45,236 nt of DNA. Source: Methanomicrobiales archaeon. GTDB taxonomy: Archaea; Halobacteriota; Methanomicrobia; Methanomicrobiales; JACTUA01. The position numbers were made by a program, and so were the translations under genes. Location of the stretch: NCBI GenBank assembly GCA_030019205.1, contig JASEFH010000022.1, positions 1-45,236 of the forward strand, read 5' to 3'. How positions within the stretch are numbered: the first letter of the stretch is position 1; each line of letters starts with the position of its first letter. This document shows positions 1 to 45,236 of this stretch, one piece after another. The notes beneath the pieces were generated by a model. It made no database searches. It was not told where the DNA came from and worked only from the letters and a program-made list of their open reading frames with translations.

Positions 1-900
1 CGATGGAACTGGTGGACATGCCCCCCGAGCAGGATATCCACCAGTACATCGCCGAACGCATCATCGAGCTCGTTCCGCGGGCCCATGTGTTTGTTATATC
101 CTACGACGAGGCCAGCCGGCAGTTCACCGTGCAGGCTCTCCGCGACCGGGAGATTCGAGATACCCTCACGACGATACTGGGAATGGATCCGGTCGGACTG
201 ACGTACCCGCTGACAGAGATCTTCTCGCATCCCAAAAGGGGGGGGGCGCCGTCGAGCCTGCTGACGGGGGAGGATCTGTAAGTACGATTTCTAGCCGGAG
301 ATCGGGCCGGAGGGGATGTCTTTGAACGAGATCTGTTTCCGGCAGATCCCGGGAGAGCTCTGTGACGAGATCTGCCGGACGCTTCCCATCGGAAAGGTCT
401 ACTTCATCTTTCTCGTCTGGGGCGAACAGCTCTTCGGCAATGTCGGGATCTTCCTGCCCCCCCGATGCGGTGCTCGAAGACCGCCAGGCCTCCATCGCGA
501 TCGCCCGGCGGCAGACCGAGGACCGCCTCCGCCGCAGCGAACGGCGGTTCACCGAGGTGCTCGATGCTTCCCCGGTCCCGGCCGCCCTTGCGCAGGCGGA
601 CGGGCGCTACACCCTCCTCAACCAGAAGTTCACCGAGCTCCTCGGGTATACCCTGGCGGATATTCCTGCAGAAGAAGAGTGGTTCGAACGGGCGTTCCCG
701 GATGCGAGCGAGCGAGAGGAGGCGGCCGCCGCCAAGGTGTGCACAGGGCGGGTGTGGTGCAGGAGCGGCGAGGAGAAGACCGTCCGCTTCCGTGCGGTCC
801 CCCTCAGCGATGGGACCCGGTATGTCGCCTGCGAAGAGGTTTCAACTCCCCTGCAGCGGCTCCGCGGCGGAGCCTCCTGCCGCAAAGAGGAGCCTCATCT
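1..900 (+). pseudogene. Remnant of a GAF/PAS multidomain sensor protein (histidine-kinase type)
   Basis: Pieces of one sensor protein lie in successive different frames. Bases 3-281 encode a GAF-like stretch that enters from outside the window and stops at a TAA. Bases 316-460 resume in another frame with GAF-end residues (GKVYFIFLVWGEQLFGNVGI). A run of seven C at about 457-463, where six would keep the frame, then shifts into the frame of 464-890. That part starts with DAVLEDRQAS and continues into a PAS domain (RSERRFTEVLDASPVPAALA). The PAS domain is itself shortened and degenerates before about 890, and no kinase domain follows because a minus-strand gene ends at 895. Sensors of this type are abundant in Methanomicrobiales and sense small ligands or redox state. 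With several frame breaks plus a missing C-terminus, decay is more likely than one sequencing error. Confidence 0.75.
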
Positions 901-2922
901 CTCCCGCTCGTAGATCTGGACACCCCCTTCATCGTATATCCGGTTCAGGCCCCCAGGGGGGAGGCTGACGCTGTAGCGCTCCCGTTCGAGGTCGCCGACA
1001 TAGAGCAGGGTCATACCGTATTTATCCATAAGCGGGATCGTCCGGTGCGGGTCCTCGTAGATGGCCCGGATATCCTCCGGACGCTCTTCGTACCAGCCGT
1101 CGGGATTGCCCCGCCAGGTGAACTCGTGAGCCCGCTGCCCCAGGATGGTGGGGATGCCCGTGAACGTCGACACCCGCGAGTAGTAGGTGTAGTCTCCGTT
1201 CTCGGCCTCCACGATGCGGTGGCTGCCAGGCAGGCCTTTCAAGTAGGCGATGGCGGCAGCGTCCCCCGGATGGACGCCCTCCAGGTAGGCCGAACCGTCC
1301 AGGGTGTGGTAGCCCGAGGGGTACTGGATGCCGAGGAGGCCCCTGCCGATATCGATCGGGAGCGCGAACGGCGCGATCAGCAGGGCGATGGCAGCCCCCG
1401 CCGCTGCCAGGCGCTGCACAGCGGGGGTGAAGAGCGGCCTCCGCTGGGAGAGGCGCGCGCCCGCGACGAGCAGCGACCCGCTCCCGAGGAGCACCCAGGA
1501 AACGAAGTAGAACTTGAATACCGTGTTGAAGCGGCTGTAGTCCCCTCCGAGCCTCTCCTGGAAGTAGAAGATCTCGCAGAAGATGAGGGCGGACAGCCCC
1601 GCCACGCAGAGGAACTCTGAAAACGCGTGTTTCCCCCTGCGGACGAGGTAGAGGAGCGGCACCAGGGCAACGGCGAGGGAGCAGTAGCCGGCAAAGAGGA
1701 AGGGTAGGCCAGAGAGGAGATATCCCGGGGACTGCGCCATATCCCGAGCGCAGTCCAGGTAGAGTACAAGCAGGAAGAAACCCCACACCCCGAGAAAACT
1801 CACCGGATCCGTCGGCCCGAAACCGGAGCCGATGCCCTCGATACCGGAGGGCTGCAGGTGCAGGTAACAGGGGAGGTACCAGCAGAGCGCGATCGGGGGG
1901 ACGAGGAGTGCAGGGGTCCAGGCGCTGGAGTGCGGTGCATCGCGCCGCGCCCGGAGCCGCTGGTAGAGAACGAATCCCAGCACGAGCGGGCCGTAGACGA
2001 GGGCATCCCAGGCATTGAGGAGGGGCATCGTCCCCAGGGAGAGCGAGAGGAGCAGGACGAGATGCAGTCTCCCGCGAAGATCCAGATCAACCCATCGGTG
2101 CCATGCGAACGCCAGGAGGAAGAGGAGGAGGAGCTGGTTGAAGATCCCGATCTCGAACGCGTGGGCGTTGCCCAGGAAGAGGGAGAAGAGCGGGAACTCG
2201 AAGCGCCCGCCGGCGATCAGCCAGTTGGTGCGGTCCAGGGCACCGTAGAGGCCGCAGCCGGAGCCGAGGAACCAGAGCACGGATGGCGGGATGGCGAAGA
2301 GCACCGCGAGCGGGAGCCACCTGTGGCGGGGAAGGATCAGGTCCCCCAGCGCATACAGCATAACAAACGAGACCCCGAACACGGTCGGCAGGATGAGGTT
2401 GAACGCCACTTCGGAAGGAGCGGAGACAGCGATGGCGAGTGCCCCCATCGTGAAGTGGCCCAGGTAGTAATAGATACTCAGGTCCCCGCCGACGAACCAG
2501 GGATCCAGCGGCGGGATCTGGGGGTTCAGCATGATGCCGGCCAGGAAGGCATGGTTCATGAACTGCTCGCTGAAATGGCTGATTGCGGGGTTGACGAACC
2601 GCAATCCGAGGGCGAATGCAAAACCGAGCAGGAAGAGCGCATCCCAGACGGCGAGACCCCGCAGCGCTTCGCGGGAATATCCGCCCCGCACAATGCCGGA
2701 GATCGCCAGGCCGATGAACACGAGCAGGGAGAGCTGGATCGGGAGCCGCAGGAGGGCGAGATACCAGCTGCCCAGTGCGAAGAGGAGGATCGAGAACGGA
2801 AAAGCGGCTGGATAGGCGTACTGCGAGAGCGTGGATCGGAGGTGGGGCCAGACGCTCATCTGGAGCAGTTTGATGAGCCCTGCCCATGCCAGAACGCAGT
2901 ATGCCTGGGAGATGCCATCCAT
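895..2922 (-). CDS. DUF2298 (Chlor_Arch_YYY family) polytopic membrane protein
   Basis: A 675-residue integral membrane protein with many hydrophobic segments along its whole length and a short soluble C-terminal tail. The family hallmark is visible at residues 148-157, where three consecutive tyrosines (YYY, 151-153) sit in DLSIYYYLGH just after a conserved PWFVGG motif. The family is known from archaea and Chloroflexi and resembles membrane glycosyltransferases of the oligosaccharyl or mannosyl type. Its reaction is not established; a role in cell-surface glycan transfer is an inference. The start at 2922 gives a hydrophobic N-terminus of normal type. The 3' end abuts the decayed sensor gene on the other strand. 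The next gene upstream, at 3042, lies on the same strand about 120 bp away. Confidence 0.85.
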   Translation of the reverse strand: MDGISQAYCVLAWAGLIKLLQMSVWPHLRSTLSQYAYPAAFPFSILLFALGSWYLALLRLPIQLSLLVFIGLAISGIVRGGYSREALRGLAVWDALFLLGFAFALGLRFVNPAISHFSEQFMNHAFLAGIMLNPQIPPLDPWFVGGDLSIYYYLGHFTMGALAIAVSAPSEVAFNLILPTVFGVSFVMLYALGDLILPRHRWLPLAVLFAIPPSVLWFLGSGCGLYGALDRTNWLIAGGRFEFPLFSLFLGNAHAFEIGIFNQLLLLFLLAFAWHRWVDLDLRGRLHLVLLLSLSLGTMPLLNAWDALVYGPLVLGFVLYQRLRARRDAPHSSAWTPALLVPPIALCWYLPCYLHLQPSGIEGIGSGFGPTDPVSFLGVWGFFLLVLYLDCARDMAQSPGYLLSGLPFLFAGYCSLAVALVPLLYLVRRGKHAFSEFLCVAGLSALIFCEIFYFQERLGGDYSRFNTVFKFYFVSWVLLGSGSLLVAGARLSQRRPLFTPAVQRLAAAGAAIALLIAPFALPIDIGRGLLGIQYPSGYHTLDGSAYLEGVHPGDAAAIAYLKGLPGSHRIVEAENGDYTYYSRVSTFTGIPTILGQRAHEFTWRGNPDGWYEERPEDIRAIYEDPHRTIPLMDKYGMTLLYVGDLERERYSVSLPPGGLNRIYDEGGVQIYERER

Positions 2923-3041
2923 GGCTCAGGTGTTGCTCGTTGTAGAATTGCAGCAGCTCCTGCCCCGCGTCCCCCGAAGCTCGTCCCGGTCCGCGGAGGA
3001 ATTCTTCCGGCAGGCAGGCATCGAACCGCTTCACTGCCGCT

Positions 3042-3704
3042 CTATTCTTGACCTACCTCGATCCCTTCACCCGGGGCGAGCACCGCCACCCGCATGTCGG
3101 TCGTCCGCTCGATCGCCCGGCGGAAACTCTGCGCATCCTGATCGATGACGGGCCAGGTGCCGTAGTGCATGGGTATGACCAGCGGTGCGCCCACGAACTG
3201 CGCCGCCATCATCGCCTCCTGCGGCCCCATCGTGAAGTGCCCCCCGATGGGAAGCATGACGACATCCGGGCGGTAGAGCTCCCCGATCAGCCTCATGTCC
3301 GAGAAGAGCGCCGTGTCGCCGGCATCGTACACTGTCACGCCGTCCATGCGAATGACGAAACCCGCCGCAAGCCCGCCATAGAATCCCCGTCCGCCGCTCT
3401 CCAGCCAGGAGGAGTGAATGGCCGGTACCATCGTGGCGGAGATCCCGTCCACGTTCACCGTTCCGCCGATGTTCATCCCCACGGCCGGTATCCCCTTCTC
3501 CGCGAGGAACTTGGCAATCTCGTTGTTGCAGACGATCTTCCTACCGAGGGCGAGCGCGTCCCCCAGGTGATCCGCGTGGCCGTGCGTGACGAAGACCAGA
3601 TCGGCATCCTGCGGGGGGCGGCCGTTCGGGACGAAGGGATCGATCAGGAGCTTCCTGCTGCCCTCCAGGTAGAAACAGGCATGTCCCAGCCAGGTGAGTC
3701 TCAT
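3042..3704 (-). CDS. UPF0173-type metal-dependent hydrolase (metallo-beta-lactamase fold)
   Basis: A 220-residue protein, the usual length for the UPF0173 family. The metallo-beta-lactamase signature HGHADH is at residues 41-46. Other metal-ligand positions are visible as His8 near the start (WLGHACF), His in PAIHSSW, Asp in DAGDTALF and His in MHYGTW. These predict a two-metal hydrolase in the cytosol. The substrate is unknown for the family, so none is assigned. The start at 3704 gives the typical N-terminus MRLTWLGHACF. It may be cotranscribed with the DUF2298 gene downstream. Confidence 0.9.
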   Translation of the reverse strand: MRLTWLGHACFYLEGSRKLLIDPFVPNGRPPQDADLVFVTHGHADHLGDALALGRKIVCNNEIAKFLAEKGIPAVGMNIGGTVNVDGISATMVPAIHSSWLESGGRGFYGGLAAGFVIRMDGVTVYDAGDTALFSDMRLIGELYRPDVVMLPIGGHFTMGPQEAMMAAQFVGAPLVIPMHYGTWPVIDQDAQSFRRAIERTTDMRVAVLAPGEGIEVGQE

Positions 3705-3748
3705 AGGGAGAGATGAAGCTCCCGTGCTCTAAAAAAGTTGTGCCGGGT

Positions 3749-4357
3749 CTATCCGATATCGATCAGCTCGGCCTCCGTGATGTCGATGGCCTCGCCGAGC
3801 CCGTCCACCGTCACCCCCCGCGTCATCTGCTGGGTGAGGTCGCGGTCCTCCATCACGTCCCGGATGCGCTCAAGGTAGTAGTCCAGGGTGTGGTCCTGCT
3901 GCTCCTCGATCACGTGACGGTACTCCCGCAGCGTCGAGGGACTCACACCGAGCTCGTCGCTGACCTCCTTCATGGTCTTGCCGGATTCAAGGAGCGCTTC
4001 CAGGGAGGTGCGGTCAAACGGCATCTTGAAGTCCAGCTCCCGGAAGAGCTTCAGGCGGACACGCGCCCGCGCCACGGTCTTGGAGAGCTTCTCGTCTCCG
4101 AGCAGCCTGGCGATCTCGGTGTCGTTCTTGCCATCCTGGAAGGCCATGATCAGTGTGGCGAGCTGCCGGGGCGTGAGCTTGGTCTTGAAGTAGCCTTTGT
4201 CGAGAACTTCGCGCATGATGAGCGCTATCTCGCGCTCGATCGCATCCCTGTCCCGAAGGGATCCGTGGATCTTCTTCATCGGCTCCACGATCTTCGTCTT
4301 GCTGGTGATGTTCTCGAAGAGCTGCAGCAGCTGTTTTTTCCTCGCGTCTTCTGGCAT
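3749..4357 (-). CDS. Archaeal helix-turn-helix regulatory protein (conditioned-medium-induced protein 4-like)
   Basis: A 202-residue soluble protein that looks like an archaeal two-helix-turn-helix regulator. One helix-turn-helix-like segment spans about 61-100 (LTPRQLATLI, then DTEIARLLGD), and a second about 128-150 (TMKEVSDELGVSPSTLREY). The second is a clear sigma-like or response-regulator-like recognition fold. The C-terminal part is rich in Glu and Asp. From memory the sequence resembles proteins annotated as conditioned-medium-induced protein 4 in archaea, but this name carries no confirmed function. It is monocistronic or leads the minus-strand set 4357-895. AT-rich sequence upstream (4378-4415) probably holds its promoter. 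Confidence 0.7.
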   Translation of the reverse strand: MPEDARKKQLLQLFENITSKTKIVEPMKKIHGSLRDRDAIEREIALIMREVLDKGYFKTKLTPRQLATLIMAFQDGKNDTEIARLLGDEKLSKTVARARVRLKLFRELDFKMPFDRTSLEALLESGKTMKEVSDELGVSPSTLREYRHVIEEQQDHTLDYYLERIRDVMEDRDLTQQMTRGVTVDGLGEAIDITEAELIDIG

Positions 4358-5650
4358 TTCTTGATCCCTTGTCGCTCTGTATTAACCGAATTTAATAAGC
4401 CCCCTCGTATATAATGGTTCCCATTGGATGACGATCTCTCCAGCGGGTCGAGAAACGGCCCCGATCTCCCTGCGGAAGTCCTGGAAAACGGCATGCGGCA
4501 TGGGCGGGGCGCCTGGAGGGGGCAGCGGTATCGGTTCCCGTTCCTGCCCCGGAATGCTTCATCTTCTTTCCGTTTGGCGCTTCTGAACCCCCCTCGAAGC
4601 GGACCCTGCACCGCTGCGGGCTGTCTGTCCGCAGGCGGGGACGATCTCCCCATCGTCCCCTGCGACCCCGTCCGTAGAAGGAGAGGTTTGGTGCCCGGGA
4701 TGCGCATGCCGCACGATCAGCCCGTGGAAATGCCCGCGCGGGGAGGGGCGGACTGGCGCCGGAGCGCGTTTCTCCCGAGAACAATGACGGGTCCCAGTCT
4801 GCGCGACCACACTTTCTTCTTCGTCTGTTCGGATTGCCGGTGCACGGACCGGGCGGCGTTTGGGATTCGCCTGGCCCCGAATCCCTGTGTCGCCGTTCGC
4901 TCCGCGCGCGCCCTCACGACCGCTCGATGTTGTCGGGGGACACCATCCCCGGATACTCCTGCTTCCCACGCTTCCCGAAGGTGCGCTTGGCACCGGTCCA
5001 GTTCCGCGCTCCCGGGGCAGGCGGAGCGCACGCGATCGTGAACGCATCCCGGACGCGTCGGGAACGCCCCAGTCGTCGCGGCGGTCCGCGAGGGATCCCT
5101 CCGGACCGGAGCGGCAGGACTGCAGATCGCGGGACAGGGAGTCATCGCGTCCTCCCACCGGAAGGTACCGCACACGCAGGGTGAGATCCCTCCCCGGGTA
5201 CAATCGTTCCGCTGCCGGGGTTCCGGAGGGACCGGACCCGGTCACGGGAAGGGAGAGGCGGATTCCCTCCTGGATCGGCTGTTGATGCATCCCGCGGACA
5301 GATCCCGCCGCTGTCGGAACTCCCAAGCGGCCCGGTGCCCCGAACCGATTCGCCCGGGATCCGTTTGATCCGTCGCCGGGGACGATTGGATCCGCCGTCG
5401 CGCACGCGCTCGGGCAGACCTGCCCCGGGGGGGGGCGGCCTCCCGCAGGTGCAGGCGGCGCCCCCTATCGTCCGCCCGTATCGGCAAGAACCGGCATCGA
5501 CCGGGATGGCCTTCCGCCCGGGGAGCGCACGCAATCGCCCCGCCGGTCGCCCGATTCCCGAATGACCCCTTCCGTCCCCGGCGCGGCGAAGGATCCCTAA
5601 AAATGCTATAGACATTTTAATGTCCGCCGCAGAAATATCCTTAAGAGACC
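4358..5650. other. 1.3-kb stretch without a recognisable gene
   Basis: Several open frames of 80-255 codons exist on both strands, but their translations are Arg/Pro/Ser/Gly-rich, have no recognisable domain and no consistent start context. This is what random GC-rich DNA gives. I see no tRNA, rRNA, CRISPR or insertion-sequence ends. Bases 4378-4415 are AT-rich and suit the promoter of the minus-strand regulator. Bases 5597-5650 hold the glyS promoter. The rest is either a badly decayed gene or spacer. Confidence 0.6.
5597..5622 (+). promoter_or_regulatory. Probable glyS promoter (TATA-rich)
   Basis: The AT-rich block CTAAAAATGCTATAGAC followed by ATTTTAATG stands out in GC-rich surroundings, 30-55 bases before the glyS ATG at 5651. 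Either A/T core would place the transcript start at about 5630-5645, giving a short leader. The exact TATA element cannot be fixed by eye. Confidence 0.45.
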
Positions 5651-7381
5651 ATGGTGAAAGAGACCGATACCTACGAGAAGGTGATGGAGCTGGCGCGGCG
5701 CAGGGGTTTTGTCTGGCCGACCGCGGAGATATACGGCTCTGTCGCCGGTTTCGTGGACTATGGACCCCTCGGTGCGATGATGAAGCGGCGCATCGAGAAT
5801 GTCTGGAGGGAATTTTACGTCGTCCAGGAGGGCTACTACGAGATCGAGAGCCCCACCATCGGCATCGAGGAGATCTTCATCGCCTCCGGCCACGTGAAGG
5901 GGTTCGCGGACAAGATGGTCCAGTGCCCCCACTGCCGGGAGTACCTGCGGGCAGACCACTGCGTCGAAGACGGGGGCGGGTGCAGCGCCGCCTCCCTTTC
6001 CGCCGAAGCCCTCGCGGAAGCGCTGCAGTGCCGCCCCTGCCCCTCCTGCGGCGAGATCCTCGGTCCGGTGCCGGTCTTTGAGTTCAACCTGATGTTCGAG
6101 ACGAGCATCGGGCCCGGTGCGCAGCGGAAGGGCTACCTACGCCCGGAGACCGCACAGGGCATGTTCACCCTCTTCCACCGCCTCCTCCGCTTCTACCGCG
6201 ACCGTCTCCCCTTCGGAGCGGTCCAGATCGGCAAGTCGTACAGAAACGAGATATCCCCCCGCCAGGGCATGATCCGCCTGCGGGAGTTTTCGCAGGCGGA
6301 GGCGGAGATCTTCGTCCATCCGCTGGAGAAGCGGCATCCCGCATTCGGGCGGTACGCGGACTACGCCGTGGATCTGCTGGGCATCCGCGAGCAGCAGGCG
6401 GGGATACCGCCGATCCGCATGACCATGGCGGATGCCGTGCGGGAAGGGTGCATCGCCAACGAGTACGTCGCCTACTACATCGCCCTCACCCACCAGCTCC
6501 TTGTGCGGATCGGCGTCGATCCGAAGCGCCTCCGTTTCCGGCAGCACCTCTGCGAGGAGCGGGCGCACTACGCGACGGACTGCTGGGACGCGGAGATCTT
6601 CTCCGACCGCTTCGGCTGGGTGGAGATCGTGGGCATCGCGGATCGGACGGATTACGATCTGCGATCCCACGCGAAGCAGAGCGGGGTGCCGTTCACGGTC
6701 TTCGTGCCCTTCCGGGAGTCCCGCCGCGAGCGGAGACGACGCGTCGTCCCGGACATGAAGAGGCTCGGGCCCCTCTTCCGCGAGCGGGCGAAGGAGGTGG
6801 GCGAAGCGCTGGCGGCTGCGGAGCCGGGAGAGGAGGGGGCCCGGGTCGAGATCCGCGGCGAGAGGATGCTGATCCCGCCCGACTGCTACCAGGTGCGGGA
6901 CGAGGAGGTCGAGGTGCGCGGCGAGGAGGTCGTCCCCCACGTCATCGAGCCCTCGTACGGGATCGACCGCATGCTCTACGCGGTGCTCGAACATTCCTAC
7001 GGGGAGGAGATGGTGGAGGGCGAGATACGCCGCGTCCTCCGTTTCCCCCCGCACGTGGCCCCGATCCAGGCGGCGGTCTTCCCGCTCGTCAACCGCGACG
7101 GACTGAACGAGATCGCAGAAGAGGCCGCCCGCTCCCTCACGTCCAGCGGGATCCTCGCCGAGTACGACGATGCAGGGGCAATCGGACGCCGTTACCGCCG
7201 CCAGGACGAGGTCGGCACGCCCTACGCCGTCACGATCGACTACGATACGAAGGAGGACCGCACGGTCACGCTCCGGGAGCGCGACAGCATGGAGCAGGTC
7301 CGGGTGCCGCTGGACGCCCTCCCGTCGCTCCTGAACGCGCTCCTGGAGGGTCGGCGGACGTTCGCCTCCCTCCGCCCATGA
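5651..7381 (+). CDS. glyS: Glycyl-tRNA synthetase, class II alpha2 type
   Basis: Charges tRNA-Gly with glycine in the cytosol. The 576-residue length suits the archaeal/eukaryotic dimeric enzyme. Class II motifs are visible: motif 2 as SYRNEISPRQGMIRLREFSQ (about residues 196-215) and motif 3 as EPSYGIDRMLYA (about 436-447). The N-terminal catalytic core has GFVWPTAEIYGSVAGFVDYG (20-38). An insert with CPHC at 92-95 and CPSC at 130-133 looks like a zinc-binding element. An anticodon-binding domain follows to the end. The start at 5651 gives the standard N-terminus. The stop codon overlaps the ATG of hef (ATGA at 7378-7381), so the two are translationally coupled. Confidence 0.97.
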   Translation: MVKETDTYEKVMELARRRGFVWPTAEIYGSVAGFVDYGPLGAMMKRRIENVWREFYVVQEGYYEIESPTIGIEEIFIASGHVKGFADKMVQCPHCREYLRADHCVEDGGGCSAASLSAEALAEALQCRPCPSCGEILGPVPVFEFNLMFETSIGPGAQRKGYLRPETAQGMFTLFHRLLRFYRDRLPFGAVQIGKSYRNEISPRQGMIRLREFSQAEAEIFVHPLEKRHPAFGRYADYAVDLLGIREQQAGIPPIRMTMADAVREGCIANEYVAYYIALTHQLLVRIGVDPKRLRFRQHLCEERAHYATDCWDAEIFSDRFGWVEIVGIADRTDYDLRSHAKQSGVPFTVFVPFRESRRERRRRVVPDMKRLGPLFRERAKEVGEALAAAEPGEEGARVEIRGERMLIPPDCYQVRDEEVEVRGEEVVPHVIEPSYGIDRMLYAVLEHSYGEEMVEGEIRRVLRFPPHVAPIQAAVFPLVNRDGLNEIAEEAARSLTSSGILAEYDDAGAIGRRYRRQDEVGTPYAVTIDYDTKEDRTVTLRERDSMEQVRVPLDALPSLLNALLEGRRTFASLRP

Positions 7382-9603
7382 AGACGGTCACCCACCCGCT
7401 CATCCGCCCCGAAAGCCTCGAGGAGCGGCGCTACCAGTTGTCCCTCGCCCTGCGGGCGCTGGACGGCAACAGCATGATCGTCCTCCCCACCGGACTGGGG
7501 AAGACCGCGATCGCGCTCCTCGTGGCAGCGTCCCGGCTCTACACCGAAGGGGGCAAGATACTCTTCATCGCCCCCACGAAACCCCTGGTTGAGCAGCACC
7601 TCCGCTTCTTTCGCAGGTTTCTCCTCCTGGACGGGGACGGAGACTTCTCCATGTTCACCGGTGAGACGCATCCCCAGGAGCGGAAGGAGCGCTGGGAGGC
7701 GTGCCGGGTCTGCTTCGCCACTCCGCAGGTTATCAAGAACGATCTCATCGCCGCCCGCTACAGCCTCCGCGATGTCTCCCTGCTGATCGTCGACGAGTGC
7801 CACCGCGCTGTGGGCAACTACGCCTACGTCTACCTGGCGGAACGCTACCGGCGGGACGCCCGATCCCCGCTCATCCTGGCGATGACTGCATCCCCGGGGG
7901 GCGACAGCGCACGGGTGCGGGAGGTATGCGAGAATCTCGGTATCCGCGTGGTGGAGACCCGCACCGAGGAGGACGAGGACGTCCGCCCCTACGTCCACGA
8001 GCGGGAGGTGCTGTTCGTCAACGTCGATCTCCCGGAGCCGCTCGCGCAGGCAATCCTGGACCTGAACGACCTTCTCGAGTCCCGCCTCGATCACCTGAAG
8101 AGGCAGAACTACACCGTCCCGCGGCGGGAGCGGCTGAGCATGCGGGCGCTGGAGCTGATCAACGCCCAGATCCAGAGGAGGATCCGGGAGAAGGACCGCT
8201 CCGCGTTCCTGGCCGCCTCCGTCTACGCGGAGTGCATGAAGATCCGCCACGCGATCGCGCTCGCCGAGTCGCAGGGGAGCGTGGCGCTCTCGCGCTACCT
8301 GGAGAAGCTCACCCGGGAGGCGACCTCCGGCAGGGGCTCCAAGGCCAGCCTGCGGCTGGTGCGGGATCCGCTCTTCCAGAGGTTGCTGGAGCGGTCCGCC
8401 GCGTGGAAGGGCGAGATGCACCCGAAGCTCCAGATCATCCTCGACCTGGTGCGCCGCCAGCTGGAAGGTTTTCCGGAGAGCCGGATCATCATCTTCGCCA
8501 CCTACCGGGATACGGTCCAGCTCCTGGTCGATCACCTCATGGCAAACGGCTATCCGGCCAGGCGGTTCGTCGGCCAGGCAGCGAAGGATCAGGAGAAGGG
8601 ACTCTCCCAGAAGATGCAGATCGAGCTCCTGCAGCGGTTCCGGGCGGGGGAGTTCAAGGTGCTGATCGCGACCTCCGTCGGCGAAGAAGGGCTCGATGTG
8701 CCCTCCACCGACATGGTGATCTTCTACGAGGCCGTCCCCTCGGAGATCCGCAGCATCCAGAGGAAGGGGAGGACCGGGCGGAGCGGCGCCGGGCGGATCG
8801 TGGTGCTGGTGACCCGCGGCACTTCGGATGAGGTCTACCGCTATGTCAGCCAGAGAAAGGAGGAGGCGATGGTGGAAGGGATGCGGGCGATGCGCTCCGA
8901 CGCCGTCCGCCAGCAGAACGCGGGCGGCCGCCAGCTCTCCATCTCGACCTTCGTCGAGGAGGAGGGGCCGCTCGTCGTCGTCGACGATCGCGAGACCGCG
9001 TCGCGGGTGGTCGAACACCTGGAGAGCCTGGGTGCCCGCATCCGACTGGAGCGGCTGGACGTCGGCGATTATGCCGTGGGGGAGCGGATACTCGTGGAGC
9101 GGAAGACCGCCCGTGACTTCATGGACACCCTGGTCAACCGGGATCTCTTCGGGCAGCTGCGGGCGCTGGCGGACGCCGCCCTTCGCCCCGTGCTCATCAT
9201 CGAGGGCGGCGACCTCTACGGCATCCGGGATATCCATCCCAACGCCATCCGGGGCACACTGGCGGCCATCGGGGTGGACATGGGAATATCCGTCTTCTTC
9301 TGCCGGGACGAGGCGGAGACCGCGGAGATGCTCTGCGTGCTGGCCCGGCGGGAAGAGGAGGGGCCGGGGGGCGAGAGGAAGATCCACCACCGCAAGGCGT
9401 CCCGCACGCCGCGGGAGCAGCTGGAGTACATCGTCTCTGCCTTCCCCTCCATCGGGCCCAGGAACGCACGGATCCTGCTCGAGCACTTCGGATCCGTCCA
9501 GGCGATCACCAACGCCGGAGAGGAGGACCTGCGGAAGGTGAAGGGGATCGGGGAGAAGAGCGCCGAGCAGATCTTCGAACTCTCCCGCCGGAAGTACCTC
9601 TAG
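7378..9603 (+). CDS. hef: Hef helicase-nuclease (FANCM/XPF family)
   Basis: A 741-residue archaeal fork-processing enzyme that unwinds and cleaves stalled replication forks and flap structures. The superfamily 2 helicase half has Walker A PTGLGKT at 37-43, DECH at 139-142 and motif III MTASPGGD. Motif VI appears as QRKGRTGRSG. The nuclease half begins at about residue 531 with VVVDDRE and carries the XPF active-site motif ERKTARD at 574-580. Tandem helix-hairpin-helix motifs end the protein (SIGPRNARILLEHFG and VKGIGEKSAEQI). All catalytic residues are present, so a fully active enzyme is expected. The ATG overlaps the glyS stop. The gene's TAG overlaps the stop of the convergent gene at 9600. 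Confidence 0.97.
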   Translation: MKTVTHPLIRPESLEERRYQLSLALRALDGNSMIVLPTGLGKTAIALLVAASRLYTEGGKILFIAPTKPLVEQHLRFFRRFLLLDGDGDFSMFTGETHPQERKERWEACRVCFATPQVIKNDLIAARYSLRDVSLLIVDECHRAVGNYAYVYLAERYRRDARSPLILAMTASPGGDSARVREVCENLGIRVVETRTEEDEDVRPYVHEREVLFVNVDLPEPLAQAILDLNDLLESRLDHLKRQNYTVPRRERLSMRALELINAQIQRRIREKDRSAFLAASVYAECMKIRHAIALAESQGSVALSRYLEKLTREATSGRGSKASLRLVRDPLFQRLLERSAAWKGEMHPKLQIILDLVRRQLEGFPESRIIIFATYRDTVQLLVDHLMANGYPARRFVGQAAKDQEKGLSQKMQIELLQRFRAGEFKVLIATSVGEEGLDVPSTDMVIFYEAVPSEIRSIQRKGRTGRSGAGRIVVLVTRGTSDEVYRYVSQRKEEAMVEGMRAMRSDAVRQQNAGGRQLSISTFVEEEGPLVVVDDRETASRVVEHLESLGARIRLERLDVGDYAVGERILVERKTARDFMDTLVNRDLFGQLRALADAALRPVLIIEGGDLYGIRDIHPNAIRGTLAAIGVDMGISVFFCRDEAETAEMLCVLARREEEGPGGERKIHHRKASRTPREQLEYIVSAFPSIGPRNARILLEHFGSVQAITNAGEEDLRKVKGIGEKSAEQIFELSRRKYL

Positions 9604-9953
9604 CCGATCTCGCGGAGGGCGGCAATCCCCTCCCGCAGGCACTGCATCAGCAGGAGGCAGCGGTTCGGATCCGGTTCGGCCTGGATGCGGCGGCAGAGCT
9701 CGATCAGGGTCTCCTGCAGCGCGACCTCGATGGCCGGATTTTCAGCTGCCCTCCGTTCCCCGGCATGGGGAGCGGCTGCAGGGGGAACGGGCGCCTCCGC
9801 CGGCTGCTCCTCGTCCCGGGGATGTTCGCAGACGACGCAGCATGTCCTGCCCTTGTACTCGAAGAGGGGGGAGCCGCACTCCGCGCAGGCGCGGGAGAGC
9901 ATCTTCCCGCCCTTCAAAAGGTATTCAGCCATGATCTCGTCGGGCGCTTTCAT
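9600..9953 (-). CDS. Sjogren's syndrome/scleroderma autoantigen 1 (p27) family zinc-ribbon protein
   Basis: A 117-residue protein. The family signature LLKGGKMLSRACAECGSPLF is near the N-terminus and is followed by a second Cys pair (CCVVC), together one zinc ribbon. A low-complexity Pro/Ala linker and a C-terminal helix come next. The family is common in archaea and its role is unknown. ATG at 9953 (MKAPDEIMAEYL) is preferred over an in-frame GTG two codons upstream. A TATA-like element at 9982-9989 is about 27-30 bases before 9957, so the transcript is probably leaderless. The stop overlaps the hef stop. Confidence 0.85.
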   Translation of the reverse strand: MKAPDEIMAEYLLKGGKMLSRACAECGSPLFEYKGRTCCVVCEHPRDEEQPAEAPVPPAAAPHAGERRAAENPAIEVALQETLIELCRRIQAEPDPNRCLLLMQCLREGIAALREIG

Positions 9954-9981
9954 TCGCACGCTCCGGATTATCTTCGTGAAA

Positions 9982-9989
9982 TTATATAT
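9982..9989. promoter_or_regulatory. Shared, nearly symmetrical TATA box between divergent genes
   Basis: TTATATAT stands alone in the 71-base space between the p27-family gene (minus, start 9953) and the UPF0147 gene (plus, start 10025). Being nearly palindromic it could serve both strands. The distance fits a leaderless transcript to the left. To the right it gives a leader of about 12-15 bases, which includes the purine-rich AAGGGGGAAG ahead of ATG 10025. Confidence 0.55.
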
Positions 9990-10024
9990 GCCTGGATCAG
10001 ATTAATAGTAAGGGGGAAGTTCGT

Positions 10025-10288
10025 ATGGCGAATCCAGCAACGACAATAAACGCATGTGTCCAGATGCTGTCCCAGATCATGGAGGACACCAGCATTCCGC
10101 GGAACATCCGCCGCGTGGCAGACGAGACGCGCAACGTTCTCACCGACGACTCCAAGACGATCGGCCTCCGGGCCGCGACGGCAATCTCCATGATCGACGA
10201 GGTCAGCAACGACCCCAACATGCCGGTGCACGCCCGCACCCGAATCTGGGAACTCTGCTCGCAGCTGGAGACGATCCCGCTGGATTGA
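10025..10288 (+). CDS. UPF0147 family protein
   Basis: An 87-residue, largely helical protein of the archaeal UPF0147 family, recognised by [20 protein letters not shown] near the start and the NVLTDD and [15 protein letters not shown] segments. It is full length for the family. No catalytic motif is visible and the function is unknown. A strong TATA box at 9982-9989 and a purine-rich ribosome site (AGGGGGAAG, 10011-10019) precede the ATG at 10025. This suggests good expression. Confidence 0.92.
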
Positions 10289-10308
10289 ATCCCATCCTTC
10301 TTTTCCGA

Positions 10309-11148
10309 TCAGGCCCCCGCGCGGTCCGGCGGGATGAACCTGTAGCGTGGCCAGAGAATTCGGGCACGGCTTGCGATCCGGTGCGCGAACCGCTGGGGAT
10401 CCGCACATGCCGCTTCGAGCTCCGCCAGTTTTCCGGGGCGGCAGCACTGGATGAGGCTTCGCAGGGCGGCGATCGCCGAGGGGTAGCAGTTGAGGGGATC
10501 GTAGTCCACGCAGCCGACGCCCGCCCGCTCCGCCCGCGCGAGGATGGCGGAGAGCGACTCATCCGAGTCCCCGATCCCGGGGATGACGGGGGAGATGAAG
10601 ACCCAGGTGCGGATGCCCGCCGCCGCGAGCGCGGACAGGGCATGGAAGCGGCGGGACGGCGGGGAGGCTCCGGGCTCCAGGAGGCGGGCGAGGTCGTCGT
10701 CGGCGGTCGTGATCGAGAACCCGACCTCGACGTCCGCCATGCCGCGCAGAACGTCCAGGTCGCGGAGGACGCCGTCGGATTTCGTGAGGATGGAGACCGG
10801 CATCCGGGTTCGGCTCAACCGCTCCAGGCAGGCCCGGGTGAGACGGTACTGCTGCTCCGCGGGCTGGTAGGGGTCGGTGACGCTGGAGAGCAGCACCCGC
10901 CCCTCTCTTCTCCCCCCGGCGATCTCGCGGGCCAGGCGGTCGGCGATGTTGGTCCTCGCCTGGACGAAGGATCCCCAGGGCTCGGCGGTGCGGAGGAACC
11001 GCTTCATGAACGCCGCATAGCAGTAGACGCAGCCATGGCCGCACCCGCCGTATGGGTTGATGCAGTAGTCCGCGCCGGGGATCCTCGAACGGACCAGGGC
11101 GCTGCGGCACTGCCGTTCCGAGAGCGTTGCCATGCCGCTCCCGCTCAT
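10309..11148 (-). CDS. Radical SAM protein, SPL-like (Rv2578c-type)
   Basis: A 279-residue radical SAM enzyme. The [4Fe-4S] cluster motif is Cys36, Cys40 and Cys43 within NPYGGCGHGCVYCYA. The following segments match the family of spore-photoproduct-lyase-like radical SAM proteins found in many prokaryotes outside sporulation: LLSSVTDPYQPAE, MPVSILTKSDGVLRD and VEVGFSITTADD. The substrate is unknown. The start at 11148 overlaps the stop of the YjbQ gene upstream (ATGA, 11145-11148), so the two form an operon. A second ATG five codons in is possible. Confidence 0.88.
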   Translation of the reverse strand: MSGSGMATLSERQCRSALVRSRIPGADYCINPYGGCGHGCVYCYAAFMKRFLRTAEPWGSFVQARTNIADRLAREIAGGRREGRVLLSSVTDPYQPAEQQYRLTRACLERLSRTRMPVSILTKSDGVLRDLDVLRGMADVEVGFSITTADDDLARLLEPGASPPSRRFHALSALAAAGIRTWVFISPVIPGIGDSDESLSAILARAERAGVGCVDYDPLNCYPSAIAALRSLIQCCRPGKLAELEAACADPQRFAHRIASRARILWPRYRFIPPDRAGA

Positions 11149-11558
11149 CCCATCACCGTGCAGGTGACGGTGCGGCTGCGGCTTGAGCGGACGTCCAGCT
11201 CCAGAAGGACGATCTGCTGCCAGGTGCCGCAGCCCAGCTCCCCGCCCGCGAGCGGCAGCGTGAGCGACGGCCCCACGATCGCCGCTTTCACGTGCGACCG
11301 CCCGTTTCCGTCCCCCCAGGCGCGGTCGTGGGCGTAGGGGATGTCAGCGGGGGCGATGACCGAGAGCGCCCGCCGGAGATCGGAGAGCACGCCCGGCTCG
11401 AACTCGATCGTGGTGATCGCCGCCGTCGATCCCGTCACGAATACATGGACGATCCCGTCGGCGATTCCGCTCTCGCGGACGATCCGCCGTACGCCGGGGG
11501 TGAGGTCGACGATATCGCCCTCGCCCCGTGTGGTGATCTGCAGGGTATCCCGATACAT
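11145..11558 (-). CDS. YjbQ/UPF0047 family protein
   Basis: A 137-residue protein with the full UPF0047 signature. HDRAWGDGNGRSHVKAAIVG is followed by PLAGGELGCGTWQQIVLLELD and the C-terminal R-x-R-T beta strand. Family members form trimers and have been reported to show weak thiamine-phosphate synthase activity in bacteria; the physiological role is open. The start at 11558 gives the normal N-terminus. It is coupled by an ATGA overlap to the radical SAM gene downstream. Confidence 0.92.
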   Translation of the reverse strand: MYRDTLQITTRGEGDIVDLTPGVRRIVRESGIADGIVHVFVTGSTAAITTIEFEPGVLSDLRRALSVIAPADIPYAHDRAWGDGNGRSHVKAAIVGPSLTLPLAGGELGCGTWQQIVLLELDVRSSRSRTVTCTVMG

Positions 11559-11609
11559 GGTACGCGGTAATCGGTTGCGGATACGAAAGTCTTTCGGAAG
11601 AGGGGGGAC

Positions 11610-16089
<4,480 letters not shown>

Positions 16090-16094
16090 TCACG

Positions 16095-16102
16095 ATATAT
16101 AT
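16095..16102 (-). promoter_or_regulatory. Probable TATA box of gyrBA
   Basis: ATATATAT within CACGATATATATTGGTG stands about 70 bases before the gyrB ATG, in a short AT-rich gap. Transcription on the minus strand would start near 16072 and give a leader that includes the GGAGG ribosome site. Confidence 0.5.
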
Positions 16103-16137
16103 TGGTGTTTAGAGCACTTATAGGTAATTGGAGCGTC

Positions 16138-16446
16138 CTAATCGTAGGCGCCGGCATCCGGATCGGCGATCCCGAGTTCCCTGTCGATGGCGATCGCCAG
16201 GCGGTTCATGAGCCGGATCACCTCTGCATAGTCCTCCCTGTCCATGGTGCCCGGCTGGTGCCAGATCACCCGTTTCCGGAACTGGGCGAGCAGGGTCTCC
16301 ACCTCCGTTCCCTTGAACTGGGGGGGCAGGACGAACTCTTCGAGGTGGTCTGCAGCTCCGTAGAATGCCTGATCAGGGGGGAGGGCGAAGTGCTTTGCAA
16401 GCAGTATCAGGTTGACCACGAAACCTCTTCCGAACTTGCTGGTCAT
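16138..16446 (-). CDS. Conserved-looking hypothetical protein
   Basis: A 102-residue soluble protein, acidic at the C-terminus, that I do not assign to a named family. It starts MTSKFGRGFVVNLILLAKHF, is predicted mainly helical, and contains a conserved-looking VIWHQPGTMDREDYAEVIRL segment. It lies between gyrB and the cobalt transporter on the same strand. The gap to gyrB is about 110 bases and holds the gyrBA promoter, so it is probably a separate unit. Codon use and clean boundaries support a real gene. Confidence 0.7.
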   Translation of the reverse strand: MTSKFGRGFVVNLILLAKHFALPPDQAFYGAADHLEEFVLPPQFKGTEVETLLAQFRKRVIWHQPGTMDREDYAEVIRLMNRLAIAIDRELGIADPDAGAYD

Positions 16447-16501
16447 GAGTAGTGCTCTTCTCCGCCGGCATGAAAAAGGTGATGCAATGCACCCGCACCA
16501 T

Positions 16502-17317
16502 TCAGGCCAGGATGTAGACCGCGATGGTCCCGATCACGATATAGCCCAGGGCGGCTGCCAGGATCGCCCCTTCCCGGGGCGTGAGGGGACTCTTTTTCAC
16601 GAAGATCTGGGAGTCCTGCCCGTAGCCCCGCGAGAGCATGGAGAGGTAGGTGCGTTCGCCCTGCTCGTAGGAGCGGATGAAGATCGTCCCTATGGTGTAG
16701 CCCAGCTGGCGGAGGCGGTAGCGGTAGGAGAGGTTGCGGTCGAATGGGTCGAAGCAGCGGGTCTCCAGCGCCTGCTTCACCTTGAGGAAGATGTAGGCGA
16801 AGACGAAGAGGTAGCGGACCATCATGCCCATCGCGAGCGAGAACTCTTTCGGGAACCCGAGGCGCGCCGCCCCCTCGATCAGCTTCTGCATGGTGGAGGT
16901 GGAGGAGAGCAGGACGATGAACGATACGCTCACGATGAACTTCGTAAAGAGGATCGCGGCGAACTCGACGGACTCCGCGTAGATCACCAGCCCCGGAGGG
17001 AGCGTTGCCAGCGGATGGAAACTGGCGTAGTAAGGATTTTTAAAAAAGATCTGGAAGACGACGAGGAAGATGCCGAACGGCAGGATGAGCAGCAGCCGTT
17101 TCGCATAGGCGCCCGGCGGGAGGCGGGCGGAGATCCAGAACGCGATGAAGAGGATGCCGAGAACGCCGCCGAGCGTGAAGACCGCCGGCGTGTAGGGGAA
17201 CGCGACGACGGCGACGATCGCCGCAAGGCAGACGATCAGCTTCACCCGGGCGTCCATGCGGTGGACGGCGCTCGTCCTGTAGGCGTACTTCTCGATGTCG
17301 AAGATCTCGTCGATCAT
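16502..17317 (-). CDS. cbiQ: Cobalt/nickel ECF transporter T component
   Basis: A 271-residue membrane protein and energy-coupling subunit of the CbiMNQO-type importer. It has about five to six hydrophobic segments and cytoplasmic coupling motifs of the T-component type (ALETRCFDPF and LSMLSRGYGQ, the latter an Ala/Ser-Arg-Gly box). The ATG at 17317 (MIDEIFDIEKYAYR) is chosen because it overlaps the cbiO stop as ATGA. The longer open frame into cbiO adds an Arg/Pro-rich out-of-frame tail. It is last in the operon cbiM-PDGLE-cbiO-cbiQ. Confidence 0.93.
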   Translation of the reverse strand: MIDEIFDIEKYAYRTSAVHRMDARVKLIVCLAAIVAVVAFPYTPAVFTLGGVLGILFIAFWISARLPPGAYAKRLLLILPFGIFLVVFQIFFKNPYYASFHPLATLPPGLVIYAESVEFAAILFTKFIVSVSFIVLLSSTSTMQKLIEGAARLGFPKEFSLAMGMMVRYLFVFAYIFLKVKQALETRCFDPFDRNLSYRYRLRQLGYTIGTIFIRSYEQGERTYLSMLSRGYGQDSQIFVKKSPLTPREGAILAAALGYIVIGTIAVYILA

Positions 17318-18147
17318 GGCCGCGCCCGGAATGCCTGCAGGAATACCCTCACCGCGTCGTCGTAGCTGTATGCCATGGAGATCTCGATCCCCTGCTCCTG
17401 CAGGGAGCGGATCAGCTTGGGCAGGATCGGCACGTCCAGGCGGCACCGCGCGAGGAGATCCTGCCGCACGAAGATCTCCTCGACGGTGCCCTCCGCCACG
17501 ATCCGCCCGTGGTCCATGATGTAGATGAAGTCCGCCATCTCCGGCACCAGGTTCACCTGGTGGCTGGAGAAGATGACCGTCATCCCGTACCGCTCGGGGA
17601 GCGTGTTCAGAAACCCGATGAGGTCCAGCACCCCCTGCGGATCGAGCCCGGCGGTCGGTTCGTCCAGCACCAGCACCTGCGGCTCCATGGCGATGACGCC
17701 CGCGATGGCGACCCGTTTCTTCTCGCCGCCGGAGAGATGGTGCGGCGCCCGATCGCGGATGTGCTCGAGCCCGACCATGCGGAGCGCCGCTTCCACCCGG
17801 TGCTCGATGGTCTGCGGGTCGAGGCCCAGGTTGGTCGGGCCGAAGGCGACGTCCTGCTCCACCGTCGGGGAGAAGATCTGGTCGTCGGGGTGCTGGAAGA
17901 CGAGCCCCACCATCTTGCGCACCTCGCGGATGTTCTCGCGGGTGATGGGCTCGCCGTGGATCAGCACCGAACCGGCGGTGGGTTTCAGGATTCCGTTGAA
18001 GTGTTTGAAGAGCGTACTCTTGCCCGCCCCGTTGGCCCCGAGCACGGCGATCCGCTTCTTCCTCTCGGCGACGAAGTTCACGCCCTCGAGTGCGGTCACC
18101 CTGTTAGAATAGCGGTAGAGGAGATCCCGGGTCTCGATGAGGTGCAT
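17314..18147 (-). CDS. cbiO: Cobalt/nickel ECF transporter ATP-binding protein
   Basis: A 277-residue ATPase that powers metal uptake. Walker A GANGAGKST is at 37-45, the Q-loop is in LVFQHPDDQIF, and the ABC signature is LSGGEKKRVAIAG. Walker B is VLVLDEPTAGLDP and the H-loop is SSH. DDQIFSPTVEQDVAFGP is typical of ECF ATPases. A single ATPase gene with cbiQ indicates a homodimeric ATPase module. In a methanogen the transported metal would supply cobamides (Co) or F430 and hydrogenases (Ni). The sequence does not decide which. Confidence 0.95.
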   Translation of the reverse strand: MHLIETRDLLYRYSNRVTALEGVNFVAERKKRIAVLGANGAGKSTLFKHFNGILKPTAGSVLIHGEPITRENIREVRKMVGLVFQHPDDQIFSPTVEQDVAFGPTNLGLDPQTIEHRVEAALRMVGLEHIRDRAPHHLSGGEKKRVAIAGVIAMEPQVLVLDEPTAGLDPQGVLDLIGFLNTLPERYGMTVIFSSHQVNLVPEMADFIYIMDHGRIVAEGTVEEIFVRQDLLARCRLDVPILPKLIRSLQEQGIEISMAYSYDDAVRVFLQAFRARP

Positions 18148-18183
18148 GTGCGGTAGACAGGTATGCGAAATAGGGTAATTAGG

Positions 18184-18534
18184 TTATGTTTTCTGGCGCG
18201 ATGCGGCCCGCGAGATGCCCAGCCCGAGCAGGAGCACGATCAGGGTCCCGAGAACGATCGCGGCGACCTCGCCGGATTTGTCCAGGCCGGCGATGGTGTA
18301 GTCCGGGAAGGGGGACTCCCAGGTGAAGTCGTTCCCCGTCATCTGGACGACCTCCTCCTCGGCGAGGGCTGCCCGCTCCTCGTCGAGGTCGTCTCCCCGG
18401 ATCTCCTTCGCGCCGAAGATGCCGAAGAATGCGCTTTCCAGTCCGTCGGGGTTGCCGGAGGCCAGAAACGGCGCACTCGCGGCGATGATCAGCGCCACGG
18501 CGACACCGATCAGGATGAACCTGCTCCGGTCCAT
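18184..18534 (-). CDS. PDGLE-domain small membrane subunit (CbiN-like)
   Basis: A 116-residue protein with one hydrophobic segment at about 6-26 and another at about 88-110, joined by an acidic outside loop. The motif NPDGLE follows the first membrane segment (28-33). PDGLE proteins replace or resemble CbiN as the accessory subunit that works with CbiM in metal uptake. The gene start overlaps the cbiM stop (ATGA, 18533-18536), so the two are produced together. Confidence 0.88.
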   Translation of the reverse strand: MDRSRFILIGVAVALIIAASAPFLASGNPDGLESAFFGIFGAKEIRGDDLDEERAALAEEEVVQMTGNDFTWESPFPDYTIAGLDKSGEVAAIVLGTLIVLLLGLGISRAASRQKT

Positions 18535-19172
18535 CAGGCGGTCACCCCCGCGGTATCCTTCAGGATGTCAGGACGGGCCGCCGAGATCAGGTAGAGGGCC
18601 GCCACCGTGATGCCCCCCTCGACGAGCCCGATCACCGCGTGGTAGAGGCCCATGGAGGCGAGCCCCAGCACGAGCGGGAACGTTCCGGCCAGGGCGAGTT
18701 CTATGGCAGTGAGGATCGCCGCCAGGAAGAGGGCGGCCCAGCCTGCGGCGAACGCGGAGGCGTAGGGATTCCGGATCAGCCGGTTCAGGCCGTGGTACGT
18801 GTAGTAGCCGACGAATCCGCCAACGACGCCCATGTTGAGAATGTTCGCCCCCATGACCGTGATCCCGCCGTCCCCGAAGAAGACGCCCTGCACGATCAGC
18901 ACCAGGGTGAGGATGAATATGCCCGCAAACGGTGACCCCAGGACGATGGCCGCCAGGGCAGCACCCGCCATGTGGCCGCTCGTCCCCCAGGGAATCGGTA
19001 TGTTCATCGCCTGGATGGCGAAGATGCCGGCGGCGAGCACGGCGACGAGCGGCACCTTGTCCTCGCTCATCTCCCGTTTTGCCCACCGCAGCGAGAGTGC
19101 GATGAATACGAGCGCCGCAACCCAGTAGACGGCTGCCTGTCCGATCGGTATGAACGCATCCGGAATGTGCAT
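18534..19172 (-). CDS. cbiM: Cobalt/nickel ECF transporter substrate-binding membrane protein
   Basis: A 212-residue membrane protein that binds the metal. The start at 19172 gives MHIPD, whose Met1-His2 N-terminus is part of the metal site in this family. A further conserved His is in GTSGHMAGAALAAI, and VFFGDGGITVMGANILNMG is a family signature. It leads the operon. Upstream, 19185-19225 is AT-rich with TTAACTAGTAAC and a TATA-like run, suitable for a promoter and perhaps a metal-responsive operator. No operator family can be named by eye. Confidence 0.95.
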   Translation of the reverse strand: MHIPDAFIPIGQAAVYWVAALVFIALSLRWAKREMSEDKVPLVAVLAAGIFAIQAMNIPIPWGTSGHMAGAALAAIVLGSPFAGIFILTLVLIVQGVFFGDGGITVMGANILNMGVVGGFVGYYTYHGLNRLIRNPYASAFAAGWAALFLAAILTAIELALAGTFPLVLGLASMGLYHAVIGLVEGGITVAALYLISAARPDILKDTAGVTA

Positions 19173-19444
19173 GGTTCACCACTTCTTACCTTATTTTTAA
19201 CTAGTAACACCAAGTATCATAAAAAAGTTGTTGTTTAGCAGTTTTATATACCGATCCGGATGGAAGTATGCCGCCAGGGGGTACCGCCTCTGGCGGAATC
19301 CTCACGAAGCGGGGACCTGCTCCGGTTCGGCGGGCATCTTCGCGGGAGAGGGCTGTCCCCTCCTCCGTGTGGTAGGGCGGATGCAGGGAGACCCCTGCAG
19401 CCCTGCGGTACGGTTCCCCGCACCACTCCGAGAGGAGGACCCCG

Positions 19445-19462
19445 ATCCTCGGAACCGAGGAT
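19445..19462. repeat. Perfect 8-bp inverted repeat
   Basis: ATCCTCGG-AA-CCGAGGAT reads the same on both strands. The two-base centre is too short for a good hairpin, so a dimeric protein-binding site is as likely as an RNA structure. It lies downstream of the reductase gene that ends at 19573. Confidence 0.6.
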
Positions 19463-19478
19463 TATCCGCGCGATGCAT

Positions 19479-19515
19479 GAAAACGCGGTTCCCCGAATAG
19501 CGGGACCGCGTTTTC
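19479..19515. repeat. Strong hairpin with 11-bp perfect stem
   Basis: GAAAACGCGGT (19479-19489) pairs with ACCGCGTTTTC (19505-19515). Inside it CCCG pairs with CGGG around an AATAG loop, leaving a two-base bulge. The structure is 58 bases past the stop of the minus-strand reductase gene, so it may end that transcript, but no long T-run follows. A small structured RNA is the alternative. Confidence 0.55.
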
Positions 19516-19572
19516 TTCGTCTGCGAGCTCCGGTTCCTGGCCGTCCACAGAGCCGCCGGAGCGGGCACCCCG

Positions 19573-20718
19573 TCAATGCGGGTCCGCCCGCACACCGGCT
19601 CGAAACAGCGTCCCCAGGATGCGTATGAGACCGGGCCTTCCCGCCAGCTGCCGGAGCAGCCGGCTCGGGCGGTCCATGTCGCCGTACTGCACGATCGCCG
19701 CCAGGATCCCGGGATCGTTCAGCCGCGCCAGGATGCCGTCCAGCTCGCCATCGCTCATCCGTCTGCGGAGGGACAGGAGACGCATGCCGACCTCCAGCTC
19801 GTGCCCGAAGTCCTTCTTCCAGGCGGACTCGTAGGATCGCAGGGCATCGTCGTCGAACCTGCCGGATTCGCAGCATTCTGCAGCCACACGCGCGGCATGG
19901 CGGGCGGATCGGACGCCCGTGTAGATGCCGCCGCCGGAGGTGGGTTTGGGAAACCCGGCGGCGTCCCCGACGAAGAGGACACGGTTCCCGAAGGTCCTCG
20001 GCATCGTCCCGAGCGGGATGACGCCGCTGACCAGGGCGAGGGAGCTATGCCCGAAGCGGGCGGCGAACCGCTGGAACCGCTCGCGGACATCGCGTAGGCC
20101 GCAGAGCCCCACGCGGGCCCGCCCATCCCGGACCGGGATCGCCCACCCGAAGAAATCGGGGGAGGCGTGGGGATGGATCTCCACCAGGTTCGGATCGAGA
20201 TCGCAGGGCATCTCGCACTGGAGCCCGGAGAGGTGGAGCCGGGGCCTCTCCATCCCAAGCAGGCGGGCGATGGTCGAACGGGGCCCGTCAGCGGCGATGA
20301 GGATGCGGAAGGGTATCTCCCTCCGCTCCCCCCGCTCCTTTACCGTCAGGGTGCTGCCGCGGATGGCGCAGGCATAGGTCTTCAGCGCGAACTCGGCGCC
20401 TCTGTCGGCGGCGATCCGGGCCATCTCCCGGTCCATGACGCCGCGGTCCACGACGAAAGCCCTGGTCGTTCCGGCGTCGAAGGCGAGGGATGCGCCCCCG
20501 CCATAGCAGATCCGCGCCCCCCGCACACGGTTCTGGACCGATCGCTCCGATACCCCGCACTCCCGGAATGCCTGGCAGGAGAGGAGCCCGGCGCACTGCA
20601 CGGGGTGCCCGATGGCGGCGTGCTCCTCGATGCAGAGGGTGGAGAGCCCCGACTCGGCGCAGGATCGGGCGGCGGCGCTCCCGCAGGGGCCGGCACCCAC
20701 CACCACCACGTCGTACAC
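19573..20718 (-). CDS. Geranylgeranyl reductase family FAD-dependent oxidoreductase
   Basis: A 381-residue flavoprotein, probably reducing geranylgeranyl chains of membrane lipids. The FAD Rossmann motif VVVVGAGPCGSAAA opens the protein, FVVDRGVMDREMA follows, and the second FAD motif is VLFVGDAAGFPKPTSGGGI. The GTG at 20718 (VYDVVVVGAGP) is preferred as start over the ATG at 20751. The ATG overlaps the palindromic TATA box TGTATATACA (20741-20750), and that box would start transcription at about 20718, making a leaderless mRNA. Related lipid reductases start MYDVVVVGAGP. Which prenyl lipid is the substrate is not settled. Confidence 0.85.
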   Translation of the reverse strand: MYDVVVVGAGPCGSAAARSCAESGLSTLCIEEHAAIGHPVQCAGLLSCQAFRECGVSERSVQNRVRGARICYGGGASLAFDAGTTRAFVVDRGVMDREMARIAADRGAEFALKTYACAIRGSTLTVKERGERREIPFRILIAADGPRSTIARLLGMERPRLHLSGLQCEMPCDLDPNLVEIHPHASPDFFGWAIPVRDGRARVGLCGLRDVRERFQRFAARFGHSSLALVSGVIPLGTMPRTFGNRVLFVGDAAGFPKPTSGGGIYTGVRSARHAARVAAECCESGRFDDDALRSYESAWKKDFGHELEVGMRLLSLRRRMSDGELDGILARLNDPGILAAIVQYGDMDRPSRLLRQLAGRPGLIRILGTLFRAGVRADPH

Positions 20719-20740
20719 GATCAGACAGGTGTGGGGTTCG

Positions 20741-20750
20741 TGTATATACA
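20741..20750. promoter_or_regulatory. Palindromic TATA box between divergent genes
   Basis: TGTATATACA is a perfect palindrome between the reductase gene (minus) and the decayed LLM oxidoreductase gene (plus, 20827). On the minus strand its spacing to the GTG at 20718 fits a leaderless start. On the plus strand it may have driven the now broken gene. Confidence 0.55.
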
Positions 20751-20826
20751 TGCAGCGCCTCTCCGCCGAAAGGATTCACGGGATGCAGAGATCCGCTGGA
20801 GCCGGAGAGACCCCGGCGGAGTCGAA

Positions 20827-21539
20827 ATGGTCGAAATTGGATACTACCTGGACTGCGAGGAGCACGGCCCCCCCGACCTTATACGGAACGCCCGGATGGC
20901 AGAGGAGGGTGGGTTCTCTCATGCGACGATCGCGGACCACCACCCCTGGACCAGCGCCGGGGGGCAGAGCCCGTTTGCCGGGAGCGTGCTCGGAGGGTTC
21001 TCGCAGGCGATCTCGCGGATGCGGATCGTGACGGGAGTCACCTGCCCGACGGTGCGCTATCACCCGGCCCTCGGAGCCCAGATGGCCGCGACCATGGGGG
21101 TCATGATGCCCGGGCGGTTCACGCTCGCCGCGGGATCGGGAGAGTACCTGAACGAGCATATATACGGAGATAAGTGGCCTCCGGCGCCGGTGCGGATCGA
21201 GACGCTGGCGGAGGCGGTGGGCCTTATCCGCACTCTCTGGCAGGGCGGCATGCAGGACTACCATGGCTGGTACTACACGGTTGAAAATGCCCAAATCTTC
21301 ACGCTCCTGGAGGAGAGCCTGCCGATTGCCATCGCCAGCGAGGGCAGAAGTCGGCGGATCTCGGCGGGCGGATCGGAGACGGTCTGGTGGACCCCGCCCT
21401 CCACCCGGAGATGATCGTCCAGACCTTCCAGGATGCGGGCGGGCGAGGCAGGCCCTGTTATGTCGAGTTCTCCGCCTGCTATGCCGCCGAAGAGGGAGAG
21501 GCCCGGCGGACCGCCCACGCCCGGGCAGAGGCCGTCTGA
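20827..21539 (+). pseudogene. Frameshifted, truncated F420-dependent LLM-class oxidoreductase
   Basis: The first 170 or so codons encode a luciferase-like F420-dependent dehydrogenase (MVEIGYYLDCEEHGP, VTGVTCPTVRYHPALGAQMA, MMPGRFTLAAGSGEYLNEHI, WYYTVENAQIF). At about 21348 one A is missing: AGAAAGTCG would encode RKS, but the DNA has AGAAGTCG. The family sequence continues in the next frame as GRIGDGLVDPALHPEMIVQT and ends at a TGA (21537-21539). The last 80 or so residues of a normal protein are gone. If left open in the first frame the product would be 195 residues with a wrong tail. The enzyme would have used F420H2 in hydride transfer to an unknown substrate. Confidence 0.8.
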
Positions 21540-21719
21540 GCGGTGCGGGAGATCGGGAGCCGCCGGCGGGCAACCGCCACACTGGCTAAACCCTGTGCCG
21601 CAGCAGGAGTCCTGTGCGTGCTCCTGTCCACTGGCCAGGATTGACACGATGTTCATGAAGGTGCGGGTATGGGTCAGCAGGACGGGCGCAGGGGCTCCTG
21701 CCCGGTGCGTCACCGGAGG

Positions 21720-22310
21720 GATGCCGCAGGCGACCGGGGGCATTCGGATGCGGGATGACGTGCCCGATCGTTCTCTGCCATCCGGCGCTCGCGGCACAGA
21801 AGGCGGAGCGGCGGTCAGGCTGCCGGATCGATACGAGCTCGTTATCGGGACGGGGAGAAGCGGAACGAGCCTGTGGTCGGGGACGGTTATCCGACGTCGG
21901 GTTCGCGTGCGCCCGGACGCGCCGCGCGAGGCGCCATCATCCGCGCCTCTGGAAGGGGGAGGTGCAGGACGGCACCCGCTACACCGCGATCAACGCCCGG
22001 ATCTTCGATCTGCCCGACATCCCGCCGAGCGTCGAGGCTGTAAAGCAGAAGCCGGAAGAGGCCGACGTTCCGCTTCTCGGGAGGGAGGGGAGACCCTGCC
22101 GCCTGGAGTTCTGCATCTGCTGAGCGCGGGGCGAGAGCCAGGCGAAGAAGACCGCCTGCGAATGGCCCCCATCGTGGCGGGCGAGGGCGAGACTGACGGG
22201 CTCCTTCCCACGGACTTCGGGCAGGTGCAGCCGCCATGCCGCACGACGTGGCCAAGAGACGGATCATCGGTCCTGACGGGCCCGGACCTGGAGCTCTTCA
22301 TCCGTTCCCC
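21720..22310 (+). pseudogene. Heavily decayed second LLM-class F420-dependent oxidoreductase
   Basis: Family motifs appear in the right order but in changing frames. TCPIVLCHPALAAQKA (about 21758-21805) is followed by RLPDRYELVIGTG (about 21815-21855). LWKGEVQDGTRYTAINARIF then DLPDIPPSV come next (about 21950-22035). LLPTDFGQ followed by a frame change to AAAMPHDVAKRRIIGPD lies near 22200-22280, and GPDLELF closes the series. These match the middle and C-terminal half of the same family as the upstream pseudogene but at clearly different sequence, so it is a second gene, not the missing tail. No intact frame remains. Confidence 0.7.
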
Positions 22311-22385
22311 CGCGAAAGAGCCTGCCCGAGTTCCTCCGCGCCTGTGCCGCTGCGGGAAAGGGGGCGCAGCCGGCTCCCGACAACC

Positions 22386-22398
22386 CATATTTTTAAGG
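22386..22398 (+). promoter_or_regulatory. Probable pth2 promoter
   Basis: CATATTTTTAAGG is the only AT-rich element ahead of pth2. Its centre is about 34 bases before the ATG at 22426, giving a leader of only a few bases. Confidence 0.5.
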
Positions 22399-22425
22399 AG
22401 AGCGGCTCCGTACAGTACACCCGCA

Positions 22426-22788
22426 ATGGCTGACGACCTCATGTTCGCCTGGAAGCAGTGCATCGTTGTGCGGGGCGATCTCCGCATGGGCTGCGGAAAG
22501 ACCTGCGCCCAGGTCGCCCATGCCTCCATCGCCGCCTACGAGCGGGCGGACAAAGACGTGAAGCGGAGCTGGCTCGCCGAGGGGCAGAAGAAGGTCGTCC
22601 TCAAGGCGAAGGACGAGCGGGCCCTCCTGGAGCTGCGCACGATCGCCGAGGCGGCCGGCATATCCGCCGCCCTGATCCAGGACGCCGGGCTCACCGAGAT
22701 CCCGCCCGGTACGGTGACGGCGCTCGGTCTGGGCCCGGCGAGATCCGAGGCGCTCGACCGCGTCACCGGCGGGCTTCCCCTGCTATGA
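22426..22788 (+). CDS. pth2: Peptidyl-tRNA hydrolase, Pth2 type
   Basis: A 120-residue enzyme that frees tRNA from stalled peptidyl-tRNA. The Pth2 fold is shown by QCIVVRGDLRMGCGKTCAQVAHAS (about 11-34), KKVVLKAKDERAL, AALIQDAGLTEIPPGTVTALG and the terminal GGLPLL. The length is standard. The ATG at 22426 is used; MFAWKQ five codons on is an alternative. The stop overlaps the truD ATG (ATGA, 22785-22788), forming a two-gene tRNA operon. Confidence 0.96.
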   Translation: MADDLMFAWKQCIVVRGDLRMGCGKTCAQVAHASIAAYERADKDVKRSWLAEGQKKVVLKAKDERALLELRTIAEAAGISAALIQDAGLTEIPPGTVTALGLGPARSEALDRVTGGLPLL

Positions 22789-24050
22789 TGGAGAGCCCCC
22801 ATCCCCTGGAGCAGAGTCTGGGCATGCATTACTACGGGACCGACACGCCGGGGATCGGCGGTGTGCTCAAGAGGGTTCCCGGGGACTTCGTCGTCGATGA
22901 GATCCCCACCCCCCCGGCAGGCGACGGCCCGTACCTCCTCGTCCGCCTCACGAAGGAGAACTGGGATCTCCAGCACGCCGTCCGGGAGATAGCGAACCGC
23001 CTCGGGATCAGCCACCGCCGCATCGGATGGGCGGGGACGAAGGACAAACGGGCGGTCACCACCCAGGTCATCTCGATCTACGACGCCGATCCCGAAGACG
23101 TGGAGCGGGTGCGGATCCGGGACATCTCCCTCACCGTGATTGGATGCGCCGCCCATCCCGTCGCGCTCGGCATGCTCGCCGGAAACCGCTTCGCGATCGC
23201 GATCCGCGAGTGCGAGACGCGGGATCTCCCCGAACGGGTCGGAGAGGTTGCCGCCTCGGTCCCCGCCGGGATCCCGAACTACGTCGGCATCCAGCGCTTC
23301 GGGGCGATCCGCCCCATCACGCACCGCGTGGGGGAGTTCATCCTGCGGCAGGACTACGCGGGCGCGGTGCTCGCCTACGTCGGAGAGGCGTTCCCCCACG
23401 AACCGCAGGAGATACAGGCTGCCCGCAGGGACTACAGCCGCACTCTGGATGCCCGGACGGCGCTGCAGGCGTTCCCGGTGCACCTCTCCTACGAACGGTC
23501 GATGCTGCACCACCTGGACGCTCATCCCGCCGACTACGCGGGCGCCCTGCGCCAGCTCCCCCCCAAGCTCCTCTCCATGTTCGTCTCCGCCTTCCAGTCC
23601 TACCTCTTCAATCTCGCCCTCACACGGCGGCTGTCGCGCGGCATCAGTCTCTCCACGCCCGTTCCGGGGGACACCCTGCTCTTCCCCGACGGGAGGGGCG
23701 ATGCCGTGACGGACCAGAACCGCCTTGCCGCCGCCCTGCAGGTGCGGAGAGGACGGGCGCGCATCGCCATCTTCATCCCGGGCTCGAAAGGCGGGGAGGG
23801 GAGGAGTCCGTGCCCGATCATGCGGGAGCTGCTCGATCTGCACGGCATCACCGCGGAGGATTTTGCCAGCGCCCAGAAGTTCGTGAAGGCAGCGTTCGAA
23901 GGGGCCAGCCGCCCCATCGCGCTCGCCACACGGCTCGATGCCCGGGTGGACGGGGATACCGTCCACCTGGCGTTCACGCTCGAGCCCGGGCAGTACGCGA
24001 CCACCGTCTGCCGGGAGTTCATGAAGTCGGACCCGCTGACGATGGTCTGA
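22785..24050 (+). CDS. truD: tRNA pseudouridine synthase D
   Basis: A 421-residue TruD/Pus7-family enzyme that makes pseudouridine in tRNA. The catalytic aspartate is Asp87 in GWAGTKDKRAVTTQ. FVVDEIPTPP, NYVGIQRFGAIRPITHRVG and FVSAFQSYLFN are further family motifs. The start overlaps the pth2 stop. The last 32 bases run antisense to the end of the sppA-like gene, so the two coding regions overlap tail to tail. Confidence 0.96.
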   Translation: MMESPHPLEQSLGMHYYGTDTPGIGGVLKRVPGDFVVDEIPTPPAGDGPYLLVRLTKENWDLQHAVREIANRLGISHRRIGWAGTKDKRAVTTQVISIYDADPEDVERVRIRDISLTVIGCAAHPVALGMLAGNRFAIAIRECETRDLPERVGEVAASVPAGIPNYVGIQRFGAIRPITHRVGEFILRQDYAGAVLAYVGEAFPHEPQEIQAARRDYSRTLDARTALQAFPVHLSYERSMLHHLDAHPADYAGALRQLPPKLLSMFVSAFQSYLFNLALTRRLSRGISLSTPVPGDTLLFPDGRGDAVTDQNRLAAALQVRRGRARIAIFIPGSKGGEGRSPCPIMRELLDLHGITAEDFASAQKFVKAAFEGASRPIALATRLDARVDGDTVHLAFTLEPGQYATTVCREFMKSDPLTMV

Positions 24051-24837
24051 CCCCTGCCAGGCTCCTCGCACCCGCGATGGCATCGTAGAGGTTCCCGAAC
24101 TGGTCCACCAGACCGATCCGGAGCGCCTCCTCCCCGCGTATCACCCGCCCGTCCCCGATCAGGTCGCGGGAGACGTTCCGCTGCTCCAGGATATCGGCGA
24201 TGAACCGTTCGTAACTCTCGTTCACCAGCGCCTGGGCGTAGGCGGACTCCTCGTCGCTCAGCCCCCGGTAGGGGGAGGTCATGTCCTTCCGGCTGCCGGA
24301 CTTCACCACCTCGACGGCGATTCCCTCTCTCTCCAGCCAGCCGCTGATGTTGTAGAAGGTCCATGTGGTGCCGATGCTCCCCGTCAGGGTGTCGGGGCTG
24401 GCGTAGATCCGGTCGCCGTGGGCGCTGACGTAGTATGCCGCCGAGGTGGCCACCTCCCCCATGGAGACCACGACCGGTTTGCGGCTGCGGGCGTACTCCA
24501 TGTCCGCCACGATCTCCTGGGCCGCGGCCGGCGAGCCGCCGGGGCTGTTCACCCGCAGCACGATCCCCTCGACCAGCGGATCGTCGGCGGCTTCGCGCAG
24601 CTGCCGTCCCACGTACTCGCTGCCGACAAACCCGGAGACCGCAAAGTCGCCGGTGTGGATCTCCCCCTCCAGCGGGATCACGACGATACTCCTCTGCTGC
24701 GTGTAGGCGAAGAGGACGGCGCCACCGACGGCTGCTGCAAGCAGGAGAACTGCCACGACGACGATCGTTGGGATCCGCGATCCTCTCTTCTTTCTTCCGC
24801 CATCGATCCGCGCAACCTGATCATCCAGATATCCCAC
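24019..24837 (-). CDS. sppA: Signal peptide peptidase SppA-type serine protease
   Basis: A 272-residue membrane-bound protease with one N-terminal membrane segment at about 23-44 and the catalytic domain outside. SPGG is at 98-101. The nucleophile is Ser132 in GEVATSAAYYVSA, and the general base is Lys184 in KSGSRKDM. The Ser-Lys spacing of 52 equals that of Bacillus SppA. Substrates are probably leftover signal peptides or membrane fragments. The start at 24837 is a GTG and overlaps the end of arfC by 17 bases. The 3' end overlaps truD. Confidence 0.93.
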   Translation of the reverse strand: MGYLDDQVARIDGGRKKRGSRIPTIVVVAVLLLAAAVGGAVLFAYTQQRSIVVIPLEGEIHTGDFAVSGFVGSEYVGRQLREAADDPLVEGIVLRVNSPGGSPAAAQEIVADMEYARSRKPVVVSMGEVATSAAYYVSAHGDRIYASPDTLTGSIGTTWTFYNISGWLEREGIAVEVVKSGSRKDMTSPYRGLSDEESAYAQALVNESYERFIADILEQRNVSRDLIGDGRVIRGEEALRIGLVDQFGNLYDAIAGARSLAGVRPSSAGPTS

Positions 24838-25525
24838 GGGAGTCCTCCCGGTACTGCACCTCGTACTCGGTCACCAGATTACTGCCGCACAGATAATACC
24901 TCTTCAATCGCAGGCGAATCATCTCGTCCTCGGAGTCGATGTGCATCCCGCCCACGAGTGAGGGCGTATCGGATCCCCCGACGATGAACGGGAGGTGGAT
25001 CAGGCGTATCTCGTCCACCAGGCGGTGCTGGAGCATGTGCCAGTTCAGCGTCGGTCCGCCCTCGATCATCATGCTGCGGACGGAGAAGCGGTCGTACAGG
25101 ATTCGCATGAGGAGAGGGAGGTCCACCCGCTGCCTGCCCGCCACCACGACCTCCGCCCCCCGCTCCCGCAGCGCCTCGACGCGGTCGGCGGGGGCATCCT
25201 CGCTCACGGCGATGAGCGTGGGGGCATCCCTGTTGAGGACATTGGCGTCCAGCGCGATATCGGCGCGGCTGCTCGGGATCACGCGCATCGGGCTCTTTCC
25301 CGGGACCAGACGCACGGTCAGATAAGAGTTGTCGATGCGTATGGTATTGGATCCCACCATGATGGCGTCGCACTTCGCACGCGTCTGGTGGAGCAGCACC
25401 TCGGTCTCCGGCGCCATGTATTTCATGAGGATCTTGCTGGAAGCGCCCCGCTTCAGCGTGAGTTTGCCGTCGGCCGTTATCTCGGACATCATCAGAACGT
25501 AGGGTCGCCTGGTCCTCTCTGCCAT
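24821..25525 (-). CDS. arfC: 2,5-diamino-6-ribosylamino-pyrimidinone 5'-phosphate reductase (riboflavin/F420 pathway)
   Basis: A 234-residue RibD-C-type reductase that reduces the ribose of the diaminopyrimidine in archaeal riboflavin synthesis, which also feeds F420. The dihydrofolate-reductase-like fold is seen as RPYVLMMSEITADGKLTL at the start, DAIMVGSNTIRIDNSYLTVR, and SMMIEGGPTLNWHMLQHRLVDE near the C-terminus. No deaminase domain is attached, as in archaea. The TATA-like CGATATATCAATCG at about 25536-25549 lies just upstream on the minus strand, so the leader is short. It forms an operon with sppA. Confidence 0.92.
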   Translation of the reverse strand: MAERTRRPYVLMMSEITADGKLTLKRGASSKILMKYMAPETEVLLHQTRAKCDAIMVGSNTIRIDNSYLTVRLVPGKSPMRVIPSSRADIALDANVLNRDAPTLIAVSEDAPADRVEALRERGAEVVVAGRQRVDLPLLMRILYDRFSVRSMMIEGGPTLNWHMLQHRLVDEIRLIHLPFIVGGSDTPSLVGGMHIDSEDEMIRLRLKRYYLCGSNLVTEYEVQYREDSRGISG

Positions 25526-25609
25526 ATCTATTCGATTGATATATCGTCCCCGGGATTAAAAGAAGATATGGTGTGAGCCGCACGGACGGGGGCTCGCCGG
25601 GGAGGATCG

Positions 25610-26239
25610 ATGAATATCACCGCACTGAGGCCGAAACTCATCCAGTATCTCGAGCCGCTCTCGGAGTTCTTCTTCCGGGCCGGGTTCACCCCCAACCAGG
25701 TGTCCCTGCTCTCCCTGCTCTTCGGCATCGTCTGTGCGGTTCTCTTTGCGGAGAGGCACTTTGTCGTCGGCTCGTTCTTCCTGCTCGTATCCGCGGTCCT
25801 CGATCTCGTCGACGGCAGCGTCGCCCGGAAGCTGGGGCGGGAGAGCACTTTCGGGGCGGTCTTCGACTGGATAGCGGACAAGTACGTGGACATGCTGATC
25901 CTCTTCGGCATCGGCATCTCGGGTATCCCCATAATAACCCATCTCCTCGATCTGCCTCCGATCTACGATTTCGGTGTCGTTGCGCTCGCCATCATCGGTT
26001 CGATGATGAACACGTTCATCAAACCCGTGGTCTACGCCGAGGCCGGTTTTCAGGAGCGGGTTGCCGGCAAGATCGAGGATCCCCTGGAAGGGATCGGGTT
26101 CTTCGGCCGCCCGGAGACGGTGCTCGTGGTGGGGCTGGGCGCGCTGACGGGCCTCGTCTGGATCTCTGTTATTCTCGTCGCGGTCGGCACCAATCTATCG
26201 GCAATCCAGCGGATCGTCTACCTCTACCGGAGGCTGTGA
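25610..26239 (+). CDS. CDP-alcohol phosphatidyltransferase (archaetidyl-transferase type)
   Basis: A 209-residue membrane enzyme that joins a CDP-activated archaeol to an alcohol acceptor. The complete active-site motif D-G-x2-A-R-x8-G-x3-D-x3-D is present as Asp68, Gly69, Ala72, Arg73, Gly82, Asp86 and Asp90. About six membrane segments follow the usual layout. Size and sequence are closest to archaetidylinositol-phosphate synthase, but the acceptor cannot be read from sequence. A GGAGG ribosome site at 25601-25605 lies five bases before the ATG. The gene faces an archaeosortase gene across 300 bases. Confidence 0.9.
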   Translation: MNITALRPKLIQYLEPLSEFFFRAGFTPNQVSLLSLLFGIVCAVLFAERHFVVGSFFLLVSAVLDLVDGSVARKLGRESTFGAVFDWIADKYVDMLILFGIGISGIPIITHLLDLPPIYDFGVVALAIIGSMMNTFIKPVVYAEAGFQERVAGKIEDPLEGIGFFGRPETVLVVGLGALTGLVWISVILVAVGTNLSAIQRIVYLYRRL

Positions 26240-26548
26240 TACCGGCAGGCGGCATCCCTGTCGGGCAACAGGAAGGGATGAGGTTCCCCTGCGAGCCAGA
26301 TCCGCTTTCCCCTCTGCAAATCCGACCGCCGGGAGAGTGCCCGCGCTCGCCCCGGGATAGAGGGGGAGGGCGAACAGCCGAACCAGCGAAGGGGAGTTCC
26401 CGAAGACCGGGCAGCTCAACCTCCTGCCGCATGCCCAGCGCTGCGCCCTGGACGCGGATCGTTTTTATCGCCGGAGAGAACTGCGCTGCCGCTCTGCATT
26501 CGACTCGTGAGATGCGTGGCGAAGACGGGGGTGCATCTCCTCATCCGT
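26240..26548. other. 300-base intergenic space between convergent genes
   Basis: GC-rich, with no credible open frame, no strong hairpin and no RNA gene that I can see. Confidence 0.55.
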
Positions 26549-27400
26549 TCAGGCCAGCTCCTCCGCGCCCCTCGAGAGGTGGAGAGCCTCGCTCAGGTCT
26601 TTCCGGTAGATGCCGACCAGATCGGCGGCCCAATCCCCGAGATCCGGGATGATGGCAAAGAGCCCGTAGGCGATGAGCACCAGCAGAACCAGCGCTCCCA
26701 GCTCGGAGAGCACATTGTGGGCCCAGAAGAAGGACTCGTAGCCGAACTCGCCGTTACCAGCGATCTCCGGTAGATAGGGGAACCACTGTTCGGTGTAGGC
26801 GATGATGACGAATGCGTTGCGGAACGTGTTGAGGATGTAGATGGTCGGGAAGACCAGCAGGAATGCGAGCACCTTCTGGCGGAGCGTGGTTCGAACGGCC
26901 CCGACGACGCCGAGCATGATCGCGATGCTCTGGATGCCGGTGCAGGCCAGTATCATCTCGATCCGCAGGCCGTTGCGGGTCACCATGTTCCAGGCCGGGT
27001 TCTGGGCCGAATACTGGAGCAGGTCCAGGGTCCAGAGGGTCTGGGCGACGAGCGCCGATATCATCCAGGTGCGGAGGGGTTCGATGTACTCGAACGGGGC
27101 GTATATCAGGAATGCCACGGCGGCGGCGGTGGTCAGCTGCATGACCGCCCCGCTGCCGTCGCGGATCCGCCGGACGGTGACGTAGAGGAAGGGGATGGAG
27201 AGCAGGGCGATGATCGGATACAGGAAGTTGTTCTCGACGGCGATGAGGTGCGGAATCTGCGAGTACAGGAACGCGACCATGGCACCCCAGCCGGCGATGG
27301 CCAGGTGGCGTTTGTAGGGTGAGGGGATGAGAAACGCCAGGAATGCGGCACAGGATACCAGCAGCAGGACAAACGACAGAAGTGCCAGGGGATCGTCCAT
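26549..27400 (-). CDS. artA: Archaeosortase, ArtA type
   Basis: A 283-residue membrane transpeptidase of the exosortase/archaeosortase superfamily. Members cut PGF-CTERM-like tails from surface proteins and hand them to a lipid anchor. Seven or eight hydrophobic segments are visible. The catalytic triad is Cys153 in ACTGIQS, Arg194 in TFRNAF and His228 in FFWAHN. The ATG at 27400 (MDDPLALLSF) is preferred; the longer open frame to 27601 adds Arg/Ser-rich residues unlike this family. No PGF-CTERM substrate is encoded in the window, so targets lie elsewhere. Confidence 0.88.
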   Translation of the reverse strand: MDDPLALLSFVLLLVSCAAFLAFLIPSPYKRHLAIAGWGAMVAFLYSQIPHLIAVENNFLYPIIALLSIPFLYVTVRRIRDGSGAVMQLTTAAAVAFLIYAPFEYIEPLRTWMISALVAQTLWTLDLLQYSAQNPAWNMVTRNGLRIEMILACTGIQSIAIMLGVVGAVRTTLRQKVLAFLLVFPTIYILNTFRNAFVIIAYTEQWFPYLPEIAGNGEFGYESFFWAHNVLSELGALVLLVLIAYGLFAIIPDLGDWAADLVGIYRKDLSEALHLSRGAEELA

Positions 27401-27608
27401 CCCGGTATAGTGGGCGCTCCGGGGGAAAAAGAATTTTGGGCTGCTCTCCCCGCCGCCATGCCGCCGGTGGATCTCCCGCTCTTCGGGCGCACCCATCCCC
27501 GTTCGGGGGGACTTCCGCGGGGCTCGTGCTGCGGACGGCCGTTCCCCTTCCATCCGGGATCGCGTCTGCCGTTCGGGGCAAGCATTATGCGACGGTAACA
27601 ACTAATGA

Positions 27609-27923
27609 ATGGTGATGTTTTGCCCCCATTGCAAGAGTTTGATGATCTCCAGCGGCGGCCAGCTGAAGTGCCGGAAGTGCGGCTATATCCGCGAGTTCGA
27701 CGGAGACGGAAAGGTCAGGGTCCAGTCGCAGACCGAGGGGAAGGAGATCACCATCATCGAAGACAAGAAGATGGCCACGCTCCCGACGATCAGCATCCGC
27801 TGCCCCAAGTGCGGCCATACCACGGCTTACTGGTGGCTTCGGCAGCTCCGGGCTGCCGACGAGAGCGAGGTGCGGTTCTTCCGCTGCGAGAGGTGCGAGT
27901 ACACATGGCGGCAGTACGATTAA
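27609..27923 (+). CDS. tfs: Transcription factor S (RNA polymerase transcript-cleavage factor)
   Basis: A 104-residue TFIIS-like factor that rescues arrested RNA polymerase by stimulating RNA cleavage. An N-terminal zinc ribbon has FCPHC and CRKCGY. The C-terminal ribbon has CPKCGHTTAYWW and CERCEYTW. Between them is the acidic catalytic tip with the DE pair (RAADESEVRFF). Both domains are intact. ATG 27609 or ATG 27615 may start it. A run of six T (27937-27942) soon after the stop suits an archaeal terminator. Confidence 0.96.
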   Translation: MVMFCPHCKSLMISSGGQLKCRKCGYIREFDGDGKVRVQSQTEGKEITIIEDKKMATLPTISIRCPKCGHTTAYWWLRQLRAADESEVRFFRCERCEYTWRQYD

Positions 27924-27936
27924 TAGAGAGACGACA

Positions 27937-27942
27937 TTTTTT
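27937..27942 (+). terminator. T-run terminator after tfs
   Basis: Six consecutive T, 14 bases beyond the tfs stop, in otherwise GC-rich DNA. Archaeal RNA polymerase stops at such oligo-T stretches without needing a hairpin. Confidence 0.5.
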
Positions 27943-29290
27943 CACGGAAACCGCTGAAGAACAACACTCAAGCGAAACCCGTTTCCCACGCGGTCCGGGA
28001 CGCGCCGATCCCCTCCGGCAGCAACACGCCCAGGATCTCCGCATCCGTCCTTATGCATGCAGCGCGGGGATGAATTTGTCCCGCCAAACTATGTCTTACT
28101 CCGGGCGGCCTGCAGGACGGGGCGGTCCCCGATACCGGCATGGGAGATGATCCCGACCGCTCCACTCCCCCCATGCGAGGGGGCCCGGTGCCGCATCCCG
28201 GCACCGCCCGATCGGTGCGACGGCGGCTGCACCATCCTCCCCGCGGACGTTCGCGATGCTCCCGAGGTCGGTGCGTACGGATCCGCCGGAGAATCGGGAT
28301 CTCCGCGGCGTCCCGGGACTTCCCCCGGGGAGCGAGGCTGATCCGGCGGAGGGATCCCAACCTCCTCGGGGAGCGGGATCCCGGGCGGCCGCACAGCCGA
28401 TCGGCCGCCGGAACGCATGGGGGGAGCGGACGATGGCGATGCGGGTGTCCCGCACGGCGGCGGATGCGCTGGCGCAGCCGGTCCGGCTCTCCAGGCTATC
28501 GCGCATATCGCGGCGCGGCGACGCGGCCCGGGTGCGTTCCGCGAGGGGCGCGGCGTTCCCCGGGATGGGCGCGATCGGCAGCTCCGCCAGTCCGATCGCC
28601 ATGGAGGCGAACGCCGCGTCCGCAACACGGTTCTCCCGCGGGGAGGACACCGGCCCTCTTCGGCCCGATGCCCCCGGCTGCGCACCCGAGCGTTCGGTCT
28701 GCACGTTCATTCTCTTCCCCGGGAGGGCACCCAGCGGGCACCCGTCTCGATCCCGGCGGAGATGGCCAGCGGCACCTTCACGCGGGACTCGCTCCCGTCC
28801 TCCCCGCGGTGAGCGGGATTCCGTCGTAGTGCCCACGGGCGAGGGAGCAGGTGCGGCCTTCCGCCGGGAGGGAGGCGATCGGCAGGGGGATCGGTCGGGA
28901 TGCGGAGGGGCTTTCGCCCATGGCGGAACCGCGCCTTCCCGCAGTGGAGGGGCTGTCCCACCGGAACGCCAGGAGATGGGAGGAAAGCCGGGATTCTTTT
29001 CCAGAAACCCCTGTGGACCTGCGGCATGCGGGATTCCGGCCGCTCCTTCCCATGCCGCCCCGGGACAGGCCCCGGCGGCCCTGTCCACGGTAGATCGGGA
29101 GGAGTTCGTCGTCTGCCCTGCCGATTGGATGCTCCGGGAGGCGGGGGCCCCTGCCAGCCCGGTTTTCTCGGTGACTGCTTCGTATGCGGATCGAGGGAGA
29201 GTCTGGCGATCCGACGGCGATATGACAATCCCCTGGCCCGTGCTCCGGGCGCGTTCCCGTTCCCTCCCGGGAAAGCGGTGGCAGCCCGAT
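27943..29290. other. 1.35-kb stretch without an intact gene, possible decayed minus-strand gene(s)
   Basis: Long open frames occur on both strands but are Arg/Pro/Gly-rich and unrecognisable. On the minus strand several short protein-like segments occur in different frames and in a consistent order: HYDGIPLTAGRTGAS (near 28830), RVKVPLAISAGIETGARWV (near 28770), ASMAIGLAELPIAPIPG (near 28590), and RTDAEILGVLLPEGIG just before a stop near 27970. I cannot assign them to a family. They suggest one or two decayed genes. No tRNA, CRISPR or insertion-sequence ends were seen. Confidence 0.45.
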
Positions 29291-30160
29291 TCAGATGCCG
29301 ATCGGTGTGCCCTCCTCCTGCGTGCGGACCCGGAACGCCGCCATCAGCTGGCGGGTGATCGGGCCGGGCCTGCCGCTGCCGATGCTCCTTCCGTCGATCC
29401 TGACGATGGGCGCGACCTCGGCGGCGGTTCCGGTCACCATCACCTCGTCTGCGGAGTAGAGGTCGTAGTAGCCCATGTTCTGCTCCTTAACCGGGATGCC
29501 CAGGGAGGCGGCGATCTCCAGCACCACCTGGCGGGTGATGCCGCGGAGGTTGTTGAGGGTCGGCGGCGTGAACAGCACGCCGTTCTTGACGACGAAGATG
29601 TTGTCTCCGGACCCTTCGGAGAGGTAGCCGTTCGTATCGAAGATGATCGCCTCGTCCCCGCCCTTGTAGTTGCACTCGATCTTGGCCAGGATGTTGTTCA
29701 AGTAGTTCAGGCTCTTGACGTTTGGAGGGAGCGCCTCCGCGGCGTTCCTGCGGACGGAGACCGTGATGGCGGTGAGCCCGTTGTCGTAGAGGTCCCCGTA
29801 CATCGCCCCCCACTCCGTGGCGATGATGATGACGGTCGGGACGCGGCACTTCCGGGGATCGAGGCCGAGATCCCCAACCCCCCTTGTGACTACCGGACGG
29901 ATATAGGCGTCTTTCAGGTTGTTCCTGCGGAGCGTCTCCAGGATCAGCTCCCTGAACTCCTCCTTTCCGACCGGGATCCTGAGGTCGATCGTGCGGGCGC
30001 TGTCGTAGAGGCGGTCCAGGTGTTCGTCGAGGCGGAACACCCGCCCGTTGTAGGCGCGGATGCCCTCGAAGACGCCATCCCCGTAGAGCAGTCCGTGATC
30101 GAAGACTGATATGGTCGCCTGCTCCCGTGGAACGAACTTTCCATCCAGGTAGATGATCAT
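29291..30160 (-). CDS. ilvE: Branched-chain amino acid aminotransferase
   Basis: A 289-residue PLP enzyme of fold type IV that interconverts Leu, Ile and Val with their 2-oxo acids. The PLP lysine is Lys149 in [13 protein letters not shown]. The [15 protein letters not shown] segment (26-40), [12 protein letters not shown] and the ATEW and GTAAEV motifs match IlvE. The ATG at 30160 is chosen because [11 protein letters not shown] is the family N-terminus. GGAGGTGA lies about 12 bases upstream and overlaps an in-frame GTG at 30175, which would be a less likely start. Confidence 0.95.
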
Positions 30161-30238
30161 GCGTACCCGTTTCACCTCCGCTCACTATTACTTTGCGCTT
30201 TCGTGCGCCGCCTGGTCTACAGCGGCAGAACAGGGGCG

Positions 30239-31609
30239 TCAACGGCATGCGGCGACGAATCTCTCGAGCAGCCCGCGGCTCGCGAGCGGGTGGAGGTGCA
30301 GGTAGCTCGCCAGCGTGCGGTCCACGAGCGCCCCGTCCCTCCCGCCCGAGATCCCGACTCCGCGGGTGAGGCGGAAGACATAGCGGGTCCCTGCATCCAG
30401 GGCGACGTCGCTGTAGTGGAACTCGTGCCCCCGGAAGGTGCCGGAACCGAGAGGGCTCCCGGGGAGCGCCTCCCCCTCCACGTAGCTGACGATCCGCCGG
30501 GCGGGGATGCGGGTGCTGCCCGAGAAGACTCCGCACATCTCGCAGACCGCCTCTTCCGACCGCCCCTGCCATCCCTTCTCCGTGCGGATCTCGTCTGTCA
30601 GGTACATCAGCCCTCCGCACTCGGCGTAGACGGGCGTCCCGTTGCGGGAGACCTCGCGGATCGCCTCCCGCATGGCGGCGTTGCTCTCGAGTTCACGCCC
30701 GAACATCTCCGGGTAGCCGCCCCCCAGGATGTATCCGTCGGCATCCGGAAGGCGCCCGTGCATCGGGCTGAAGGGGACGGTCTCCGCCCCCCAGGCGCGG
30801 AGCAGGTCGAAGAGGTCGGCGTAGTAGAAGTTGAACGCCGCGTCCAGGGCGACGCCGATGCGCACGTCCGTCCCGGGAGAAGCGTCGAACGGCGAGTCCG
30901 CCGGCGTCTCCGGGGGTTCTCTCTCCACGGCCAGGTCCTCCAGCAGGTCGATATCGACGTGGGCGGCGACGGTCTCGGTGAGGGCGCGGATCCGCCCGTC
31001 AAACTCGCTGCGCCCGTGCCCCTCAACGAAGGGCACGAGACCCAGGTGGCGCATCGCGAGCCCGATACCGGCGTGGTGCGGGACCGCCCCGACGACGGGG
31101 ATGCCGCAGTGGTGCTCGATCGCCCGGGTCGCCTTCTGCCTGTGCCCCTCTCCGCCGATGTTGTTCAGTATGACCCCGGCGATGCGGATGGCCGGATCGA
31201 ACTCCTGGAACCCGCGCACCACGGCGGCGGCGCTCCGCGTGATGCTGCGGGCGTTCACCACCAGCACGACGGGGAGATCCAGGAGTTTGGCGATCTCCGC
31301 GGTGCTCCCCCGGTCGGTGAGGGCGTCCGCCCCTTCGAAGAGACCCCGCACGCCCTCCACCAGGGCGAAGTCCGCCCCGCGCACCCCGTGCTCGTAGACC
31401 ATCCCGATCTGCCGCCCGTCCATGACGAACCCGTCAAGGTTGCGGCAGGGCCTCCCCGATACCCCGGTCAGGTAGGAGGGATCGATGTAGTCCATGCCCA
31501 CCTTGAAGGTCTGCACCGCGTGCCGCCGCGAGAGGAGGACGGCGATGGCGAGGGTGATGCTGGTCTTCCCGCTGCCCGAGCGGTCCCCGGAGATCAGGAG
31601 CGCCTTCAT
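30239..31609 (-). CDS. cfbB: Ni-sirohydrochlorin a,c-diamide synthase (CbiA/CfbB)
   Basis: A 456-residue glutamine-dependent amidase that amidates the a and c side chains of the Ni-sirohydrochlorin ring. The N-terminal P-loop ATPase domain has GDRSGSGKT (8-16), VGMDYIDPSYLT and VEGVRGLFEG. The class I-like amidotransferase domain has GGGYPEMF and the nucleophile Cys331 in AECGGLMY. The same fold acts in cobamide synthesis (CbiA). The F430 assignment rests on its place in an operon with cfbD, cfbE and cfbA. The ATG at 31609 overlaps the cfbD stop (ATGA); a longer open frame runs into cfbD and is rejected. Confidence 0.9.
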   Translation of the reverse strand: MKALLISGDRSGSGKTSITLAIAVLLSRRHAVQTFKVGMDYIDPSYLTGVSGRPCRNLDGFVMDGRQIGMVYEHGVRGADFALVEGVRGLFEGADALTDRGSTAEIAKLLDLPVVLVVNARSITRSAAAVVRGFQEFDPAIRIAGVILNNIGGEGHRQKATRAIEHHCGIPVVGAVPHHAGIGLAMRHLGLVPFVEGHGRSEFDGRIRALTETVAAHVDIDLLEDLAVEREPPETPADSPFDASPGTDVRIGVALDAAFNFYYADLFDLLRAWGAETVPFSPMHGRLPDADGYILGGGYPEMFGRELESNAAMREAIREVSRNGTPVYAECGGLMYLTDEIRTEKGWQGRSEEAVCEMCGVFSGSTRIPARRIVSYVEGEALPGSPLGSGTFRGHEFHYSDVALDAGTRYVFRLTRGVGISGGRDGALVDRTLASYLHLHPLASRGLLERFVAACR

Positions 31610-32670
31610 GCCAGGCTCCGCAGCACGGCCCCGAACTCGCTCTCCACGATCTGGCGCACGCCGAGTGTCCTGGGGTGGAGGTCGACCTCGACCAGCACGT
31701 GGCGGTGCCCCAGGCTCCGCAGGGGTTCGACCTGGCGGGGGCCGTTCGTTACGGAGAAGACCTCGACGCCCTCCGTGTATGCCGGCTCCACCGCGTGGGG
31801 GACCCCGACGATGAGGGCGAACTCCGCTCCAGCATCGAGGATCCGCTCCCCGATGGCGGGGCCGTTCGCCCCGTACTCGTCGAGCGCCCCGCAGAGATCG
31901 GGGCGAACCCCCCGCGCCTCCATCTCCCGCAGGATCGACGCCGCGTCCCGCCGCACCTTGGGGAGACCCCGCTGCTCCAGGTTGGCGATATAGGCAACGT
32001 CGGCCCCGGGGGCGGCGTCGTGCAGGGCGATGAGTTCGTCGGCGAACATGTAGGCCGTCTCCTTCTTGGCGTTCATGACAGCGACGCCGCGGGCGCCGCT
32101 CTTCGCGAGTTCGAGCAGCCGGGAGGCGGCGACGTGCTTCAGGTCCCCCCGCGAGGGCTCGATGTACTCCCTGTACGCGGCGCCCCGCAGCCGCTCCACC
32201 TCGTTCGCCTTTGCGAGGAGGAACCGCTGCCGCTCGAGCTCGTCCTGGCTGATCCATCCGGCCGCGGCGGCCGGCTCCAGGGCGGCGATGACACCATCGA
32301 TGTTCTCGCGGAACCCGGCGTGGATGTTCACCACGATCGTCGGCGTCGAGATGCCGGCGTGATCGACGGCAGCCTGGAGGTCCTCGCCGATGATCATCGA
32401 GACGCAGGTGCCGACGACCGCCATCCGCCGGGGATGGAACTGCGCCTCCGCGTGGTGCAGCACTCGTTCGAGCGGGATCTGCCCGCCGAAGATGAACTCG
32501 TTGTCCGCGAGCGAGGTGGTGAGCACCCGCATGCCGTCCTCCTCCAGCAGACGGGCGTGCTTGAACGAGCATCCGGACGGACCGTGCAGGATGGATACGT
32601 CAACCATCAGGTCCCGCGCCGTGTAGAGGGCGGCGACGATCGAACTCGGGCGTGGCTGGATGTACTGCAT
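31606..32670 (-). CDS. cfbD: Ni-sirohydrochlorin a,c-diamide reductive cyclase, NifD-like subunit
   Basis: A 354-residue nitrogenase-like protein that, with the NifH-like CfbC, reduces the Ni ring by six electrons and closes the extra lactam ring of F430. Cys34 (GPSGCSFKH) and Cys89 (VVGTCVSMIIGED) are placed like the cluster ligands of NifD-type proteins. The protein is shorter than true NifD, as CfbD is. It starts three bases after the cfbE stop and its own stop overlaps cfbB. The partner cfbC is absent here. Confidence 0.92.
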   Translation of the reverse strand: MQYIQPRPSSIVAALYTARDLMVDVSILHGPSGCSFKHARLLEEDGMRVLTTSLADNEFIFGGQIPLERVLHHAEAQFHPRRMAVVGTCVSMIIGEDLQAAVDHAGISTPTIVVNIHAGFRENIDGVIAALEPAAAAGWISQDELERQRFLLAKANEVERLRGAAYREYIEPSRGDLKHVAASRLLELAKSGARGVAVMNAKKETAYMFADELIALHDAAPGADVAYIANLEQRGLPKVRRDAASILREMEARGVRPDLCGALDEYGANGPAIGERILDAGAEFALIVGVPHAVEPAYTEGVEVFSVTNGPRQVEPLRSLGHRHVLVEVDLHPRTLGVRQIVESEFGAVLRSLA

Positions 32671-32673
32671 CTC

Positions 32674-33831
32674 TCATCTCCAGGTCTTGACGGCGAGGAG
32701 GATGCTCCCCCTCTCCGTGATCGAACGGGCGATCTCCTCGCCCGCGGCGAGCGTCGCCGCATCTCCGCCCTCTCCCACCCGCACCACGCGGTCCGGGCGG
32801 ATGGCGGCGATCGCCCTCCGTATGTCCTCCTCGGGAAACCCCTCGCAGACGGCCCGCGACTCTTCGCCGATGACGATCGTCAGGTCCGCCCGACCGGCGA
32901 GGGCGCGGGCGTAGGCGGCGGCTTCGATCGTCGTCTCCGCGGAGGTGCCGGAGTTGGCATTGTCCACGATCAGCGTCCCGGCGCTCCAGCGGTGCGCCAT
33001 CCTCCCCTCGAGCGCCGGGAATGCGGTCAGGGGCGCGGGATCGACCGAGAGCAGGCAGGCGGCCGCCGCCGCCATCATCAGGGGCTCTCGGTAGGCGGAG
33101 AGGGCGAGCAGGGGATTCCTGAACGAGCCGATCCAGCCGTTGCAGGTATAGATGCACTCGTCGCCCCGGCACTGCACCGCATCCTCCACGGAGACCTCGT
33201 TCGGGGCCCGGGCCGCGCAGCCCGGCGGCAGCAGGCGAAGAGGCGCCCGCCGGATCGACCGCCACTTCTCGGAGAGGGCGCTCTTCTTTCCGGTGGCGAT
33301 CCGGAAATCCTTTCTGGACGTGAGGATTGCCAGGTCGCCGGCTCCGCTGACGCCGATGGACTCCTCGGCGATCAGCCAGCCGTTCCGCTCCCGCGCGAGC
33401 GCCGCTGCCTCGATCACCGACGCCGGCGCGATGCTCTTTCTCTGGATCAGCGCCCGCTCCGGGTAGCCGAAGGTCCCGCGGGAGGTGTGGAGGATGCCCG
33501 CTCCCGGCATCGCATGGGCGAGCGCATGGGCGGTGGTGGTCTTCCCCTGCGCTCCGCTGATCTCGACCATCGGACGGGGTGTCCGCCCCTCCAGCAGCCA
33601 GGCGACCGCCTGGTGGTGGCTCATGACGGGGGCGAGGGCGAGGAGCGGGTGGTCCGGGTCCAGGTGCACCGGGGCGATCACACGGTCGTAGCGGCGTGTT
33701 CGGGCCAGTTCCGGGGATATGCCCTCCGCGCCCCGGTAGACGTCCACGCAGTCCACGCGGTGCCCGGCGGAGGAGAGGTGACGGGCCAGGTCAAGCCCGC
33801 CGTGGATGGTGTCCAGCACCAGGAGATCCAT
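32674..33831 (-). CDS. cfbE: Coenzyme F430 synthetase (Mur ligase-like)
   Basis: A 385-residue ATP-dependent ligase that closes the last carbocyclic ring of F430. The Mur-ligase P-loop GAQGKTTTAHA begins at residue 93. AEESIGVSGAGDLAILTS in the middle and IVDNANSGTSAETTIEAA in the C-terminal domain match the methanogen-only CfbE group. The N-terminal part resembles a short nucleotide-binding domain. The ATG lies immediately next to the cfbA stop (33832-33834), so the operon is tightly packed. Confidence 0.92.
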   Translation of the reverse strand: MDLLVLDTIHGGLDLARHLSSAGHRVDCVDVYRGAEGISPELARTRRYDRVIAPVHLDPDHPLLALAPVMSHHQAVAWLLEGRTPRPMVEISGAQGKTTTAHALAHAMPGAGILHTSRGTFGYPERALIQRKSIAPASVIEAAALARERNGWLIAEESIGVSGAGDLAILTSRKDFRIATGKKSALSEKWRSIRRAPLRLLPPGCAARAPNEVSVEDAVQCRGDECIYTCNGWIGSFRNPLLALSAYREPLMMAAAAACLLSVDPAPLTAFPALEGRMAHRWSAGTLIVDNANSGTSAETTIEAAAYARALAGRADLTIVIGEESRAVCEGFPEEDIRRAIAAIRPDRVVRVGEGGDAATLAAGEEIARSITERGSILLAVKTWR

Positions 33832-34236
33832 TCAGGTCTGCTCTTCGATGGCTCGATAGGCGTTCTTCAGCATCAGCTCCGCGAGCAGCGGATCCTGCCC
33901 GATCGGGTCAGCGTAGTAGAGGGGGATGCTCCTCCCGTTCAGGAGAAAACTCCCCCGGTTCCGCCCCGGCTCCAGGCCCAGGAGGGCGGGGATGTCCTTC
34001 AAAATATGAACGCCCTTGGCCAGGAAGAGGGGGACGACGACGATCAGGTCGATATCTTCCGAGCGGAAATCCTCGAGCGACGCCTCGACGCTGGGTTCGT
34101 TGATGCTCATGAAGCCGCATTTGACGACGAACTCCTGGCTCATCCGCTGGATCAGGTGTGCCGTCTCCTCCACCAGTTCCTTATTGTACGGCAGCTTGCT
34201 CCCGTGTCCAACGAGTAACATGCCCTTCTTACTCAT
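33832..34236 (-). CDS. cfbA: Sirohydrochlorin nickel/cobalt chelatase
   Basis: A 134-residue small chelatase that inserts Ni into sirohydrochlorin, the first step to F430, and Co in cobamide synthesis. The metal-binding histidines are His11 (LLVGHGSKLP) and His77 (FLAKGVHILKDIP). It is the short CbiX-S/CfbA form, which acts as a homodimer. TTTTTAAAT at 34259-34267 is about 27 bases before the ATG, so the operon cfbAEDB is probably transcribed without a leader. Confidence 0.95.
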   Translation of the reverse strand: MSKKGMLLVGHGSKLPYNKELVEETAHLIQRMSQEFVVKCGFMSINEPSVEASLEDFRSEDIDLIVVVPLFLAKGVHILKDIPALLGLEPGRNRGSFLLNGRSIPLYYADPIGQDPLLAELMLKNAYRAIEEQT

Positions 34237-34258
34237 ACCGAAAATAGTAGTACGCCCG

Positions 34259-34267
34259 TTTTTAAAT
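34259..34267 (-). promoter_or_regulatory. TATA box of the cfbAEDB operon
   Basis: The AT-rich element (ATTTAAAAA on the minus strand) lies 25-30 bases before the cfbA ATG at 34236, the spacing expected for a leaderless archaeal transcript. Confidence 0.6.
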
Positions 34268-34421
34268 GGTTACCGATTGCCCGCAGGAGCGCGGGCACGC
34301 TCTCGCACATCCCGCTGCGGGGAGAGGGCGGATCGGGATCCGGCATTCCGTACCCGGGGGGGTGGCAGGCCTGCCGCTTCCAAAACGATTATTCCCCCGG
34401 AGTTTATAACTGTACAGACTC

Positions 34422-35555
34422 ATGTCAGAGGATCTTTTCGAACTCTCGCTTAACAATACACGCATCAAGACACCCATCGCCCTCGCCTCCATGGCGGGGA
34501 TCACCGACGCGCCCTACGTCAGCGGGCGTGCCGACCATATCGGGGCGGCCTTCATCGGGGGCTACTCCATCGATGCAAAGACGATTGCAGCGAGCCGGGA
34601 GATGGCCTGCACGGGACGGAAGGAGTGGCTCTACGACGATCCCGTGGAGGAGCTCTCCCGCCAGATCGCGCTCCTGGACGGTTCGGGTCTGGCGATCGGC
34701 ATCAACCTCCGCGGGAGCGCTCCGGAGTCCTACCGCCACGTCGCGGAGGCGCTCGGGGACTCCGTGATCTATGAGATCGACGCCCACTGCCGCCAGGCCC
34801 CGATGGTGGCGGCCGGGGCGGGCGAGCACCTGATCCGCCACCCGGAGGATCTCGCCGCCGCGATCGCGGCCCTGAAGTCGGCGGGGGTCACGGTCTCGGT
34901 GAAGATCCGCGCCGGCGTTGCCGCTGACGATCGCCACCTCGCCCGCGCGATCTGGAGGGCGGGCGCCGACATCCTCCATGCGGACCTGATGGACTTCGGC
35001 TACCGCAAGTGCCGCGAGATTCGGAACAGCATGCCCCTCTTCCTGATCGCCAACAACGGGCTGCACACCTTCGGCCGCATGAGGGAGATGTTCTCCCACG
35101 GGGCGGACATGATCTCGGTCGCCCGCCACTCGGAGCCCGGGACGCTGGCCGGACTGGACGCAGCGATCACCCGCTACACCGAGGAGTACGGCTGGTACAA
35201 TGCCCCGAAGCAGATCTGCCGGGGCGGGGACATCCGCGGGCTCGCCTTCTGCTGCCTGCCGGTCAAAGACTGCGCCCTGCTCCCGACGCTCGCCCGCATC
35301 GGCCTCTCGCGGGAGGAGTACGTCCAGTGCAAGCGGGCCGGCGTGCGGGGGACCCTGCTCGAACCGGGCCCTCTCACCTGCTTCGGGTCGATGGCCTGGT
35401 GCTGCAAGGCGACCTCCGCCTGCATGCTGCGGGATACGTCGCTCGCGCGGGCCGGCATCTCGACGCAGCAATACATGAAGGAGAAGCATCATCTTGCGGA
35501 TAAAATAATGAAGAAGATATTCCATGATTCGGTGCACCCCGACGACGCCCGCTGA
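34422..35555 (+). CDS. Methanogenesis marker protein 9
   Basis: A 377-residue methanogen marker. The N-terminal part (about 1-240) is a TIM barrel of the dihydroorotate-dehydrogenase/Dus type (IALASMAGITDAPY, VSVKIRAGV, ANNGLHTFGRM, ADMISVAR). The C-terminal part is a Cys-rich domain with FCCLPVKDCALLPTLARIGL and further Cys in CKRAG, LTCFGSMAWCCK and SACML. This domain defines the marker 9 family and probably binds metal. No reaction is established. It diverges from the F430 operon, and its 3' end overlaps the CitG-family gene by 32 bases. Confidence 0.92.
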   Translation: MSEDLFELSLNNTRIKTPIALASMAGITDAPYVSGRADHIGAAFIGGYSIDAKTIAASREMACTGRKEWLYDDPVEELSRQIALLDGSGLAIGINLRGSAPESYRHVAEALGDSVIYEIDAHCRQAPMVAAGAGEHLIRHPEDLAAAIAALKSAGVTVSVKIRAGVAADDRHLARAIWRAGADILHADLMDFGYRKCREIRNSMPLFLIANNGLHTFGRMREMFSHGADMISVARHSEPGTLAGLDAAITRYTEEYGWYNAPKQICRGGDIRGLAFCCLPVKDCALLPTLARIGLSREEYVQCKRAGVRGTLLEPGPLTCFGSMAWCCKATSACMLRDTSLARAGISTQQYMKEKHHLADKIMKKIFHDSVHPDDAR

Positions 35556-36345
35556 CCGCGCCCAGCTGGCGATGATGCTGGAGGTCTGCGCCTACCCCAA
35601 GCCCGGGAACGTGGACCGCTGCCATGACTTCGAGCGCACGCTCCTCGAGCACTTCCTCGCCTCCACAATCCTGGTCCGCCCGGTGCTGGAGCGGGCGGAG
35701 CGGGGCGAGGGGTCCGTCGGAGAACTCCTCAAGGAGGCGGTGCAGCGGACCGCCTGCCACGGCGGGGGCAACACCCACTTCGGGGCCTTCATCCTGCTGA
35801 TCCCCCTCGTGATGGGCGGCGGCATCGAGGGGGCGAGACGGGTGGTCGCCGCGACCACGGTGGAGGATGCGGTCGCCTTCTACGAGGCCTTCGCCCTCAC
35901 CCGCGTGCGGATGCTGGCGACGGACGAACTGGATGTCGCGGATCCCGGTTCTATCGACGCGATCCGCGAGCGGCGGATGACCCTCCTCGACGTGATGCGC
36001 CACTCCTCGGGAAACGACATGGTCGCCGCCGAGTGGATCAACGGTTTTCTGCTCACCCGCCGCGGCGCGGACCTCCTCTTCCACTACGGGCACGGGCGGC
36101 GGGCGATCGTCGAGGCGTTCCTCCTCCTCCTCTCCACGGAGCCCGACACCTTCATCGGGAAAGAGCACGGGCGGGACGTGGCGCTCCAGGTGATGCGGCG
36201 GGCCCGGGAGGTGCGGGAGGGGCGCTGCAGCCTGGAGGAGTTCGACCAGGAGCTGATCCTGCGCGGGATCAACCCCGGCTCCCTCGCCGACATCACCATC
36301 GCCTCCCTGTATGTGGCGCTCTCGGAGGGGTGGCAGTGGGAGTGA
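35524..36345 (+). CDS. Triphosphoribosyl-dephospho-CoA synthase (CitG) family protein
   Basis: A 273-residue helical protein of the CitG/MdcB family. PKPGNVDRCHDF near residue 25 is the substrate-binding motif, with HGGGNTHFGAFILLIPL, TLLDVMRHSSGNDMVAAEWI and the C-terminal NPGSLADITIASLYVAL. In bacteria the family makes the prosthetic-group precursor of citrate and malonate enzymes. Methanogens lack those enzymes, so a different ribosyl-transfer role is likely. Coupling to marker 9 (32-base overlap) and DUF447 (GTGA overlap) suggests a joint function. Confidence 0.88.
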   Translation: MIRCTPTTPADRAQLAMMLEVCAYPKPGNVDRCHDFERTLLEHFLASTILVRPVLERAERGEGSVGELLKEAVQRTACHGGGNTHFGAFILLIPLVMGGGIEGARRVVAATTVEDAVAFYEAFALTRVRMLATDELDVADPGSIDAIRERRMTLLDVMRHSSGNDMVAAEWINGFLLTRRGADLLFHYGHGRRAIVEAFLLLLSTEPDTFIGKEHGRDVALQVMRRAREVREGRCSLEEFDQELILRGINPGSLADITIASLYVALSEGWQWE

Positions 36346-36902
36346 CGCTCTCGGCAGGGATCAACGAGGTGATCGCGACGACGCGGAACAACGCGGCGCC
36401 GATGGGGATCATCGCCCGCGACCGACTCTCGATGGTCGTCTTCCGCGCCAGCCACACCGCGGCGAACCTGGAGCGGGAGGGCTGGCTGGTGGCGAACTTC
36501 TGCCACGACCCGCTGCTGTACGTCCGGACCGCCTTCGAAGATCTGCCCGAGGAGGAGTTTCTTGCCTTCGATGTCCGCGGGACTGCGATGCAGCGGCTGC
36601 GGGAGGCGGAGGGCTACATCGCGTTTGCCGCCTCCGTCGTGAACCGCACGGAGGATCGCCTCTTCGTCCTCCTGGAACCCCTGCAGGACGAGGTGCTGCA
36701 GCACCGCCTCCACCCGGTGAACCGCGGGTTCAACAGCGTCGTGGAGGCGGCGATCCACGCGACCCGCTACGTGCGGAACGGCGATCCCCGCCTCCGGGTG
36801 CTGATCGACCACCACGCGGGGCTGATCCGCCGCTGCGGCGGTCCCCGGGAGTGGGAGGCGCTGCGGCTCCTGGAGGGCTACCTGGAGAGGGGTCAGTCGT
36901 AG
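36342..36902 (+). CDS. DUF447 flavin-binding-type protein
   Basis: A 186-residue protein of the archaeal DUF447 family, related to flavin-reductase-like FMN-binding split barrels. INEVIATTRNNAAPMGIIAR near the start, ANLEREGWLVANFCHDPLLY and the C-terminal HPVNRGFNSVVEAAIHATRY mark the family. The start is GTG at 36342, which overlaps the CitG stop (GTGA). Its 3' end overlaps the convergent DUF104 gene by 10 bases. The function is unknown; methanogen-specific redox chemistry is an inference from the operon. Confidence 0.88.
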   Translation: MTLSAGINEVIATTRNNAAPMGIIARDRLSMVVFRASHTAANLEREGWLVANFCHDPLLYVRTAFEDLPEEEFLAFDVRGTAMQRLREAEGYIAFAASVVNRTEDRLFVLLEPLQDEVLQHRLHPVNRGFNSVVEAAIHATRYVRNGDPRLRVLIDHHAGLIRRCGGPREWEALRLLEGYLERGQS

Positions 36903-37075
36903 ACGTCCCAGCCCTCCTCCTGGAGCTCGTCCTGCCATGTCTTGTACTCGCAGATGAACTCCCCCTCCTCGGTGGGGATGTGCACGTAGGCCCGCGTACC
37001 CTCCTCGAGGTCGGTCACCTCGTCGAGCGGCTTGAAGACCCCTCCCTCAAAGACCACTTCGATGCGTCGTGCCAT
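36893..37075 (-). CDS. DUF104 (AF2212-like) antitoxin-type protein, solitary
   Basis: A 60-residue protein starting MARRIEVVFEGGVFKPLDEV, the DUF104 beta-fold signature. It is followed by LEEGTRAYVHIP and an acidic C-terminal helix. DUF104 proteins usually sit next to a PIN toxin, but no PIN gene adjoins this one: downstream is DUF447 on the other strand and upstream is acylphosphatase. It may be an orphan antitoxin or act on the distant PIN protein at 38475. The ATG at 37075 is chosen because the longer frame adds a non-family N-terminus. Confidence 0.8.
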   Translation of the reverse strand: MARRIEVVFEGGVFKPLDEVTDLEEGTRAYVHIPTEEGEFICEYKTWQDELQEEGWDVYD

Positions 37076-37154
37076 CGTCCATACTCCGGCTCCTGTTGCC
37101 ATATATCGTTTGCGCCGACCACCCGCACCGAAGCCCTTTTCCCTCCGTCCGTCC

Positions 37155-37457
37155 ATGCCGGAGTTGATGCAGCGTGCGGTGATCAGCGTCAGCGGTCGTG
37201 TGCAGGGGGTCGGCTACCGTGCCTACGTGCAGGATCTGGCGCGGGGGATGCGTCTCACCGGCTACGTGCGCAACCTCCCCGACGGCAGCGTGCGGGTCTT
37301 GGCGGAGGGGGAGGAGGGGCAGCTGCGGCGGTTTCTGGACGCCCTCTGGGTCCGCGGGGATCCCCTCATCCGGGTGCGGTCTGTCGACGTCGAGTGGTCG
37401 GAGGCGAGCGGCAGCTACACGGATTTCCGCATCCAGTACCGCGCACGCCCGCTCTAG
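37155..37457 (+). CDS. acyP: Acylphosphatase
   Basis: A 100-residue enzyme that hydrolyses acyl phosphates. The active site is complete: Arg22 in GRVQGVGYRAYV and Asn40 in GYVRNLPDGSV. The last residues overlap the stop of the convergent glycosyltransferase gene by four bases. The ATG at 37155 gives a normal length with a five-residue extension (MPELM) before the first beta strand. Confidence 0.96.
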   Translation: MPELMQRAVISVSGRVQGVGYRAYVQDLARGMRLTGYVRNLPDGSVRVLAEGEEGQLRRFLDALWVRGDPLIRVRSVDVEWSEASGSYTDFRIQYRARPL

Positions 37458-38347
37458 CACCGCCCGATCCGGATCGCACCCTCCTCCTCTTCGTCGAGCG
37501 CCGGCGGCCCTGCAGCCGTTCCGCCCCCTGCGATCTCCGAACGCTCGTCTCCTTTCGCCGCATCGCTCCCCAGGGCCTCCAGCATCCCGGCGAGGTTCAT
37601 CCCGTCGAACCGCGGGTAGCGGCGCAGCCTCTCGTAGTCCCGTGTGACGTGATAGTGGTACTGGCCGTAGAGGAAGAGCAGCACGTAGCCCAGCAGGTTG
37701 CAGATGCGGCGGGCGGAGGTGTAGACCACCTGGCGGGGATCGTAGCTGAACTGCAGGTTCCGCTCCCGCCGCAGGCGGATCGAGAGGTCGTAGTCCTCCA
37801 GGATCGAGATGTCCGCGTGGCCATGGATGCGGTCGTAGGCGGGGCGGGTGATGGCGATGTTGGGGCCGATCAGGCGGTAGTAGTTGAAGTAGTTCATCAG
37901 GGTGTAGACCTTCCGCCAGAGCTGGAGCAGGTCGGACCGCCACGACCCCTCCTGGAAGAGGATGGGGCCCGTGCTGACGTCGTAGCCCTGCAGGACCAGG
38001 TTCTCCGCGATCGCCGGCAGCCAGGCGGGCTCAAAAGAGGAGTCTGCATCGGTGAAGACCAGCACGTCGCCCCGGGCCGCCTCCGCCCCGTCGCGGCGGG
38101 CCCCGCCGATCCCGCTCCGCCGCTGCACGAAGACGGCATCCGCATACTGCTCCGCGATTGCCACCGTGTCGTCTGTCGAGTTCCCGTCCACGACGACGAT
38201 CTCGAACGCCTCCCGCTCGAGATCCTGGCGGTCGATGGAGCGCAGGCAGCCCTCGATCGACTCCGCCTCGTTCCGGGCCGGGATGACGACGGAGATGGCG
38301 GGTCGATCCCCGTGCAGCGGGACCGTCTCCGGGAGGGGAAGGAGCAT
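37454..38347 (-). CDS. Glycosyltransferase family 2
   Basis: A 297-residue GT-A enzyme that uses a nucleotide sugar. The start of the fold is PAISVVIPARNEAESIEGCL (16-35), VVVDGNSTDDT follows, and the metal-binding DxD is DAD at 100-102. ISILEDYDLSIRLRRE carries the ED catalytic motif. The C-terminal third has a hydrophobic segment (LLGYVLLFLYGQYHY), probably for membrane contact. The promoter TATTTAAA at 38373-38380 is near the ATG. Two broken copies of its 5' end lie at about 39494-39607 and 42168-42266. Confidence 0.93.
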   Translation of the reverse strand: MLLPLPETVPLHGDRPAISVVIPARNEAESIEGCLRSIDRQDLEREAFEIVVVDGNSTDDTVAIAEQYADAVFVQRRSGIGGARRDGAEAARGDVLVFTDADSSFEPAWLPAIAENLVLQGYDVSTGPILFQEGSWRSDLLQLWRKVYTLMNYFNYYRLIGPNIAITRPAYDRIHGHADISILEDYDLSIRLRRERNLQFSYDPRQVVYTSARRICNLLGYVLLFLYGQYHYHVTRDYERLRRYPRFDGMNLAGMLEALGSDAAKGDERSEIAGGGTAAGPPALDEEEEGAIRIGRC

Positions 38348-38474
38348 ACCGGGCTCACTACGCGGCAGGCCCTATTTAAATGTGATCGTCAGGCGGCGAG
38401 CGGCCAAAATATTCATCCCAGCTAACCCAAAATTTCTAGAAGGATACCTATCGGTGAAAATCCTGATCCGACAT

Positions 38475-38912
38475 TCAGGATCGCACATTCACAATCTCTA
38501 AAAAGCCAACCCGCTCAAAGTCGGCATCAAACGTGGCGATCCTGCTGATGCCATAATACTTACAAGTAGCTGCAATAAGCGCATCATTTGGAAGTAGCCC
38601 AAGGTCGGCGATTATGAGGAAGGCTTCCTTCTCGATATCGCGGTTTATCGGCAGGCTCTCCGCCAGATCCAGGAGATCGATAACTCGATCCAAGTTGCGC
38701 CCCTGTCCCTGTATCAGAGCTGGTGTTTTCCGCAGGGCATGAGGCCTTTCTCCTGTTGCGAGCCGTAAGAACACATGAACAACTTCGCTGAACACGATAG
38801 AATTACGATATAACTTCTGATCAGAGTGCAGTGCCAGAACTCCTTCCTTTACTCGTTCATCTCCTTCCAATATGTTTAAAAAGACGTTTGAATCAACAAA
38901 GACCCCATTCAT
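38475..38912 (-). CDS. PIN-domain toxin (VapC-like)
   Basis: A 145-residue PIN ribonuclease. Acidic active-site residues are Asp7 (FVDSNVF), Glu43 (VFSEVVHVF), Asp110 (LLPNDALIAA) and Asp129/Asp131 (TFDADF). It forms a toxin-antitoxin pair with the DUF104 gene whose 3' end overlaps it by 20 bases. The DNA is noticeably less GC-rich than the neighbouring housekeeping genes, which suggests transfer. A 7-bp inverted repeat at 38460-38481 overlaps its end. Confidence 0.9.
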   Translation of the reverse strand: MNGVFVDSNVFLNILEGDERVKEGVLALHSDQKLYRNSIVFSEVVHVFLRLATGERPHALRKTPALIQGQGRNLDRVIDLLDLAESLPINRDIEKEAFLIIADLGLLPNDALIAATCKYYGISRIATFDADFERVGFLEIVNVRS

Positions 38913-39087
38913 CTTCCAGCTCCTGGAGAGCTTTCTGGGTGTCCTTCCCTTTTAAAAGCCCGAATGCCGCATTCACCGCCGTTTCGGCACTGATCACCAC
39001 TTTCCCTTTTGTGCCCTCTTCCAGACGGATCCGATTCAGCGGTTTGAACACCCCGTCCTCATAGATAACATCTATGGTCCTAGCCAT
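38893..39087 (-). CDS. DUF104 antitoxin of the PIN toxin
   Basis: A 64-residue protein with the DUF104 signature MARTIDVIYEDGVFKPLNRI and LEEGTKGKVVIS, followed by a helical tail that would bind the toxin. A GTGAGGA ribosome site precedes the ATG. It is first in the operon and overlaps the toxin by 20 bases, the usual antitoxin-toxin order. Confidence 0.88.
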   Translation of the reverse strand: MARTIDVIYEDGVFKPLNRIRLEEGTKGKVVISAETAVNAAFGLLKGKDTQKALQELEDEWGLC

Positions 39088-39235
39088 GTATCCTCACCAC
39101 ATTATTTGCAGGAACCTGTTAAATGGATTGTGGATGCTGCGCGCATCGAACCGCATCCTGGTTATTCCGGCAGATGCCGGTTATCTGCAACACTCATTAT
39201 CTCTGTGTTTTATCCATGGTACCACAATAGCCGGA

Positions 39236-39432
39236 TCAAACCATGACCTCGGCGATCTGTTTGTATTCTATAGCGATCTTGTCGTCGGTCTCAATGTAGA
39301 ATTCGATGGCTTCCCTGATATTCTCCACGCTTCCTCGATCCTCTTCCCCTGCGATATGCAGCCCGGCAGGGAAGGAACCTCGACAACGTACCATCCGTCC
39401 TCCCCTTCGCGGACTACTACTTTGATCTTCAT
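39236..39432 (-). pseudogene. HicB-like antitoxin with a one-base deletion
   Basis: The gene starts MKIKVVVREGEDGWYVVEVP and SLPGCISQGKRIEEA, a typical HicB fold. After EEA the frame breaks: the DNA reads GAAGCGTGGAG where GAAGCGCTGGAG would encode EALE. The family sequence goes on in the next frame as NIREAIEFYIETDDKIAIEY and ends at 39236. Restoring one C gives an intact protein of about 65 residues. No HicA toxin adjoins it. Directly upstream lies a fragment of a glycosyltransferase gene on the same strand. Confidence 0.75.
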
Positions 39433-39493
39433 AGGTGTTCGTAGGAGAGGGGGATCCAAAAGGCTGCCTCTTACCGAAGCACCTCCCGTTCGC

Positions 39494-39607
39494 AATGACA
39501 ATCCTGCAGGACTCCCGCTCCAGGCTCTGGCGGTCAATGTACCGCAAAGTCGTCCCTCAATCGCCCCGGCCTTGTTCGGATAACGACTGAGATCGCGGGG
39601 CAGCCTT
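39494..39607 (-). pseudogene. Fragment duplicating the 5' end of the glycosyltransferase
   Basis: The minus strand encodes CPAISVVIRT and, after a small deletion and frame change, LRYIDRQSLERESCRIVIANG. These match PAISVVIPAR and LRSIDRQDLEREAFEIVVVDG of the intact gene at 37454-38347. Similarity ends at about 39494, where unrelated sequence begins. Upstream, 39672-39691 (CATTTAAAACTGATCGTCA) matches the promoter region of the intact gene at 38372-38391. So the copied block included promoter and first 55 codons. Confidence 0.7.
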
Positions 39608-39790
39608 CGCACAGGTTGAACTGGGGTGGGAGATAGGCATGGAGGAACCTACCGGACTTCGACACGGTTGGCCATTTAAAACTGATCGTCATGCAGAGAG
39701 CAACGCACCTCATTCTTTTCAATCCTCCTTCTCTGCGATTGCCGTAGCCCCTGATTTTGGCCGAACAGGTAAAATAGAATGATATCCGAA

Positions 39791-40138
39791 TCAGAAGACG
39801 CCTCTATTCTCGATGTCCGAGATGATCTCCTCTACGGGCATTCCTTTCAGGATCCCTTGCGTCCTCCGGGAGATCGCTGAATCGAGGATGACTTTTACCC
39901 GAACATTCTCTCGGGGTTCGACGGTGAGGGTGTATTCCCGCAGTCCTTCCTCGGTGGGGATGTCCTCGCCTTTCTCCTGGAGATCCTCGATGTAGAGCTC
40001 GATGGCCTCTTTTGCCATCGCTATTGCCTCCTCGACCGTCTCCCCGAAGGTGACGCAGCCGGGAAGTGTCGGCACGGTAACCGTATATCCCCTCTCCGGC
40101 TCTTTCCGGAGCAGGATCCGATAGTTCAGGCGTCTCAT
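39791..40138 (-). CDS. HicB family antitoxin-like protein
   Basis: A 115-residue protein with the HicB fold: MRRLNYRILLRKEPERGYTV, then TVPTLPGCVTFGETVEEAIAMAKEAIELYIEDL. An extended C-terminal region ends in ILKGMPVEEIISDIENRGVF. No HicA gene lies on either side, so it is a solitary HicB. The ATG at 40138 gives the family start; the longer open frame upstream is unrelated. HicB proteins block the HicA mRNA-cleaving toxin and often repress their own gene. Confidence 0.82.
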   Translation of the reverse strand: MRRLNYRILLRKEPERGYTVTVPTLPGCVTFGETVEEAIAMAKEAIELYIEDLQEKGEDIPTEEGLREYTLTVEPRENVRVKVILDSAISRRTQGILKGMPVEEIISDIENRGVF

Positions 40139-40301
40139 CGCATCGCACCCCGTAGCATCGCAGATCAAACGTCTGCCCGTTAATAATACCTTACTCGGGG
40201 AGGTATAAAGGATATCCGAGCCGGGGCTGCGGGTCCCCGGGGACAGCTGGAAAGATTTTGAGGGACAGCAATCTATCTCATCGCAGGGGGTTGTATAGTG
40301 A

Positions 40302-40321
40302 AGGATGGCCCGAGCCATCCT
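40302..40321. repeat. Perfect 8-bp hairpin
   Basis: AGGATGGC and GCCATCCT flank a CCGA loop. It lies in the gene-free space between the HicB gene (start 40138) and the end of the ATPase gene (40542). It could end the minus-strand ATPase transcript, 220 bases past the stop, but no T-run is next to it. Confidence 0.5.
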
Positions 40322-40541
40322 CTCCCGATTATCTTCCCACGCTGAGGTATCGCGCTCAGGGGTGGGGGTGCGGGGGGAGCGAGTGCAACCCCCTCCCCTT
40401 CGTATGATAGGACCGCATGCCTATTCCTCGATGGCGATTCGTGTTGCCACACGATCCATCTCCAGGCGGGAAGTGGCGCAACAAAAAGGGCTATGGACCG
40501 GGCGTTACTGCCGGAAAATATTTCCCGCAGAACAGAGAACC

Positions 40542-41951
40542 TTAAAAATACCTTCGATTGAGGCCATGGGCGGGCCCGATGCCCAGATCGGCGAGGTCGC
40601 GGGTGTAGTGGCCTTCAGCAGCCAGATCCGCCTTTCCATCTATTGTGCGGGCTGCAATCCCCAGGCTCACCGGTTCGCCGATGCCCTTCACGAGCGGGAT
40701 CTTCTTCTCGAGCCGGGCCAGGATGGTCCGTGCCTCTTCGAGAGTGAGATCCTGGTTCTTGATCTCAATCGCGAGGGGCCCGGAGGGACCGATGGCAAGA
40801 AGGTCGATCTCGTCACCGCGGCGGTTCCACCACGGGCCTGCATGATCGAACCGGGGCAGGAGATCCTCTTTCAGGAGGACCCGCACCATATCCTCGAACG
40901 CCTGGCCGGAGAATCCCCTCCACTCGCGGAGTATCCGCTCTTTGAGGAGATCGTAGCGACCGCTCTGGTACAGACTCATGTTGCGGTAGATGTAGCGGGC
41001 GAAGAAGCGGAAGAAATTGTCGGAGAGGAAGTACCGCCCCATCTTCGACGGGCGGTCCCGTTCGGTTACCGGGACCCTGTACTCGATGATCCCCAGGAGG
41101 TCGATGAGATCCCTGAGGTACGGCGGCAGGGAGGTAGGGGCGATATGGGTGAAATCGGCGATCTCCTTCTGCGATGTCTTCCCTTCGGCGATGGCAGAGA
41201 GGATCTCGTAGTAGGTCGCGTGCTCCCGCCCGAACTCCTCGATCAGCACGTCGCTCATCTCGCGCTGGAGCGGGGCGAGATCGTTCAGGATGAGGCGATC
41301 GAGGGCGGTCTCCAGGTCGGTGCATCCGTACTTCTCGAGGAACGTGTAGTAGTAGATCATCCCGCCGAAGAGCAGGTAGAGGTCGAGCCGTGCGGTCGGG
41401 TCCTTCACGCCGATGTCGGCGAGTATGGAGAGGCACTCCCGGGGTCCGAAGGGGCGAAGGGTGAGTATATTGTCTGCACGGCGGAAGAGGGGGGCGTCAC
41501 CCTCCTGGAAGATCTTCCGGATCATACCCACCGATGAGCCGGAGACGATGAGGAAGAGGCGAGACTCTCTGCTTCGCAGATCCCAGAACCGCTGCAGCTG
41601 CGTGATGAAGGAGGGATGGATCTTCTGGAACCGCTGGAATTCGTCAAACACTGCGATGCACGGCTGGTCGAGGGAGAAGAGGAATTCGAGCAGGGCTTCG
41701 GGGGAGTCCAGGCGGATGTATTCGGGCAGGTCCAGGGCCAACGCCGTTTCCCGCCCGAACTCGTCCATGAGGGTATCGATGCTCTTGTTGGCGTCCACGA
41801 AGAAGTAGAGGGCTCTCTTCCCCCGCATGAATTCCAGGATGAGCTCGGTCTTCCCGACTCTCCGCCTGCCGGTGACGACGAGGAATGAGGGGCGTGCCGA
41901 GTGGAGCCGGTCCATGAGCCCGAGCTCCCGGTCCCGGTTGTAAAACCTCAT
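40542..41951 (-). CDS. AAA ATPase with C-terminal DUF234 nuclease-like domain
   Basis: A 469-residue archaeal ATPase family protein. The start MRFYNRDRELGLMDRL is followed by the P-loop GRRRVGKTELI (about 28-38) and Walker B-like IAVFDEFQRF. A winged helix comes next in the middle (KTSQKEIADFTHIAPTSLPPYL). The C-terminal DUF234-type domain contains GDEIDLLAIGPSGPLAIEIK, a D-x(n)-E-x-K pattern of PD-(D/E)xK nucleases. The family is common in archaeal accessory regions; its role is unknown and defence or mobile-element control is often suggested. The ATG at 41951 is used because upstream codons form an AT-repeat-derived polyisoleucine run. Confidence 0.88.
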   Translation of the reverse strand: MRFYNRDRELGLMDRLHSARPSFLVVTGRRRVGKTELILEFMRGKRALYFFVDANKSIDTLMDEFGRETALALDLPEYIRLDSPEALLEFLFSLDQPCIAVFDEFQRFQKIHPSFITQLQRFWDLRSRESRLFLIVSGSSVGMIRKIFQEGDAPLFRRADNILTLRPFGPRECLSILADIGVKDPTARLDLYLLFGGMIYYYTFLEKYGCTDLETALDRLILNDLAPLQREMSDVLIEEFGREHATYYEILSAIAEGKTSQKEIADFTHIAPTSLPPYLRDLIDLLGIIEYRVPVTERDRPSKMGRYFLSDNFFRFFARYIYRNMSLYQSGRYDLLKERILREWRGFSGQAFEDMVRVLLKEDLLPRFDHAGPWWNRRGDEIDLLAIGPSGPLAIEIKNQDLTLEEARTILARLEKKIPLVKGIGEPVSLGIAARTIDGKADLAAEGHYTRDLADLGIGPAHGLNRRYF

Positions 41952-41989
41952 AATAATTATGATTATAATTATTATATTTATTATTAATG
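41950..41989. promoter_or_regulatory. AT-rich divergent promoter region with ATT-type repeats
   Basis: Forty bases of almost pure A/T made of ATT/AAT units lie between the ATPase start (41951, minus) and a small plus-strand frame (41987). TATA boxes for either strand can be drawn. Because TATA spacing puts both starts near or within the run, one or both transcripts may be leaderless. Confidence 0.45.
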
Positions 41990-42148
41990 ATCCCGAGGAC
42001 GGCCGGGATATCGCTGACAGCGATGGATCTCCGGGGCATGAACGCCGGGGAAATTCCTGCAGATATCGCAGCATTCATCGCGCGATACCTCGAGAGCGCG
42101 GATGAGCATGCCCCGCAGCGGCCCGCCATCCCCGGACGGCAGGCCTGA
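41987..42148 (+). CDS. Possible 53-residue protein divergent from the ATPase
   Basis: A short open frame begins with ATG right after the AT-rich block and encodes MIPRTAGISLTAMDLRGMNA, continuing with GEIPADIAAFIARYLESADE. The middle looks like a protein helix rather than random GC-rich translation. No family is recognised. It could be a genuine small partner of the ATPase or the tail of a lost gene. Confidence 0.35.
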   Translation: MIPRTAGISLTAMDLRGMNAGEIPADIAAFIARYLESADEHAPQRPAIPGRQA

Positions 42149-42167
42149 CAACCCACGGACCGTGAGG

Positions 42168-42266
42168 TCAGCCCCCGATAGCCTCCGCCTCGTTCCATGC
42201 CGTGATGACGACGGAGATCGCGGGGCGACTCTCGCGCAACAGGTCTGTCAACGGAGCCGGAAGCAT
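42168..42266 (-). pseudogene. Second fragment of a glycosyltransferase 5' end
   Basis: An ATG-started frame of 32 codons contains RESRPAISVVITAWNEAEAI and then a stop. It matches GDRPAISVVIPARNEAESI of the intact glycosyltransferase at 37454-38347, including the preceding Leu/Pro-rich start. The rest of the gene is absent. This is the third occurrence of the element within 4 kb and on the same strand. Confidence 0.7.
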
Positions 42267-42329
42267 CTCTCGAGATCTTCAAGGGTGAACCCCACGGCAG
42301 GATCTCATCGAGGTCCAGGGTTTAGACCG

Positions 42330-42440
42330 GCGTGAACCGTATCGATTCTCCCCTGCGATGGCTAACGCGGATCACCTCCTTAAAGCAATCCTCAACGATC
42401 GTTATCGCTATCGAACAAACGGAGACATTCAGAAAAGGTG
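42330..42440 (-). other. Possible short decayed coding remnant
   Basis: On the minus strand one frame reads SIAITIVEDCFKEVIRVSHR then RGESIRFTPV and a stop, preceded by a stop codon and lacking an ATG. It contains AAGGAGGTGATCC, exactly complementary to the 16S rRNA 3' end, but no good start codon follows it. I would treat it as a remnant or chance. Confidence 0.25.
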
Positions 42441-42444
42441 GTAA

Positions 42445-42843
42445 TCAGACGTACTTGTCCATTATCAGAATCTCGGTACCGTCGATAAATGTCGCCACGA
42501 TATAGATCCGATCCGGCTTCTGTGTTGGAGGTACATTACTCTTTCTTGTAACGCCGATCTCCGGCGGCGCCCAGGTCCAGTTATCCGGTTGATTCTCCCC
42601 ATTGAGAATCCACACGTCCAGCCGCACCAGTTTGTCGTGGTCCTGCCCGCCCTGGTAGGTGACGACGATATTCCCGATTCCGTCGTCGTATGCCGATGCA
42701 GAGACCAGATAGGTGTTCTTCGTCTTCTCCGCCACTCCATATACATTGGCGGCCACCCAGGCGGCGAGCATGACAGTTATCGCGACTGCAAGGATAATGC
42801 CAACCGTTTCAGAAACTGCCTCCTCGCTGTCGATCTCCCGCAT
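42445..42843 (-). CDS. Type IV pilin-like protein (archaeal pilin N-terminal domain)
   Basis: A 132-residue protein with the prepilin-type N-terminus: MREIDSEEAVSETVGIILAV followed by a hydrophobic helix AITVMLAAWVAANVYG. The outside domain has NIVVTYQGGQDHDKLVRLDV and ends in ILIMDKYV. ATG 42843 is preferred because the TATA box at 42903-42912 would start the transcript at about 42880. That leaves the earlier starts at 42900 and 42933 untranscribed or too close. It is one of three paralogues in a row. Confidence 0.8.
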   Translation of the reverse strand: MREIDSEEAVSETVGIILAVAITVMLAAWVAANVYGVAEKTKNTYLVSASAYDDGIGNIVVTYQGGQDHDKLVRLDVWILNGENQPDNWTWAPPEIGVTRKSNVPPTQKPDRIYIVATFIDGTEILIMDKYV

Positions 42844-42901
42844 CGTTACCCCCGCATCCGGCACGACCGGATTGAATTGTTTCAGTATTGTTAGAGACAT
42901 T

Positions 42902-42912
42902 GTATAAATATT
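42902..42912 (-). promoter_or_regulatory. TATA box of the first pilin-like gene
   Basis: AAATATTTATA on the minus strand (42902-42912 region) lies in AT-rich sequence 60-70 bases before ATG 42843. It predicts a leader of about 37 bases containing GCGGGGGT shortly before the start. Confidence 0.5.
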
Positions 42913-43071
42913 TCTAAGTGATGTTATGGTCAATCAACTGTAAAACCAGAAACAATCGAATATTATAATAAAAATCGGATGAAGAGAGTGGAACGCACAT
43001 TCGATTCAAACTCATTTCAATCCCACGAGGTCTGGTTCTACCGGATAGCCGATCCTCCTTCTCGCCGCCCG

Positions 43072-43473
43072 CTAGACATAGGCATCCAGGATCACCCGCT
43101 CGGAGTTATCTTTGAATCGGGCGACGACCACCACGTGATCCCTCCCCGCCGTTGCACCCGCTTCTGAATGCGACTCTCCGATGGACGGTGACGGCAGCTC
43201 ATGGTTCGGCTCGAGGGTGACGCCCCGGCTATCGACGATGGTGATCCTGATCGCTTCGACAGCCTCATGATCCTGCCCTCCCCGGTAGGTGACCACGATA
43301 TTACCGCCCTCCTGATACGCGGAGGCGTGTACATCGTACGGCCTCTGAATAGCGCCGGTAAATCCTATCGCGAACGCGGCCATGACGGACGCCAGGATCA
43401 CCGTGATGGCGAGCATCAGGATGACGCCGATCACGGGCGAGACCCCTTTGTCCTGATCGTCAGTTTTTACCAT
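43072..43473 (-). CDS. Type IV pilin-like protein (archaeal pilin N-terminal domain)
   Basis: A 133-residue protein. MVKTDDQDKGVSPVIGVILM is followed by a hydrophobic helix LAITVILASVMAAFAIGF. The outside part has NIVVTYRGGQDHEAVEAIRI and ends in RVILDAYV. It is a clear paralogue of its neighbours. The N-terminal basic/acidic stretch before GVSPVIGV would be removed by a prepilin peptidase. AT-rich CTATATTG at about 43506-43513 is a plausible TATA box, giving an almost leaderless transcript. Confidence 0.9.
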   Translation of the reverse strand: MVKTDDQDKGVSPVIGVILMLAITVILASVMAAFAIGFTGAIQRPYDVHASAYQEGGNIVVTYRGGQDHEAVEAIRITIVDSRGVTLEPNHELPSPSIGESHSEAGATAGRDHVVVVARFKDNSERVILDAYV

Positions 43474-43637
43474 CTTACTAACGGGCGAGTATTTTCTCTG
43501 GAATACAATATAGGGTTTCCATTTCCTGATTTATTAAAAACAAAGCATGGAGAAATACAATTCTAAATTTTATGGGCAAATTGCAAATATTCGTGGATTC
43601 ATGATGCATTTAGACGGTTAGAGCCTAACCTGCCGGT

Positions 43638-44051
43638 TCATACATATGCATCCAGAATGACCTGATCCTCGTCGATATTGCTATTGAAATGAGCGATCAC
43701 GATTACGTGCTCTTTTCCATCTGTGCCCAGGCCTGGGAAGGTATCAATGCAACCCACTACTGGATTGTTCACGGTATGCGATGCCGTTCCCAGAGAACTG
43801 TACACCGTGATATCAAGAGATTGAACCTGTCCCCTATCCGGACCGCCGTGGAAGTAGATCAGGATGTCATCCTCGTTCTGGATGGCATTGGCTGCTACCA
43901 TTCTTTTTGCCTCGACTGTTGAGGTCATGCCGAGCACGACCGTGGCAATCACCGCGGTAAGAATCACCGTGATCCCGACCATCAGGATCACCCCGATAAC
44001 CGGCGATACGGCTTCATCTTCACGAGGCCTGCCCTTGACTTTCCCAATCAT
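43638..44051 (-). CDS. Type IV pilin-like protein (archaeal pilin N-terminal domain)
   Basis: A 137-residue protein. MIGKVKGRPREDEAVSPVIG is followed by VILMVGITVILTAVIATVVL, the usual pilin helix. The outside part has DILIYFHGGPDRGQVQSLDI and ends in QVILDAYV. It shares the G-G-x-D and C-terminal Y-V motifs with the other two pilin-like proteins. It follows the 45-residue micro-pilin at a gap of 54 bases and may be in its transcript. Confidence 0.9.
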   Translation of the reverse strand: MIGKVKGRPREDEAVSPVIGVILMVGITVILTAVIATVVLGMTSTVEAKRMVAANAIQNEDDILIYFHGGPDRGQVQSLDITVYSSLGTASHTVNNPVVGCIDTFPGLGTDGKEHVIVIAHFNSNIDEDQVILDAYV

Positions 44052-44105
44052 TTCTTAATCTTCCAGTATCTTTTTTATCTTTCCCCTATCGCCTTGCGAC
44101 GCACA

Positions 44106-44243
44106 TCAGCCCAGCCCGGGCACGAATCCGCTGACGAGAAAGGCCAGGATGACGATGACCGTGACCATCATCATCTGCCCGACCGTCTCGGATACGCCCT
44201 CTTCCCTGGGAAATAATCTATTGTGAGAGATACTCTCCAGCAT
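44106..44243 (-). CDS. 45-residue pilin-like microprotein (N-terminal domain only)
   Basis: The frame encodes MLESISHNRLFPREEGVSET followed by a hydrophobic helix VGQMMMVTVIVILAFLVSGF and ends VPGLG. It has the cleavage-site region and helix of the pilin-like neighbours (compare EEAVSETVGIILAVAIT) but no outside domain. An AGGTGA ribosome site lies eight bases before the ATG (44252-44257). A TATA box, TATTTATATATG, spans 44284-44295, so the start is properly supplied with signals. It is either a true mini-pilin or a truncated one kept under a live promoter. Confidence 0.7.
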   Translation of the reverse strand: MLESISHNRLFPREEGVSETVGQMMMVTVIVILAFLVSGFVPGLG

Positions 44244-44283
44244 TTCAGATCTCACCTTTAAGTATGAAAATTAGAAAAGTTCA

Positions 44284-44295
44284 CATATATAAATA
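44284..44295 (-). promoter_or_regulatory. TATA box of the micro-pilin gene
   Basis: TATTTATATATG on the minus strand, about 40-50 bases before ATG 44243. The predicted transcript start near 44263 leaves a 20-base leader that holds AGGTGA. Confidence 0.6.
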
Positions 44296-44299
44296 CTTT

Positions 44300-44551
44300 C
44301 TCCATTGAATTATTTTGAATTAAACCTGAATATCCTGGATTGACTCAATAATGTAAACTTAATTGCGATTTCTTGCATTCAAATAAAAAATTAAAAGAAA
44401 ATATTTATCTGGCATTATCCAACCTCTCCATAATTAATTGCCTACCGTGCGAAAAATCGATCCCGGGGATTCTCGCGGGAAAATTCTCTGCGACTATCGG
44501 CTCGATCGGAAAAGATAGGATTTCTCTCTTCGATAGGACCGAAAAATATTG
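44300..44551. other. AT-rich intergenic space
   Basis: About 250 bases, strikingly A/T-rich in its first two thirds, with no credible gene. It separates the pilin-like genes from the PEGA lipoprotein and probably holds the terminator of the lipoprotein gene. Confidence 0.55.
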
Positions 44552-45229
44552 TTAGAGAGCAATAGAGCCGCTGTAGGACTTATCGTACTTATCTTTATAC
44601 CTGAATGATATCGATCCGCCCTTGTACTCTCCGCCGCAATCAACCGGGACCTCGACGTAGAAGCTCCTGGATTTACCCGGTTCGACTGTACCGACCGTGA
44701 CCGTCTTGGATCCCGTTGCGAATCCTGACTTGGTTGGGTTCATTGTGGCGGTCAGGGTTAGTTCCTGGGCCGAGATCTCGCCGGAATTCGTCAGTGTTCC
44801 CGAGAAGATCCACTTGCAGGGGTTTCCATATACATACTGGGTCTTTGTGAGCGTTCCCTTGACATCGGGCTTTGGAAGCGTCATCGTCTGTGAGAATGTT
44901 GCTATCTGACCTGCTTTCACATCCACAGTACCGTTGACAGTTGCATAATCGGGCATGGATAGCCGGACCTCATGCTTTCCCACGGGGACATCCGTGATGT
45001 TCAGGGGAGTGCTGCCGCGGTAGGTGCCGTCCAGGTAGACGGATGCCCCCCAGGGAGTGGAAGTCACTTTTATAGTTCCAACTGATGGGACCGGAGTTGC
45101 TGGTGTTTTTTGGGCAGAGGATTGACCCCCCGCAGTGCTGGAACCGCTCTGTGCTACCGTACATCCTGCGGAGATTAGAGCGGTGCAGAGGATTAATATT
45201 ACCAATAGTATCAAGATTTTTCGCGCCAT
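44552..45229 (-). CDS. PEGA-domain lipoprotein
   Basis: A 225-residue exported protein. The signal peptide MARKILILLVILILCTALIS ends in the lipobox ISAGC, with Cys23 as lipid-anchored residue. A Ser/Thr/Gln-rich linker follows (about 24-50). A PEGA domain comes next at about 51-115 (IKVTSTPWGASVYLDGTYRG, TPLNITDVPVGKHEVRLSMP). The C-terminal part is a beta-sandwich of unknown type (about 120-225). PEGA domains are surface-associated in many archaea. The gene is complete and ends seven bases before the window edge. Confidence 0.88.
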   Translation of the reverse strand: MARKILILLVILILCTALISAGCTVAQSGSSTAGGQSSAQKTPATPVPSVGTIKVTSTPWGASVYLDGTYRGSTPLNITDVPVGKHEVRLSMPDYATVNGTVDVKAGQIATFSQTMTLPKPDVKGTLTKTQYVYGNPCKWIFSGTLTNSGEISAQELTLTATMNPTKSGFATGSKTVTVGTVEPGKSRSFYVEVPVDCGGEYKGGSISFRYKDKYDKSYSGSIAL

Positions 45230-45236
45230 AGATTAT

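Follow-up and report, generated by a model that had tools for sequence, protein, structure and literature searches.

The window, by which we mean the whole stretch of DNA that was analysed, is one complete contig (C22) of 45,236 bp and belongs to a genome of 2.73 Mb in 73 contigs that is 99.6% complete. The organism is a methanogen, as shown by the genes cfbA, cfbB, cfbD and cfbE (coenzyme F430) and methanogenesis marker 9, all of which lie within the window; its order is very probably Methanomicrobiales. On the minus strand, a very short open reading frame, which we call the micro-pilin (translation MLESISHNRLFPREEGVSETVGQMMMVTVIVILAFLVSGFVPGLG), is followed by three pilin genes in the order pilin 2, pilin 1 and pilin 3, each with a Pilin_N domain (Table 1). 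Its upstream neighbour on the same strand, 309 nt away at the contig end, encodes a PEGA-domain protein with a lipoprotein-like N-terminus (44552-45229, -). The mechanically assigned TTG start of pilin 3 at 42933 (42445-42933, -) is probably wrong, and the ATG at 42843, which is preceded by a strong Shine-Dalgarno sequence, opens a normal leader, MREIDSEEA.

Table 1. Features of the micro-pilin locus and the pilin genes that follow it.
Feature	Position	Strand	Remarks
TATA box TTTATATA	44286..44293	-	exact match; last base 43 nt from ATG
Shine-Dalgarno AAGGTGA	44252..44258	-	8 nt before ATG; anti-SD duplex -8.5 kcal/mol
Micro-pilin ORF, 45 aa, TGA included	44106..44243	-	Pfam Pilin_N above cut-off
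Predicted class III leader MLESISHNRLFPREEG	44196..44243	-	cleavage after G, E at -2; from sequence
Predicted mature membrane helix, 29 residues	44109..44195	-	corresponds to helix 17-43 of the pilin 2 model
Gap between micro-pilin and pilin 2, 54 nt	44052..44105	-	without pilin remainder or TATA-like site
Pilin 2, 137 aa, helix and seven-strand beta domain	43638..44051	-	Pfam Pilin_N 60.2 bits
Pilin 1, 133 aa	43072..43473	-	Pfam Pilin_N 61.1 bits
Pilin 3, 132 aa from SD-preceded ATG	42445..42843	-	Pfam Pilin_N 41.4 bits

The micro-pilin frame runs from ATG to TGA over 45 codons (44243-44106, -). An alternative GTG start at 44255 would extend the product to 49 aa, but lacks a Shine-Dalgarno sequence. 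The TATA box at 44293-44286 is one of two matches to TTTATATA in the 45-kb window, where 0.04 are expected. The predicted duplex between the ribosome site and the anti-Shine-Dalgarno sequence has an energy of -8.5 kcal/mol for the micro-pilin, compared with -3.3 for pilin 2 and -10.0 for pilin 3, while pilin 1 has none. The initial annotation had described a short frame with a TATA box, a ribosome site and a pilin cleavage region plus helix, followed by a stop, and all of these elements were recovered (the open frame, TTTATATA, AAGGTGA and a Pilin_N match). Codon use fits the sense frame, with a GC3 of 0.90 in the mature part; however, one antisense frame scores equally well, so that the support for the sense frame from this measure is weak.

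One operon comprising the micro-pilin and all three downstream pilins is not supported. Pilin 3 has its own TATA-like sequence, TTTATAC, at about 42908-42902 (7/8 consensus match). Possible TATA-like sequences of its own also precede pilin 1, namely a weaker 6/8 site and CCCTATATTG closer to the start (TATATT, about 43512-43507). No TATA-like site was found within 90 nt upstream of pilin 2 (best 4/8). The three downstream pilins thus probably do not all share the micro-pilin promoter, and, judged by consensus sequences, the most economical picture would be a two-gene unit of micro-pilin and pilin 2, with separate promoters for pilins 1 and 3.

The micro-pilin scores 28.6 bits in Pfam Pilin_N (PF07790), where the cut-off is 25.2 (E 2.6e-6); this is far above chance for a frame adjoining three pilin genes. 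The match covers residues 15-44 and only positions 1-30 of the 78 in the profile; the N-terminal model TIGR02537 gave no match to the micro-pilin. Archaeal prepilin peptidases recognize sites in which G, A or S at -1 follows a charged residue at -2 (PMC4371748), and REEG/VSETVG, with its EEG/V junction directly ahead of a hydrophobic helix, conforms to this rule. Cleavage there would divide the product into MLESISHNRLFPREEG and VSETVGQMMMVTVIVILAFLVSGFVPGLG, reducing 45 aa to a predicted mature length of 29.

For structural context, pilin 2 was modelled with AlphaFold2. The model has a mean pLDDT of 79, with lower values over the helix, and shows a helix at residues 17-43, followed by a loose hinge and then by seven strands. 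Aligned to pilin 2, the micro-pilin ends where the helix ends, at the modelled domain boundary, and carries no non-pilin tail. Since it has the N-terminal hallmarks of archaeal type IV pilins and stops before the surface beta domain that such pilins possess, we call it a pilin-derived helix and not a pilin proper. A fold search with pilin 2 returned mostly monobody and fibronectin-type beta sandwiches and is uninformative for the helix. The same genome encodes an A24 peptidase carrying the archaeal C-terminal domain (the archaeal prepilin peptidase). It also encodes a PilB3-like ATPase accompanied by two T2SSF proteins, and an archaellin that has a separate ATPase.

Several routes by which a longer gene could have become a short one were tested at the locus. 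A full-length pilin broken by a single mutation, the case that the initial annotation had set against its own reading, was not seen, as no remainder lies between the stop and pilin 2. No pilin remainder was matched in the 193 nt from the micro-pilin ATG or in the 58 nt that follow its coding part. A point-mutation break was rejected on this ground, whereas six short frames in relatives keep their remainders. Fusion or read-through was also rejected, because the frame after TGA reads CASQGDRGKIKKILED before the next stop and has no similarity to pilins. That the frame is a fragment copied from a paralogue of this genome was rejected as well, the best-scoring other match being 42% identical. The micro-pilin helix scores 25.3 bits against the profile of the VMLML pilin type and 20.6 against the VILMV type, to which pilins 1-3 belong, which argues against its being a recent copy of these neighbours.

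Relatives were searched for comparable short frames ahead of pilin genes, as had been proposed, and none homologous was found in the 232 genomes of the order or in 393 genomes sampled over the phylum, in each case among the roughly 150 best matches listed (to E about 4e-4). No other intact helix-only pilin was present among 441 distinct pilin frames, drawn from 2.3 Mb of sequence that surrounds the pilin loci in this order, nor among 497 frames obtained with a slightly lower threshold and further loci. Pilin_N searches of 11 genomes of the family, 18 well-assembled genomes of the order and 18 further genomes of the phylum, with match lists that are complete or nearly so, gave no other case. 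The family set consists of this genome and ten others, none of the same genus, and the others have different gene arrangements. A search of the genome contigs with pilin 2 retrieved only four distant haloarchaeal loci.

The short pilin frames that did emerge differ from the micro-pilin in what follows them. At L096 and L212 (both in G103), L256 (two in G042) and L267 (G134), the rest of a pilin follows immediately, either in frame or in a different frame. The two neighbouring broken pilins of L256 (G042:C1:945085-945261 and 945987-946133, -), one with a stop and one with a frameshift, lie in a closed genome and could reflect phase variation or decay. L261 (G305:C1:989106-989252, -) is a clean helix-only frame of 49 codons with a TATA-like sequence, in which an in-frame TAA stands right after the helix and the rest of the frame runs on. 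Its counterpart in the sister species G309 (L277) is an open frame of 254 aa, 88% identical over 49 residues; L261 was thus rejected as a micro-pilin and is regarded as a natural nonsense allele or a possible case of read-through. A pilin broken in mid-helix without a remainder occurs in G010 (C66), and G120 has a 66-aa pilin form without a visible remainder. Two further candidates, in G326 (C38) and G395 (C44), were rejected as both are cut by contig ends. The genome of the window itself contains a frameshifted pilin (L117, G000:C6:102330-102542, -) that keeps a Shine-Dalgarno sequence and a start codon in another frame. Of the short frames among about 500 distinct ones, that of the window alone stops at the hinge without leaving any remainder.

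The helix itself is unusual. It departs from other pilins at four near-invariant positions (V7Q, T14I, A19F and G26P), two of which, V7Q and A19F, occur in none of 412 pilin helices of the order, while T14I and G26P each occur in 0.2%. The nearest pilin helix shares 17 of its 29 residues, which places the micro-pilin at the 2% quantile of nearest-neighbour identities. Despite these departures, the helix is still hydrophobic and the cleavage motif is intact. When real pilin genes were mutated without selection to 17/29 identity in a simulation of 20,000 trials, 1.5% of the trials retained an open frame, absence of charge, hydrophobicity and the cleavage motif. This result speaks against an old, drifting relic, while being compatible with a pilin that was already unusual and was truncated recently. 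The four departures would be expected of a helix freed from the constraints of filament packing.

Taken together, these observations favor, at a little under even probability, a real small gene for a working helix-only type IV pilin. In its favor we counted the intact frame, the expression signals, the Pilin_N match, the end at the hinge without a remainder, the 1.5% outcome of the drift simulation, the near-unique helix residues, the presence in the genome of the peptidase, the PilB3-like ATPase, two T2SSF proteins and the archaellin, and the precedent of the Haloferax volcanii pilin H-domain, which affects motility from the membrane (PMC4371748). Counted against it were the lack of an orthologue in the genomes searched, the weak codon support for the sense frame with an equal antisense frame, and the fact that relics do occur, as illustrated by the frameshifted C6:102330 pilin of the same genome and the mid-helix cut in G010.

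A deletion relic is the second of two close readings and is rated as somewhat less probable, though still a serious contender. Here, a full-length first pilin would have lost its surface domain by deletion, or acquired a stop and then lost the rest, and the promoter, ribosome site and leader would survive because pilin 2, which has no TATA box of its own, still needs the promoter. Every other short pilin frame detected in the phylum has the look of a broken or truncated gene, including the clean helix-only frame of G305 that is full length in G309, and the genome carries a frameshifted pilin of its own; the lack of a micro-pilin orthologue, both in the 232 order genomes and in the matches listed for the 393 phylum genomes, points the same way. 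Less easily accommodated are the 54-nt gap that holds no remainder, a cut placed at the hinge with no foreign tail before the stop, a helix that stays hydrophobic at low identity, and departures at near-invariant sites unlike any intact pilin sampled.

Another explanation, which we consider unlikely, is that the frame acts as a leader whose translation matters for pilin 2, through membrane targeting of the mRNA, ribosome loading or coupling, while the peptide is discarded. The micro-pilin is the first frame after the TATA box and has a strong Shine-Dalgarno sequence, while pilin 2 is preceded by a weak one and lacks its own promoter; however, 54 nt is long for direct coupling, and such a role does not require a full cleavage motif. 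A split pilin, in which the micro-pilin would be one half and another protein would supply the surface domain, is very improbable and was rejected at the locus: in Geobacter the short PilA-N gene adjoins pilA-C (PMC6201914), but here there is no adjacent helix-less surface-domain gene, the next frame (pilin 2) having its own helix and the upstream neighbour being the PEGA protein.

If the micro-pilin is a working gene, it would be transcribed together with pilin 2, and its product would be inserted by the usual pilin route and cleaved after EEG by the peptidase. The mature peptide would then remain in the membrane as a free helix of 29 residues, most likely packed against the helices of pilins or archaellins, or against the assembly platform, before assembly. 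In doing so, it may tune the number of subunits that enter the filament rather than serve as a structural subunit; a regulator is suggested by the missing surface domain and by the bulky or polar residues at positions that are near-invariant in filament pilins. We put forward, as a tentative proposal, a dedicated helix-only pilin that acts within the membrane and either regulates the assembly of the pilus or archaellum or serves as a decoy in it. Capping or plugging of the filament, as suggested in the initial annotation, is possible.

This membrane mode would resemble the role of the PilA H-domain in Haloferax volcanii, where the pilin helix, and not the surface domain, controls swimming from within the membrane (PMC4371748). 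In both cases the helix could be the active part; in H. volcanii, however, it belongs to full-length pilins, and the passages compared mention no separate gene for the helix alone. With archaeal type IV pilins in general (PF07790, PilA family), the micro-pilin shares the leader, the cleavage motif and the N-terminal helix, and it adjoins three such pilins, but it differs in lacking a beta domain, in its mature length of 29 residues and in its four near-invariant helix departures.

The shortest archaeal pilins in the literature compared are those of Methanococcus maripaludis, EpdE/MMP1685 and MMP1283, with 67-76 aa, or 54-63 after cleavage (PMC3875500); judged by its predicted mature length, the micro-pilin would be about half their size. 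They too are small and have little beyond the helix, but they carry Gln at +1, Glu at +5 and, in MMP1685/MMP1283, N-glycosylation sites (PMC3875500), whereas the micro-pilin has Val at both positions and no Asn in its mature part. Geobacter PilA-N, with 61 aa in its mature form, is likewise short and mainly helical and is thought to descend from a longer pilin, but it is paired with a neighbouring surface-domain gene, pilA-C (PMC6201914), for which the micro-pilin has no equivalent. Among the papers listed by a short search of the open-access literature, there was no case of an archaeal helix-only or micro pilin. A natural helix-only gene, if real, would allow Haloferax-type control by the helix to be tested directly and would mean that a pilin gene can be reduced to a regulator; a relic, in turn, would illustrate how clean the loss of the surface domain can be in a pilin gene that keeps its promoter.

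Near pilin genes in G092 and G085, we also observed a zinc-ribbon membrane protein (L207:14512-14964, +, and L208 at about 3244, -). Its end, FILAAIVAAFVFGMSGSTYY, nearly equals the end of a pilin helix, ILAAVIAAFVFGMSGS, which may reflect shared origin or coincidence.
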